In this document: one piece after another, positions 1 through 57,810 of the stretch | How the letters are laid out: each line of letters opens with the position of its first letter | How positions within the stretch are numbered: position 1 is the first letter of the stretch | DNA from: Candidatus Brocadia sp. WS118 | Lineage (GTDB): Bacteria > Planctomycetota > Brocadiia > Brocadiales > Brocadiaceae | DNA length: 57,810 bases | Assembly (NCBI GenBank): GCA_007618135.1 | Contig: PHFX01000010.1 | Span: 1-57,810 of the forward strand | Direction: 5' to 3' | Notes under the pieces: generated by a model | The model's database searches: none | The model's input: only the letters and a program-made list of their open reading frames with translations | What the model was told of the DNA's origin: nothing | Position numbers and translations under genes: made by a program

Positions 1-184
1 GAAGTAATGTGGCGGGGAATACGAAGGCTTGCTGATATTTTGATAGGTGTTTCCCTTACAATGGGTATACCTCAATCTGATTATGGATGATTTGTCCAGC
101 AAAATATTTGTCCAACTGTAAGCGTTTACGGGGGGGATTATGGGGGGAAAGTAGCCGAAGGCCTAATTTAAAAATAATGACGTC
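1..184. other. Left edge, no supported gene
   Basis: The plus-strand frame starting at base 1 stays open for 29 codons and ends at a TGA at 88-90, so the tail of an upstream plus-strand gene is possible, but I recognise nothing in its translation. The remainder up to the stop of the sugar transferase gene at 185 shows no terminator or other clear element. Confidence 0.3.
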
Positions 185-1627
185 TTATTTTCCACTTCCG
201 AAAAGCACGACTTTTATCGTTTTCAAGAGCACCACGAAATCCAGAATAAAAGACATATTTTTGATATAATAAAGATCATATTGCAGTTTTTCCTCGGTTT
301 GTTCTATTGAAGATGCATAAGGGTACTTTACTTGCGCCCAACCTGTCAAGCCTGGCCTAACTGCGAGCCGCTGAGTATAAAAGGGGATTTTTTCTTCAAA
401 TTCCTTTATAAAGACATACCTTTCCGGGCGTGGTCCCATCAAACTCATCTCTCCCTTGATTACGTTGAGCAATTGAGGGATCTCATCCAGCCGCCACTTT
501 CTGAGAAATTTGCCAACCTTCGTAATCCTGGGATCATTATCTGATGTGTAAACCGCACCGGTATTTAATTCGGCGTTCTCCACCATGGTGCGGAATTTTA
601 TTATCGTAAATTCTTTCCCATCTTTTCCAATACGTTCCTGCGCATAAAAAACACGCCCTTTTGAATCCATTTTTATCAATAACGAGATAATCACCATGGC
701 GGGTATTAACAGCACAAATAACATCAAGGCAAAAAATATTTCGATAACGGGTTTAACCAATTTACCATATAATTTTGGTTTACTAATGACTACATGCAAC
801 ATCCACATATCATTAATGTGCTTAAAAGGTATTTTGCCCGTGAGCTGTTCGTAAAGGGTGGGCATATCGACGATTTCTATCCCATTCCATGAACAATTAA
901 TTAATGACTTAATAAGATCGGCATGTTTTTCGTGAGTAATGGCATTTACAATCAGGCTAATGTCATTTTGACGAATAACTGTTGCCAAGGTGTACCGGTC
1001 ACCAAATATGGGAAACCCTTCGATGGTTTTTTTCTGTTTTAATGGGTTATCGTCAATGAAACCCGCCACCCGTAACCCGGTTTTCTTTGCCATGATTATT
1101 TCTTGCAAAATGGTTTTCCCGGCCCATCCGCCGCCAACAATTAAAACGTTTCTTTTAAAAATCGGCTGGTCCATGAGATAACTGTATCCAATCCTCCACC
1201 CGATAATAAAAAAAGTAATGAATGCGCCATTGAGGAGAAATACGCCCCTGCCTATTCGAAGGGACCAGTTTATGTAAAATAAAAATGTCGTAATAACAAA
1301 GGCGATGACGGATGCAAAAGTGATGTTCATAATATTTCCGACAGACTTGAAATCCTTTCGGGTATCATAAAGTTCGGTAAAAAAAAAGGTAAGAATAAAG
1401 ACGAAGCCTGTCAGCACAAACGATACAGGATTATTTCGTATATAGTCCCATCCTTCGCCCAAACCCAACCGGAGTATTGCTGATAAGAAGACCGCACCGT
1501 TTACCATAAGCAGGTCTCCGGCAATGAGCATGATCAGTCGTTTTGATATCGGGTAATGAAAAATCTTGATTGTCATAATATGCTTTGTAGGGTAGGTTTT
1601 TCCCCTGTTTCCCGTTACCGTAGCCAT
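185..1627 (-). CDS. Polyprenyl-phosphate hexose-1-phosphate transferase (exopolysaccharide initiation, WcaJ-like)
   Basis: This inner-membrane enzyme would transfer a hexose-1-phosphate from a UDP-sugar to undecaprenyl phosphate, the first step of exopolysaccharide or O-unit assembly. The 480-residue protein has four N-terminal membrane segments (about residues 30-150), a Rossmann-like nucleotide-binding region starting at VLIVGGGWAGK, a fifth hydrophobic segment near 300-320, and a C-terminal bacterial sugar transferase domain with the conserved blocks KFRTM, RKWRLDEIPQL and RPGLTGWAQV. Length and domain order fit the family. The start at 1627 overlaps the upstream radical SAM gene by 13 bases, so translational coupling is likely; an internal ATG at 1576 would remove only a short hydrophilic leader and cannot be excluded. 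The exact sugar is not deducible. Confidence 0.9.
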   Translation of the reverse strand: MATVTGNRGKTYPTKHIMTIKIFHYPISKRLIMLIAGDLLMVNGAVFLSAILRLGLGEGWDYIRNNPVSFVLTGFVFILTFFFTELYDTRKDFKSVGNIMNITFASVIAFVITTFLFYINWSLRIGRGVFLLNGAFITFFIIGWRIGYSYLMDQPIFKRNVLIVGGGWAGKTILQEIIMAKKTGLRVAGFIDDNPLKQKKTIEGFPIFGDRYTLATVIRQNDISLIVNAITHEKHADLIKSLINCSWNGIEIVDMPTLYEQLTGKIPFKHINDMWMLHVVISKPKLYGKLVKPVIEIFFALMLFVLLIPAMVIISLLIKMDSKGRVFYAQERIGKDGKEFTIIKFRTMVENAELNTGAVYTSDNDPRITKVGKFLRKWRLDEIPQLLNVIKGEMSLMGPRPERYVFIKEFEEKIPFYTQRLAVRPGLTGWAQVKYPYASSIEQTEEKLQYDLYYIKNMSFILDFVVLLKTIKVVLFGSGK

Positions 1628-3105
1628 CCTAAAAATTTTTCAACGTCGTTAAAAAAAATCCTGGGGTTATGTAAATAGATATTGCTTCTGGCCTTTGCCC
1701 TTTCAAGGATCCGCATTACGCCTTTATTATAATCATGAAAGGCGTCTTTTGCTTCGTTTTCCATGGTGGTAAAACTCTCATAATCCATGGTATCAACCCT
1801 TCGCTTAACATCCTTTAGATAATAATCACTTGGGATATGGGTGAAAAAATCTTCGTATGACATTTCTTTTTTTACCAAACCATGTTCGATGCCTATGTCA
1901 AAAAGCTTCGTTCCAGGAAACGGTTCATAGACACCGATTGAGGCAAAACTAGGCCGTATTGTATACAATAAATCCAAAGTCTTTTTCACATCTTCTTTGG
2001 TCTCCGTAGGTATACCCATCATAAAATAAGCGGTCCAATGAATTCCTGCTTCCCGGAAAAGCCTTGCCGCCTCATGGATGCGTTCCAGAGTAATCCCTTT
2101 GTCCATGAGCGCTAATATTCTTTCACTCCCCGACTCAATTCCCACCTTTATGCTATTACAACCCGCCTTTTTCATCGCCCTCAGGAGTTCCAGGTCAACT
2201 AAGTCCACCCGCGTATTGCAGTCCCAGTTGATCTTTAGGTCGGCCTCAAGTAGCATTTTACAAAATTCCATGACCCTTTTTCTGTTCACCGTAAAGGAAT
2301 CGTCCTTAAAGGTGAACTGGCGGGTTCCGAAACAAAGGTGTACAGACTTGATTTCCTCTAGAATATTTGCCAATGACCGATATCGCACCTTTCTTGTCCA
2401 TATTTGTGTTGCACAATAGGAACAACTATATGGGCAACCGCGACTTCCCATAAGCAAACCCATATCCTCTGAAGTATAGGTATCCATACCCAACAACATT
2501 TCTCTGTCCGGAAACGGAAGGCCATCTAAATTGTCAATAAAACTTTGCATGGGATTATGGACAGGGGTATCACCCTGACGATAAGAAAGTCCCCGGATCG
2601 CACTGAAATTATTCTTTTTTGTACGCAAGGCATTTACCAGTTCGGGCAATACGGACTCACCCTCTCCGTTTATCACAAAATCAACATCCCTGGTATTTTT
2701 CAATATCTCATCAGACCTCAGGGTTGCATGAGGACCACCGAAGATAACGTAACAGTCTTTGATGTATTGTTTTGCCAGTGAGGCAATAGTAAAGGCTGAA
2801 GCCGCCTTCGGGGTCATTACCGTTATTCCAACAATATCCGGTTGGTATTTCTTAAAAGTTTCAGAAATCTCTTGTATGATAGGGTTCTCCGGGTTCTTCA
2901 ATTCTTTCAAGTAGATACGATATTTTTCAGGCAATCGCGTGTAATCCATTCCCCTTGAATTTTTATTACAGTCGGCGTCATAGATAACTACCTCATGCCC
3001 TGCTTTTTTCAACGTAGAGGACAGATAGCTTAATCCCAACGGGAAATATCGATTGTAATAATTGAAAAAGCGATAAAAAGGCGGGTCTATGAGAAGGATG
3101 TTCAT
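1615..3105 (-). CDS. B12-binding domain radical SAM protein
   Basis: This 496-residue protein has an N-terminal cobalamin-binding-like Rossmann domain (about 1-165, with GGPHATLRSDE and NGEGE), then a radical SAM domain whose cluster cysteines are C224, C228 and C231 (GCPYSCSYC). The usual DxHxxG histidine motif is replaced by DADCNKNSRG, so cobalamin, if bound, would be held without that histidine. Members of this large class carry out methylations or other radical modifications of lipids, sugars and antibiotics; the substrate cannot be read from sequence. Overlap with the following sugar transferase gene suggests a joint transcript and perhaps a role in polysaccharide or lipid modification, which is inference. 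Confidence 0.88.
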   Translation of the reverse strand: MNILLIDPPFYRFFNYYNRYFPLGLSYLSSTLKKAGHEVVIYDADCNKNSRGMDYTRLPEKYRIYLKELKNPENPIIQEISETFKKYQPDIVGITVMTPKAASAFTIASLAKQYIKDCYVIFGGPHATLRSDEILKNTRDVDFVINGEGESVLPELVNALRTKKNNFSAIRGLSYRQGDTPVHNPMQSFIDNLDGLPFPDREMLLGMDTYTSEDMGLLMGSRGCPYSCSYCATQIWTRKVRYRSLANILEEIKSVHLCFGTRQFTFKDDSFTVNRKRVMEFCKMLLEADLKINWDCNTRVDLVDLELLRAMKKAGCNSIKVGIESGSERILALMDKGITLERIHEAARLFREAGIHWTAYFMMGIPTETKEDVKKTLDLLYTIRPSFASIGVYEPFPGTKLFDIGIEHGLVKKEMSYEDFFTHIPSDYYLKDVKRRVDTMDYESFTTMENEAKDAFHDYNKGVMRILERAKARSNIYLHNPRIFFNDVEKFLGWLR

Positions 3106-3391
3106 GTACTTCTATTCAATTCCATGGTCAGGTTGCCCTGCTGTAGTGGGAATTGTCCCTTAGTGCGATCTTAAAATCTCCATATAATACAGATCTATTT
3201 TAATGCCTAAAGATTAGGTAATCAACCTTAAAACTCCCAGTGAACATATTCAGTAAAGAAGGTGTGTTATCGGTTTTGCCCTATGGCGGTGCGTTACATG
3301 ATTGGAAATGAAAGGAGGCTATGGTGGGCGGAAATCACTATGCACGATTTTTACTTTGTAAATCAATGATGAATACGTTGCGACCTAGTTG

Positions 3392-4537
3392 CTATTTTTT
3401 GCTTACCAGCAACGACTGCACCGTGGAAAGCCCTCGCCCTAATTCTAAGCGATATCCTGCCTCATAGAGTCCTTTTTCCAGGGCAGCAATGGCGACAATA
3501 ACATCGAAATCATTCACATAGCCCATGTGACCAATCCTGACAATCATTCCTTTTAATTCATCTTGTCCACCCGTGAAGGTTACTCCTGTCTCATCCCTTA
3601 GCTTTTTAATAATCTTATCGATATCAATCCCTTTCGGCGCCTTGATTGCGGTCAATACATTGCTTGCATATTCTCCTGCAAAGAGTTCCAAGCCAAGCGC
3701 TTTTGCACCTTCCCTCGTGGCATGAGCCAGGCGTGCATGCCTCTTCCAGACGTTCTCAATGCCTTCCTTCTTAATCATATCCATCGCGGTTTTCATCGCC
3801 ATAACCAGTGAAACTGCTGGAGTGAAGGGGGTTGTTTTGTCTTTTAATTCTTTTCGCATCTTCCTGAAGTCCCAATAATATCTCGGCAAATCTGCCTTTT
3901 CAATAACCGCCCATGCGTTGCTGTTCACACCAACAAAAGCAAGTCCCGGAGGCATCATGCATCCTTTTTGAGAACCGGTAATAGCAACGTCAATATTCCA
4001 TTCGTCCATCATGAACGGATGAACGCCGATGCCCGTAATGGAATCAACAACCATAAGTGCCCCGTATTTCTTCACGATTGACGAAATGGACTTTATATCA
4101 TGCACGACACCCGTAGAGGTCTCGCATTGTGTGGTAAATACCGCAGTGATTCCCGGTGTTTTTTTAAGTGCCGCTTCAATATCCGCCGGATTCACGGCCT
4201 TGCCATTTTCAACGCAAATTGGGATAGCTTCAATGCCAAAGCAGGCGCATAATTCTGCCCAGCGTTCGCCGAATTTTCCGCTAACCACAACTAATGCCTT
4301 ATTGCCGTGGGATAAAACATTCGCAACGCACGCCTCCATAGCGCCCGTTCCGGAAGACATAAGGGTAAATACTTCACCGGTCTTTGTCTGGAATAAATAC
4401 TTTAAATCTTCACTCAGTTCGTAAAAGATTTGCGAGAACTGCGGTGTCCGGTGATGAATCATTGTTTGTGCTTCGGCCAATGCAACCTCAGGTGGCACCA
4501 TGGTAGGGCCGGGCGTAAACAAATAGTTTTTTTTCAT
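3392..4537 (-). CDS. PLP-dependent alanine-glyoxylate/serine-pyruvate aminotransferase family protein
   Basis: This class V aminotransferase of 381 residues probably interconverts alanine, serine or glycine with glyoxylate or pyruvate. It begins with the family opening KNYLFTPGPTMVPPEV, has D165 in VVDSITG to contact the PLP ring nitrogen, and K191 in TGSQKG as the expected Schiff-base lysine. I place the start at the ATG at 4537 because it follows an AAGGATAA ribosome-binding site and matches the family N terminus; the frame stays open 38 codons further upstream, but that extension is not conserved-looking. The gene stands alone between gaps of about 240-290 bases. Whether it acts on serine, alanine or phosphonate substrates is not settled by sequence. 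Confidence 0.92.
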   Translation of the reverse strand: MKKNYLFTPGPTMVPPEVALAEAQTMIHHRTPQFSQIFYELSEDLKYLFQTKTGEVFTLMSSGTGAMEACVANVLSHGNKALVVVSGKFGERWAELCACFGIEAIPICVENGKAVNPADIEAALKKTPGITAVFTTQCETSTGVVHDIKSISSIVKKYGALMVVDSITGIGVHPFMMDEWNIDVAITGSQKGCMMPPGLAFVGVNSNAWAVIEKADLPRYYWDFRKMRKELKDKTTPFTPAVSLVMAMKTAMDMIKKEGIENVWKRHARLAHATREGAKALGLELFAGEYASNVLTAIKAPKGIDIDKIIKKLRDETGVTFTGGQDELKGMIVRIGHMGYVNDFDVIVAIAALEKGLYEAGYRLELGRGLSTVQSLLVSKK

Positions 4538-4776
4538 GGTTATTATCCTTTCGCTTATCTTGTAGCTCCGGCATGATACGCCGGTCAGCGGTTGAAAAGA
4601 AACTCCACGGCACGTATGAAGTAATTTTTGAAGGAAAAACAATACATGCACGGGAGAGACTCCCGTTAGACAAATAAATATAAATCTAAAGAAAAGGGTA
4701 TTATATGAAAATGAGAAAAAGAGTCAAGGAATAAACAGAGGGAAATAATGAATCGTCGAAATTAAGAATCGTGTTG

Positions 4777-5517
4777 CTAACCATGATCCTTCGCAGTCGC
4801 CAAAATAAGTAAATGAACAGACCTGGCACCGGATTGTTTTAATATTTTTGAACACTCCGATGCAGTTACCCCGGTAGTTAATACGTCGTCTACCAGTAAT
4901 ATCCGCTTTTTTTGAAACGATTTTGGATCATGTACACGAAATGCATTGTGGATGTTTATCTGTCGTTGTTTTCTTGATAACTGGGTCTGTGACGCGGTAT
5001 TTTTGACACGGTAGAGATTATTTACCGATACCGGTTTTGAAAAATACTGTTGAATTCCCCGTGCCAAAAGTTCTGCCTGATTGAAACCCCGGCGCATTTT
5101 TTTGATCCAATGAAGTGGCACTGGCACTATGATATCAATGTTTGGAACAATTTCTTTCAGGTTTTCCTGTGCCAGCATCATATCATTTAGCGTATTACAT
5201 AAAAATCTTTGTCCCGAGTATTTAAATTTATGGATCAATGTTTTCATAGCACCGTCATAATACGTAACGGATGTTAATGTGCTGAAAGGGAGATTCCGTT
5301 CTTTGCATGCCATACACCCTTCTGCTGTCGAAACCGTGTGAGGCCCCAGGGCGGTACCGCATCGGACACAATGAGAATTGCTGATGTAGGAAATACCTTT
5401 TGTGCAATCCTTACAGATATAAAGTTCATAGGAACTGTTTAAATTATTATTGCAATGGAGACAGGATCGGGAATAGAAGATATCCAAAAAGGCATGGAGA
5501 TATCCATGTATAATCAT
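4777..5517 (-). CDS. ComF family phosphoribosyltransferase-like protein
   Basis: The 246-residue protein has the ComF layout: an N-terminal cysteine-rich zinc-binding part (C19, C22, C35, C38, C50, C53, C68, C71) and a C-terminal type I phosphoribosyltransferase fold with the PRPP loop VDDVLTTG at 209-216. ComF proteins are linked to DNA uptake and, in helicobacters and Gram-positives, to handling of incoming single strands; in many Gram-negatives the role is undefined. The ATG at 5517 has a GGGGAA ribosome-binding site six bases upstream. It is followed on the same strand by no close gene; the Lpt permease gene lies 80 bases upstream. Confidence 0.88.
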   Translation of the reverse strand: MIIHGYLHAFLDIFYSRSCLHCNNNLNSSYELYICKDCTKGISYISNSHCVRCGTALGPHTVSTAEGCMACKERNLPFSTLTSVTYYDGAMKTLIHKFKYSGQRFLCNTLNDMMLAQENLKEIVPNIDIIVPVPLHWIKKMRRGFNQAELLARGIQQYFSKPVSVNNLYRVKNTASQTQLSRKQRQINIHNAFRVHDPKSFQKKRILLVDDVLTTGVTASECSKILKQSGARSVHLLILATAKDHG

Positions 5518-5597
5518 ATCATGTTCCCCACAAATAAAAATAGATAGCGGTTTGGGAAGGGCAAGATACCGGCATCCGTTTGCTCATATTCGACATG

Positions 5598-6671
5598 CTA
5601 CATTCTCATCATGTCAAAAAACAGCAATCCTACAGATCCGAATATGACGTGGGGTAACCATGCTGCTAATATGGGATGGATCGTTCCTATATTACCAAGA
5701 CTGGTACATACGAAAGACAGAGCATAAAAGAAGCCACAGATAAAAACGCACAGGCCCACACGGAGAAATAAATTTCTGCTTAACCGTTCGAATCCGATAA
5801 CAAGAGGTATACCAAGCAAGAGCAGCACAAAGTGTGTAAGGGTATAAGCAATTCTGGAATGAAATAACACATGGTTTCTTGGGTTATTTGGCTCGTTTTT
5901 ACACAGTTCTTGTAATTGATTAAAATTCAACAAACTGGGGTCAAGCTTTATCTCCCCCAGTTCTGCAGGTGTTATGGTGGACGTAAATTCCAGACTATCA
6001 AGTTGTTCTATGGGTGCAACCCACTTTCCTTGTTCATTGTAAACGTGTTTTATTACCTTGCTTAGCAACCATGTATTGTTTCCTAACCACCTGCCTTCAT
6101 CAGCACTGATGGTAAATTTCTTCTTTTTGTTTTCATATCTTCCCAGGATAAATACCGATTGCATCGTTTGCGTTTTATTATGGTATTTCCAGATGCGTAC
6201 TAACGTGCCGTTTTCCTTGTCATCCAAAAGGAGGTTCCGATGGATATTATCACTGAATGAAGTTTGCTTTAAGGTTTCTAGCCTTTCCGCAAAACGTGGA
6301 ATAATCCATTCCTGATCCCCAAATGATGCAAAGGACATGAATACTGTAATAATAAAGATCGGAGCTAAAATCCGGTACAAGGAGATACCGGCGACCTGCA
6401 TGGCCAGTATTTCACGATTTTTGGATAATCTTACTAGGACAATACCAATAGCAATCAAAGTAATTGCAGGAAAAAATTGGAAGATGAGGACAGGAAAGAG
6501 GTACAGGTAGTAACGCATTCCCGTACCAAAGGCATCACCTCCCATATCAATAAATTCACCCAGTTTTTGAAGGAGGTCAGCAATGATATAAATTCCGGAA
6601 ATAATGAGAAGACACATGAAAAACGTCGGAATAAAAGCCTTCAATATATAGTTATCAAGCCGGGAAAACAT
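5598..6671 (-). CDS. LptF/LptG family permease (YjgP/YjgQ)
   Basis: This 357-residue protein matches the permease subunits that, with the LptB ATPase, extract lipopolysaccharide from the inner membrane. It shows three membrane segments in the first 120 residues, a central periplasmic domain of about 150 residues (beta-jellyroll in the family), and three C-terminal membrane segments after residue 270. Family members usually occur as an adjacent LptF/LptG pair, but only one is present here, so the partner would be elsewhere. The start lies four bases after the folK stop, with an AAAGG that overlaps that stop, so the two are co-transcribed. I cannot say from sequence alone whether it is LptF or LptG. 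Confidence 0.87.
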   Translation of the reverse strand: MFSRLDNYILKAFIPTFFMCLLIISGIYIIADLLQKLGEFIDMGGDAFGTGMRYYLYLFPVLIFQFFPAITLIAIGIVLVRLSKNREILAMQVAGISLYRILAPIFIITVFMSFASFGDQEWIIPRFAERLETLKQTSFSDNIHRNLLLDDKENGTLVRIWKYHNKTQTMQSVFILGRYENKKKKFTISADEGRWLGNNTWLLSKVIKHVYNEQGKWVAPIEQLDSLEFTSTITPAELGEIKLDPSLLNFNQLQELCKNEPNNPRNHVLFHSRIAYTLTHFVLLLLGIPLVIGFERLSRNLFLRVGLCVFICGFFYALSFVCTSLGNIGTIHPILAAWLPHVIFGSVGLLFFDMMRM

Positions 6672-6675
6672 ACCT

Positions 6676-7155
6676 TTATGCTGTAGTCAATAATGAAGTT
6701 TGGAGTTCTCGATATAATTGAAGCACCGTTTTTTGTAACTGGGGATGAACAACAGTGGATGCAATCTCAACCAATGGCTCTAGAACAAATAACCGCATAT
6801 GCATCAAGGGATGCGGTATTTTCAGACGCTCTTCATCAATGATTGTATCGCCATAGAGCAACAGATCAATATCGATCAGCCTTGGCCCCCATGTTACCGT
6901 ACGGACCCGTCCCATGAGGGCTTCGATACTTTGAAACCGTTCAAGCAATTCATGAGGAGACAGTGATGTTTTTACCTCAAGAGCAGCATTCAAAAACATC
7001 GGCTGTGGCGGACCACCAACTGGTACCGTCTCGTAAAACCGGGAACATCTCACCGGCTGTATTCCCCGGATAGCAATAAGATGTCCGTAAGCAGTATACA
7101 GATTTTCCTCCCGGTTTCCTATGTTGGAACCTAATCCAATATATACAGGTATCAT
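6676..7155 (-). CDS. folK: 6-hydroxymethyl-7,8-dihydropterin pyrophosphokinase
   Basis: FolK transfers pyrophosphate from ATP to 6-hydroxymethyl-7,8-dihydropterin, the step before dihydropteroate synthase in folate synthesis. At 159 residues it has normal length. It carries the N-terminal IGLGSNIGNRE motif, the FLNAA block, and the signature WGPRLIDIDLLLYGD, in which D95 and D97 match the two magnesium-binding aspartates of the E. coli enzyme. No other folate gene is adjacent; it sits between a radical SAM gene and the Lpt permease gene in one minus-strand run. Confidence 0.95.
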   Translation of the reverse strand: MIPVYIGLGSNIGNREENLYTAYGHLIAIRGIQPVRCSRFYETVPVGGPPQPMFLNAALEVKTSLSPHELLERFQSIEALMGRVRTVTWGPRLIDIDLLLYGDTIIDEERLKIPHPLMHMRLFVLEPLVEIASTVVHPQLQKTVLQLYRELQTSLLTTA

Positions 7156-7203
7156 AAAAATTTTTCCCAGTTTCTTTAAAAAATGCTTATTCGTTGTGAA
7201 GAT

Positions 7204-9051
7204 TTACACAGCGCAAAAATTCTGAGAACGTGTGCAGCTCCCACATTCCGGACATTCAGCGGTACGGCAATCGGGGGTAACTTCCTCATGAAAAGATCTT
7301 TGCCGTTCCTCTATAAGAAATGGCTTTACCACGCCACAACTGATATGATCCCACGGGAAGACCTCATCATCGTCCCTTTGCCGGTGCACATAAAAACTCC
7401 AATCTACCCCGGCCTTTTGAAAGGCGTCCATCCATTTTTGAAAGTGGAAATGTTCTTCCCATGCGTCAAATTTACAGCCATCCTGCCATGCCTGATAAAT
7501 GACCTTCCCCAATCTTCTGTCTCCCCGTGCAAAGACACCTTCCAGAATGCTGCGTTCTGCATTATGGAATTTAATCCGAATGCATTTGCGCCGGATTCGA
7601 TCAAACAACCGGTTTCTGATCTCTTTTATCCGTTGAAGGGTAACCATCGGATGCCATTGGAAAGGGGTATGCGCCTTTGGCACAAAGGGTGCAATGCTGA
7701 TGTTCACTTGTCCAAAATTACCGCTGATATCCTTTTTCAATTCAGAGATCTTATAGGCGAGCCTTGCAATGGCATCAATATCATTATCTGTCTCGGTGGG
7801 AAGTCCAACCATAAAATAGAGCTTTACCAGATTCCACCCCTGTTTAAATGCCTCCCCGACCCCCTTGTACAGGTCTTCGTCGGTAATATCTTTATTAATG
7901 ATCCTCCGCAGGGTCTGAGTTGCTGCCTCCGGTGCAAGGGTGAGTCCGGACTTCCGGACGACGTTCAGCAAGGAGGGCAAGAGAATAAGCTGCTCATTCA
8001 CGCGCAGGGAGGGGAAGGAAATGTTTACCTGTCTTGGGTGAAATGCTCTGTTCATCTGTTCCATTAAGCTTGATAAGGCCGGATAGTCGCTAATGGAAAG
8101 AGATGCCAGGGAAATCTCATTATGCCCGGTATGTGCATAACAAAGTTCGGCCAGATTAACGATGTTCTCTACGGTGCGAGGCCGGGTAGGCCGTTTACTC
8201 ATGCCGGCCTGGCAAAACCGGCACCCCTGGGTACAGCCGCGCATAACCTCTATCGTGATCCGGTCGTGAATCGTTTTTACATAAGGCACAATCGGTTTTG
8301 TTGGGAAATAGGTTGTATTTAAATCCTCTACCGATGCGGACCGGATAAGAGGTGGCAGGCCATCGATCCTTGGCCGTATCTGCTGTATGGTATTATCCCA
8401 ACCATAGGTAACATCGAACAATGATGGAACATAAGCATTTTTCAGGGTTCGGGCGATAGAAACCATCTTTTCCCTGCGGGAGAGGTTTGTCCGCTTCATG
8501 TCCTTCCATAAGGCAATGAACTGTGGCAGGCATTCCTCACCGTCTCCAACGAGAAATATGTCAATAAAATCTGCCAGTGGTTCCGGAGAAATAGCGGCAG
8601 GTCCTCCGGCAATAATGAGAGGATCTGCTTCGCTTCGTTCCGATGCTATGACAGGAATCTCCGAGAGATGTAACATATTTAAGATATTCGTATAGGAGAG
8701 TTCGTATTGAATCGAAAAACCTATGATGTCAAATTCCCGCAAAGGCGTATAGGTTTCAAGGGAAAAGAGGGGAATTTGGTGCTTTCTCATGAGGGATTCC
8801 ATATCATCTAACGGTGCGAAAACTCTTTCGCAAACCGTATCCTCCCTTTCGTTGAGCAGTCCATAAAGAATCTGGATACCCAGGTGAGACATGCCGATGC
8901 TGTAGGTATCAGGGAACGCCAATACCACTTTTATCCCGGTATCGGTATGCTCCTTAACAATAGAATTCCATTCTCCGCCAATATACTGTCCGGGCATTTC
9001 TACCAACGGCAAGAGATTTTCTGTTATAAAGAGTTTTAAAGCATTCTTCAT
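7204..9051 (-). CDS. B12-binding/radical SAM protein, TIGR03960-like
   Basis: From the ATG at 9051 the protein has about 615 residues. It opens with the family block LPLVEMPGQYIGGE, followed by a cobalamin-binding-like domain (LIIAGGPAAISPEPL, VGDGEE) and a radical SAM core with cysteines C273, C277 and C280 (GCTQGCRFC). The C-terminal tail is cysteine-rich (AECPECGSCTRSQNFC). TIGR03960 proteins are widespread and often encoded next to a DUF2344 partner and RNase G; neither is adjacent here. The start is chosen by family resemblance, because no strong ribosome-binding site is visible and the frame remains open 33 codons upstream. The reaction of this family is not established. Confidence 0.88.
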   Translation of the reverse strand: MKNALKLFITENLLPLVEMPGQYIGGEWNSIVKEHTDTGIKVVLAFPDTYSIGMSHLGIQILYGLLNEREDTVCERVFAPLDDMESLMRKHQIPLFSLETYTPLREFDIIGFSIQYELSYTNILNMLHLSEIPVIASERSEADPLIIAGGPAAISPEPLADFIDIFLVGDGEECLPQFIALWKDMKRTNLSRREKMVSIARTLKNAYVPSLFDVTYGWDNTIQQIRPRIDGLPPLIRSASVEDLNTTYFPTKPIVPYVKTIHDRITIEVMRGCTQGCRFCQAGMSKRPTRPRTVENIVNLAELCYAHTGHNEISLASLSISDYPALSSLMEQMNRAFHPRQVNISFPSLRVNEQLILLPSLLNVVRKSGLTLAPEAATQTLRRIINKDITDEDLYKGVGEAFKQGWNLVKLYFMVGLPTETDNDIDAIARLAYKISELKKDISGNFGQVNISIAPFVPKAHTPFQWHPMVTLQRIKEIRNRLFDRIRRKCIRIKFHNAERSILEGVFARGDRRLGKVIYQAWQDGCKFDAWEEHFHFQKWMDAFQKAGVDWSFYVHRQRDDDEVFPWDHISCGVVKPFLIEERQRSFHEEVTPDCRTAECPECGSCTRSQNFCAV

Positions 9052-9226
9052 GGTGATGTATGATAATATGTGTCCGGGTATTAAGCAAGCGTTGTTTCGT
9101 TTTGAAAGGTATTCAGGAACTGCATTCTGTGAGGTGCAACTGGTTGTCAAACGCTAAAAACTTTGCTCCGGTTTGTTTCAGTATCTGCACTTCAGGCGAA
9201 ATATCCTGTAAGGTCTCCATCCGTAT

Positions 9227-10216
9227 TCATGAGCGTATTTCCCGGGTTTCATCTCCGGACTGTACCGGTGCGACTGAAGGTGTGAGGTGATCTGGAGTCT
9301 CAATGAACACATCCATTTGTTGGCCGGGGAAAATCTTCAGATTGCCGCTTTCGATACTATAAATGACCTGCAGCACGCGCGTATCAACGCGTTCGGTGCT
9401 GTCGCCGGTGAGTGATTTTTTGGGAACGACATACGGCTCAAAACGCACAAATTTTAAGGCGGTTTTAATCTCACGATTCCCGCGCAGAAAGGCGAAAGCC
9501 GGTGCTGCCGGATCTACCCGCCAAGCATCGTTTTCATCCACGTCAACCCGGACGTACAGGGGGTTTGTGCTGCCAAAAAGCATGAGCGGCGTTTGGGTAA
9601 TGCCCGCTGGGGCGAACTCGCCCGCATGAATTTTTAACTGCAATACTTTGCCATCGCGAGGAGCCCGAACGATGCCCCGGTCAAGGTTAATCTCCGTTTC
9701 CTTCACCTGTGCCTGAGCAGAAGCAACTTCTGCCCTGGCATACGCCACTCTTGCCATTGCGGTCGCTACAGCATAACGGTACCGGTCCAATTCGTCAACG
9801 CTGATAACCTGCTTGCGCGATAAGATTTCAGCTCTTGCCAATTGATTTTTCAGGTCATCCAATTGTGCCTTTTCTACCTTAACGTTTGCCCTGGCAACCC
9901 TCAATGCTGTTTGCCGTATCGCCAATTGTGCCTGTAAGTCTCGGTCGTCTATCTTGAACAACGGCTCACGGGCTTTGACGTCACTACCAACGGAAACATA
10001 GATTTCGGAAACAACCCCGGCAACGAGCGTCCCGATGGCTATGTTTTCGGTATTTGCCTCTACGATTCCCGCACCGGCTACGGATGATTGAAAGGGCGGT
10101 GCACCAGGATCCACAACCGGCGGTGATGGCGGGATAGACTTGCTCCCGCTCACAACCGTCAATATGGCGAATCCAATGCCTAATACTGATAAAACAGGAA
10201 GCAGATATTTTCTGAT
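9227..10216 (-). CDS. HlyD/DevB-type periplasmic adaptor of an ABC exporter
   Basis: The adaptor bridges an inner-membrane ABC exporter to the outer membrane. It has an N-terminal membrane anchor, a lipoyl-like half domain (GTLVAGVVSEIYVSVGSDVK), an alpha-helical hairpin rich in alanine and glutamine (about 100-180), the second lipoyl half (GIVRAPRDGKVLQLKI) and a beta-barrel region. The only standard start, TTG at 10162, would delete the anchor. Upstream in frame, the hydrophobic IRKYLLPVLSVLGIGFAIL follows a perfect AGGAGG at 10229-10224, with an ATC codon at 10216 spaced seven bases from it and a GTT just before. I therefore annotate 10216 as the probable start, non-canonical or affected by a base change. 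It begins 11 bases after the ATPase gene. Confidence 0.85.
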   Translation of the reverse strand: MRKYLLPVLSVLGIGFAILTVVSGSKSIPPSPPVVDPGAPPFQSSVAGAGIVEANTENIAIGTLVAGVVSEIYVSVGSDVKAREPLFKIDDRDLQAQLAIRQTALRVARANVKVEKAQLDDLKNQLARAEILSRKQVISVDELDRYRYAVATAMARVAYARAEVASAQAQVKETEINLDRGIVRAPRDGKVLQLKIHAGEFAPAGITQTPLMLFGSTNPLYVRVDVDENDAWRVDPAAPAFAFLRGNREIKTALKFVRFEPYVVPKKSLTGDSTERVDTRVLQVIYSIESGNLKIFPGQQMDVFIETPDHLTPSVAPVQSGDETREIRS

Positions 10217-10227
10217 AACGTGTCCTC

Positions 10228-10998
10228 CTAACGATTGGTGTTGTTTTTGTTTGAGAGATCGGTGCGCAAACTCTCTACACTGACAATATATCCGTCATCC
10301 ATTTTGGCGATACGGTCTGCAAATTCAAAAATGCGCGCATCGTGGGTAACAACAATAAACGCACGGCCAACACCCACGGCCACCTCGCGCAACAGTTCCA
10401 TGACCTTGTGGCCGGTCTCATGATCGAGTGCGCTCGTAGGCTCGTCGCATACAATAAGTTTTGGGTTGTGCAACATCGCCCGTGCGATGGCCACCCGTTG
10501 CTGCTGGCCGCCTGACATTTCCGCGGGAACTGCGTTCGTGCGGTCACTTAGCCCCACCCGGCAAAGGATTTCACGTGCCCGGTCTATTGCCTCGCGCCGT
10601 TTGACGCCATTGATGATGAGGGGAACCGCTACATTTTCAGCCGCCGTCAGGGCCGGTATCAAGTTGAACATCTGGAAAACGAATCCAATATTCTTCCCCC
10701 GGTACCGCGTTTTCTCCTGCGAGTTCATCTGTTTGAAATCATAACCAAATACCAGGCATTCGCCGCCGTCTCGCTCTAAGACGCCGGCAATAACAGAAAT
10801 TAAGGTGGTCTTGCCGCAGCCCGAAGGGCCAACCAGCATCATCAATTCACCCGTCCGGACTTCAAGGTTCACGCCGCAGAGGGCATGCACCTGGTTGCTG
10901 CCGCTGCCGTAGCTTTTCGTCAGACCTTTACAGTGTACTGCAATACTATTAGCGCTGTCCACAGTGTCTTTCCAAAGTAATTTTGACATTTTCAGCAA
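10228..10998 (-). CDS. ABC exporter ATP-binding protein (DevA/LolD/MacB-like)
   Basis: This 256-residue ATPase powers the export system made with the permease and adaptor beside it. It has the Walker A motif GPSGCGKTT from residue 57, Q-loop FQMFNL near 109, signature SGGQQQR at 162-168, Walker B LIVCDEP at 181-187 and H-loop histidine H219. The sequence style (ALTAAENVAVPL, MLHNPKLIVCDEPTSALD) is that of the MacB/LolD/DevA group that works with FtsX-type permeases. The gene lies between permease and adaptor in the order permease, ATPase, adaptor. An alternative ATG three codons downstream would make no functional difference. Confidence 0.93.
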   Translation of the reverse strand: MLKMSKLLWKDTVDSANSIAVHCKGLTKSYGSGSNQVHALCGVNLEVRTGELMMLVGPSGCGKTTLISVIAGVLERDGGECLVFGYDFKQMNSQEKTRYRGKNIGFVFQMFNLIPALTAAENVAVPLIINGVKRREAIDRAREILCRVGLSDRTNAVPAEMSGGQQQRVAIARAMLHNPKLIVCDEPTSALDHETGHKVMELLREVAVGVGRAFIVVTHDARIFEFADRIAKMDDGYIVSVESLRTDLSNKNNTNR

Positions 10999-11170
10999 GA
11001 ATACTCACGAATTTCGTGCGTCGGATTTTGTCTTTTCTGTTTCGTTCTGGTTAGCCGTTGCTATTTTGAAAAGGTATTTTCACAGGAAATTCTCTGTTTT
11101 TATCAGTTTGAAACGACGACACACGAGCATAATGTTTCAATAAAATGTTTGCAGTATTTCTTCAATTTTA

Positions 11171-11221
11171 CGCAGGCGAAAGCCTGCGGCTACAACACAT
11201 GAAAATATCTATGTTTTCATG
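11171..11221. repeat. Two perfect hairpins between permease and ATPase genes
   Basis: CGCAGGC at 11171-11177 pairs with GCCTGCG at 11182-11188 across a GAAA tetraloop, and CATGAAAA at 11198-11205 pairs perfectly with TTTTCATG at 11214-11221. They lie just after the permease stop in the 233-base gap before the ATPase gene. They may protect the upstream mRNA end or attenuate the downstream genes. The first resembles a dispersed genomic repeat and has no T-tract. Confidence 0.55.
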
Positions 11222-11231
11222 AAACACGGTC

Positions 11232-12386
11232 CTAGTTCTTAAAGACGATTGCCGGTTCCAGGCGTACCACCTTCCACATACTAAGTGCTGCAGAGCCAGC
11301 ACAAATCAGCATGACTGCAACGGCGCTGAAGAGCAGGAGTTGCCAGGGCAAACGAAAGGAGAGTTCCGTACTGCCCGTCAAGAGACCTAAAGCAGAAGCT
11401 GTCCCCACGCCGAGTCCGTATCCAATAGCCCCGACAGTCGCCGACTGAAGCAAGATCATTCGTAAGAGCACAAAATCAGATGCACCCATTGCCTTGAGTG
11501 TTCCAAAGTAGCGGATATTGTCCAGAGTGAAATTATAAAAAGTCTGTCCCGCGATGGCAACGCCCACAATAAAACCAAGTACGACCGTAGTTCCAAAATT
11601 GATGGGTATGCCGGTGTATTTCATGTAGTAGCGAACCGTAAGCGCTTTAAATTCCTCTCTCGTATAGGCAGCCAGGCCGGTTGTCTCACGAATACGCTGG
11701 CACAGCGCATGGATATCCTGTCCTGGTTTTGCCTTCGTCAGCACAAATGACATTAGCTTGCGTTCGCGCGGCGCAAAGACCGTCGCCCGGGAAAAGGTGG
11801 TATAAATGACCGGTTGCGATTGAAACGTCCGCTGCACCCGACAGATCCCAACCACGACGGCGCGGTGATCGTTCAGTTCCATGGTGTCTCCGATTCTCAT
11901 GGGCACGCGGCTTCCGTCGGGAAGCGTTCTTGCAAGCTTGCCGTTGGCGCCAACGATATCGACAATAACGGCATCACTGCTGCGGAGATTAGCCAGTTGC
12001 CCCTCCAACATTTTCGGTGGGCCACCAATCAACGTTTCGTCATCAAGCCCGACTACGTTACACGTCTGAAAGGTGCCGTTGGGAAGCCGTGCCTTCAGCA
12101 GACCTTTGTACAACGGGACTGCCCATGCCACGCCCTCTACGCTCCGGACGCGAAGCGATTCCGTCTCTTTCAGTGGTTTGAGGTCGTCAATATACTGCAC
12201 CTTCGGATCCATTACCCAGATATCGGGTAACGCTGTATCTGTCAGAAAGCCAAAGGTTCGTGTCATAAGGCCAAGGAAAATAGCCGCCTGTTGAGTAATG
12301 AGCAGGGAGGCAAACGTCAGCCCAACAACAATGCCTATGTATTTGGCCCGGTTCCCGACGAGCATTTTTATTGCGATAAAGTTCAT
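11232..12386 (-). CDS. FtsX/DevC-like ABC exporter permease
   Basis: This 384-residue membrane protein has one N-terminal segment (about 13-35), a large periplasmic domain of some 220 residues, and three C-terminal segments (about 265-290, 315-340, 350-372). That is the MacB/FtsX topology, and it most resembles DevC-type permeases working with DevA and DevB to export glycolipids or similar amphiphiles in cyanobacteria. The substrate here is unknown. The ATG at 12386 has AAGGAG twelve bases upstream, a long but usable spacing. The rodA gene ends 39 bases upstream, so the export genes may be read from the rodA transcript. Confidence 0.88.
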   Translation of the reverse strand: MNFIAIKMLVGNRAKYIGIVVGLTFASLLITQQAAIFLGLMTRTFGFLTDTALPDIWVMDPKVQYIDDLKPLKETESLRVRSVEGVAWAVPLYKGLLKARLPNGTFQTCNVVGLDDETLIGGPPKMLEGQLANLRSSDAVIVDIVGANGKLARTLPDGSRVPMRIGDTMELNDHRAVVVGICRVQRTFQSQPVIYTTFSRATVFAPRERKLMSFVLTKAKPGQDIHALCQRIRETTGLAAYTREEFKALTVRYYMKYTGIPINFGTTVVLGFIVGVAIAGQTFYNFTLDNIRYFGTLKAMGASDFVLLRMILLQSATVGAIGYGLGVGTASALGLLTGSTELSFRLPWQLLLFSAVAVMLICAGSAALSMWKVVRLEPAIVFKN

Positions 12387-12425
12387 TCCCGGACAACGCT
12401 CCTTAAATCCGGCCGCTCAGTTTTT

Positions 12426-13541
12426 TCATCGTATTTCATGAAAGTGTCTGGAGGCAAGGTCTATCTTCGAACGCATCTTAACGTTAAAGATAAAAGAAAG
12501 GGCAATGAATGATGTGATCATGGAAGAACCGCCATAACTCATTAAAGGGAGCGTAATCCCAACAATGGGAGCAATTCCCAGCGTCATGCAAATATTTACC
12601 ACAATTTGAGTCGCAAACATCGTGACTAGTCCTACAACAATAAATCGTCCGCACGGTTCTCGCGTACTCCGAGCAATTCCAATACCACACGTAAGAAAAA
12701 CGATATAAAGAAATAAAACAAAACATGCCCGCAAAAACCCCCACTCCTCAGCAATAACAGCGAAGATAAAATCGGTATGCCGTTCCGGCAGAAATCTCAT
12801 CTGATTCTGTGTGCCGTTACCCCATCCGCTTCCCAGGACACCACCGGAACCGACGGCTATGAGAGACTGAAGCCGGTGATACCCCGCTCCCCAATCAGCA
12901 GTTTTATCAGGCCAAAGAAAGCCAATGATCCTTAATTTTTGATAGGGTTTCAAGAGAAACAGCCAGAGTAATGGGGACATGGCTATCCCGGCGCCAATAA
13001 AGAGCGCTAATTGATAAAGCCTGATGCCTGCAGTATATAAGATGGCAAGTAAGATAGGCACCATAACAAGCGCCGTACCAAGGTCAGGCTGCTTCACAAT
13101 GAGCGCCATAGGTATGCCGGTCAAAAGCAGGGAAATCCCAATATCAACGAATCCAAGACCGTATTTCGGGTACCGAAAGAATCGTGCAAGGGTAAGCACC
13201 AGCGTGATTTTCATAAATTCCGAGGGTTGAACCGAAAAAGAACCGATGGAGAACCACCTCTGGGAACCTTTCACCGAGCCTCCAAATACCAGCAGGAGGA
13301 TTAGCAGAAAGAGGACGCCTCCATAGATGATATAAGCATAGTTGGCAAACGAGAGATAGTCAAAGTAGAGAAGGGTAAAAAAAAGTGTAAATCCCATCAA
13401 AATCCAGACAAGTTGTTTAAACAGAAATTTCTCAGACGAGGCACTCCAGACAAAAATGATTCCGATGGTAAGAATAATGCATATTAAGGGAAACAGCAAC
13501 CAATCAAAATTTTTAGAAATGACCGTATTGTGCATAACCAT
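12426..13541 (-). CDS. rodA: Peptidoglycan glycosyltransferase RodA (SEDS family)
   Basis: RodA polymerises lipid II into glycan strands during cell elongation, with a class B PBP as partner. The protein has about ten membrane segments and the conserved SEDS blocks GSQRWFSIG, QPSEFMKI, LPERHTDFIFAVIAEEWG (containing the catalytic aspartate) and LMSYGGSSM. FtsW belongs to the same superfamily, but the short N terminus and the region around GSGWGNGTQNQMRFLPE are RodA-like. I chose the ATG at 13541 over an upstream TTG at 13553; a second ATG at 13535 is equally possible. No PBP2 or MreBCD gene is adjacent. Confidence 0.88.
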   Translation of the reverse strand: MVMHNTVISKNFDWLLFPLICIILTIGIIFVWSASSEKFLFKQLVWILMGFTLFFTLLYFDYLSFANYAYIIYGGVLFLLILLLVFGGSVKGSQRWFSIGSFSVQPSEFMKITLVLTLARFFRYPKYGLGFVDIGISLLLTGIPMALIVKQPDLGTALVMVPILLAILYTAGIRLYQLALFIGAGIAMSPLLWLFLLKPYQKLRIIGFLWPDKTADWGAGYHRLQSLIAVGSGGVLGSGWGNGTQNQMRFLPERHTDFIFAVIAEEWGFLRACFVLFLYIVFLTCGIGIARSTREPCGRFIVVGLVTMFATQIVVNICMTLGIAPIVGITLPLMSYGGSSMITSFIALSFIFNVKMRSKIDLASRHFHEIR

Positions 13542-13797
13542 ATTTTTACACAATCCGGCAGCAAAAGCAATACTCTAAAAACGATCCTTGCCGTTTGTTT
13601 TTGCAGATAACTACGTCCGATACAGCACCATAAGGAAGAGAAAAGGCGAATTGAACAATCCGGAACTACATCGGAAGAAATTAAACAAAACTGATTTAAG
13701 GTGCATTTGGGTGTCATGCCTTCAAAGATCATCTCATTCAGAAGGCATTCAAATACCGTTTGAATTTGAAGCCTTTTTTTGATACCATATCACCATT

Positions 13798-14607
13798 ATG
13801 GAATCACTTACCCCGGCAAACTTTTTCAGCAAGGCGCGTATCCATGTCTTGCTCTTTATTGCAACGTTTTTGACTACGTATTATGTTAACGGTCTCTCGT
13901 ATTCTGTTACTATCATGACGATCCTGCTTTCCCACGAATTGGGGCATTTTTTCATGTGCCGGAAGTATCATGTTGCTGCTACGATGCCCTATTTTCTCCC
14001 CCTTCCTTTTCCACCCTTCGGCACCTTTGGCGCGGTCATCAAAATGAAGGGACTGATACCTGACAAGAGGGCTCTGTTCGATATTGGTGCCACAGGCCCG
14101 CTGATGGGGCTCATCTTTTCCATCCCTGCGATTATTATTGGATTATATCTCTCGGATGTGCGCCCGGTACCCAGCGATACCTCTGCTTATTTGGGACTGG
14201 GAGAACCAATCTTGTTTTCATTTCTGTCCAAACTGGTATTTGGCCGTTTGCCCGACGGAATGGATATTTATCTCCATCCGGTTGCTTTTGCAGGGTGGGC
14301 AGGATTATTTGTCACAGCGCTCAATCTGCTGCCGATTGGGCAGCTTGACGGCGGGCATATCCTGTATGCCTTATTGGGCAAAAAGAGTACGATTGTATAT
14401 CGCATAGGTATTTTTCTCTTTTGCGTAATAGCAATCCTTTTATATCCCGGCTGGATGGTCTTTGCCATATTGCTCCTCATTTTTGGCTTTAGGCACCCGG
14501 CACCCATCGACGAGGTTGCCAGTCTCGACCGCAAACGCAAGATCCTCGGGATCATCCTGTTTATCATATTTTTAACCTCCTTTACCCCCGTGCCACTGAA
14601 ACTTTGA
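13798..14607 (+). CDS. Site-2 protease, peptidase M50 family
   Basis: This integral membrane metalloprotease of 269 residues has the zinc-binding HELGH motif at residues 46-50 and the third ligand aspartate D184 in LDGGH, both within predicted membrane segments. About six hydrophobic segments are visible. The compact form without PDZ or CBS domains fits the Rv0359/FtsH-extracellular-like subgroup with a periplasmic or intramembrane substrate that cannot be named. It is divergent from rodA with a 256-base intergenic space that should contain promoters for both; I see no clear match to a consensus there. Confidence 0.88.
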   Translation: MESLTPANFFSKARIHVLLFIATFLTTYYVNGLSYSVTIMTILLSHELGHFFMCRKYHVAATMPYFLPLPFPPFGTFGAVIKMKGLIPDKRALFDIGATGPLMGLIFSIPAIIIGLYLSDVRPVPSDTSAYLGLGEPILFSFLSKLVFGRLPDGMDIYLHPVAFAGWAGLFVTALNLLPIGQLDGGHILYALLGKKSTIVYRIGIFLFCVIAILLYPGWMVFAILLLIFGFRHPAPIDEVASLDRKRKILGIILFIIFLTSFTPVPLKL

Positions 14608-14778
14608 TTGTAATAAGCGCTTAGACACAGAGGACACAGCAAGCACGGAATTAAACGAATTTCTTTATAACTCAGGATTCTCTGTGCAAATCTGTTTAAT
14701 CTGCGTGATCTATGTTCTATTTTTGGTTGTGGCTTCGCCACGCTGTGAATTCTGCGGCTAAACGTTATCTTTCATATT

Positions 14779-15864
14779 ATGAAGACGAAAGTTGTGATTG
14801 CCATGAGCGGTGGCGTTGATAGCAGTGTTGCCGCGCATTTATTAGTAGAGCAGGGTTATGAGGTCGTCGGCCTGTTCATGCGTCTGGGCATTGATAAACT
14901 CGATACCGCAACCAGGACAAAGGTCTGTTGTAGTCTTGAGGACGCAAACGACGCCCGTAATGTTGCAGATCAGCTGGGCATTCAGTTCCATGTCTTAAAC
15001 TTTAAGGATGCCTTTGAACGTATCATTGACACCTTTTGTACCGAGTACCTCAGGGGCAGAACGCCTAACCCCTGCATCCTCTGCAATCAGGAACTCAAAT
15101 TTGGCAAGTTATTGGATTTTGCCAGGATGCTGAATGCCGATTTTATCGCCACCGGCCACTATGCAAAAGTGGAAAGGTTAAAAGACCGGTATCTCCTGAA
15201 AAAAGGGATTGATGCCCGCAAAGATCAATCCTACGTATTGTTTTCATTAACTCAGGATCAACTCTCTAAAACCCTTTTCCCGTTGGGTATGGTAACCAAG
15301 GAGTCAGTCCGCCAGGTAGCCAGGGACTTGAATTTAAAAACTAAGGATAAGCCTGAAAGCCAGGATATCTGCTTTGTGCTGGACAATAATTACCATACCC
15401 TGTTATACGAAAGGTTTGGAGACCGTATAACCACAGGACTTCTCAAGGATACAGATGGGAATATCCTGGGAAGACATCCTGGGTCACCCTTCTTCACCAT
15501 TGGACAACGCAAAGGGCTTGGCGTTGCCCTGGGTACGCCGCGGTATGTAGTCGATATAAACCCGCGGGAGAATACGGTCGTGATTGGTACCGATGCCGAA
15601 CTTATGGAGGACGAATTGGTGGCGTCGGCAATAAATTGGATATCGATTGATAAACTTGACGCCCCCCTGAACGTGCAGGCAAAGATCCGTTACAATCATG
15701 TTGCGGCAGACGCTACCGTATATCCTTACAAGCCGGATATAGTGCGTGTCGTGTTCAAAGAACCACAAAGGGCTATCACACCGGGGCAGGCAGTGGTTTT
15801 TTATGATAACGATGCAGTTGCAGGAGGAGGATGGATTGAGAGGAAAAGCGGAAAAACTTTCTAG
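14779..15864 (+). CDS. mnmA: tRNA-uridine 2-sulfurtransferase MnmA
   Basis: MnmA adenylates and thiolates U34 of tRNAs for Lys, Glu and Gln. The 361-residue protein carries the PP-loop SGGVDSSV (residues 10-17), catalytic cysteines C102 (in NPCILCN) and C198 (in SQDICFV), and the DQSYVLF block that contacts tRNA. Length and motif order are normal. C99 next to C102 forms a CxxC. No sulfur-relay gene is adjacent. The preceding 171-base gap contains a decayed dispersed repeat of the CACAGAGGACACAG type and a small GTGGCTTCGCCAC hairpin. Confidence 0.97.
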   Translation: MKTKVVIAMSGGVDSSVAAHLLVEQGYEVVGLFMRLGIDKLDTATRTKVCCSLEDANDARNVADQLGIQFHVLNFKDAFERIIDTFCTEYLRGRTPNPCILCNQELKFGKLLDFARMLNADFIATGHYAKVERLKDRYLLKKGIDARKDQSYVLFSLTQDQLSKTLFPLGMVTKESVRQVARDLNLKTKDKPESQDICFVLDNNYHTLLYERFGDRITTGLLKDTDGNILGRHPGSPFFTIGQRKGLGVALGTPRYVVDINPRENTVVIGTDAELMEDELVASAINWISIDKLDAPLNVQAKIRYNHVAADATVYPYKPDIVRVVFKEPQRAITPGQAVVFYDNDAVAGGGWIERKSGKTF

Positions 15865-16168
15865 CCTCACCTGAAACTCCCTTATCATCACCACCAATTG
15901 ATTTTTGAGACTTTCGGACAACCCAAGACCACAAATACTCCCCCCAAAAACATCATTATAACATTTCTTGCTGAGTGGAAAAGGATTTGACTTATGTATT
16001 GCAATGTACTAAAGTAAACGTCCGCAAGCCTTTAGCTTTCACGGAGAAAATGGTAATACATGATGCAGCAAATCAGCAACCAAATCCCTCTTAGTAAAGG
16101 GGATGAAGGGGATTGTAAAAAAACTTGTCAAAAAGAGGGGGGCCGTTTATCTGCGGTTACTCTGCACG
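15865..16168. other. Intergenic stretch, nothing clear
   Basis: These 304 bases separate mnmA from the oxidase gene. I see no terminator with a T-tract, no RNA gene and no convincing promoter. The oxidase reading frame extends back to 16103, but that 22-residue leader is basic and unlike the family N terminus. Confidence 0.4.
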
Positions 16169-17572
16169 ATGAATACTAGCGCCACGAAAAGGTTAAAAAC
16201 AGACGGATTGGACTTTAAATTAAGTCAGCTCGTCGGTAAGGAAAACGTGCTTCACATACTCGAGGACCGTATCTGTTACTCATACGACGGCTCTAAACAA
16301 AGGTGCCTGCCGGACGTTGTTGTGCGACCTCAGTCTACACAACACGTTTCTGATATTTTGCGGTTTGCATATGAGCAGGAAATACCAGTCTGTCCCCGCG
16401 GTGCAGGTTCAGGACTTACCGGCGGTGCTGTGCCGGTGAAGGGTGGTATCATATTGGATTTCACCCAAATGAATCGCATTGTAGAGATCAGTCCTGAAGA
16501 CCTGACAGCCACGGTAGAACCCGGGGTCGTCACCCAAACGCTGCAAAGCGAGGTCGCAAAACACAGGTTGTTTTATCCGCCGGACCCAGCCAGCGCCCCA
16601 TTCTCCACGATAGGCGGTAATGTGGCCGAATGCTCCGGTGGAATCACGGGTTTAAAATATGGCGTTACTCGGGATTATATTCTGTCGCTGGAGGTAGTCC
16701 TTGCCGACGGAAGCATCATCCATACGGGTCGCAAGACGTTGAAGAGTGTCACGGGTTATGACCTCACCCGTCTCTTTGTTGGTTCAGAGGGCACGCTGGG
16801 TGTCTTTACCCAGATCACGGTAAAACTGCTTCCCCTCCCGGAAAAGATCGAGACCCTCCTGGTCTTTTTTGCAACAACGCAGGATGCCATACAATCGGCG
16901 AGTCAGATTATTTTCAACAACCTCTTGCCCCGTGCAATGGAATTTATTGACAAATCAAGCATCGACTGTGTTAAAGGATATAAACAAGAGATTCAAATTC
17001 CTGCAGAGGTGAATGCCCTGCTACTTATCGATATTGACGGGAGAGAGGCAAGCGTTAAAACTGAAGCGTCTCTTGTAGAAGAAATTGTTAACAAAAATCA
17101 TGCAATCCGTGTTGCTTCGGCAAAAAACGCTCAGGAACGAGACACGCTCTGGGAGGTAAGACGCGCCATTTCTCCGGCGCTTTACAATATAGCCCCTTAT
17201 AAAATCAACGAAGACATCTGCGTTCCACGGGGCAGGATATTGGAGATATTAGGCAGGATCGCCGGCATTCACAAACGGTATCCTTCCTTAAAAGTTGCCA
17301 GCTTTGGACATATTGGCGATGGCAATATCCATGTAAATGTCATGTATGATGAGGGAGAACAACAAAGGGCATTGGCAGAGGAGATGATTGAGGAAATCCT
17401 CCGCAACACCGTGGAAGTGGGAGGAACAATCTCCGGAGAACACGGCATTGGGAATGTTAAATCGGCCTTTTTATCCCTTGAAATTCCACCCAGGGAACTG
17501 GAAATTATGAAGGAGATGAAACATCTGCTGGATCCCAAAGGCATATTAAATCCCGGAAAGGTGTTTTGTTAG
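16169..17572 (+). CDS. FAD-linked oxidase, GlcD/D-lactate dehydrogenase family
   Basis: The protein (467 residues from the ATG at 16169) oxidises a 2-hydroxy acid such as glycolate or D-lactate with FAD. The N-terminal PCMH-type FAD domain contains the pyrophosphate-binding RGAGSGLTGGAVP and the TIGGNVAECSGG block; the C-terminal FAD-oxidase domain contains FGHIGDGNIHVN and GEHGIGNVK, typical active-site blocks. GlcE and GlcF partners are not adjacent, so it may act alone or with an iron-sulfur subunit elsewhere. A longer start at 16103 is open, but the extension looks spurious. The substrate cannot be set from sequence; lactate, glycolate and 2-hydroxyglutarate enzymes share these motifs. 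Confidence 0.9.
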   Translation: MNTSATKRLKTDGLDFKLSQLVGKENVLHILEDRICYSYDGSKQRCLPDVVVRPQSTQHVSDILRFAYEQEIPVCPRGAGSGLTGGAVPVKGGIILDFTQMNRIVEISPEDLTATVEPGVVTQTLQSEVAKHRLFYPPDPASAPFSTIGGNVAECSGGITGLKYGVTRDYILSLEVVLADGSIIHTGRKTLKSVTGYDLTRLFVGSEGTLGVFTQITVKLLPLPEKIETLLVFFATTQDAIQSASQIIFNNLLPRAMEFIDKSSIDCVKGYKQEIQIPAEVNALLLIDIDGREASVKTEASLVEEIVNKNHAIRVASAKNAQERDTLWEVRRAISPALYNIAPYKINEDICVPRGRILEILGRIAGIHKRYPSLKVASFGHIGDGNIHVNVMYDEGEQQRALAEEMIEEILRNTVEVGGTISGEHGIGNVKSAFLSLEIPPRELEIMKEMKHLLDPKGILNPGKVFC

Positions 17573-17614
17573 CTTCAGGAAGTATAGCAATAAGGGCACG
17601 AAGGGTTGCCATTT

Positions 17615-17666
17615 GTGAGATTTAAGCTGTAAGTGTTATTTTTCACACATTCAACTTAAATCTCAC
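17615..17666. repeat. Perfect 12-base inverted repeat upstream of the aminotransferase gene
   Basis: GTGAGATTTAAG at 17615-17626 is the exact reverse complement of 17655-17666, with a 28-base spacer. It lies after the oxidase stop and 63 bases before the aminotransferase start. It could be an operator, a weak terminator stem without T-tract, or a small mobile-repeat remnant. Confidence 0.55.
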
Positions 17667-17729
17667 GACTCTGTAACACATGTTAATCAATGAGTGTACT
17701 ATTACGATTTTATAAGGAGATATTTGTAT

Positions 17730-18917
17730 ATGGCATTATCAAGAATTGCGAGGGAGGTAAAGACATCGGCAACGCTTGCTATCACCGCCAAGGCCAAGCA
17801 ACTGGCGGCAAAAGGCGTAGATATCATTGGCTTTGGCGCAGGGGAACCCGATTTTGACGTACCGGAAAACGTAAAAAACGCCGCAATCAAGGCCATCAAA
17901 GATGGCTACAACAAATACACCCCCACATCCGGCGCACCAGAATTAAAAGAGGCTATCTGTGAAAAACTTCTTAAGGACAATCAACTGAAGTACGTTCCTT
18001 CCCAAATCCTGGTGTCGGCAGGGGCGAAACAGTCCATCCTGAACGTTGTACTTGTCCTGTGTGACACCGGAGATGAGGCCATCATTCCTTCGCCATACTG
18101 GGTAAGCTATCCTGAAATGGTTATCATGGCAGGGGCAAAACCGGTATTTCTGAATACCACAGACAAAGAACATTTCAAGATAACCAAAGAGACACTGGCC
18201 AAAGTAATAACACCCAGAACGAAATTGCTCTTCATGAACAGTCCGGGTAATCCAACAGGTATGGTCTACACGGAAAAAGAGTTAAGAGAAATTGTTTGTT
18301 TTGCGGTTGAAAGAGGACTTTATGTTATCTCCGATGAGATTTATGAAAAGATTTTGTATGATGGGGTAAAGCACGTCAGTCCCGCTACCTTTAGTGACGA
18401 ATGCTTTAAGAAGGTGATTACGATAAATGGATTCTCGAAGGTGTATGCAATGACGGGCTGGCGTCTTGGATATGCAGCGGGTGCTGAAGAAATCATCAAG
18501 GCGGCAACAAATATCCAGGATCACACGACCTCCGGAGCGAATTCCATTACCCAGAAGTCTGGTGTCGAGGCATTAAAAGGCAGTCAGGATCCGGTGAATT
18601 TTATGGTGACGGAATTTGATAAACGGCGAAGGTATATCGTTGGCCGCCTGAACAAGATCAAAGGAGTTTCCTGTGTGCTTCCGCAGGGCGCATTCTACGC
18701 ATTCCCCAGGGTATCCGATCTTTACCAGAGAAAGATTGCCTGTCAGACAGTGACAAATTCTTTTGACCTGGTAAACCTCTTGCTCGAAAAGGCATTTGTC
18801 GCCTTTGTTCCCGGCGCCCCTTTTGGGGCCGATGATTACATCAGGATTTCCTATGCAACCTCTATGGGGAATATTGAAAAAGGGATAGACCGGTTTGAGA
18901 AGTTTTTGAGCAGCTAG
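17730..18917 (+). CDS. aspC: Aspartate aminotransferase, class I PLP enzyme
   Basis: This 395-residue enzyme moves the amino group between aspartate and 2-oxoglutarate. It is a class I aminotransferase of the bacterial Ib subgroup: it opens LSRIAREVKTSATLAI, has SAGAKQSI and the NSPGNPTG substrate-binding loop near 170-177, the SDEIYEK block near 201, and the PLP lysine K237 in NGFSKVYAMTGWRLGY. The start at 17730 follows AAGGAGA with ten bases spacing; an upstream in-frame ATG at 17694 has no such site. Some relatives also act on prephenate or other keto acids. Confidence 0.94.
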   Translation: MALSRIAREVKTSATLAITAKAKQLAAKGVDIIGFGAGEPDFDVPENVKNAAIKAIKDGYNKYTPTSGAPELKEAICEKLLKDNQLKYVPSQILVSAGAKQSILNVVLVLCDTGDEAIIPSPYWVSYPEMVIMAGAKPVFLNTTDKEHFKITKETLAKVITPRTKLLFMNSPGNPTGMVYTEKELREIVCFAVERGLYVISDEIYEKILYDGVKHVSPATFSDECFKKVITINGFSKVYAMTGWRLGYAAGAEEIIKAATNIQDHTTSGANSITQKSGVEALKGSQDPVNFMVTEFDKRRRYIVGRLNKIKGVSCVLPQGAFYAFPRVSDLYQRKIACQTVTNSFDLVNLLLEKAFVAFVPGAPFGADDYIRISYATSMGNIEKGIDRFEKFLSS

Positions 18918-19042
18918 AAGATCGTTTTCAGAAAAAGCATAAAGATAAAAAACGTGTAGATATTTATAATGGACAGTTACAGAATAAAAATAGATGTTCT
19001 CTTGTATAAAAATTTAGAACGATACCTAGGAGAATAAATAAC

Positions 19043-19261
19043 ATGGAAATTACTTTACCTTTGGAAAAAATGTCTATTGAAGAAAAGATCCGAACCATGG
19101 AAACTATTTGGGATGATTTGTGTAGAAAAGCGGATAGTATATCGTCTCCCTCTTGGCATGAAGAAGTTTTGAATGAAAGAGAGGAAAGAATTAGAAAAGG
19201 AAGAGAAGGGTTTATTGATTGGAGCAGTGCTAAAAAAAACATAAGAAATAAGATTTCATGA
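19043..19261 (+). CDS. Antitoxin of a RelE/ParE-type toxin-antitoxin module
   Basis: The 72-residue protein (opening MEITLPLEKMSIEEKIRTME, then WDDLC and WHEEVLNEREERIRKG) matches the addiction-module protein family PF09720 that accompanies RelE/ParE toxins. Such antitoxins bind the toxin and usually repress their own promoter. AGGAGA at 19028-19033 is placed nine bases before the start. Its stop overlaps the toxin start as ATGA, the usual arrangement for co-translation of such a pair. Confidence 0.85.
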   Translation: MEITLPLEKMSIEEKIRTMETIWDDLCRKADSISSPSWHEEVLNEREERIRKGREGFIDWSSAKKNIRNKIS

Positions 19262-19551
19262 AAATCAAAATACTTGCATCAGCGAGTCAAGATTTAATAG
19301 ATGGTTATTGGTTTTACGAGAAACAGGCTGAAGGGCTTGGCATATATTTTTTGGATTCCCTTTTTTCGGATATAGATTCATTGATTATCAATGCTGGCAT
19401 TCATCCCTTATATTTTGGGAAATACCATCGTATGTTATCAAAACGATTTCCATTTGCTGTTTATTATCGTGTTGAGAACAATACAGCACTTGTATATGGA
19501 GTTCTTGATTGTCGCAGAAGTCCTGCATGGATAAAAAAGAAATTGAAATAA
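19258..19551 (+). CDS. RelE/ParE superfamily toxin
   Basis: This 97-residue toxin partner has the ParE/RelE pattern: an N-terminal beta strand with ASASQDL, a helix-rich middle (YWFYEKQAEGLG), and the C-terminal strands RFPFAVYYRVE followed by ALVYGVLDCRRSPAWI. RelE members cut ribosome-bound mRNA and ParE members act on gyrase; the lack of a clear RelE catalytic set leaves the target open. The gene appears intact and overlaps the antitoxin stop by four bases. Confidence 0.85.
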   Translation: MKIKILASASQDLIDGYWFYEKQAEGLGIYFLDSLFSDIDSLIINAGIHPLYFGKYHRMLSKRFPFAVYYRVENNTALVYGVLDCRRSPAWIKKKLK

Positions 19552-19564
19552 AAAGGAAAGGATT

Positions 19565-19723
19565 ATGGAATACCTGCGTGAATATATTGCAGATTTAGAA
19601 GATGGGGACCGATGGGACATTTTATTCAAGGATACACAATCAGCATTATCTATAATTGCAGAAGGTGTAAGACAAGAGATAGCCGAAGGTAAAACAGAAG
19701 ATTTTGATTACAGAAAGTTATGA
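19565..19723 (+). CDS. Small antitoxin-like protein of a second, decayed module
   Basis: A 52-residue frame (MEYLREYIADLEDGDRWDIL to the end DFDYRKL) follows AAGGAAAGGATT and starts 13 bases after the ParE-like toxin. The pattern W-D-x-L-F, then an alternating helix and a final GKTEDFDYRKL, resembles small antitoxins partnered with RelE-like toxins that end in GKT-x-PLD-x-DKL. The next frame overlaps by ATGA and starts like such a toxin but is broken. I infer an orphan antitoxin; function is not shown. Confidence 0.6.
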   Translation: MEYLREYIADLEDGDRWDILFKDTQSALSIIAEGVRQEIAEGKTEDFDYRKL

Positions 19724-19812
19724 AATCAAAGACTCTGACTTCTTTCTGGAAGGCATATGAAAAGCCCGGCAAAAATATAAAGAAACTGACAAGGAAATCA
19801 TACGAGATTTAG
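19720..19812 (+). pseudogene. Truncated RelE-like toxin relic
   Basis: The frame starts at an ATGA overlap with the preceding small gene and reads TSFWKAYEKPGKNIKKLTRK, much like the N terminus of a RelE-type toxin family that continues about 60 residues more. It stops at TAG 19810-19812 after 30 codons, and the following sequence to about 19870 does not restore the family in another frame. A decayed toxin with its antitoxin still readable is the simplest reading. Confidence 0.5.
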
Positions 19813-19886
19813 CCGATCTGGCAAATTTATTATGGTTGATTTCAAGGATTTTTTCAGAAATATGAATTTTTGACGGTTATCCGCTT

Positions 19887-21878
19887 GTGACGAGAATTTT
19901 ACACCTATCACTCATTAGTGCACTGGCAGTTATTGCTTTCCTCAACTCACTCAACAACACCTTCGTCTACGACGATGTTTTTACGATAACCAGCAACTAT
20001 TTTATCAGGGATTGGGGAAATTTCTCTGCCTTATTTACAGATGAGTATTTTAACAGTTCAGGAGAAGTAACCTATCGCCCTGTCGTTACCCTTTCGTATT
20101 TCATCGATTATTCGATATGGCACCTCAATCCCGTTGGTTTTCACCTAACCAACCTGCTGCTTCATGCCGTCTGCGCAGCGCTTGTTTACCTGCTGCTGTC
20201 TTTCGTGGTTAAGAATAGTACCATTCCATTTCTATCGGGTATTTTCTTTGCCTCTCACCCCATATTGACGGAGGCCGTGAATGGAGTCAGCTACCGCGAA
20301 GATCTTTTAGCTACCGTCTTTTTTCTTGTCTCCATAGTATTATGTCTTCAATCACGAAAGCATTTCCGCACCTATATCTTTCTGTACCCCTGTTCCTTGA
20401 TTTCCTATCTTCTGGCGCTGTGTTCCAAGGAAATGGCGATTACCCTGCCTGTCATTCTGTTCATCTTTGACCGGGTCTTTCATGACGCAGATAGGACAAA
20501 AAGAGATACCATGAAATATTATTTGGGGTTTATCCTGGTAAGCGGTTTTTATCTGTTTGTGAGATTTGTATGGTTTCATAATCCTGCAGAGAAACAGTTG
20601 CAGTATCCGGATAAGAGTTTCCTGGTAAACGTGCTCACCATGCCAAAGATTATCGGGTCATATATAAAACTGTTATTTTTTCCTGTGAGTTTTAATGCAG
20701 ATTATACGATCCTATCAACAAAAACCCCGCTTGCTGCAGCGTTTATTTGCAGCATTGCATTTCTGATCACTCTAGGGGTAATTACCTTTAGAATGTACCG
20801 GCATTCAAAGTGTGTATCTTTTTTTATGCTCTGGTTTTTTATTACTCTGTCACCTACTTTGAATATTATTCCGATAGCAAATATTATGGCCGAAAGGTAT
20901 CTCTATCTTCCGTCTGTAGGATTTTGTGCAACTCTATCATGCATTTTCCTGGAGATACGAAGGCTGGTAGGTGTCTTTATTTCGGAGAAGGCGTGGAAAG
21001 CGGGAACCCGGAAAACCGGAAGTCTCAGCATTTCCGGCTCGCATCTTCCCACCCCTCCAAACAACAATTCCCACCGTCAGCTTTTCCTGTGCATAACTTG
21101 TCTGACAGTGGTTCCTGCCTTCCTTTATTCGCTGTCTGCAATGAAGAGAAATAGAAGCTGGAGAGACCCGTTTACGTTTTGGTCAAAAACGGTGGAAGTT
21201 GCACCCAAGAGTTCCAGGGCACATAATAATTTGGGAATGATTTACCTTCAGGAAGGCAAAACGGATTTAGCGATTCGTGAGTTTCAAGCGGCGATAGCTA
21301 TTGAGTCGGACCCTGAATACCATCACAATTTAGGAATGGCTTACCAGAAAGAAGGCAGGAGAGATGAAGCGCTAAACGAATATCATCGTGTTTTGGCAGT
21401 GAATCCGAACTCTGCTATCACCCATAATAATATTGGCAATGTCTTCGTCGACAAAGGGCAGATTGATGAAGGAATTTTAAAATTCAAAGAGGCTATTCGA
21501 CTGAAATCGAGGTATTACGATGCCCACTTCAATCTTGGGCTTGCCTATTTCAGGAAAGGGTTGTTAGACGCTTCACTCGATGAATTTAAGCTTGCCATTT
21601 CTTATGAACCTGATCATGCTGAAGCTTACAGTTGCCTGGGCACCGTCTATGCTAACAAGGGACTTTTTGATAAAGCTATTGGAGAAATTGAGAAGGCATT
21701 ACAGCTAAGGCCCGATTATTCCACTGCATACAAAAATCTAGGGATCATCTATCTCAATCATAAGAAAGACGTTCAAAAGGCTTTGTATTTTTTTCATGAG
21801 TTTCTGAGGGTGGATCCAAAGAATAAGGAGGCGGAGGCGGTAAGGAAGACTATTAAAGAACTTCAGGTATCACATTAA
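19887..21878 (+). CDS. Multi-pass membrane protein with C-terminal TPR repeats (TMTC-like)
   Basis: This 663-residue protein has about ten membrane segments in its first 430 residues and at least six tetratricopeptide repeats after that (first one SSRAHNNLGMIYLQEGKTDL, last near LNHKKDVQKALYFF). The N-terminal part has the features of the PMT/TMTC glycosyltransferase-like group: NSLNNTFVYDD in the first loop, a TYRPV block, and SYREDLLATVFFLVS. Such proteins are linked to O-mannosylation in eukaryotes; bacterial members are uncharacterised. It starts with GTG at 19887 without a strong ribosome-binding site. It probably attaches a sugar or scaffolds an envelope complex, which is inference. Confidence 0.8.
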   Translation: MTRILHLSLISALAVIAFLNSLNNTFVYDDVFTITSNYFIRDWGNFSALFTDEYFNSSGEVTYRPVVTLSYFIDYSIWHLNPVGFHLTNLLLHAVCAALVYLLLSFVVKNSTIPFLSGIFFASHPILTEAVNGVSYREDLLATVFFLVSIVLCLQSRKHFRTYIFLYPCSLISYLLALCSKEMAITLPVILFIFDRVFHDADRTKRDTMKYYLGFILVSGFYLFVRFVWFHNPAEKQLQYPDKSFLVNVLTMPKIIGSYIKLLFFPVSFNADYTILSTKTPLAAAFICSIAFLITLGVITFRMYRHSKCVSFFMLWFFITLSPTLNIIPIANIMAERYLYLPSVGFCATLSCIFLEIRRLVGVFISEKAWKAGTRKTGSLSISGSHLPTPPNNNSHRQLFLCITCLTVVPAFLYSLSAMKRNRSWRDPFTFWSKTVEVAPKSSRAHNNLGMIYLQEGKTDLAIREFQAAIAIESDPEYHHNLGMAYQKEGRRDEALNEYHRVLAVNPNSAITHNNIGNVFVDKGQIDEGILKFKEAIRLKSRYYDAHFNLGLAYFRKGLLDASLDEFKLAISYEPDHAEAYSCLGTVYANKGLFDKAIGEIEKALQLRPDYSTAYKNLGIIYLNHKKDVQKALYFFHEFLRVDPKNKEAEAVRKTIKELQVSH

Positions 21879-22066
21879 GGGAGGCTGTTCACTGCACAGG
21901 TTGCGAGAACGTGCCTGGTTGCATAGATCGGAATGTTAATATACGATAGGTAGTGAGCGGTAAGCATCCGGCAGAGGTGATCATGTTGTCGCTCCCACTA
22001 GTCACCAGCTATGCGGGCATTGTTGTCATAGTTGAGATGTTTTTATATAATGCTTATCACGGCAGC

Positions 22067-23554
22067 TTATAGAAGTAGCTTTCCGTTGAATTGCAATTGT
22101 TTATCGACCTTATTTTTTAACTCCTCTTCATCTAAGGCAAAGCCAGGACTAATCTCAATTGAACCAATCACATTACCATGAGAATCTGTGGGAATAGAAA
22201 CACCACTACCCCGCAACCATTGTCCAAACTGATTAATCATGTCTTGCCTCGAGGTCGCCGGCGAGTTTTCCCCTTCCATATTTTTTATGGGTGAAAATTC
22301 GTCTTCACGGAGCACCTCCATAATCACACTTTTTTTAACATGTCTCAATAGATCAAAAATAAAACTCTCGAATTTAATCGCATTGTTTTGTTTAGGATCG
22401 ATCACATTACCATCTTCGCCTAAGTAAGGAACCTTTTTTATTGCAGCATGATACGGGAGTGGTTCTTCTTTTTGGTATACTCTTTCCAGGAAACTGATAT
22501 TTATCATATGCACCGCAATATTTCCGGCATGGTATTTCAGCGTACCATCCTCATTTTTTGCACACATATCTTTACGGCTGAGTTCGCTGTATTCAATCAT
22601 GTGTAAGTTTCCATCGATATATACTACAATTCCCACTTTTTCTTCGGGGTGGCATTTTTTAACCACTTTCAATGATATCTCAGCGGCATCTCTCACATGG
22701 TATCCAATGAAAACAGGATCGGCTATTTTTATTAAAACGTTGTCAACCTGATGATAAAAGATATTTCTAATGCCGCGACGATTCATGTCGTTAAGAACGT
22801 CTTGTTCCTTAAGGGCCACCAGCGCACCGCCGTGGCCATTGGGGCTCATCATGATACTTGATTTTGAATCCATAAGTACCTTTCCCTCTAAGTCAACGAC
22901 GGGGAACATACCTTGGGTAAAAAAACATATCTGATCCTGGTTCAATCCAAAGAATTTATGCGCTTTGAAAAAATTTTGCGTTGCGGAGTCATTATTTTTA
23001 CTGGTCATAATGTACCAGGGAATTCTGGTATTGTATCTTTTTTGAGCAGCAATTATTTTTTCTGCGTGGAGTTGAAAAATACTCTTTCTGGTAATTGGTG
23101 TGATAGGGAATGTTCCTTTCGGCCCGCTGATCCCCAACCTTGTTCCATCTCCACCAGCAACCGTAAGAATTGCGACTTCTCCTTTTTGTAAGGAATTCTC
23201 ACCAACTCGCTTTGCCCTATATGCTATCTCCTTTTCAGCATCATTTTTGGGAACCGCAATAATTTGCGGGGGAGTCAAGTTGTTTTGGGTTGTTTGCGTG
23301 GGATTCAATACTGCCTCATTGAAAAGCTTCTTTATAAGGGAGAAATCAATAATAGCTATTTGATCTAAAAGATTCTTTTTTTCTGAGGGAGTTATTTCAT
23401 CCCACCACCTGAAGACATGGGTTTGACCGGCTTCAAAGGCATTTTCAATATGGCGTATATGGCCTGGATATTTTTTCCCCAACAGTTCTCTTTTTAAGGT
23501 TTTGTTATTTACCGGAAAATCTATACAGGGTAATTTAGCTGATTTCATAAGCAT
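22067..23554 (-). CDS. UDP-sugar pyrophosphorylase (UDPGP type 1 family)
   Basis: The enzyme forms UDP-glucose, UDP-GlcNAc or a related UDP-sugar from UTP and the sugar 1-phosphate. The 495-residue protein contains the nucleotide-binding GGDGTRLGISGPKG, a TSKNNDSATQNFF segment, the NGHGGALVAL block that binds the sugar nucleotide, and VDNVLIKIADP. This is the eukaryote-like UDPGP class (UAP1/AGX type, close to USP-like enzymes), not the bacterial GalU type. The NGHGG block and overall length point to UDP-N-acetylhexosamine pyrophosphorylase, with moderate confidence. It is the only minus-strand gene within a long plus-strand run. A second ATG lies two codons downstream. Confidence 0.85.
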   Translation of the reverse strand: MLMKSAKLPCIDFPVNNKTLKRELLGKKYPGHIRHIENAFEAGQTHVFRWWDEITPSEKKNLLDQIAIIDFSLIKKLFNEAVLNPTQTTQNNLTPPQIIAVPKNDAEKEIAYRAKRVGENSLQKGEVAILTVAGGDGTRLGISGPKGTFPITPITRKSIFQLHAEKIIAAQKRYNTRIPWYIMTSKNNDSATQNFFKAHKFFGLNQDQICFFTQGMFPVVDLEGKVLMDSKSSIMMSPNGHGGALVALKEQDVLNDMNRRGIRNIFYHQVDNVLIKIADPVFIGYHVRDAAEISLKVVKKCHPEEKVGIVVYIDGNLHMIEYSELSRKDMCAKNEDGTLKYHAGNIAVHMINISFLERVYQKEEPLPYHAAIKKVPYLGEDGNVIDPKQNNAIKFESFIFDLLRHVKKSVIMEVLREDEFSPIKNMEGENSPATSRQDMINQFGQWLRGSGVSIPTDSHGNVIGSIEISPGFALDEEELKNKVDKQLQFNGKLLL

Positions 23555-24089
23555 ATTTTCTCATTTCGATTCAATATCTATCTTTTGTGCTACCAGCGGA
23601 GTTTTCAATTGGACAGGGTATAAATATCTCATTTTTTATGAAAAATCCACAAGATCTCATGAAAATCTCTTTGTTGTGTGGCTGATTATATATGAAAAGC
23701 TTGTAACGGTACCTGAAAATATCGGTAAAAGAGTTAAGTATTTTATAATAATTGTTTACCTTCTGTTGCCTGCTGCGGGAAATGAGTTTGCCATATATAT
23801 CCATTTTCTGACATAGTGGCATAATGAATGAGCAAATTTTGAATAGTTTCAGGGAATTCAGGATGCGGGTTCGTTTCACAGCAAAACGAACCAAAAAGTC
23901 AACACACCATTTTTCATACCTGTTGCAAGCGAAACCTTCATTAATTGCATGTCCTTGCAATTATAGAGAATTTCTCCTGAACAGCAAGAAATTTCCCATT
24001 CAGCCTAGGGAACCCTTTAAAAATTTAAACTTGAAATACCTTTGTAATAACAGTAACCTTAGTCATTATTTTACCGCAAAAGGAATTAC
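23555..24089. other. 535-base divergent intergenic region with a 9-base hairpin
   Basis: The region separates two divergent genes and should hold both promoters. The only structure I see is a perfect hairpin: 23868-23876 (GGTTCGTTT) pairs with 23884-23892 across a seven-base loop. Neither strand has a T-tract after it, so it is not a standard terminator. Short open frames on both strands here lack ribosome-binding sites and recognisable sequence, and I do not call them. Confidence 0.45.
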
Positions 24090-26420
24090 ATGAAAAAAAC
24101 CGTAATTATTATTTTGGTTGCCGTTTGTCTCATCATAGGAATAGGCACGTTTGTATATATTTTTGCAAGACGGGCAACCTCCAGTGAAGCGATAAAGAAC
24201 CGCCTGTTAGGCATGATGAAACAATTCGGAGATACTGAAATTGATTCTGTGCGTATGGATTTTTTAGAAGGTATTACAATTGAAAACCTTTCGTTTGTCG
24301 GCACCACTGAAGATACACGAGGAAAATCCCTCAAAATTCCCCGGATCGTCCTAAAACATGACCCACAAGGCCTTATAAAAGGCCAATTCGTCATTACTAA
24401 TGCCATTGTTATTGCGCCAGAGTTAACGGTTGAAAAACCAACTGATATTTGGTCTCTCCTGGATACCATTAAGGTAAATTTTGATAGGGCAGAGGTACCA
24501 GCTTATATAAATGTTTTACGGCAGGGTGTCGAGATCAGAGATTTGAAGATTCATATCAAGGAAGATCCGCCAACATCCAGTCCGGAAATTAAATTATCAG
24601 GCATAAATATTATATTTTTACCATATGCGGGTTCCTTCAAAGATATTATCATCAAAGGAAGCATTGATGACGAACTTTTAGGGAATTATTCTTTTACCAT
24701 GAAACTTTTTCCTGAGGTTCCTCGTCTCGATATCGAGGCCTGCGCAAATAATGTCATGATGAATGAGGAGTTTTGTGGCAGATTCCCTTACATAGGCAAG
24801 ATGCTGTGGGGCAATTATAGACCTGTGGGAAAAGTCAATGTTGCCTGTAATGCCCGTTTTGATTTTAAGGATAAACAGAAAATGATGGATTATGGCATTA
24901 GTGTTAATCTTAACGGGTTGAAAGCTATGTATAATTATTGGCCGGTACAGCTTTATGGTCTGAACGGAGAAGTGGAACTAAGCCCGTCAAAAGTATATCT
25001 ACGCGGAATTGTTGGGTATATCAAAGGTGGAGAATCTGCTTCTCAAGCCGAATTGAATGGCGAGTTCGACCTTTACGGTTCCAAAAAGACCTTTACAGTG
25101 AAGACGGCCAATTTATTTATGAACCAGGAACTTTTAAAAAATATCCCCGATGTCGGCGAAAAAGTGTTTTCAAAGATACAACCGTCTGGTTTGATAGACT
25201 TGACTTTTCAGTATAACGAAGGAGAAAAACAGAAACATGATTATTTCCTGGGTGTGAGTTGCAAGGACTTAAAGATGAAACCACAGGATTTTCCTCTCCC
25301 TATTTCACATGTAACCGGAGAGTGTAATCTTGCCAATAATATTATGGTGTTTAGAAATGCCAGCGGTTTCATAGAATGCGGAGATCAGTCCATTTTTACT
25401 GAAATGAATGGTGTGTATGATTTGCAAAGTAGCCGAAAGATATTTAATTTCCATGCTCCAAATGTATCGATAACAGAATCCTTGTTGAAAAATCTACCCA
25501 ACGCGTCGATTGGAGAAAAACTTTGGACACATCTAAGGCCGGCAGGCAAGGTAGGAATCAGCGGTAATTATCAGGGTTTTGCTGAACAAAAGGATTCCAA
25601 GTACACCATGGAGGTCGAACTTAAGGGTTGTGAGATTCTTGCCGGCATATACAAAATCCCTCTTTGGGGGATGGAAGGAAGACTAGAGTTCAACAAAGAA
25701 GGACTCATGGGCAAACATATCCATGCCAGGTGTTGTGGAGGACAGGTGGAAGGGTGCCTCTTTTTCAAGACGGATAACAACCCAATTCAGTACGAAGGAG
25801 AGGTGAATTTTTCAAGAATTGCACTTGAAGAACTAGACCACAAGATTGGAAAGAAGGAAAGTGCCTTATCAGGTTTACTGTATGGCAATGTTAAATTCCA
25901 TGGAAGTGGCACAGACCCTAAAGGGTTTTCCGCTGAGGGAAAAGTTGATGTAAATGAAGGATATCTTTCTGATGTTCCTGTTATCTTGAATATTTTTAAC
26001 GTTCTTAACCTTAGTTTGCCGAAAAAAGAAAATTTTCATAGCGCAAAGGTAAAGTTTAACGTTAAAGACGGTGTGATTCACATTGACGAAGGAATGGTTT
26101 ATAGTGACACAATTGAAGTAAGCGGACGTGGGAATATTCATTTTAATGGAGATGTTCACCTAGATGCTGCCGCCGGATTCAATAAAGGTTTTTTTTCTCA
26201 ACTGCCCATTGTAGGGAAATTTTTCGACCTGATCGTGGGTGGCGTGCGAAAACAATTGACGATGGTAGAGATCAAGGGCACGTTTTCAAATCCAAAAACT
26301 CATTCGGTACCTTTCAAGCCTTTCACCCGGTCTATCGGAAGTATGTTTGAAATATTGCCGAAACACGAGCTGAATACAACTTCGGGCGGCGAAAAAAAGG
26401 AGGAGGCAAGGGAACTCTAG
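24090..26420 (+). CDS. AsmA/TamB-like envelope protein
   Basis: A single N-terminal membrane anchor (residues 4-26, followed by ARR) is followed by about 740 residues of mostly beta-rich sequence with repeated blocks such as IPDVGEKVFSKIQPSGLIDL and LPNASIGEKLWTHLRPAGKV, typical of AsmA-type repeating-beta-groove proteins. The C-terminal part (FDLIVGGVRKQLTMVEIKGT) matches the AsmA-like C-terminal domain. Members span the periplasm and are implicated in moving phospholipid to the outer membrane. The next gene starts six bases after its stop, although their functions look unrelated. Confidence 0.8.
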   Translation: MKKTVIIILVAVCLIIGIGTFVYIFARRATSSEAIKNRLLGMMKQFGDTEIDSVRMDFLEGITIENLSFVGTTEDTRGKSLKIPRIVLKHDPQGLIKGQFVITNAIVIAPELTVEKPTDIWSLLDTIKVNFDRAEVPAYINVLRQGVEIRDLKIHIKEDPPTSSPEIKLSGINIIFLPYAGSFKDIIIKGSIDDELLGNYSFTMKLFPEVPRLDIEACANNVMMNEEFCGRFPYIGKMLWGNYRPVGKVNVACNARFDFKDKQKMMDYGISVNLNGLKAMYNYWPVQLYGLNGEVELSPSKVYLRGIVGYIKGGESASQAELNGEFDLYGSKKTFTVKTANLFMNQELLKNIPDVGEKVFSKIQPSGLIDLTFQYNEGEKQKHDYFLGVSCKDLKMKPQDFPLPISHVTGECNLANNIMVFRNASGFIECGDQSIFTEMNGVYDLQSSRKIFNFHAPNVSITESLLKNLPNASIGEKLWTHLRPAGKVGISGNYQGFAEQKDSKYTMEVELKGCEILAGIYKIPLWGMEGRLEFNKEGLMGKHIHARCCGGQVEGCLFFKTDNNPIQYEGEVNFSRIALEELDHKIGKKESALSGLLYGNVKFHGSGTDPKGFSAEGKVDVNEGYLSDVPVILNIFNVLNLSLPKKENFHSAKVKFNVKDGVIHIDEGMVYSDTIEVSGRGNIHFNGDVHLDAAAGFNKGFFSQLPIVGKFFDLIVGGVRKQLTMVEIKGTFSNPKTHSVPFKPFTRSIGSMFEILPKHELNTTSGGEKKEEAREL

Positions 26421-26426
26421 GCGGCT

Positions 26427-28520
26427 ATGTTAGAGCACTTCTTTTCGCCGAATGCTGTTGCCATCATTGGAGCCTCCCGTGAGCCGGGGAAGGTGGGGCA
26501 CGATGTATTGAAGAATTTGATTGCCTGCGGATACGAGGGGAAGGTCTATCCCGTAAATCCAAAAGCGGACACTATCCTGGGAATCAAGACGTACCCCGGC
26601 CTCCGGGAAATTAAAGACACTATTGATCTTGCGGTGATTGTTGTCCCTGCCCCGCATGTCCTTGCGATGGTGGAAGAATGCCACGCGCAGGGAATCGATT
26701 CGATTATTGTTATCAGTGCCGGTTTTAAAGAGAGCGGTATTGAGGGTGCTGCAAGAGAGCGGGAATTACTCCGGAAGATCAGGCAGTATTCGATGCGCAT
26801 GCTCGGACCAAACTGCCTCGGATTGATTGATACGAAGTCAGCACTCAATGTCTCTTTTGCCGCTGATATGCCGTCGCCGGGCAATATTGCATTCATTTCC
26901 CAATCCGGCGCATTGTGTACATCAGTTTTGGACTGGGCGATGCACGAATGTATTGGATTTTCCAAATTTATTAGCATGGGGAACAAGACAGATATTGACG
27001 AGACAGACCTCATGCAAGTTGTCGGAAACGATGACCAGACAAAGGTTGTTCTCGGGTATTTAGAAGGGGTAAACCATGGGACCGCCTTCATGAATACTGC
27101 CCGGAAAATCACGAGAGGAAAACCGATGATCCTGGTAAAATCGGGAGGCACCGTGGCAGGTGCAAAGGCGGCCTCATCACATACGGGAACGTTGGCTGGC
27201 GCTGAGAATGCCTTTGATGCAGCTTTTAAACAGTCAGGGGTTTTACGCGCAAGGACGGTTGAAGAACTATTTGACTATGCAAGGATGTTCAGCCAACAAC
27301 CGCTTCCCAAAGGTCCCCGGATAGCGATTATTACCAATGCCGGAGGGCCAGGAATTATTGCGGCAGACGCGGTAGAACGGTCAACATTGAAAATGGCAAC
27401 CTTTTCCAAAGACACTCTGGACAGCCTCCGTTCTTTTCTGCCGGCGATGGCAAATGTGTATAATCCTGTAGATGTCCTGGGAGATGCGAAGGCAGACCGG
27501 TATCAATTTGTTGTAGAAAAAGTCTTGGAAGACCTTCATGTGGATATGGTTCTTATTATTTTGACACCTCAGGCCATGACGGAAATCGAAAAGACAGCGG
27601 AGGCGATAGGCGAAATTGCAAATCGTACCGGTAAACCCGTCGTAACCTCCTTCATGGGTGGCAAAAGGATCGAGGCGAGCTTAAAGGTTATGTGCCAGAG
27701 AAAAGTTCCGAATTATTCATTCCCTGAAAGGGCAATATCAGCAGTCGAGGCTATGTACAAATACACCCTATGGCGGGAGAAACCAATTCCTGAAATAAAA
27801 AAAATACCTGTTCAAAGAGAAGAAGTCGTGTCAGTCTTTGAAAAGGTCAGACAGGCAGGACGCCAGTCCCTGGGAGAAGATGAGGCAAAACAGGTCATTT
27901 CCGTCTATGGTTTTAGGATTCCCAAGAGTATTCTTGCTGTCTCGGAAGCAGAGGCCGCTCAAGCCGCTGATGAGATCGGATACCCGGTTGTCGCAAAGAT
28001 TTCTTCACCTGACATCCTCCATAAATCTGATTTTGGAGGAGTAGTCGTTGGGATTAAAAACGAGGCAGAGATTCGCAGGTTTTTTTGCGATATTACTCAA
28101 AAGGCACGACGGCTTGTGCCCACTGCAGAAGTAAGGGGCATCTTAGTGCAACAGATGATTACCGGTGGCAAGGAAGTGATCCTGGGCATGTCGCGCGACC
28201 CGCAATTCGGTCCTTTGCTGATGTTTGGTCTGGGCGGTATTTATATAGAGGTGCTCAGGGATGTCACGTTCCGGATAGCGCCTATTGGGGTAAATGAAGC
28301 GGAAGAGATGGTACATGAGATTCGGTCGTTTCCACTTTTAACGGGGGTGCGTGGTGAAAAACCAGCAGACATGCGTGCCCTTACCGACAATATTTTAAGG
28401 CTATCTCAACTGGTGACAGATTTTCCTGAAATTATGGAGATGGATATAAACCCGTTGATGGTATTCCCCGCGGGAGAGGGTGCCATGGCCATCGACGCGC
28501 GCATAACGATATCGCAGTAG
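26427..28520 (+). CDS. ADP-forming acetate-CoA ligase (fused alpha and beta parts)
   Basis: This enzyme converts acetyl-CoA (or another acyl-CoA), ADP and phosphate to the acid, CoA and ATP, or the reverse. The 697-residue chain fuses an N-terminal CoA-binding part (VAIIGASREPGKVGHDVL), a ligase-CoA part containing the phospho-histidine H252 in SSHTGTLAG, and a C-terminal ATP-grasp part from about residue 475 (GYPVVAKISSPDILHKSDFGGV). Protein lysine acetyltransferases of the Pat type share this core, but they carry an added GNAT domain, absent here. The neighbouring DRTGG protein supports a role in acetyl-CoA energy conservation. Confidence 0.92.
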   Translation: MLEHFFSPNAVAIIGASREPGKVGHDVLKNLIACGYEGKVYPVNPKADTILGIKTYPGLREIKDTIDLAVIVVPAPHVLAMVEECHAQGIDSIIVISAGFKESGIEGAARERELLRKIRQYSMRMLGPNCLGLIDTKSALNVSFAADMPSPGNIAFISQSGALCTSVLDWAMHECIGFSKFISMGNKTDIDETDLMQVVGNDDQTKVVLGYLEGVNHGTAFMNTARKITRGKPMILVKSGGTVAGAKAASSHTGTLAGAENAFDAAFKQSGVLRARTVEELFDYARMFSQQPLPKGPRIAIITNAGGPGIIAADAVERSTLKMATFSKDTLDSLRSFLPAMANVYNPVDVLGDAKADRYQFVVEKVLEDLHVDMVLIILTPQAMTEIEKTAEAIGEIANRTGKPVVTSFMGGKRIEASLKVMCQRKVPNYSFPERAISAVEAMYKYTLWREKPIPEIKKIPVQREEVVSVFEKVRQAGRQSLGEDEAKQVISVYGFRIPKSILAVSEAEAAQAADEIGYPVVAKISSPDILHKSDFGGVVVGIKNEAEIRRFFCDITQKARRLVPTAEVRGILVQQMITGGKEVILGMSRDPQFGPLLMFGLGGIYIEVLRDVTFRIAPIGVNEAEEMVHEIRSFPLLTGVRGEKPADMRALTDNILRLSQLVTDFPEIMEMDINPLMVFPAGEGAMAIDARITISQ

Positions 28521-28690
28521 GAGCAAACAACGGACAGGAGGCAATGAGTACAGGAAAATTGCCTTCAGCCTGCATAACCGAACAAGCTGAATAGTTAACA
28601 AAAACTGTTTAAAAAGATGTTTTTACTTATATATTTGGCGTGAAAATACCTCTTACCCTGACCCTCTCCTGCAAAGGACGAGGGAACTTT

Positions 28691-28721
28691 CCCTCCCTTG
28701 ATGGGAAGGATTAAGGGAGGG
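28691..28721. repeat. Hairpin-forming interspersed repeat
   Basis: CCCTCCCTT at 28691-28699 pairs perfectly with AAGGGAGGG at 28713-28721 across a 13-base loop. It is followed by GTGATATTTCC, not a T-tract. Sequences of this type, preceded here by CCCTGACCCTCTCC, occur as scattered repeats in many bacterial genomes. It lies between the ligase and DRTGG genes. Confidence 0.6.
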
Positions 28722-28787
28722 TGATATTTCCACGTTCTTTTGTAAGCCTTTAGTTTATGAATGTTTATTGTATAAAAGGGGGTTATT

Positions 28788-29858
28788 ATGATACCCATAT
28801 TTGTTGCCTCTGTTTCTCCCTTCTCCGGGAAAAATGTCATTTGTCTTGGACTGGGATTACAATTCAAAAAAGACGGATACAAGGTCGGCTATTTTAAACC
28901 AGTTGGGTTTTCACCGGTTTTTGTTGAAGGGGTACTTACCGATGAGGATGCCATTTTCCTTTCGAGGGCACTGGGAGTCGATGTGCCGCTCCAATCCATT
29001 TGTCCTGTCATATTGACGGATGATACCATTAGGCGCCTGATGAGTGGTGAGGAACTCAATATCCGCCATAAAACTCTGACAGCCTTCAGTCGTGCCTCTC
29101 AGGAAAAAGACATTATGATTACGCGGGGCTTGGGAAGACTTTCGGCTGGTACGTGTCTGCGTTTTTCAGAATTGGATTTTATTAGAGAATCCGGAGCGAA
29201 AGTGATCTTTACCGATAAGTTTCAATCTCATATCGATATGCTGGATGGATTTCTCTATGCATCAAAAATGCTTGGGGAACAATTGTTAGGCGTGGTGTTC
29301 AATCATGTCCCGCCTGCAAAACTGAATTATGCACGGGAGACTTTGGTGCCATTTCTCAAACGCAATGGGATTACCACCCTGGGGATTATCCCGAAAGACC
29401 CTATCCTTAGTGCCGTACCAATCAGGGAAATTGTCAACATACTGAACGGAAAAATCCTCTGTTGCGAAGACAAAGCAGATGAATTGATTGAACATTTCAT
29501 GATTGGTGCAATGAGTGTCGAGAGCGCCTTGAATTATTTTCGAAAGGTCTCAAACAAGGCAGTTATTACCGGAGGCGATCGAAGTGATATCCAACTGGCC
29601 GCCCTTGAGACTCCCACGAAGTGCCTCATCCTTACGGGCGAACTGTATCCAAATGCTGCTATTTTGGGTCGTGCACAAGAGGTTGGCGTGCCGATTGTGG
29701 TGGTTCGGTCTGATACGGCATCCACCCTCGAGGTTTGCGAAAACCTTTCCGGTTACGTCAGCTTGCATTCCTGGTCTAAGATACAATGTGCCGCTGAAGT
29801 GGTAGCACGGGAAATTAATTTTAAGACACTCTATGACCGTTTGGGATTATCGAAATAA
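28788..29858 (+). CDS. BioD-like P-loop protein with DRTGG domain
   Basis: The 356-residue protein joins an N-terminal BioD-like P-loop domain (SPFSGKNVICLGLG from about residue 10; KPVGF) to a C-terminal DRTGG domain (about 210-320, with VITGGDRSDIQLAAL). This matches the stand-alone version of the regulatory N-terminal region of long phosphotransacetylases (COG0857), without the acyltransferase domain. AAGGGGG lies five bases before the ATG. Placed after the ADP-forming acetate-CoA ligase, it may sense nucleotide or acetyl-CoA state and regulate acetate metabolism; this is inference. Confidence 0.82.
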   Translation: MIPIFVASVSPFSGKNVICLGLGLQFKKDGYKVGYFKPVGFSPVFVEGVLTDEDAIFLSRALGVDVPLQSICPVILTDDTIRRLMSGEELNIRHKTLTAFSRASQEKDIMITRGLGRLSAGTCLRFSELDFIRESGAKVIFTDKFQSHIDMLDGFLYASKMLGEQLLGVVFNHVPPAKLNYARETLVPFLKRNGITTLGIIPKDPILSAVPIREIVNILNGKILCCEDKADELIEHFMIGAMSVESALNYFRKVSNKAVITGGDRSDIQLAALETPTKCLILTGELYPNAAILGRAQEVGVPIVVVRSDTASTLEVCENLSGYVSLHSWSKIQCAAEVVAREINFKTLYDRLGLSK

Positions 29859-30455
29859 ATATTTTCCTGGCAAGAATTATACAAGCAACACCCCACAAAA
29901 CATAATAGGGTAATTAGTGTCTGAACGAAAACGCAGTTTTTTTGAAAAGCATCGGAGTTGTTTTGCGCTTACGAGAATCTTTCCTTAACCATTGGGCAAT
30001 AGATTTTTGCCGGAGGTAAGGTTCATTTTTCCCTGTTTTTCCTCCAATTTCCTCCAATTCTGTAAACAAATATTAATGCCCATGTCTTCCATCTATAGGT
30101 ACAGAGATGCTGTTAAATAAAAGCATTTCTCAACAATCCAAAGTTCTTTTGAGTGTTTTAGCTCTTTCTGTTAAAATAGGTTATGAATTATATCGGAATT
30201 CTGGTATAAATATCTCTTAAGTTAGGCTTATAAAGGATACTGAAAAGAACATAACGAAACATTCATGAGCCTCTGGCTCACAAGAGATAATAAAAATGTC
30301 ACCCTGAGCCGAAAGCGAAGGGTCTCGTTAAGATCAGATACTTCGCTTCGCTCAGAATGACGTGCGTTGTTATTTTCAGGTGAAAATGTTGGCAGGGGAA
30401 ATTGATATTATTCCTATACTATTTACATGGTGTGGTTTCTGTCTAAGGAGTGTAT
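29859..30455. other. 597-base intergenic region before ftsH
   Basis: No gene is supported. The main content is the inverted repeat at 30298-30364 and a small GAGCC/GGCTC stem near 30268. The ftsH promoter should lie in the last 100 bases, but I cannot assign one with proper spacing. Confidence 0.4.
30298..30364. repeat. Imperfect palindromic interspersed repeat
   Basis: The left arm GTCACCCTGAGCCGAAAGCG and the complement of the right arm (GTCATTCTGAGCGAAGCGAA) align over about 26 bases with small gaps. This is the familiar palindrome type scattered through many bacterial genomes. It would fold into a long hairpin in RNA from either strand. Confidence 0.65.
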
Positions 30456-32327
30456 ATGCTCGAGAATTTCAAAAAAATTCAGGTTAAGATGCCCAAGAAA
30501 TTTTCTGTTTGGCATATTATTATTGCCTTTGGTTTTTTTATATTACTCCAGATGTATTTAATGAACCCCGGAGTAAGAGATGTTACGTATAGTGATTTCA
30601 AAAAGATGGTCAAAGAGGGAAATATCCTGGAATGCCATATTGCCCATACGATGATTCGTGGCAAACTGCGTGAGATGGAACGCGGCACCACAAAAAATGC
30701 CATCTTTGTCACTGCGCGCGTTGAAGACCCAGACCTGGTAAAAGACCTGGAATCCATGGGGGTAAGGTATGCAGGTCATTATGAAAGTCCGTGGCTTAGG
30801 ACGTTCTTTTTCTCCTGGGTAATGCCATTATTAATCTTATTTGTAGTCTGGCGCTTCGTATTTAAACGATTTGGCCCTGCAAGCAGTATTATGACGTTTG
30901 GCAAGAGCAAAGGCCGCCTCTATGCGCAGGAAGACCTGAATGTAACCTTTGACGACGTGGCAGGTATCGATGAGGCCAAGGAAGAATTGCAGGAGATTAT
31001 TGAATTTCTGAAGACGCCGGAAAAGTTTCGCGCCCTGGGTGGCAAAATACCCAAGGGCGTATTGCTCGTGGGCGCACCCGGAACGGGAAAAACCCTCCTG
31101 GCAAAGGCTGTGGCAGGTGAGGCCGGAGTTCCTTTTTTTAATATGAGTGGTTCAGAATTTGTCGAAATGTTTGTTGGGGTGGGCGCTGCACGGGTGAGGG
31201 ATTTATTTAACCAGGCAGACCAGAAAGCGCCCTGTATCATCTTTATCGACGAACTGGATGCACTCGGCAAGGCCCGTGGCGCAAATCCCATGGGCGGACA
31301 TGATGAGCGGGAACAGACATTAAACCAGTTGCTGGTGGAAATGGACGGCTTTGATTCCAATAAGGGAGTAATCATTATGGGCGCTACCAACCGTCCGGAG
31401 ATGCTAGACTCCGCTCTTTTAAGACCCGGCAGGTTTGATCGTCAGGTGGTTGTTGATCGGCCTGATCTTCATGGTCGTGAGGCAATACTGAAGGTGCACG
31501 TAAAAGAGGTAAAATTGGAAAATGAGATTGATTTGCATTCGGTTGCAGCGATGACTCCGGGATTTGTTGGTGCAGATCTTGCAAACCTTGTCAACGAAGC
31601 TGCCCTGCTTGCGGCACGAAGAAATAAGAAGGCCGTGAGCATGCCGGAGTTTGAAGAGGCAATTGACCGCATTATGGCAGGTCTCGAAAAGAAGAAGCGT
31701 CTGATGAACAAGAAGGAGAAGGAGATCGTTGCCCATCACGAATCAGGCCATGCACTGGTGGCATGCTCAGTGCCTCATGCAGACCCGGTACGCAAGATAT
31801 CAATGATACCCCGTGGTATTGGGGCGTTGGGATACACCTTACAGAAACCTACTGAGGACCGGTATCTCATGACCAGGGCTGAACTCCTTGACCGGATAGC
31901 GATATTGCTTGGAGGCAGGATTGCGGAGGAGATTGTTTTCAACGAAATATCAACGGGCGCCCAGAATGATTTGGAAAAAGCAACGGAAATCGCCAAACTG
32001 ATGGTCAAGGAATACGGCATGAGTGAAAAGATGGGTCTGGTAACCTTCGAACAGGGTGACCGTCCACTTTTTCTGAGCGGAGGGTTTGCTGCGAGTAAAG
32101 AATATAGCGAGGAAACTGCACGGGAAATAGATTTGGAGATTAAGAGGATTGTGGACGAATCGTTTCATCGTGTAAAAGCATTACTAACGGAAAAAAAGGA
32201 TATTTTACAAGGTATGGCAAAGACGCTTATGGAACAGGAAGTTATCGAGGGGGAAGACCTGAAAAAACTCCTGGAGGAACTTCACCGGTCCAATGGGAAA
32301 AATGCGCCTGTTATCCAGGCTTCTTGA
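30456..32327 (+). CDS. ftsH: ATP-dependent zinc metalloprotease FtsH
   Basis: FtsH degrades misfolded membrane proteins and short-lived regulators. From the ATG at 30456 the protein has 623 residues: two membrane segments (about 20-37 and 117-136) around a small periplasmic domain, an AAA+ domain with Walker A GAPGTGKT (206-213), Walker B IIFIDELD (261-268) and SRH block [20 protein letters not shown], and a zinc protease domain with HESGH (428-432). AAGGAG at 30445-30450 lies five bases before this ATG; a GTG at 30450 is a less likely start. The gene is monocistronic or leads into the PAS-GGDEF gene 53 bases later. Confidence 0.97.
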
Positions 32328-32380
32328 ATTATTTTTTTTAGACGCTTCTTGTATTGTGGTAGAATCTGGGGGAAAAAGGG

Positions 32381-33496
32381 ATGGCATTGAAAAACTTAAT
32401 CGTCAAATACCAGTATTGCGCTATCGGCGTTTTGATTGCCATGAATTGCACCATGGTAAGTATCTTTAAACTGAACGGCGTATTCTTCGGTCTCATAGTT
32501 CTGGCTTTTTGTTGTACCTTGCAGTTTCTTGTTCATAACGAAGGTCATAGCAACTCACCGGAGAAGAAGTCGGATGGCATTTCTGAAAAACTTTTTCACA
32601 GGATCATGAATGCGGTATCGGAAACCATCTATATTTCCCTGTTTGATGGGTCGGTGAAATATATTAGCGAAGGGATAGAACATCTGGTGGGATACAAACC
32701 GGATGAAATTTACAAGACACGAAATTTTCTGCTTCAGCTTGTACACCCAGACGATCGGGAAAAGGTGTCGAAATTCATCCAAAAACTTCAGAGTGGAAAT
32801 GATGCGAGGATAGACTACCGGATGTTAAAAAAAGACGGGGCATATGTCTGGGTTTCCGACTGTCTCAATCCTATCAGGAATGAATGGGGCAACGTGACTC
32901 ACTATAACGGCATTCTGATAAATTATGATGAAAAGAAAATTACCGATAAAAATTTGCAAACTCTCAACGCCAGGGTGCATCAATTAAACGACATGGTCAA
33001 TCATCATGCGGTGCGGGACAGTTTGACCAATGTCTATAACAAACGATATTCCCTGGTAATCCTGCAGAATGAGTTTAACCGGGCGTTAGATCAAAACAAA
33101 GCATTGTCATGCCTTCTGATGGATATTGACAATCTTGAGGCGATTAACAGCCAATATGGATATTTTATGGGAGATCGCATTCTTACAGAAATTTCAAAAT
33201 GCCTCCAAAAAAATATTCAGTCATCCGATGTAGTTTCCCGTTTTGGGGACGACGAATTCTTTATTATATTACCGGAGATTGATAACGGAGAGGTGGACAG
33301 GATATCGGATCTTTTGGTAAATTCCGTTGAAAAATGTTTCATTCAGGACGACGAAAAAAACATAAACATTCATTTCAAGGTAACCGTGGGGTCAAGTTCC
33401 ATTGCCCGGACGACAAAAAATATTACTGATTTGATTGAACAGGCAAGCAGCTCGCTTTATGCAGCAAAGATGGCAAAAAAGGAGCGTCAGAAATAA
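32381..33496 (+). CDS. Membrane PAS-GGDEF protein with degenerate GDDEF signature
   Basis: The 371-residue protein has two N-terminal membrane segments (about 10-50), a PAS domain of the PAS_3 type (about 75-182, LVHPDDREKV, YRMLKKDG) and a GGDEF domain (about 207-371). The signature is GDDEF at 289-293 instead of GGDEF: the second glycine, which lines the nucleotide site in active cyclases, is aspartate. The catalytic D291 and E292, the first metal aspartate in MDIDNLEAIN and the guanine-contacting N and D (AIN, MGD) are kept. The inhibitory RxxD site reads QSSD. It may be a weak cyclase, a GTP sensor or a c-di-GMP-independent output. Confidence 0.87.
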   Translation: MALKNLIVKYQYCAIGVLIAMNCTMVSIFKLNGVFFGLIVLAFCCTLQFLVHNEGHSNSPEKKSDGISEKLFHRIMNAVSETIYISLFDGSVKYISEGIEHLVGYKPDEIYKTRNFLLQLVHPDDREKVSKFIQKLQSGNDARIDYRMLKKDGAYVWVSDCLNPIRNEWGNVTHYNGILINYDEKKITDKNLQTLNARVHQLNDMVNHHAVRDSLTNVYNKRYSLVILQNEFNRALDQNKALSCLLMDIDNLEAINSQYGYFMGDRILTEISKCLQKNIQSSDVVSRFGDDEFFIILPEIDNGEVDRISDLLVNSVEKCFIQDDEKNINIHFKVTVGSSSIARTTKNITDLIEQASSSLYAAKMAKKERQK

Positions 33497-33553
33497 TGGG
33501 TGTGTCGCTGAATGAAAACGATGAAGAAGGCATCCTTTTCTGTTCATAAGCGG

Positions 33554-33689
33554 GTCGATGGCGCATTGCCCGGACCGTATCATTCAGGATGTATGTCGTG
33601 CAGGCTCCAGCAATCCGGTGTTCCTGCTTGATGAAATTGACAGGGAAATTCGAGATGCCATAGAACAGGTACTCATTCAAAAATCATAA
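33554..33689 (+). pseudogene. Fragment of a Lon protease gene, frameshifted
   Basis: Translation shows GALPG at 33560-33574 and, one base out of frame from 33576, [20 protein letters not shown] continuing IDREIRD to a TAA at 33687-33689. In Lon proteases the order GALPGRIIQ, then [13 protein letters not shown] with the Walker B aspartate-glutamate, is diagnostic. Both pieces line up in the right order if one extra C near 33575 is allowed. Nothing else of Lon is visible, so this is a short relic between the GGDEF and stress-protein genes. Confidence 0.65.
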
Positions 33690-33702
33690 AGGGAGGGGAA
33701 AC

Positions 33703-34164
33703 ATGATCAGCATAAAAAATATACTCTGCCCGATTGACTACTCGGTTTATTCTGAGATGGCGCTGAAATATGCGATCGAATTTGCGGAAAAATACCGGGC
33801 AAAGCTTTATTTAATGCACGTCTTGGATATTCGCGTGTATGACATCAATGATCCTGATCTTTACAACGTTAATATCGTGGACGCAGAGACTATTGCGAAA
33901 CTGCGAGAGAGGCTGCTCAGATGTGTAACTGAAGATACGAAAGGCAGGATACCGGTTGAAGCTATTATTATCCAGGGAGTGCCGTTTGCCGAGATCATCA
34001 AGACATCAAAGGAGCACAAGATTGACCTGATTGTAATTGGCACGCACGGCAGGACCGGCATATCTCACGCAATTATGGGCAGTGTGGCGGAAAAGGTAGT
34101 CCGTAAGGCTCCCTGTCCGGTGCTTACCATCAGACATCCGGAGCACGATTTTATCATGCCGTGA
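33703..34164 (+). CDS. Universal stress protein, ATP-binding UspA family
   Basis: This 153-residue single-domain Usp has the ATP-binding pattern GTHGRTGISHAIMGSVAE, that is G-x2-G-x9-G-S, followed by KAPCPVLTIR at the C terminus. The N-terminal KNILCPIDYS is the usual first strand and nucleotide-contacting aspartate. Such proteins help cells survive starvation, redox or envelope stress by binding ATP; partners are unknown here. A GGGAGGGG sequence lies upstream of the ATG at suitable spacing. A short hairpin (GCGTTT/AAACGC) follows the stop but lacks a T-tract. Confidence 0.94.
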   Translation: MISIKNILCPIDYSVYSEMALKYAIEFAEKYRAKLYLMHVLDIRVYDINDPDLYNVNIVDAETIAKLRERLLRCVTEDTKGRIPVEAIIIQGVPFAEIIKTSKEHKIDLIVIGTHGRTGISHAIMGSVAEKVVRKAPCPVLTIRHPEHDFIMP

Positions 34165-34319
34165 TAGATGCGTTTATTAAAAACGCAGGGTGTAACTGTC
34201 GCAGTTGCATAATAATAGTCTCCGAATAACTAATGAAAGACCATATCAGAAGAAACTCAAGGGGCTATTAATAATGCAGCTAAACTGGTAGGAGTTTGAA
34301 GAATCAATTTAAACAAATC

Positions 34320-34736
34320 ATGCCGAAATATATACTTATTGACCACACTGCAGATATCGGAATCGATGTGTTTGGTGCCTCAGTGCAGGAATTATTTGCC
34401 AATGCGGCGTTTGCCTTATTTGATATCATTACCGATCTATCAAAAGTAGAAGGTGAGATCGAATATAAAATAAGCATTTCCGGGATAGACAAAGAACAGT
34501 TGCTGGTTAATTGGTTACATGAACTATTGTATTTGCATGATGTAAAAAATCTCCTGTTCAATGATTTTTGTGTTGTGGATATTACGGACAATCAGTTAAA
34601 TGCAGTCGTACGAGGCGATGTGATTACAGAAGATAAACACGTAATAAAAACGGAGATTAAGGCAGTTACGTATCACTGTTTGTCAGTTATCCGGGATAAC
34701 GACTGCTGGAAGGCACGAGTGATATTTGATTTGTAA
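34320..34736 (+). CDS. Archease, activator of the RtcB RNA ligase
   Basis: Archease helps RtcB load GTP and turn over. The protein (138 residues from the ATG) starts PKYILIDHTADIGIDVFG, with the conserved D-H-T-A-D-I-G block holding the metal-binding acidic residues, and ends CWKARVIFDL, the typical archease tail containing a final aspartate. An in-frame TTG at 34296 has GGAG too close upstream to be convincing, so I prefer the ATG at 34320; neither has an ideal ribosome-binding site. The rtcB start follows 108 bases after its stop. Confidence 0.92.
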   Translation: MPKYILIDHTADIGIDVFGASVQELFANAAFALFDIITDLSKVEGEIEYKISISGIDKEQLLVNWLHELLYLHDVKNLLFNDFCVVDITDNQLNAVVRGDVITEDKHVIKTEIKAVTYHCLSVIRDNDCWKARVIFDL

Positions 34737-34844
34737 GTGGGAATTGGACAAAAAGCAGGTTGTCCTGAAAAGCTTATTTATGAGCGGAATGCCGGTAACA
34801 GATGGCTGACACTTTCCATGCTTTGTGGAAAAAGGAGTTTAGGT

Positions 34845-36296
34845 ATGGCAGATGATAAATACAAAATTCAAAAGATAGACGACTATCGTTGGCGTATTCC
34901 CAGAGAAGGAAAGATGCGGGTGGATGGCATTGTGTATGCTGACGAGCAAATGCTGAAAGAAATCCAAAAAGATGAAAGTTTGCAACAGGTAATTAATGTC
35001 GCGCATCTGCCGGGGATCGTTGGATATTCCCTGGGAATGCCTGATATTCATTGGGGATATGGATTTCCTATTGGGGGTGTAGCTGCATTTGATATTGATG
35101 AGGGCGTGGTGTCCCCTGGTGGCGTCGGGTACGACATCAACTGCGGGGTAAGGCTGTTGCGGACAGATCTCTATCAGAGAGATATCACCAACAAAATGGA
35201 ATCCCTGGTTAATACCCTCTTTGCCAATATTCCGTCAGGGGTTGGGTCACACCGCAAGGATTTAAAGCTTTCCCTTCAAGACGAAAAAAACGTGCTCAGA
35301 AACGGGGCGCGATGGGCAGTCTCACAGGGTTATGGCACCAAAGAAGACCTGGAGCATATCGAAGAACAGGGTTGCATTTCAGAGGCAGACCCGGAGCTGG
35401 TTTCAGATCGTGCCTTAGAACGGGGCCGGGCACAATTAGGCACGTTAGGTTCTGGAAATCATTTTGTTGAGGTTGGCTATATCGCGGAGGTCTATGACGA
35501 GGAAATTGCACGGATATTGGGACTTGAAAAGGACGGGATTACCATCGTGGTGCACACGGGTTCCAGAGGACTGGGCTATCAGGTTTGTGACGACTCCATA
35601 CGGGTCATGATTAATGCATCACGGAAATATAACATAGAACTCCCTGACCGGCAACTCTGCTGTGCGCCGATTAACTCTCCGGAAGGGCGGGAGTACCTTG
35701 CTGCAATGGCCTGTGCTGCTAACTATGCCTTTGCCAATCGGCAGATGATTACGCACTGGGTGAGAGAGTCCTTTGAAAGCGCCTTACACATAGGCCCAAA
35801 AGAGTCGCAAATATCCCTGATTTATGATGTGTGTCATAATATTGCCAAATTTGAAGAACATATCGTGGAGGGCGAGAAGAAGCGTTTATGCGTGCACCGG
35901 AAAGGGGCAACGCGCGCATTTCCGCCGAATCATCCACATACCCCGGATGCATATAAATCTGTGGGACAACCGGTACTGATACCGGGAGACATGGGGCGCT
36001 GTTCTTATGTGCTCGTTGGCACTGAGAAGGCCTATGCGGATACCTTTGGAAGTACCTGTCATGGGGCGGGCAGGGTTATGAGCAGAAATCAGGCAGTAAA
36101 GGTATCCAAAGGCCGCAGCATTGCCCAGGAGCTGAAGGAAAAGGGGATCCTTGTCCGTGCCGACAGCCGTGCCACTCTGGATGAGGAGATCCCTGAGGCA
36201 TATAAGAATGTGACCGAAGTAGTGAATATCGTGGAACACGCCGGTATTAGTAAAAAAATTGCCCAGCTAAAGCCGTTGTGTGTTATTAAGGGGTAG
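34845..36296 (+). CDS. rtcB: tRNA-splicing type RNA ligase RtcB
   Basis: RtcB joins RNA 2',3'-cyclic phosphate or 3'-phosphate ends to 5'-OH ends using GTP and manganese. In the 483-residue protein, D97, C100 (DINCG), H206 (SGNHF), H237 (HTGSRG) and H331 match the metal ligands and H406 (HGAGR) the residue guanylylated in characterised RtcB enzymes. The start at 34845 follows AAAGGAG with seven bases spacing, although the frame is open back to 34737. Pairing with archease suggests a functional repair module; no rtcA or rtcR regulator is present. Confidence 0.96.
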   Translation: MADDKYKIQKIDDYRWRIPREGKMRVDGIVYADEQMLKEIQKDESLQQVINVAHLPGIVGYSLGMPDIHWGYGFPIGGVAAFDIDEGVVSPGGVGYDINCGVRLLRTDLYQRDITNKMESLVNTLFANIPSGVGSHRKDLKLSLQDEKNVLRNGARWAVSQGYGTKEDLEHIEEQGCISEADPELVSDRALERGRAQLGTLGSGNHFVEVGYIAEVYDEEIARILGLEKDGITIVVHTGSRGLGYQVCDDSIRVMINASRKYNIELPDRQLCCAPINSPEGREYLAAMACAANYAFANRQMITHWVRESFESALHIGPKESQISLIYDVCHNIAKFEEHIVEGEKKRLCVHRKGATRAFPPNHPHTPDAYKSVGQPVLIPGDMGRCSYVLVGTEKAYADTFGSTCHGAGRVMSRNQAVKVSKGRSIAQELKEKGILVRADSRATLDEEIPEAYKNVTEVVNIVEHAGISKKIAQLKPLCVIKG

Positions 36297-36405
36297 TTCA
36301 CCTGGAATGATCTTTGGTAGTTTGAACCGTCTGTTTTTCTTCTTACTTAGCTCAACCTATTTGTTCGACTAATAGTAGGTAGCTTTATTTCTATTACTCA
36401 TTATT

Positions 36406-36726
36406 ATGGAATTAGTCCCCAGGATTAAAGAACTGGTTAAAAATGGGAACTATAGACTTACGTTCCATGCTGAAATTGAAAGAGATGCAGACTGTATTAG
36501 CATTGTTGAGTTGGAAGAAGCTTTAATGCATGAGGAATGTGAGCTTGTAGAAGATTATCCGAAAGATCCACGGGGACATTCTTTTTTGTTACTTGGTTTT
36601 ACGGCACAAAGGTTGCCTATACATGCAGTATGTTCTATTCATGAGGATACTTTAGTTATAATTACCGTATATAAACCAGACTCGGATTTATGGATTGATT
36701 GGAAAATAAGAAAGGTGAGAAAATGA
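36406..36726 (+). CDS. DUF4258 domain protein, putative toxin
   Basis: This 106-residue protein fits DUF4258: it begins with a helix ending in the pattern YRLTFHAEIERDADCISIVE, where histidine and glutamate are conserved, and has C-terminal strands with LVIITVYKPD and WIDWKIRKVR. DUF4258 proteins are often encoded immediately before a YgiT-type zinc-finger gene, as here, with an ATGA overlap. The pair resembles a toxin-antitoxin operon of the MqsRA/HigBA kind; activity has not been shown for most members. Confidence 0.8.
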   Translation: MELVPRIKELVKNGNYRLTFHAEIERDADCISIVELEEALMHEECELVEDYPKDPRGHSFLLLGFTAQRLPIHAVCSIHEDTLVIITVYKPDSDLWIDWKIRKVRK

Positions 36727-36965
36727 AGACCTGTCCTTTTTGTAAAGGCAACATTAAGACTTGCAAAATTAACCATATGCACAAGTGGAAAGACGAATTT
36801 TATCTTTTTGAAAATATCAGAGCAGAAGTTTGCAAACAGTGCGGAGAAGTCTTTTTTTTCCCTGATACCTTGAAACTTATTGACAAATGTATCGTGGAAA
36901 AGAAAAAGGGCAAAAAAACCATTTCTGTTCCGGTAATTGAAATAGCTGATATGGCAATTATGTAG
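36723..36965 (+). CDS. YgiT-type zinc-finger protein, putative antitoxin
   Basis: The 80-residue protein carries two CxxC pairs (CPFCKG near the N terminus and CKQCGE in the middle) that form the YgiT/MqsA-type zinc finger. The C-terminal half is short and lacks the full helix-turn-helix of MqsA, so DNA binding is uncertain. It overlaps the DUF4258 gene by four bases and appears to be its partner. Frame-open upstream starts within the previous gene are less likely than the ATG at 36723. Confidence 0.8.
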   Translation: MKTCPFCKGNIKTCKINHMHKWKDEFYLFENIRAEVCKQCGEVFFFPDTLKLIDKCIVEKKKGKKTISVPVIEIADMAIM

Positions 36966-37084
36966 TTGTTTAAATTGTTGAGTTTTTAATACCATATAGA
37001 ACATGGAAACAGAAACTCTTCGACGAGGGAGCAAATGGTCAAATATGAAGATTCCTTAATTTAAATCAGTTTGATATCTGCTTA

Positions 37085-37762
37085 ATGGGATTTATTTTGA
37101 ATCTTTCACAAAACACCGATAAATACGCTGCTGATAGATTTCACATGGTACAATACCAACTCGTGAATCGGGGTATTCACGATGAAGGCGTGCTGAAGGC
37201 AATGTCAGAAATACCCAGACACCTTTTTGTGCCTGAATTATACCGGCACGCTGCGTATGATGATTGTCCGTTGCCTATTGGAGAAGGACAAACCATTTCG
37301 CAACCCTATATGGTAGCCATCATGACGCAGTGTCTTGAATTAAAAGGGGATGAAAAGGTGCTGGAAATAGGGACAGGTTCTGGATATCAGGCAGCAATAC
37401 TCGGCAGGCTGGCAAGCCATATTTATACCATCGAACGTCATTCAGCGCTTGCATCAAGAGCAAAAACTATTTTAAAACAAGCAGGATATGATAATATAGA
37501 CGTCATCGTAGGAGACGGAAGTCTGGGTTTGCCGGACAAAGCCCCCTTTCATGGGATTATTGTTACTGCCTGTGCGCCACACGCCCCAAAAAGTTTATTA
37601 GATCAGCTTGAAATCGGCGGACGATTGATACTCCCTATCGGGAATCCTTACCATCAAATATTACATCAGATGGTAAACCAGGAAAAGAGGGTAGAAGACC
37701 GGAATATCCTGGAATGCGCTTTTGTGCCTTTAATAGGTGAAGAAGGCTGGAACGAGGAATAA
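37085..37762 (+). CDS. pcm: Protein-L-isoaspartate O-methyltransferase
   Basis: Pcm methylates isoaspartyl residues in aged proteins so that they can return to aspartate. At 225 residues it has normal length, with the N-terminal IPRHLFVPE block, the AYDDCPLPIGEGQTISQPYM substrate segment, and the AdoMet-binding motif VLEIGTGSGYQAA. The C-terminal ILPIG and LVNQEK-like region are also typical. The gene is followed after 140 bases by the glucoamylase-ferredoxin gene; the two seem functionally unrelated. Confidence 0.95.
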   Translation: MGFILNLSQNTDKYAADRFHMVQYQLVNRGIHDEGVLKAMSEIPRHLFVPELYRHAAYDDCPLPIGEGQTISQPYMVAIMTQCLELKGDEKVLEIGTGSGYQAAILGRLASHIYTIERHSALASRAKTILKQAGYDNIDVIVGDGSLGLPDKAPFHGIIVTACAPHAPKSLLDQLEIGGRLILPIGNPYHQILHQMVNQEKRVEDRNILECAFVPLIGEEGWNEE

Positions 37763-37902
37763 TCTTGCATTGAACATGGATTACGGAAACCTTTCCTGGC
37801 GGATAAAGAAGACATCGCAAGGTGCCGGTATGGATTAATATGACACTTCATTTCTCAGAGGATATATCGTGGAAAATATAGAATACCAGAAGGAAGACAA
37901 TT

Positions 37903-40230
37903 GTGCCTAGAGATATTCCTGTAGGGAACGGTTCACTATTGGTTGCATTTGATGCTGATTACAACATCAGGGATTTGTACTATCCGCGGGTAGGGAAGGA
38001 AAATCAGACCCTTGGCTACCCCAGCAGATTTGGCGTATGGACACGTGAAGGTTTTTCGTGGCTCAATGCACAGGATTGGAAGGTTGCCCTGGGATACCTG
38101 AAGGAAACCCTGGTGACAGATGTGCGGGCACTTCATGAAAGACTGGGAATTCAGCTTGTCTGCAATGATGTCGTTGATTTTGAGAAGAGCATCTATATCC
38201 GTAAAGTAACCGTACGGAATCTGAAAAAGGTTGAAAGAGACGTGCGTCTTTTTTTCCATCAGGACTTTAGCGTCATGGAGAACGAGATTGGCGATACGGT
38301 ATTTTACGATGCAAAGCTGAATTGTCTTATTCATTACAAAGGGCCGCGGTATTTTTTGATCAATTGTTCTGCCGAAGATGTATGGGGAGTAAGAGAATAC
38401 GCAACGGGAATTAAGAGACTCCGGGGCGCTGAAGGGACATGGCGTGATGCCGAAGACGGTATCCTGGGTGGCAATCCCATAGCACAGGGATCGGTTGACT
38501 CGACCATCGGCATTTCATTGGAAATTCCAGCCCATGGCGAATCCGTTGTCTATTATTGGATCGCTGCCGGCAGGAATTACGGTGAGGTGGATGCCCTGAA
38601 CGATATCCTTTTACACGATAAACCGCAAAAAATAATCGATAGAACGGAAAGTTTCTGGCAGCATTGGGTAAATAAGGAAGAGTTTAACTTTGGGAATCTG
38701 CCTGCGGATGTAGTTAACCTTTTCAAAAGAAGCCTGTTGGTTCTTGTGACCCAGATAGACAGTGGAGGTGCTATCATTGCGGCAAATGATTCTGATATTA
38801 AGCAATTTGCAAAAGATACCTATAGTTATATGTGGCCACGAGACGGCGCTATGGTCTCCTATGCACTCATGAAGGCCGGATACACAAACGCATGCCGGAA
38901 TTTTTTTAACTTTTGCGCAAACACCATCACTTCCTATAATTTCTGTGCAAGCGTTATGGTGGAAGATGGATTTTTATTGCATAAATACAACCCCGACGGT
39001 TCTTTCGGTAGCTCCTGGCATCCCTGGGTAAAGGGCGAGGAGATACATGTGCCTATCCAGGAAGATGAGACAGCCCTGATCCTCTGGGCAATATGGCGTT
39101 ACTACGATCTGTACCGGAAGATGGATGAGATACGCCCCCTCTATCATTCCTTTGTGGAAAAAGCAGCGGACTTTCTGGTAAGTTATCGCGATGAACTGAC
39201 GGGGTTGCCGCTTCCTTCCTATGATCTGTGGGAAGAAAGGCGCGGTATCCTGTCCTTTACCACAGCCACGGTGTATGGCGGACTCATAGCTGCAGCAAAC
39301 CTTTCTGACATCTTTTATCATACCGAAAAGGCCTTCTTATACCGGGAAACTGCAGACCAGATTAAAAAGGCAATTGATCAATATCTTTACAGCGAGAAAC
39401 ACCAGAGATTCCTGCGAATGATCTATCCAAAGAAAGACGGAGGATATGAAATTGACGCAACCATTGATGCCAGTTTATATGGAATGTTCGCTTTCGGCGT
39501 ATACGATCCCTTTGACGTCAAGGTCCAAAATACCATGAAAGCAATTGAAGATGCCTTGTGGGTCAAGACCAAGATAGGCGGAATTGCCCGGTATGAAAAT
39601 GACGGATATCAGCGTGTCGGAAACGACGGCTCGATTCCGGGAAATCCGTGGATCATCTGCACTATGTGGCTGGCACAATACTATGTATCAACGGCAAAGT
39701 CTGTCGAAGATCTCGAACGGGTAGTGAATTATCTGCGATGGGCGGTATTACGTGCATTACCCTCCGGAGTGCTGGCAGAGCAGATAAACCCATTTACCGG
39801 AGAGCCCATTTCTGTTTCCCCCCTGACATGGAGCCACGCCACGGTAGTGCAAACGGTAATGGATTATCTGGAAAAATTGCAGGAATTGCATACGTGCGGA
39901 CAATGCAGGCGGTCGATCTTCCGTTATGATCGGGCAGGTCGTCAGCAAGTCAAAAAACATTCCACAATGCATACGGGTATAATTTCGGACACGGAACACG
40001 TCCAATACCTTGATCAGGTAAATATAAGAAAAGGCCGTGGGGTCGTCAGCATGAGTATTGACCAGAGAAAGTGTGTGGGTTGCGGAATCTGCGTTGAGAA
40101 CTCACATGGGGCCATGGACGTGGTTGAGGACAAGGCAAAGATTATTGCCGAAAAAGCAACAGACTGGAATATCCCGTCAGGATTTGAAAAATGCTGCCCG
40201 GTAGGGGCAATTACGGTAAAAACTGCTTAA
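37903..40230 (+). CDS. GH15 glucoamylase-like hydrolase with C-terminal ferredoxin domain
   Basis: Residues 1 to about 660 form a GH15 enzyme: an N-terminal beta-sandwich opening PRDIPVGNGSLLVAFDADY, the YMWPRDGAMV block in the (alpha/alpha)6 barrel, the general acid in DLWEERRG (about residue 443) and the general base in LAEQINPFTGE (about 625). It should release glucose from glycogen-like glucans or a related disaccharide. Residues 717-775 form a separate single-cluster ferredoxin domain with C724, C727, C730 and a CP at C765. A 60-residue hydrophilic linker joins them. The GTG start follows AGGAAG with six bases spacing. No signal peptide is visible, so the protein is cytoplasmic. Confidence 0.88.
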   Translation: MPRDIPVGNGSLLVAFDADYNIRDLYYPRVGKENQTLGYPSRFGVWTREGFSWLNAQDWKVALGYLKETLVTDVRALHERLGIQLVCNDVVDFEKSIYIRKVTVRNLKKVERDVRLFFHQDFSVMENEIGDTVFYDAKLNCLIHYKGPRYFLINCSAEDVWGVREYATGIKRLRGAEGTWRDAEDGILGGNPIAQGSVDSTIGISLEIPAHGESVVYYWIAAGRNYGEVDALNDILLHDKPQKIIDRTESFWQHWVNKEEFNFGNLPADVVNLFKRSLLVLVTQIDSGGAIIAANDSDIKQFAKDTYSYMWPRDGAMVSYALMKAGYTNACRNFFNFCANTITSYNFCASVMVEDGFLLHKYNPDGSFGSSWHPWVKGEEIHVPIQEDETALILWAIWRYYDLYRKMDEIRPLYHSFVEKAADFLVSYRDELTGLPLPSYDLWEERRGILSFTTATVYGGLIAAANLSDIFYHTEKAFLYRETADQIKKAIDQYLYSEKHQRFLRMIYPKKDGGYEIDATIDASLYGMFAFGVYDPFDVKVQNTMKAIEDALWVKTKIGGIARYENDGYQRVGNDGSIPGNPWIICTMWLAQYYVSTAKSVEDLERVVNYLRWAVLRALPSGVLAEQINPFTGEPISVSPLTWSHATVVQTVMDYLEKLQELHTCGQCRRSIFRYDRAGRQQVKKHSTMHTGIISDTEHVQYLDQVNIRKGRGVVSMSIDQRKCVGCGICVENSHGAMDVVEDKAKIIAEKATDWNIPSGFEKCCPVGAITVKTA

Positions 40231-40240
40231 AGGCCTAAAT

Positions 40241-40350
40241 CAGGCTGCCTTCGGCAGCGACTTTAAGTTCCCCTCATGGGTAGGACAAGCGTCCCCGCTT
40301 GTCATCATAATGTCAGGCGAGGACGCCTGGCCTGCCATATAGGCTGAGGG
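40241..40350. repeat. Dispersed repeat, copy 1
   Basis: This segment shares its order and much of its sequence with 53431-53541, including AGGCTGCCTT, an identical GGTAGGACAAGCGTCCCCGC followed by TTGTCAT, ATGTCA, GGGGACG or GAGGACG, and ACCATAT or GCCATAT. The short inverted element ACAAGCG/CGCTTGT within it can fold. It follows the glucoamylase gene stop. Confidence 0.7.
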
Positions 40351-40447
40351 TGTGGTGTGAAAAATTTACACACCCCTTTTCTCTTCTTTTTAGTGGGGAA
40401 TCATAAAACGGTCTAATTCTTAAAATTCTCTTCCGAGGTAATAACCG

Positions 40448-41056
40448 ATGCCGAAGGGAAAAGGTAAAAAAACCGAGCAGATACATCATGCAAAGGCGAA
40501 GGTATATCGTCATGCTGGAGCGGATTCCCCTTTACGTCCGGATGTGGGCACACAGGCGCAGTTCAGGAAGAACCCCCCCCAAAAAACTTACCGTTATGAT
40601 TCTTCGCTTTTTCCTGCCCTGGACTGGGACGGTCAAAACTCTGCACGTGAACTGGGAAAGTGGCTTATTGCCATGATTGAAAAGGCGGCTGCGCTTCCCG
40701 CGCCACATACCTTTGATAAACCCCAGGAATTCAAGAATTCTGCCGGGCATGTTATTTCCACCGCCAGGGGACTGCATGATGCAGTTGAGCAGTTGAAACG
40801 TTTTGGCAAACCATTTCTTAACTGGACGGGCAAGGCAGAGCGGCTTTCTTTTGACGTGCCGACGCTACCGTTCTTTGTCCATGAGCGTCTCCCCACAAAG
40901 GCAATTATTGAAACCCTGAAAGACCACAGGAAACATGAGAGACCTAAACAATTGTCGTTGTTTGATCTCTTTGCCGATGAACAGAGATCGGTTACCGACC
41001 AGGTGTTGAAGGCTTATGAATGCACAGAAGGTAAAGAATTGGACTCAGAGTGTTGA
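40448..41056 (+). pseudogene. N-terminal fragment of a type III-like DNA methyltransferase
   Basis: The 202-residue frame opens PKGKGKKTEQIHHAKAKVY and continues through WTGKAERLSFDVPTLPFFVH and HERLPTKAIIETLKDHRKHE to a tail QVLKAYE. These blocks match the N-terminal part of adenine-specific DNA methyltransferases of type III-like systems, which normally continue with a motif such as LILGDSL and DPPY, over several hundred more residues. Here the frame ends at TGA 41054-41056 and no catalytic motif follows before the sensor kinase gene. It is most likely a truncated relic; a stand-alone small protein is possible but less likely. Confidence 0.65.
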
Positions 41057-41243
41057 GATTGTTAAAATAATTAAAAATGATTATTATCAATGGAGAAGAA
41101 AAGGAGCGTTGGAATTACCGTTGAATGAAAAGTTGAAGGCATTGCAAATTCAAAGAAGAAATAAACACGTCCCTTGCCTCTCTCAAGAGGGGAATTAAGA
41201 AATCCACGCACTGGGGAAAAAACTAAACTTTTAGAGCATATTC

Positions 41244-43673
41244 ATGAAGATCAGACATAAACTTGTGATTCTTTTGGCTGTGTTGCTGGTTATCCTGGAC
41301 AGCGCGCTCGTATTTTTTGTTTACAACCGCACACGCCGGGAATTTATTAAGGAGGTCCGGGAAAAGGCGAAATTAATCGCTACGGAATTAGAGACCACCA
41401 GGAATTACCTTGCATCCGCTCTGCAAAGTTCAAAAATTGGCATCACGGAACAGACAAAATTTTTTATCCCCGCCGTTTCCGCCCATGCCATCGGGACAAA
41501 ATTTTCCGAAAAGACGGGCTATATTATTAAACAAACCAGCAGGAAATATAGGAATTTGTTTAATAAACCAGACCTCTTTGAAGAAGATGCACTCAGAAAG
41601 ATGGAGGAAGACCCCAATCTTTCCGAATTCTGGTCGGATGACATTATTAATGGGAAAAGGGTTGAGCGGTATCTTTACGCCTTATACGTAAAAGAGGATT
41701 GTCTCCTTTGCCACGGCTCTCAGGAGAATGCACCGGAATTTATCCGGAAGAATTATACGGTAGGCTACGATTATAAGGTCGGAGAATTGCGGGGAGCTAT
41801 CAGTGTTATTATTCCAAAGGAAATTGCCGAACGACAACTTGCAGCAAATGTCATCTTCTTTACTACCGCAAGTTCCGTCAGCATCTTGATGATCGTAGCG
41901 ATCATTTTTCTGACCACGGGAAAGTTGATGAGGCCGATTGAACGATTAACAGCAGCCGTGGCTGCTGTATCAAAGACAGGCGATCTTACCACGAAAGTGG
42001 ATATATTGTCCAAAGATGAGGTGGGACAGCTTGGGAGGGCATTTAATGACATGTCTACCAAATTGCAATCAACATATGCTACCCTGGAACAACGCATTGC
42101 TGAGAAGACCGCTCATCTGCAGCAGGCAATTTCGGCATTAGAACGGGCAAACAAACTGAAATCCGAGTTTCTGGCGAATATGTCACATGAACTCCGCACA
42201 CCACTCAATGCGATTATCGGCTTTGCAGAAGTATTGCGTGACAAGATCGCGGGCGACCTGAATGAAGAGCAGACGGACTTCGTGAATGATATCCACAGCA
42301 GTGGTTGCCACCTCCTCCAAATGATTAACGATATCTTAGATTTGTCCAAGATTGAGGCAGGCAAGATGGAACTTCAGTACGGAATTTTTCTTGTCACCGA
42401 GGCCATTGATGAGGTGCATACCATACTAAAGGGACTAGCCAGTAAAAAACATCTGGAATTAAAGACCGTAATACTGACGGAGGTAAAAAATATCGAGGCG
42501 GATCGCGTCAAATTTAAACAAGTCTTATATAATCTGCTGTCAAATGCCATAAAATTCACACCGGAGAACGGCAAGATCATCTTAGAGGCTGGTGTCATGG
42601 ATGATATGCTGCAGGTATCGGTATCTGACACGGGAATTGGGATGAAGTCAGATGATCAGGCAAAAGTATTTAAAGAGTTCTGGCAGGCAGACAGTTCTTT
42701 CGCCCGGAAATATGAGGGGACAGGGCTGGGGCTTGCCCTGACGAAAAGAATTGTTGAGATGCATGGGGGAAAAATCTGGTTTGAAAGTGAATACGGGAAG
42801 GGAAGTGTCTTTTATTTTGTATTACCCCTCAAAGCCCCGGTTACAACAACAGAACCGAAAGAGATCAAGACCAAGCCGCGTCAAACAATACCTGTAGGAG
42901 AAAAGGATGCAAAAACGGTTTTGGTTGTGGAAGATGATCGCATGGCTGCAGACCTTCTTACCCTGTATTTGACGAATGCAGGGTATAATGTTGTCGTGGC
43001 TGCGGATGGTGAGGAGGCTATCAAAAAGGCAAAGGAATGCCAGCCATTTTTAATTACCCTGGATATTATGTTGCCCAAAAAAGACGGATGGGATGTTCTT
43101 TCCGAACTCAAAAATTCTCAGGACGTTGCTTCCATACCCGTAATTATCGTGTCGATGGTGGACAATAAAGATCTTGGCTTTAGCCTGGGAGCCGTGGAAT
43201 ATTTAATAAAACCCATCGATAGAGTAAAACTCATTGATATTGTAAATAGTTGTATTCCTGCTGAGAGAGACAAGGGCAAATCTATGAAAATATTAGTCGT
43301 CGATGATGATGAAAAGGCCGTTAAGTATATGAGCTCCGTTCTTGAAAATGCAGGTTTTGATGTACTGAGTGCGTACAGTGGTAAAGCAGGGATCAATCTT
43401 GCCATCAATAATAATCCGGATCTTATGATTCTTGACCTTATGATGCCTGATGTCAGCGGTTTCGACGTAGTCGAGCAGCTCAGGATACACCCAACGGCGA
43501 AGAGAATTCCTATTATTATCTGCTCTGCAAAGGATATTACTCCAGAAGACAAAAAGATACTAAATGGCCATATTTTAGCCATTGTCCAAAAGAGCAGCCA
43601 TACAAAAGAAGCTCTTCTTTCTACGATTAAGAAGATAGAACAGTTACATGTTCATAAAGATGATATGCAATAA
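41244..43673 (+). CDS. Haem-sensing hybrid histidine kinase with two receiver domains
   Basis: The 809-residue sensor has a membrane segment (8-27), a periplasmic Tll0287-like/DUF3365 domain with a c-type haem site C153-x2-C156-H157 (CLLCHG), a second segment (about 202-225), HAMP (225-280), a coiled coil, a HisKA domain with H315 in SHELRTPLN, an ATPase domain (about 425-535, with DTGIGM and GTGLGLAL), and two receiver domains (about 560-680 and 690-800, phospho-aspartates in [11 protein letters not shown] and [11 protein letters not shown]). The haem suggests response to redox, NO or another ligand of periplasmic haem. Two stand-alone receivers follow, so a phosphorelay is likely. Confidence 0.92.
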
Positions 43674-43699
43674 ATCGTTGGAGTCGTCTCTGGTAACAA

Positions 43700-43770
43700 G
43701 TAGGGGCGAAGCATTTACCCACTTGGGTGTGAGGGTTTTATGACGGTTATAGTAAATGCTTCGCCCCTAC
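43700..43770. repeat. Perfect 19-base inverted repeat, MITE-like
   Basis: The 19 bases at 43700-43718 (GTAGGGGCGAAGCATTTAC) are the exact reverse complement of 43752-43770, with a 33-base spacer. It sits between the hybrid kinase and the first response regulator. Elements of this kind are scattered in many genomes and may affect the transcript by forming a long hairpin. Confidence 0.7.
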
Positions 43771-43841
43771 ACTGGGCGATAACTATCGCTATTATCGCGA
43801 TTTTTCAAAAAACTAAACTATTTCGTTGAAGGAAAAAAAGT

Positions 43842-44237
43842 ATGTCTGACAATAATGTGATGGTTGTTGAAGACAATGAGAAAAACAGAAAACTCATGCG
43901 CGTCGTGCTCAAGGCAAAAGGATATAATGTGATTGAAGCAACTACCGGAGAGGAGGCATTAAACATTTTAAAGAACCAAAAACCCAATATTATCCTTATG
44001 GACATCCAGCTCCCAGGGATAGACGGTCTCACCCTGATAAAGCAGATCAAGGCTGACGCCGTTACAAAAGAAATCCCCATCATCGCAGTTACTGCCTATG
44101 CAATGAAGGGGGATGAACAAAAGATCCTGGATACGGGCTGTGAAGCATATATGAGCAAACCGATCAATACCCAGGAATTACCGCACATGATTGAAAAATA
44201 TATTAAAAAAAGACAGGAAAACCATGAACAAACCTAA
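43842..44237 (+). CDS. Single-domain response regulator
   Basis: A receiver domain of 131 residues with little else: acidic pair in VVEDNEKN, phospho-aspartate in LMDIQLPGIDG, conserved threonine/serine in AVTAYAMKGD and lysine in YMSKPINTQEL. The GIDG and AYAMKGD patterns resemble receivers of phosphorelays fed by hybrid kinases such as the one upstream. No output domain is attached. Its stop overlaps the next gene by 14 bases. Confidence 0.93.
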   Translation: MSDNNVMVVEDNEKNRKLMRVVLKAKGYNVIEATTGEEALNILKNQKPNIILMDIQLPGIDGLTLIKQIKADAVTKEIPIIAVTAYAMKGDEQKILDTGCEAYMSKPINTQELPHMIEKYIKKRQENHEQT

Positions 44238-44958
44238 AATATTAGTGGCGGATGATATCAAGCAAAATGTAAAACTCCTTCGGGTAATTCTGACTGCCTC
44301 CGAATATGATGTCATTGAGGCTTATGATGGTGAAGAGGCGTTGGAAAAAGCAAGAAGCGAACATCCCGATTTAATATTATTGGATATTATGATGCCAAAG
44401 GTGACCGGATATGAGGTGTGCCAGAAGCTGCGTGCAGATGAAACAACCAGGAATATTCCTATTGTCATGATTACTGCCTTGCATGAGATGAACGACCGGA
44501 TCAAAGGGATTGAAGCGGGGGCTGATGATTTTATTAGCAAACCTTTTAATAAAACAGAATTGCTTGCAAGAATAAAATCATTACTGCGTATACGGCAGGT
44601 AACAGAGAAGCCGGAAAAAAAGGACGAAACGCGTGTTTTAGAATCAATCTTGTCTGACCTGAACGAAGGTATCATTGTTACTGATGGACAATGGAAGATC
44701 CGGAATATGAATAAAATGGCGCATGAACTTTTACATATCCAGGAAACGGATATGAAAGATACAGATTTTTTAATACACTTATCACGTATGAAATTGTCTT
44801 TGCCTGTAAAGGTAATTACGAATACTCAGGAAAAAATTACTGATTTTCAGATTACCGATTCAAATACAGAAGGTCTTCCATCAATAAGTGCAAGGATGAC
44901 AAAGATACTGAATGAACAGGGAAATGTAGTTGGAATTACCTTTACTTTAAAAAAATAA
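44224..44958 (+). CDS. Response regulator with C-terminal PAS-like domain
   Basis: From the ATG at 44224 the protein has 244 residues: a receiver domain with phospho-aspartate in LLDIMMPKVTG and lysine in FISKPFNKTE, then a second part (about 140-244) whose LNEGIIVTDGQWKIRNMNKM fits a PAS-type sensor fold. There is no DNA-binding, GGDEF or phosphatase output. AGGAAA lies upstream at suitable spacing. Together with the preceding receiver and hybrid kinase it forms a signalling cluster without an obvious effector. Confidence 0.88.
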   Translation: MNKPKILVADDIKQNVKLLRVILTASEYDVIEAYDGEEALEKARSEHPDLILLDIMMPKVTGYEVCQKLRADETTRNIPIVMITALHEMNDRIKGIEAGADDFISKPFNKTELLARIKSLLRIRQVTEKPEKKDETRVLESILSDLNEGIIVTDGQWKIRNMNKMAHELLHIQETDMKDTDFLIHLSRMKLSLPVKVITNTQEKITDFQITDSNTEGLPSISARMTKILNEQGNVVGITFTLKK

Positions 44959-44997
44959 TCATAGACTGGGATTCATATCGTAATAGGGAGGGTTTTT

Positions 44998-45984
44998 ATG
45001 AACGAGCATTTTGTGATGTGTGCGCGTAGCGAGAAGAATGGTAAATTTATTTCAGAACCAGGTCCAAGCCGGTTTTTGTTAGTGCCGGATGAAGAGATTC
45101 CCTCGCCAAAACATGCAATCGGGAAACCAGAAGTTTGGTTTAAAAAATTGCGTAAGGCGGCAGTTTGGGGTAAAGACCAGCGGCGGAATGGCGATCGAGG
45201 TGACATTCTAGTGTTCATTCATGGGTACTACAATTCACTGGATATCGTGATGCAGAGACATAGACGTTTGATTGCCGACTTACAGGAGGTCGGGTATAAG
45301 GGAGCTATTATGTCGTTTGATTGGCCCAGCGCGGACTCGGCGCTCAACTATCTTGAGGACCGTCATGACGCGAAGCATACAGCTATGCAACTGGTTACCG
45401 ATGGAATACGGATCCTGTCGAGTGAGCAGACACCGGATTGTACTATCAATATTCATTTACTTGGACACTCAACCGGGGCATATGTCATTCGCGAGGCCTT
45501 CGATGATGCTGACGATGCGAGTTTGGCAAATAACTCCTGGATTGTAAGCCAGGTTGTCTTTATTGGCGGCGATATATCTTCTGCATCTCTAAACCAGGGA
45601 AATTCATCCACGGAATCACTCTATCTCCACGCTACTCGCGTTACGAATTATTCAAATCTCCGTGACTCTGTGCTGAAACTGTCTAATGCGAAGCGTATGG
45701 GTATATCGCCGCGTGTTGGCCGTATAGGCATGCCTGATGATGCGCCCGTAAAGGCCATAAATATAGACTGCACGGAGTATTTCGGGCGGCTTGAGTCTGA
45801 CGATGATCTCCGGAAACGGGATCAACGAGAAGAAATAGGCGCTTTTGACCACTCATGGCACATCGGTAACATCGTGTTTGCCCGTGATCTGTTTGAAACC
45901 CTCAAAGGCGACCTTGACCGCACCGAAATTCCAACACGTCGGCGTGGCGACGATGGAAAGCTCAGGCTGATCCATACAACGTGA
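44998..45984 (+). CDS. Alpha/beta hydrolase, DUF900-like
   Basis: This 328-residue protein has an alpha/beta hydrolase core: LVFIHGYYNS (oxyanion-hole region, residues 71-80), IMSFDWPSADS typical of the DUF900 group, and nucleophile S158 in LLGHSTGAY. The catalytic aspartate and histidine are likely in the last third, where FDHSWHIGN offers a candidate histidine. No signal peptide is present. GGGAGG lies seven bases before the ATG. It starts 39 bases after the second response regulator and may share their transcript; substrate unknown. Confidence 0.78.
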   Translation: MNEHFVMCARSEKNGKFISEPGPSRFLLVPDEEIPSPKHAIGKPEVWFKKLRKAAVWGKDQRRNGDRGDILVFIHGYYNSLDIVMQRHRRLIADLQEVGYKGAIMSFDWPSADSALNYLEDRHDAKHTAMQLVTDGIRILSSEQTPDCTINIHLLGHSTGAYVIREAFDDADDASLANNSWIVSQVVFIGGDISSASLNQGNSSTESLYLHATRVTNYSNLRDSVLKLSNAKRMGISPRVGRIGMPDDAPVKAINIDCTEYFGRLESDDDLRKRDQREEIGAFDHSWHIGNIVFARDLFETLKGDLDRTEIPTRRRGDDGKLRLIHTT

Positions 45985-46097
45985 TCGTCCGATACCTTTT
46001 AAGGGGAAAAATGAAAACCCAATTTACTTCAGGCGCTGCAGAGTTTTTTAGCTTCCTTTCATTTCCATGAAAGTAGCAGATGGAGAGATTGTCCCGC

Positions 46098-47693
46098 TTA
46101 CTTCAGCAACGATGCCCGGATAAATTCCCTGAATAAGGGATGGGGATTTGTGGGCTTCGACTTAAATTCCGGGTGAAATTGCACACAAACAAACCATGGG
46201 TGGTCTCTGAGTTCCATGATCTCTACTAATTGCTCGTCAGAGGTGTGGCCGCTAAAGACCATGCCGTGGGTCTCAAATATCTCCGTATAGTGGTTGTTAA
46301 ATTCGTACCGGTGCCGGTGCCGTTCTGAGATATCCCGGCTTCCATATGCCCTGAATGCCTTTGTGTCAGCCCGAAGGGTGCAAGGCTGTGCGCCCAGCCT
46401 CATCGTTCCCCCTTTACCAGACACCATCCGCTGTTCTTCCAGCAAACTAATTACCGGGTGAGGTGTATTAATGTCAAATTCCGTGCTGTTTGCACCTTGT
46501 AGTCTGCATACATTCCGTGCAAATTCAATGGCGGCACATTGCATCCCGAGGCAAATACCAAAGAAAGGGATTTTGTTTTCCCGTGCATACCGTATTGCTT
46601 CAATCTTGCCCTCAACACCGCGTACCCCAAATCCGCCAGGGACAAGGATGCCTCTCGCCCCTTCAAGATGCACCCGAGCGCCGTTCTTTTCAACATCCTC
46701 AGATTCGACCCTGCGCGCCCGCACACGGGCATTGTTCCCGATGCCTCCATGTATCAGCGATTCGTAAATAGACTCATAGGCTGACTGATGCGCAATGTAT
46801 TTTCCCACAATCGCTATCTCGGTAGCCTGGGTTGGATTTTTTAGTACTTCCAGTATTGACAACCACCGGTCGATCGTATTGCCATTCGTTTTTAGTTTCA
46901 ATCTCTGAATGATAAACGTATCCAAACCCTGATCGACCAGGATCAGCGGTATCTCATAAAGATAGGGTTTCACATCCCGTTCTTCAATGATCGCATTTTT
47001 ATCTACATTACAAAAAAGGGATAATTTTTCTTTTACCTCAGCGCCAAGATGTTTTTCCGTCCTGCAAATAATGATGTCGGGCTGAATGCCCGCTTGCCGC
47101 AGCATACCGACGCTATGCTGGGTCGGTTTCGTCTTTATCTCCTCTGCAGCGCCTAAAAAAGGGACAAGGGTGAGGTGGATGTAGAGCACGTTTTCCCTCC
47201 CCGCCTTTTGGCCAAACTGTCGTATGGCTTCAAGGAATGGCTGATTTTCAATATCACCCACGATACCGCCGATTTCGGATATGACCACATCCGTGTCAGG
47301 CCCAGCAAGTTTCTGGATACATTCGATAATTTCATTGGTAATATGAGGGATTACCTGTACCGTCTTTCCCAAATACTCCCCTTTACGCTCTTTCGTAATA
47401 ACAGAATAATAGATAGAACCGGTCGTAAAATTACAATACCGGTTTGTCCTGCTCTGGGTAAATCGCTCATAATGTCCGAGATCCAGGTCTGTCTCCGCAC
47501 CGTCATCGGTCACATATACCTCTCCGTGTTCATAGGGACTCATCGTCCCCGGGTCAATATTCACATAAGGGTCAAATTTCTGCAGCCGTACTTTCAGTCC
47601 CCTGCTTTCCAGCAACATCCCGATGGAGGCTGAGTTGAGGCCTTTACCAAGAGAAGAAACCACACCGCCCGTAACAAAGATATGTTTAGTCAT
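46098..47693 (-). CDS. pyrG: CTP synthase
   Basis: PyrG makes CTP from UTP, ATP and glutamine. The 531-residue protein has the N-terminal amidoligase part ([30 protein letters not shown]) and the C-terminal class I glutamine amidotransferase part with the nucleophile in FFGICLGMQ and the catalytic pair in FHPEFKS. It overlaps the end of kdsB by eight bases, so the two are translationally coupled, which suits a shared need for CTP in making CMP-Kdo. Confidence 0.97.
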
Positions 47694-48441
47694 GTTTATA
47701 TCTTTCCAAAAATGCCATTAAATCTTCCCGTGTATCAATACCCCTCGATGTGTGCTCTGTAATTGCCACCTTGATTTTGTAGCCATTGGAGAGCGCCCTG
47801 AGCTGTTCCAGCTTTTCGGCCTGTTCTAAAGGCGAAGAGGGGAGCTTCGTGTATTGCAATAAAAAATCCTTCTTATATGCATAAATACCCAGATGCCTTA
47901 AAAACCGAATTCCCGGCTCATTAATGGGATCTTTACTATCTCGTATGTACGGTATCGGTGAACGCGAAAAATAGAGTGCATAGCCATAATTATCCAGCAC
48001 AACCTTTACCACATTCGGATTGGTCAATTCTGCCGCATTTTTTATCTCATGCGCAAGAGTTGCCATAACAGCATCCTGGTCTTCGGACATGGCCTCTATC
48101 ACCTGATCGACCATTGCCGCATTCATTTCTGGCTCGTCCCCTTGCACATTTACGATGACGTCTGCATCTAATCGACCCGCCACCTCTGCAATTCGGTCTG
48201 TTCCCGATGTATGGGATACGGAAGTCATTTCCACATCACCACCAAACCCTTTCACAATATCATAGATAAGGTGGTTATCCGTAGCAACAATAACCTTGTG
48301 AATTTGCCTTGCCTGCTTTACGTTTTGATAGACGTGTTCGATGATATATCTTCCGGTAACAGACTTGATTTCCGGCAGGATGAGTTTGCAAGGCAGCCTG
48401 GTCGACGCGTATCTTGCGGGGATGATAACAACTGCCTTCAT
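47686..48441 (-). CDS. kdsB: CMP-Kdo synthetase (3-deoxy-manno-octulosonate cytidylyltransferase)
   Basis: KdsB activates Kdo with CTP for lipopolysaccharide core assembly. The 251-residue protein begins [20 protein letters not shown], with the nucleotide-binding arginines and lysine, and has [20 protein letters not shown] and [12 protein letters not shown], all typical. I use the ATG at 48441; a TTG three codons upstream lacks support. Its end overlaps pyrG. This gene is strong evidence that the organism makes a Kdo-containing outer membrane glycolipid. Confidence 0.96.
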
Positions 48442-48722
48442 ACGATACAATCAATCATGGAATTATTTTCTTTGAAGGAACACCTATTTCCGAAATAACA
48501 AGGCTTAATTCTATGTTACAAGGCCGTGTTATTCAAACAATTTTTCAAGATTTTCTAAGGTAACTGCGAACCCTGTCTTTGAAAATTGCTATCTTAAACT
48601 TTAGAAATTAAAAGAAGAACTTAATGTCACGGTACCCTGAACGGTAAGTAATCAAATTTGACATAGTTACTCAGTGATGATAAAATATTCCCTATGAGAA
48701 GGGGATGTGAATGAAAGAAGCT

Positions 48723-49631
48723 TTACGTTATTTCCAGTGAAATATCAAGCGCCTTTGCTGAATGGGTAATTGCGCCAACAGAGATCCTGTCCACTCCTGT
48801 TTGTGCCACAAGATGTACATTTTCGAGGGTAATATTTCCTGACGCCTCCGTTAGTGGGCGCCGTTTCCCTTCACCAGGTTTCCATTCTTTCACTAATCGT
48901 ACTCCATCGCTCAACTGTTGGATACTCATATTATCGAACAGGATGATATCCACCCCTGCATGAAGGGCGTTCTTTACTTCTTCCAGTGTCCTCGTCTCTA
49001 CCTCTATCAGAACACCCTTTTTTATCTTTTGCCTCAATACAGACACAGCCTTTTCAATAATACTGGTATGGGGGGGGACCTCGTAGAATAATTTGTCTTT
49101 CATAATATCCAGGTGATTGTCTTTTACGAGCACCTGGTCATAGAGTCCCCTTCGATGATTAACTCCGCCGCCCACTGCTACGGCATATTTTTCCAGATAT
49201 CGCCAGCCGGGGATGGTCTTTCTTGTGTCCATAAGGGAGGTTTTTAAAGGTTTTACGCGCTCGACAAACCGTGATGTCAGCGTCGCAATCCCCGATAGCC
49301 TCTGGAGAAAGTTTAAGGCAATCCGTTCGCCGGAGAGTAACACTTTTGCACTGCCCTGTATTGCGGCAATCGTCTCTCCCGCACAAACAACATCCCCTTC
49401 CTTTACCCATGGTTTAAAGAAATGGTTCTTATCTAATGCAGAAAAAAAATACTCAACTACGGGCAACCCGGCAATAACCCCATCTTCCTTTGCCAGGAAA
49501 ACCCCTTCCACCATCAGGTTGTCCGGGATGAGGTTTTCAGTCGTAATATCCCCGGTAAAAATATCTTCCTGAATAGCTAACTGAATAAGGGCTTCTATCT
49601 TCTCAGGTTCGAAATGGATCTTTGCATTCAT
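48723..49631 (-). CDS. nadC: Nicotinate-nucleotide pyrophosphorylase (carboxylating)
   Basis: NadC converts quinolinate and PRPP to nicotinate mononucleotide in NAD synthesis. The 302-residue protein has EDIFTGDITTE near the N terminus, ERIALNFLQRLSGIAT, the substrate-binding TRKTIPGWRYLEKYAV and GGGVNHRRGLYDQVLVKDNH blocks with the arginines and lysine that grip quinolinate, and the C-terminal VDRISVGAITHSA. Length is slightly above the usual 280. NadA and NadB are not adjacent. Confidence 0.96.
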   Translation of the reverse strand: MNAKIHFEPEKIEALIQLAIQEDIFTGDITTENLIPDNLMVEGVFLAKEDGVIAGLPVVEYFFSALDKNHFFKPWVKEGDVVCAGETIAAIQGSAKVLLSGERIALNFLQRLSGIATLTSRFVERVKPLKTSLMDTRKTIPGWRYLEKYAVAVGGGVNHRRGLYDQVLVKDNHLDIMKDKLFYEVPPHTSIIEKAVSVLRQKIKKGVLIEVETRTLEEVKNALHAGVDIILFDNMSIQQLSDGVRLVKEWKPGEGKRRPLTEASGNITLENVHLVAQTGVDRISVGAITHSAKALDISLEIT

Positions 49632-49741
49632 ATGAAAAGGAGCTACGATTTTTTGTCTTTAACCGCCTCGTTAACCCAATTTAGTCCTCATTATATAGCG
49701 TTTCCAAGAGAACTCAATAGCATTAATGATTTATTTTTTTG

Positions 49742-49769
49742 TTGACATCTAATGTTACTGTGCTATTTT
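49742..49769 (+). promoter_or_regulatory. Sigma-70-type promoter of riboswitch module 1
   Basis: TTGACA at 49742-49747 and TATTTT at 49764-49769 are separated by 16 bases, with TG preceding the -10 region. The same arrangement, including ACTGTGC before the -10, recurs at 51177-51204, which supports function. Confidence 0.7.
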
Positions 49770-49811
49770 AAGGTCTATTATGTAAAAGACGCCTTTTCAT
49801 AAACATAATGT

Positions 49812-49945
49812 AACATTACGATAAAGGCAAACCCCGAGCGATCGGGGGACGCAAAGTAAAGGATCTTGCGAGCCGATTAAACAGTTTAAACCGCTTAAAC
49901 CGTTCAAACGGCTTATAAAAAGACAGCCTTACTGCCGAAGATGTT
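49812..49945 (+). promoter_or_regulatory. GEMM-I cyclic-di-GMP riboswitch, copy 1
   Basis: The conserved GGCAAACC (49826-49833) and GACGCAAAG (49848-49856) of the GEMM-I aptamer flank a P2 stem CCCCGA/TCGGGG closed by a GCGA tetraloop (49832-49847). P3 starts with AGCCG (49871) pairing with CGGCT (49909); its loop side contains three near-identical nine-base units of the TTAAACCG type. The 3' core GCCTTACTGCCGAAG follows, and ACAT (49813) can pair with ATGT (49941) in P1. By my alignment the base before CAAACC is G, the cyclic-di-GMP state. The downstream terminator shares the 3' core, so ligand should favour read-through. Confidence 0.85.
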
Positions 49946-49974
49946 CACAAAAATCTTTGCGGTAAGGCTTTTTT
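49926..49974 (+). terminator. Intrinsic terminator, expression platform of riboswitch 1
   Basis: GCCTTACTGC at 49926-49935 pairs with GCGGTAAGGC at 49959-49968 (one G-U pair), extended inward by GAT/ATC, followed by six Ts at 49969-49974. Its 5' arm lies inside the aptamer core, so aptamer folding and termination are mutually exclusive. Confidence 0.82.
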
Positions 49975-50101
49975 ATTTTATTGAAGTTTTGGGATACAGG
50001 GGAATTTATACGGGGATAATAAAAATTAAACCATCTTTCCTGTCCATGTGTTATGATGAATCAGCTTCTGTATCACCATATATGAACTGGATGAAGTTTG
50101 A

Positions 50102-50236
50102 GGCGTTGAAACGAACGTTGACGGTCTGGTAATATTTACGATTACAGCCACTAAGAAAACCGGTAATGCAAAAGTCAAATTCGAGGCAGCTAATGGCTTG
50201 AAGACGACAGTAACGGTGAAGGTTAAAAAGGAGTAA
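50102..50236 (+). pseudogene. C-terminal relic of an Ig-like-domain surface protein
   Basis: An open segment reads GVETNVDGLVIFTITATKKT and ends KTTVTVKVKKE before TAA at 50234-50236. This looks like the last strand pairs of an Ig-like (Big/invasin) repeat, commonly found as DVDGQ-x-TFTITA near the C terminus of long secreted proteins. The frame is closed by TGA at 50099-50101 with no start codon or ribosome-binding site, so it is the tail of a deleted gene that presumably followed riboswitch 1. Confidence 0.55.
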
Positions 50237-50376
50237 TGCCAAGAATCAACGAAGAAAATAACCAGAAGATAACCTTTTCTGAAATAGTAATAAAACAGAA
50301 TTGATGTAAAGTATTGTGATATTAAGTCAGCATTGGTTCGGATTATTTTAAGAAATTTTAAAAGAAGGAGACTGGT

Positions 50377-51162
50377 ATGATAAAAGCAAATTATCGTTTT
50401 GGCTTGAGGACATTGGTCATTGTTTTGTCATTTGCGGCGGCACTTGTTGTAACATTCGGCTGGCGCGGCCTGTCAGGCGGCATTGCCTTGGCGCAGAATG
50501 AAGAACCCCAGTTCACCACGGAGTTTCGGTTGAAGGACTGTAAATTTGAGACTGTAGGGGCAAACCCTTACTTCATCCTCAAACCGGGCTATCGATTGAT
50601 ATTAGAAGGGGAAGAGGACTGAGAAACGGTCCGGGTTGTGATTACCGTTCTGCCTAAAACGAAAAAGATCTTCCTGCCAAATATCGGCACGGTGAGAACG
50701 AGGGTCGTTGAGGAGCGGGAATCGGTAGATGGCGAATTGGTGGAGGTGTCGAGAAACTTCTTCGCGATATGCAAAAAGACAAATGACGTCTTCTATTTTG
50801 GGGAAGATGTCGATAATTTCAATGAGGATGGTACGATAACTCATGAAGGATCATGGCTGGCGGGAGTGGCTGGCGCGGAGCCAGGTATCATTATGCCGGG
50901 TACTTTTTTGCTGGGTTCGAGATACTTTCAGGAACAGGCGACTGGCATTGCCACTGACCGTGCAGAGCACGTAGAGATGGGCATTGAAGTAACTACGGAA
51001 GCGGGCACATTCAATGATTGCGTGAGGGTGCTGGAGACAACACCTCTGGAACCTGGCGCGGAGAGTGAGAAGATTTACGCCCCCGGAGTTGGACTTGTCG
51101 TAGACGATGTGGTTGAACTCGTCAAATTCGGCTTTATCAAAGATGACGACGATGACGACTAA
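50377..51162 (+). pseudogene. Secreted protein gene interrupted by one in-frame TGA
   Basis: Both halves lie in one frame. The first, 81 residues, has a signal peptide with a hydrophobic core near 12-27 and an ALA-QN cleavage site near 39, and ends LILEGEED; TGA at 50620-50622 interrupts it; the second continues ETVRVVITVLPKTKKI through FFAICKKTNDVFYFGEDVD to a DDDDDD tail, total 261 codons. I recall hypothetical proteins of this type reading GEEDGE at this point, which would make the change GGA to TGA. AGAAGGAGA lies upstream of the ATG. Readthrough or a sequencing error could still yield the full protein. Function is unknown; it lies downstream of riboswitch 1. Confidence 0.72.
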
Positions 51163-51176
51163 GGTTATTTTTTTTG

Positions 51177-51204
51177 TTGACATCCAGCGATACTGTGCTA
51201 TTTT
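51177..51204 (+). promoter_or_regulatory. Sigma-70-type promoter of riboswitch module 2
   Basis: TTGACA at 51177-51182 and TATTTT at 51199-51204 with 16-base spacing, preceded by a T-run and containing ACTGTGC before the -10, as in module 1. It starts just after the stop of the interrupted gene. Confidence 0.7.
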
Positions 51205-51227
51205 AGATAAGCAAGCCAATCACCAAA

Positions 51228-51356
51228 CACATACGATAAAGGCAAACCCTGAGTGATCAGGTGACGCAAAGTAACGGATCTTTCAACGCACAAGGATGTA
51301 GTTAAAGACGCGCCGTATCCTTTCGTGAAAAAGACAGCCTTACTGCCGAAGATGTT
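51228..51356 (+). promoter_or_regulatory. GEMM-I cyclic-di-GMP riboswitch, copy 2
   Basis: It has the same GATAAAGGCAAACC and GACGCAAAGTAA blocks as copy 1, with P2 CCTGA/TCAGG closed by a GTGA tetraloop (51248-51261) and the 3' core AGACAGCCTTACTGCCGAAG. P1 again uses ACAT (51229) and ATGT (51352). The P3 region differs in sequence and length from copy 1, as expected for an older duplication. It controls the lipoprotein gene at 51677, 320 bases downstream. Confidence 0.85.
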
Positions 51357-51385
51357 GAAAAACATTTTTACAGTAAGGTTTTTTT
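51338..51385 (+). terminator. Intrinsic terminator, expression platform of riboswitch 2
   Basis: CCTTACTG at 51338-51345 pairs exactly with CAGTAAGG at 51371-51378, with an inner ATGTT/AACAT stem, and seven Ts follow at 51379-51385. The 5' arm overlaps the aptamer core as in copy 1. The 290 bases between it and the next gene show no other clear element. Confidence 0.82.
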
Positions 51386-51676
51386 ATTTTAAGGATCGGC
51401 ACGTCCGTGCCATCACGTAAAGCATGTTGGCGATGCATGGTGGTAAATAAGTTTATTATATGCTTTTCTGCGTTCGGAGGATCAAAGTCGTGGCTACACG
51501 CTCATAGCTATATAGCCTTGCATAAATAAAGCGACATTACAAAGCTAAAAAATGGCTCTGGTAGCTGATTTCACGACTATGTCATGTCGCATAATTAAAG
51601 TAATGCTATATAATTATCAAATGTAAAGGAAAGCTTAAGTCAGATTGCCAAATTCACGTAAGCGGAGGGAAATAAG

Positions 51677-53308
51677 ATGGATACGAAAAACGTATACGTT
51701 AGAGGGTCTTTTTTCATTTTACTTGGAGGTCTCTTCGCCGCTCTCTTGGGGGCATGCTCATATTGCCCGCCGACTGCTACTCTATGTGGCTTGATTCCGG
51801 ACTCTCCGATTACGGAGTTAACCTCTGAAGATCGAAGCGTGGTATTTGAAGAGCCAGGGACGATAATTGTGCATCATGGATTTGGATGCGCAGAATCAAA
51901 AAAATCGGAAACACAAGATGTCCTCAGGGTTGAACAAAGCCTGGACATCCCGTCGTATGCTACCAATGCGACCGTCTTTCTGAACGGCTGGCATTTACAA
52001 TACCTTCACAAAGACCACAAAGTCGCTGGCATTGGAACCTTGATTCGAAACATTAGGCTGGAGGGCCAAACACTGAAATGGGAGGCGCATGGTGCGCTTT
52101 CAGACGATAATTTCGATGACGCATATAGCTGGTGCTACCATTACACAGTGGTCGCCTGGAACCCCTCAAACATGAATCTCGTGGTTGACCATAAAGATGG
52201 TTGTGATGCCAGCGATCCCCGTGAAACCAATTTCTTTGCTGCTGTTAACGATGAAACTACTACCGCCCTTTCATCTTTTCCTACGTTTCTCCAAAATCGT
52301 GATTTTACTGCCAGTAGGATCGTTGCCATACTCCCGCGTGGATTTGCCTTCCGTTGGGGCAAAGGTTTGACCGGGAGTTGTGATATTGATGACAACAAGA
52401 TGTTACACATAGGGTACGACATGGATCATAGTGAAATATTTATTGAGCAGGGTAAAAAATATAAAAAGAAGTTTGAGGATGTGGTACTCTCGTTGCCAAA
52501 CTCTGCAAGCCTGGTAGATTCAGGCTTTGTAAGCTGGGAGACATCCGCCATTTACAAAGATAACAAGGCCAGAAGGGATTACACGTTTGGCGAAATGGTT
52601 TCCGGATTAGGCGGTAGCGATGTTGGGATCATCCAACCACCTTTTTCGATCCTCCCGGTTGAAGACGAAAATTTCTGCACAGGCATTGGAACAAGTCCCC
52701 AAACTGAGGAGTTTGTCATTGAGAAAGTCCCGTTTGAATTTGCCATACCCATGCTGACAGGTTGGGAATTGGCTTACCCGTGTAGTGGCAATGAGAAAGT
52801 CACAGAAGCTGGGATATCGATAGATGAATGGAGCTATGATAGAAACACAAGAACATTGCGCTATAAGCTCTCCTCAGTCCTGCGTGACAAAGACACGGAT
52901 CCCGGATTCAACCGGAGTCATAAAGTCACGGTCCTGGGGTTTAAGGCCGTGTCCGGCGGGATACCGAGCGCAAAATCTCCGGATTTAGTGCCATTTAGTC
53001 CGACGGGCACAGACCCCAGCGCATTTTGCAGATTCGAGGAAGGCGGAAAGCTGCTGAGGGTCTCGGTGAAAAATCAGGGGAATGAGCATGCAGCCGCCTC
53101 AAAGACAACGGTTCTGTTTAATGATGTGCCTGTCATCCTTGATACACCTGCTATTCCGGCAGGTGGGTCGGTTGACCTTCTGTTTAAAGTGCCATCAAAC
53201 TGCTTTAGTCCTGATTGCTCCTTCAAGATTACCGTTGATTCCAACAACCAGGTAAATGAATTGAATAGTGAGGGAAACAATAGCGCCAACGGCTTGTGCA
53301 TCGGCTGA
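51677..53308 (+). CDS. Lipoprotein with C-terminal CARDB-like domain
   Basis: The 543-residue precursor has a signal peptide with a lipobox LLGAC (lipidated cysteine C27), a middle part of about 400 residues in two similar halves (compare YLHKDHKVAGIGTLIRNIRL and the EWELAYPCSG-like region with WSYDRNTRTLRYKLSSVLRD) that I do not recognise, and a C-terminal CARDB-type domain from about 435 (PDLVPFSP, VSVKNQGNEHAA, VDSNNQVNELNSEGNNSA). CARDB domains mediate adhesion or assembly of cell-surface complexes. AGCGGAGGG precedes the ATG. It is the intact target of riboswitch 2, so it is probably made when cyclic-di-GMP is high. Confidence 0.82.
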   Translation: MDTKNVYVRGSFFILLGGLFAALLGACSYCPPTATLCGLIPDSPITELTSEDRSVVFEEPGTIIVHHGFGCAESKKSETQDVLRVEQSLDIPSYATNATVFLNGWHLQYLHKDHKVAGIGTLIRNIRLEGQTLKWEAHGALSDDNFDDAYSWCYHYTVVAWNPSNMNLVVDHKDGCDASDPRETNFFAAVNDETTTALSSFPTFLQNRDFTASRIVAILPRGFAFRWGKGLTGSCDIDDNKMLHIGYDMDHSEIFIEQGKKYKKKFEDVVLSLPNSASLVDSGFVSWETSAIYKDNKARRDYTFGEMVSGLGGSDVGIIQPPFSILPVEDENFCTGIGTSPQTEEFVIEKVPFEFAIPMLTGWELAYPCSGNEKVTEAGISIDEWSYDRNTRTLRYKLSSVLRDKDTDPGFNRSHKVTVLGFKAVSGGIPSAKSPDLVPFSPTGTDPSAFCRFEEGGKLLRVSVKNQGNEHAAASKTTVLFNDVPVILDTPAIPAGGSVDLLFKVPSNCFSPDCSFKITVDSNNQVNELNSEGNNSANGLCIG

Positions 53309-53430
53309 TGCCGGTTATAAGTGAGATCAACCGCACCTTTAAAAGGCAGACATTGTTCGCAATATAACCAGGCACGTATTTTTGTCATGAATGTCAAATT
53401 GTGAACTGGTGAACAAAAAGCGTGATAAAT

Positions 53431-53541
53431 TAGGCTGCCTTTGACAGCAACTTTTAACCTCCCCACATTGGTAGGACAAGCGTCCCCGCTTGTCATTATG
53501 ATGTCAACCGGGGACGGTTGATCTACCATATGTGGCCGGGG
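53431..53541. repeat. Dispersed repeat, copy 2
   Basis: This is the second copy of the element at 40241-40350, with the identical central core GGTAGGACAAGCGTCCCCGC and TTGTCAT and diverged flanks. It lies in the 631-base gap between the lipoprotein and helicase genes; the rest of that gap holds only the promoter listed next. Confidence 0.7.
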
Positions 53542-53847
53542 GATCACCGGTAAGGATATTTTCAGGAAAGAGATAATTTCCGTGATCCATTGTAAATTTG
53601 TCCCATGGGAAATGAGCTGAGAATCCCTTAATCGATTTACAAAAATCGGGAATGCACCCGTAAGCATGTCTTGTCTGCAGACAAGCACTTTATCTCCTGA
53701 TTCTAATCAAAGAGAGAGAAAGGTTTTCTCCTGTTAAGCTTCCTTGAATTATTCCGTGTGTTTTTCCACTACCCACCAGGCAGTTCATGCGTTTCCTCCC
53801 TGAGAATAAGGCCAAAATCTACTCAAATAATAATTTGAGGTCATTAG

Positions 53848-53876
53848 TTGACTTTTTGCTTATAAAGTGGTATATA
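53848..53876 (+). promoter_or_regulatory. Sigma-70-type promoter of the SNF2 helicase gene
   Basis: TTGACT at 53848-53853 and TATATA at 53871-53876 have 17-base spacing, 64 bases before the helicase ATG. It is the best consensus match in this intergenic region. Confidence 0.6.
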
Positions 53877-53939
53877 TCTTGTACGTTAAATTTCATCCCA
53901 CATCAGAACACCTTATCTATTTTCCAGGAGTAGGAACGT

Positions 53940-56678
53940 ATGAGTACATTCTTATTAAACTCGATTACACCCGAATATGTCAGATCAATTGCCGGCAACG
54001 ATGTTTATAGTCGCGGCCTCTCTTATTATAAACGTGGACACGTTCACCGGTTAAAATACCATGATGGGGAATTAACGGCGGAGGTTGACGGCAGCGAATC
54101 AGTGCCTTACAGCGTTTTCATTCTTGCTAACGAAAGGGAAATATACGAGATGGATTGCGAATGTTTTTACGCATCGGATGGTGAGATATGCAAGCACATT
54201 GTCGCCACGCTGTTAAAGTGGATTGAGCAGAAAAAGGAGACACACAATCAAAGGCAGTTGCCGTTGCGGCAAAAAATGCTTTTTGATCCGGACGATATTT
54301 TTCCAGGAATCCTTCCCTTTTCTTCTTACCAGCCCGGCCCTGCGGATATTTTAAGCGAAATCTTTTCTGAATTTGGCCACTTTAACATCAAGGTGGATTT
54401 ACTCAACGGCGGGCCACAGCTCGAACTCAAGCTGGTTTCTCCTCATGGCAGTGGTGAAACGGTGCTCCACATCTCTGCAGAAAAAAGCCCTCATGTTTTT
54501 GAAAAGTTAACGAGATTCCCCGACAATACGGTAGAATTGTCCGAAAAGGCAAGGAAGGTCAAACTTTATAAGAACCCCCTCGTCCCCTATCTCCATGCTG
54601 ATATAAACCCGGAAGGACACATAGAGTTATCACCTGTCCTGAAACCAAAGGGTTCCGGCAAAAAAGAGAAACAGGCCGTCCGGTGGGAACAATTGGATGG
54701 GAGCAGAATCAGTGAACAGTGGGTGTGGCAGAACAATTCCTACAGACCCATCGAGTCCATTCCTCACCATCTGCAACCCTATTTCAAGAAACAAAAACCG
54801 CTGGTGTATAAAGAAAAGGCAGCCATTGATTTCCTCAGGCACGATCTCGACCCATTACTCAATGATGCGTCATTTAAACCTTCTGAAAGATTACAATGCG
54901 TAGAGGTTCACGACAGCCCGGACGTTTCCCATGTGCAGGTGGAGTCTTGCGACAATGACTGGTTGTGGCTTGACCCTACTTACACCGTAGGGCGGCACAC
55001 CGTTACTCTTTCTGAAATCTTGTCGTGCCTTGATAAAGACCACTGCATAAGAAAGGACACTGCCTATATAGAGATTCCCAAAGACATCATGGACATCTGG
55101 CAGCGTGGCAGCGGTATTATTGAAAATGGCCGGATCAAGATGCCCAAATTAGGATACCTGCGCACCCGCGCCGAATGCGGCAAGAAAGCAAAGGTAACCG
55201 CATGCACCGAGACGCAGAAATTTCTGGCGAACTTTGACCGCATCACGCCGCCACAACCGGCGCCATCCGTGACTTCATACAAGGGGGAATTGCGCACCTA
55301 TCAGCAATCCGGGTATGACTGGCTCTGGTTCCTGCATACAAACGGTTTTAACGGTATTCTGGCAGATGAGATGGGGTTGGGAAAGACACATCAGGCAATG
55401 GTGATAATCCTCTCTGCGTTGCAAAGCGAGCCGAACATGTCTAACCTGGTTATCTGCCCCACCTCTGTGCTTGACCACTGGAAATCCAAATTCCAGACCT
55501 ATGCACCAGAATTAAAGATCGCCCTGTTTTATGGAAAAGAAAGAAATACCCTCCTTTCAGGCAACCTTCCTGCAGTTGTACTCACCACCTACAGCATCCT
55601 CTCCCGCGATACAGAAGTTCTTGGCAAGATTGCATGGAACTACGTCGTACTGGACGAGGCACAAAAGATCAAGAACCATAACACCCGGATGTGCAAGGCA
55701 ACCAAGTTCCTTAACGCAAAACGCCGCTTGGCGCTGACGGGCACCCCCATTGAAAACCGGCTGACGGAATTGTGGTCGATCTTTGATTTTCTTATGCCGG
55801 GCTACCTGGGAAGCATCGATGACTTCAGAAAGAGATATGAGAACCCGATCACAAAATATCAGGATCATGAAAAGCGTGAGGTATTAAAGAAGATCATCCA
55901 CCCCTTCAAATTAAGGCGGCTCAAGAAGGACGTCCTCACAGAACTCCCGTCAAAAACCGAAGAGAAGCGGTATTGTACGCTAGCGCCAGCACAAGTTGTT
56001 ATGTACAAAGACATCGTGAGCGAGCGGGGAAGCAAACTTATTGCAAAGCTCAAGGATGAAAGCCAGCCGGTGGAGTACATCCATATCTTTGCCTTGCTCA
56101 CCAAATTGAAACGGCTCTGCGACCATCCCAAATTAGTGCTGAACGGAACCACTCCCAAAGGGGCCACATCGGGCAAATTCGAGCTTTTTAAGGAGATCAT
56201 GGAAGAGACGCTGGAGGTAGGGGAAAAGGTCGTTGTGTTCTCACAATATCTGGAGATGCTGGATATCATCGGTGACTGGCTGAACAGCATCGACGTCAGA
56301 TACGAAACCTTACGCGGTAGTACCAGGGATCGTGGCAAGGTTGTTGAGAGATTCCAGAACGATCCCGATTGCAATGTCTTCCTGGGGAGCCTCATGGCAG
56401 GCGGTTTGGGCATCGATTTAACATCTGCCTCTGTGGTCATTCACTACGACCGCTGGTGGAACGCTGCCCGGGAAGACCAGGCCACCGACCGCGTTCACCG
56501 CATTGGCCAGACCCGTGGTGTGCAGGTATTCAAGCTCATCACCAAAGGCACATTGGAAGAAAAGATCGATGCCATGATCACCACCAAGGCCACCCTCATG
56601 AATTCCGTAGTTGAGTCGGACGATGCCGTGTTCAAGTCATTTTCAAGGAAGGAATTGATTGAGTTGTTGACGTTTTGA
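53940..56678 (+). CDS. SWIM zinc-finger SNF2-family helicase
   Basis: The 912-residue protein has an N-terminal SWIM zinc finger with C73, C75, C84 and H86, a middle region of about 350 residues found in bacterial SNF2 proteins, and a SNF2 ATPase from about 450: Walker A in ADEMGLGKT (about 476), DEAQ box in VLDEAQKIKN (about 569), LTGTPIENRL, and the C-terminal helicase part with FQNDPDCNVFLGSLMAGG and the arginine-finger block ATDRVHRIGQT. It should translocate on double-stranded DNA and displace bound proteins. AGGAG lies nine bases before the ATG. Bacterial members are found both as housekeeping-like genes and in defence loci. Confidence 0.92.
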   Translation: MSTFLLNSITPEYVRSIAGNDVYSRGLSYYKRGHVHRLKYHDGELTAEVDGSESVPYSVFILANEREIYEMDCECFYASDGEICKHIVATLLKWIEQKKETHNQRQLPLRQKMLFDPDDIFPGILPFSSYQPGPADILSEIFSEFGHFNIKVDLLNGGPQLELKLVSPHGSGETVLHISAEKSPHVFEKLTRFPDNTVELSEKARKVKLYKNPLVPYLHADINPEGHIELSPVLKPKGSGKKEKQAVRWEQLDGSRISEQWVWQNNSYRPIESIPHHLQPYFKKQKPLVYKEKAAIDFLRHDLDPLLNDASFKPSERLQCVEVHDSPDVSHVQVESCDNDWLWLDPTYTVGRHTVTLSEILSCLDKDHCIRKDTAYIEIPKDIMDIWQRGSGIIENGRIKMPKLGYLRTRAECGKKAKVTACTETQKFLANFDRITPPQPAPSVTSYKGELRTYQQSGYDWLWFLHTNGFNGILADEMGLGKTHQAMVIILSALQSEPNMSNLVICPTSVLDHWKSKFQTYAPELKIALFYGKERNTLLSGNLPAVVLTTYSILSRDTEVLGKIAWNYVVLDEAQKIKNHNTRMCKATKFLNAKRRLALTGTPIENRLTELWSIFDFLMPGYLGSIDDFRKRYENPITKYQDHEKREVLKKIIHPFKLRRLKKDVLTELPSKTEEKRYCTLAPAQVVMYKDIVSERGSKLIAKLKDESQPVEYIHIFALLTKLKRLCDHPKLVLNGTTPKGATSGKFELFKEIMEETLEVGEKVVVFSQYLEMLDIIGDWLNSIDVRYETLRGSTRDRGKVVERFQNDPDCNVFLGSLMAGGLGIDLTSASVVIHYDRWWNAAREDQATDRVHRIGQTRGVQVFKLITKGTLEEKIDAMITTKATLMNSVVESDDAVFKSFSRKELIELLTF

Positions 56679-56848
56679 GTTGTTTTTTAACCACAGAGTT
56701 CACTGAGAACGCAGAGTAAAAGAAAAAATCTTGAGAATATTCCGGGAATTGCTTACATTAACATACATATAAACATCATTCACAGGTTAAGAAACCGAAC
56801 AGCTTTACACAAATAAGGACTTGAAGAAGTTGAAAAGCGGATGTCCAA

Positions 56849-57810
56849 ATGGATAAAATGATCGTCGAAAAAGTTTTATTAACAATAAAAGAAGCCAGTG
56901 AATGGGCAAGTAACTACTTGAAAAAGAACGTTACCACTTCGAATATTTCTTATCTTATTCAATATGGACACATAAAGAAAATCGGAAGTAACGGAATGAC
57001 TCAAGTTTCCAGGCAGGAATTAACCAACTACTACAAATCTTACACTGGGCATAGAGAGCTTTCATGGAGAGACCGACTCGGCGGGGATTTAAACTGGGCG
57101 TTATCTTTTGACCAATACAAAGAAGCCGAAACTACAAAGCATGTGCACCGCCTTCATCCCTACAAAGGCAAATTTATTCCGCAACTTGTGGAGTATTTTC
57201 TTGGCAGCCACACAGACACTTTCAAAAAAGAAACCAGCTTCAAAAAAGGCGACATCGTTCTTGACCCTTTTTCCGGTAGTGGAACTACAATGGTGCAATC
57301 ATGCGAACTTGGAATGCATGCTATTGGAATTGATGTTTCTGCGTTCAATTCACTAATCGGAAACTGCAAAGTAACCAAATACAATTTGGTGGATGTTCAA
57401 ACCGAAATCAACAGAATAACTAAAGCACTCAAAGAGTTTCTTACCAACTCACACACACTTGAGTTTGAGGAAAAACTTTTACAAGAACTCTATGAGTTTA
57501 ACAATAAGCATTTTCCTGGCCCTGATTATAAATACCGATTGAAACGAGGAGAAATTAACGAGGATAAATATGGAGCAGAAAAGGAAAAAGAGTTTCTACC
57601 AACGTTCAACAAACTTATAAAAGATTACAAAATCAAGTTAAGACAAGACAAGGCAGGCACATTCCTTGACAAGTGGTATTTACAGCATATTAGAGACGAA
57701 ATTCAATTCGTATTTGACGAAATAAAAAAAGTGAGGAATACTGACACAAAAAAAATCATTAGCATCATTCTGAGTAGAACTATTCGCTCTTGTAGAGCAA
57801 CCACTCACGC
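56849..57810 (+). CDS. DNA methyltransferase, partial at window end
   Basis: The frame is open from the ATG at 56849 to the window edge (320 codons). After an N-terminal helical segment resembling a small DNA-binding domain (LTIKEASEWASNYLKK, SNISYLIQYGHIKKI), it has HRLHPYKGKFIPQLVEYFL and the AdoMet-binding motif DPFSGSGTT at about residues 147-155, typical of N6-adenine or N4-cytosine amino-methyltransferases. The last residues, SRTIRSCRATTH, are also typical of this group; the catalytic DPPY-type motif would be beyond the window. It starts 170 bases after the helicase gene; the gap has a CCACAGAGTTCACTGAGAAC-type repeat remnant. A restriction partner may follow. Confidence 0.82.
   Translation, partial: MDKMIVEKVLLTIKEASEWASNYLKKNVTTSNISYLIQYGHIKKIGSNGMTQVSRQELTNYYKSYTGHRELSWRDRLGGDLNWALSFDQYKEAETTKHVHRLHPYKGKFIPQLVEYFLGSHTDTFKKETSFKKGDIVLDPFSGSGTTMVQSCELGMHAIGIDVSAFNSLIGNCKVTKYNLVDVQTEINRITKALKEFLTNSHTLEFEEKLLQELYEFNNKHFPGPDYKYRLKRGEINEDKYGAEKEKEFLPTFNKLIKDYKIKLRQDKAGTFLDKWYLQHIRDEIQFVFDEIKKVRNTDTKKIISIILSRTIRSCRATTH

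Follow-up and report, generated by a model that had tools for sequence, protein, structure and literature searches.

The window analysed here, a stretch of 57,810 nucleotides from Candidatus Brocadia sp. WS118, contains a gene (positions 37903-40230, + strand; referred to below as GH15-Fd) in which a glycoside hydrolase of family GH15 is joined to a single-cluster ferredoxin (Fd). The fusion is real, as dozens of assemblies made independently of one another, some of them complete genomes, show the same architecture. It is a new combination of known parts, and no published description of a GH15-ferredoxin architecture was found in the open-access literature. Together with a translationally coupled c-haem kinase, the fusion suggests that anammox cells tie their stored glucose polymers to the redox or nitric oxide (NO) state of the cell.

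The gene forms a single open frame of 775 aa with a GTG start and the sequence AAGGAAG upstream of it. The preliminary description of this DNA had proposed a complete GH15 enzyme with both catalytic acids, and this is borne out by our analyses. The GH15 part (residues 1-660; 37903..39882, + strand) consists of an N-terminal beta-sandwich followed by an (alpha/alpha)6 barrel, and residues 285-651 match the Pfam family PF00723 with an E value of 2.5e-31 (109.5 bits against a cut-off of 22). Residues 12-656 also match TIGR01577 with an E value of 7e-100, yet the score of 335.4 bits is below the curated cut-off of 820.7, and the score with the NCBIfam model TIGR01535 (99.8 bits) is likewise below its cut-off of 741.9; hence, a named specificity, such as that of an oligosaccharide amylase, cannot be claimed. 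In a profile of 77 homologues, in all of which they are invariant, residues E444 and E626 align with E438 and E636 of the Thermoanaerobacterium glucoamylase 1lf6, the catalytic general acid and base of that enzyme. The AlphaFold2 model of the fusion protein (pLDDT 83, pTM 0.86) contains the (alpha/alpha)6 barrel with its N-terminal beta domain; the alignment used for this model included diverse homologues, as one limited to 19 close orthologues gave a pLDDT of 50. Its best structural matches, all of them over residues 1-659, are 9ju0 (a dextran dextrinase; Z 37.9, 602 residues, rmsd 3.2), 1lf6 (Z 33.6, 592 residues, rmsd 3.4), and 1ug9. The two-domain fold and the catalytic acids are thus shared with 1lf6, 9ju0, and the TIGR01577 amylases, whereas the identity to the solved GH15 enzymes is only about 20% and the CxxC tail, an insertion containing C348 and the C-terminal ferredoxin are additional features of the fusion protein. 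This insertion of about 10 residues (344-353, SYNFCASVMV; 38932..38961, + strand) lies immediately before the HKYNPDG motif. It is common to the clade members that were examined (PYNFCASVMV-like), including the ferredoxin-less L019 and L020/L103, with C348 invariant, and it is missing from all 53 of the aligned non-fused GH15 sequences. C348 and its surrounding insertion are a plausible candidate for a control site of the hydrolase.

The GH15 part is followed by a CxxC tail (residues 661-686, HTCGQCRRSIFRYDR; 39883..39960, + strand), in which C665 and C668 are invariant among the orthologues, and a related tail is present in one clade of GH15 paralogues. Next to it is a variable linker (residues 687-716; 39961..40050, + strand), for which the confidence of the model is low up to residue 698; residues 678-698, with pLDDT values below 50, are probably disordered, and no docking of the ferredoxin on the GH15 part is predicted by the model with this low-confidence linker. 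The remaining residues (717-775; 40051..40227, + strand) constitute the ferredoxin domain. The in-frame CxxCxxC...CP ferredoxin noted previously, with C724, C727, C730, and C765 as the putative cluster ligands, was found with the residues as described, and the adjacent C764 is also invariant. The pattern CxxCxxC-x33-CCP fits all 28 distinct long orthologue tails. Matches of the single sequence to Pfam are weak (Fer4, E 0.006, under the cut-off). When the orthologous domains were combined into a profile, it matched the ferredoxin of Thermotoga maritima (1rof/1vjw) with an E value of 9.5e-7 over profile positions 1-57 of 59, and the closest solved relatives of this domain are the electron-carrier ferredoxins of T. 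maritima, P. furiosus, and D. africanus. In the model, this region forms strands and helices at pLDDT 67-83; as matches to the GH15 part took up the structure searches, the assignment of the ferredoxin fold is based upon the sequence profile and the predicted secondary structure rather than upon a fold search. The domain is predicted to bind a [4Fe-4S] cluster. It shares the CxxCxxC...CP motif and the near whole-length profile match with 1vjw/1rof and with P. furiosus 2z8q, but differs from these proteins in being joined to a hydrolase and in having an additional invariant cysteine, C764, next to the fourth ligand; of the two cysteines that form the disulfide in the T. maritima ferredoxin, the first is missing here.

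Orthologues were collected from a GTDB scan, a search of relatives and a search of 392 Planctomycetota genomes. Full-length fused orthologues (74-91% identity) are present in Brocadia, Jettenia, Kuenenia, and one genome from another family (a Scalindua-labelled MAG), and some of them are located on complete chromosomes. The 28 distinct tails from these groups retain both the fusion and all of the cluster cysteines; the five ferredoxin cysteines, C665, and C668 are invariant. In the 392-genome search, the orthologue was fused in 21 of the 22 genomes carrying this gene, and the search of relatives revealed the fusion also in G004, G007, and G011. For G017, from which the gene had appeared to be absent, the ferredoxin end of the fusion survives at a contig edge. 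In the other genomes of the 392-genome search with GH15 matches, the matches stop by about model residue 669, except for the unfused paralogues of the Brocadiaceae, whose longer matches include stop codons or extend into tails of unrelated sequence. The ferredoxin tail was found in none of the non-anammox GH15 loci from the GTDB scan, which is pattern-based and biased to close relatives, and six genomes of other phyla with GH15 loci, searched whole, also contained no fusion. Near the non-fused GH15 genes, no convincing ferredoxin-like sequence was seen. The taxonomic range of GH15 proteins with a C-terminal ferredoxin, the mapping of which had been suggested, thus covers Brocadia, Jettenia, Kuenenia, and the Scalindua-like genome, with no case outside of the Brocadiales in the genomes and loci searched, although rare cases elsewhere are possible.

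In the window, an in-frame ATG (40051) opens the ferredoxin, which would accord with an artefact in the form of a frameshift, a misassembly or a pair of genes mistaken for a single one. Such an artefact has a negligible probability in view of the independent assemblies and complete genomes described above, and the comparative data refute it. Neither a stop codon between the domains nor homologues encoded as two genes, the outcomes that would refute the fusion according to the preliminary description, were seen. The ATG at 40051 was also considered as a separate start for a free ferredoxin, and this was rejected; it is present in few orthologues, and several orthologues contain no start codon or Shine-Dalgarno sequence at this position. 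As no internal start of this kind is conserved, the ferredoxin is not a disguised second gene.

The dN/dS ratios, which are rough because synonymous sites are near saturation in many pairs, were lowest in the GH15 part (0.04) and the CxxC tail (0.05), higher in the ferredoxin (0.14), and highest in the linker (0.32); this pattern of substitution clearly points to a relaxed linker and to purifying selection on the ferredoxin. Another possibility is that the ferredoxin is an inert or structural module, whose cluster would do no more than stabilise or anchor the C-terminus, or a hitchhiking fragment captured once and now slowly decaying. Its faster evolution in comparison to the GH15 part and its loss from two lineages accord with this, but the invariance of all five of its cysteines across the full spread of orthologues and the purifying selection do not, and we regard it as improbable. 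Regarding these losses, the orthologues in L019 and L020/L103 end before the ferredoxin while retaining the GH15 part and the kinase. They do not pair in a tree based upon GH15 and kinase sequences, where branch supports near them are low, and their forced pairing is disfavoured (AU p = 0.022); two secondary losses are therefore likelier than an ancestral unfused state. As these orthologues have kept the kinase, the ferredoxin is dispensable for the pairing of GH15 and kinase. Within the same gene, nucleotide identity between the window (37903-40230) and L004 is 87-94% up to about gene base 1890 and drops to 70-80% toward the 3' end, with 56% in the linker, a change which suggests recombination inside the gene.

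The genes surrounding GH15-Fd recur in the order USP, archease, RtcB, (PCMT), GH15-Fd, hybrid kinase, response regulator, and response regulator with PAS. In the window, the hybrid histidine kinase (41244..43673, + strand) is comprised of a Tll0287-like/sCache_heme domain with the haem motif CLLCH, HAMP, HisKA, and HATPase domains and two REC domains, and it is followed at conserved positions by a single-domain response regulator (43842..44237, + strand) and a response regulator with a PAS domain (44191..44958, + strand). The sensor domain, which is joined to the HAMP and kinase domains, matches PF11845 with an E value of 1.7e-34, its CxxCH motif is present in every orthologue listed, and it contains no Cys besides those of CLLCH. 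In most of these anammox lineages (Kuenenia, Jettenia, the Scalindua-like genome, and several Brocadia), the stop codon of GH15-Fd overlaps the ATG of the kinase by 4, 11 or 17 nt. In the window and in other Brocadia, insertions of 0.8-2.6 kb separate the two genes, and in G002 and G005 they are far apart. The insertion in the lineage of the window is of about 1 kb (40231..41243, + strand) and contains an ORF for 202 aa (40448-41056) with no match in Pfam or PHROG; this ORF is also found close to the GH15-Fd orthologue in L004 (84%) and, in part, in L009. In L013, the end of the ferredoxin-coding region is present a second time as a short copy (5258-5341), located about 0.9 kb downstream and immediately in front of the kinase, and it looks like a duplication left behind by an insertion. 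An orthologue of the kinase was detected in 23 of the 24 searched genomes of the family; it is absent from G016, and G006 has only a partial match. The kinase can outlive GH15-Fd, as in the near-complete genome G013 it has been kept while the GH15-Fd gene is gone. Near the non-fused GH15 genes, kinase-like sequence was found at 5 of 70 loci, many of which have limited flanks.

A 2026 preprint reports sensor-like NO binding by sCache_heme domains that are joined to signalling modules, and no axial Cys in the signalling member tested there (PMC12889525). The coupled kinase shares with these proteins the Tll0287-like (DUF3365) domain, the CxxCH motif, the HAMP domain, and the lack of additional sensor cysteines, but it is a hybrid kinase and is coupled to a GH15-Fd gene, a pairing not described in the parts of the preprint consulted. 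By analogy with these proteins, the kinase may bind NO.

Glycoside hydrolases work by acid-base chemistry and redox cofactors are rare among them; GH15 hydrolysis, in particular, requires no electrons. Because of this, and because the genome contains no member of the aldehyde-ferredoxin-oxidoreductase (AOR) family and what GH15-Fd is coupled to is the gene of a haem sensor kinase, we favour a regulatory role for the ferredoxin. We tentatively propose, with somewhat less than even confidence, that GH15-Fd is the enzyme of a redox- or NO-responsive circuit. It would be a cytoplasmic, exo-acting hydrolase of alpha-glucans or oligosaccharides carrying a monocluster [4Fe-4S] ferredoxin on a flexible linker. 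Its substrate may be glycogen or maltooligosaccharide, as a glycogen synthase is present in the genome, and a cytoplasmic location would be consistent with the absence of an apparent signal peptide and with the reported lack of signal peptides on carbohydrate-active enzymes in a Jettenia genome (PMC6828613). A change in the redox state of the cluster, or its loss, brought about by NO, O2 or equilibration with the ferredoxin pool of the cell, would alter how active or stable the hydrolase is or which partners it has, and glucan breakdown would thereby follow the energy state reported by the circuit's own kinase. The translationally coupled c-haem sensor kinase lends indirect support to such redox gating, which had been suggested in the preliminary description. 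The homology to T. maritima-type ferredoxins, which are normally electron carriers and not sensors, counts against a regulatory reading, as do the ferredoxin-less pairs, G013, and the genomes with separated genes. More specifically, glucan use in anammox bacteria could be controlled by an NO-responsive haem-kinase operon, with the hydrolase as its effector arm and the fused [4Fe-4S] cluster as the switch of hydrolase activity, but this proposal is doubtful.

The homology of the ferredoxin to electron carriers leaves an electron-transfer option open. In this case the domain would serve as a tether shuttling low-potential electrons to or from a nearby oxidoreductase, by which the released glucose is oxidised at once, or docking to a ferredoxin-dependent complex such as Rnf, and the long mobile linker would suit such docking; Rnf has been reported in anammox Jettenia (PMC6828613). 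However, the tracked recurring neighbours include no oxidoreductase, and the lack of AOR-family proteins and the chemistry of GH15 enzymes also speak against it, so that this option is rather unlikely as a whole. Docking to an oxidoreductase using the released sugar, the other idea put forward earlier, accordingly has no support from the tracked neighbours or, as regards the AOR family, from the genome, and we rank an attachment to a ferredoxin oxidoreductase that oxidises sugar below a regulatory role. The overlap of the reading frames in Kuenenia, Jettenia, Scalindua-like, and several Brocadia loci would also accord with an adaptor function, in which GH15-Fd signals the availability of glucan or the cytoplasmic redox state to the hybrid kinase by contact, with the ferredoxin as the reporter. 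Against this, the c-haem domain of the kinase must be outside of the cytoplasm, G013 has the kinase but no GH15-Fd, and in L019 and L020 the kinase lies beside ferredoxin-less GH15; this function is distinctly unlikely.

Redox control of glucan metabolism is familiar from chloroplasts, where starch breakdown is controlled through ferredoxin/thioredoxin by dithiol exchange between separate proteins. The idea that redox governs glucan metabolism is common to both systems, whereas in GH15-Fd the hydrolase itself carries a cluster domain. The present results point to a link, in globally important organisms, between carbon storage and a nitrogen-redox metabolism that has NO among its intermediates. 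They provide a testable candidate for the control of glucan reserves in anammox bacteria, on which little literature was found.

In addition to the fused gene, the genome carries two unfused GH15 paralogues (54-56% identity). As these are found in other contexts, the fused GH15 represents a specialised copy with a genetic context of its own. One of the paralogues (L121, 4244-6262, - strand) lies behind pgl and zwf, the genes for 6-phosphogluconolactonase and glucose-6-phosphate dehydrogenase (6516-8037, - strand), a gene arrangement which suggests a flow from glucan to the pentose phosphate pathway; its tail contains the motif CPxCGNSxFYMHRH, resembling a zinc-binding site. Behind the other, in L122 (4162-7170, + strand), the gene of an HDOD/HDIG-type protein begins within about 10 nt. 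In L114 (1483-2214, - strand; contig C285 of G000), a single-cluster ferredoxin is part of a second fusion protein, a permease-like membrane protein of 243 aa with a C-terminal CxxCxxC...CP domain.
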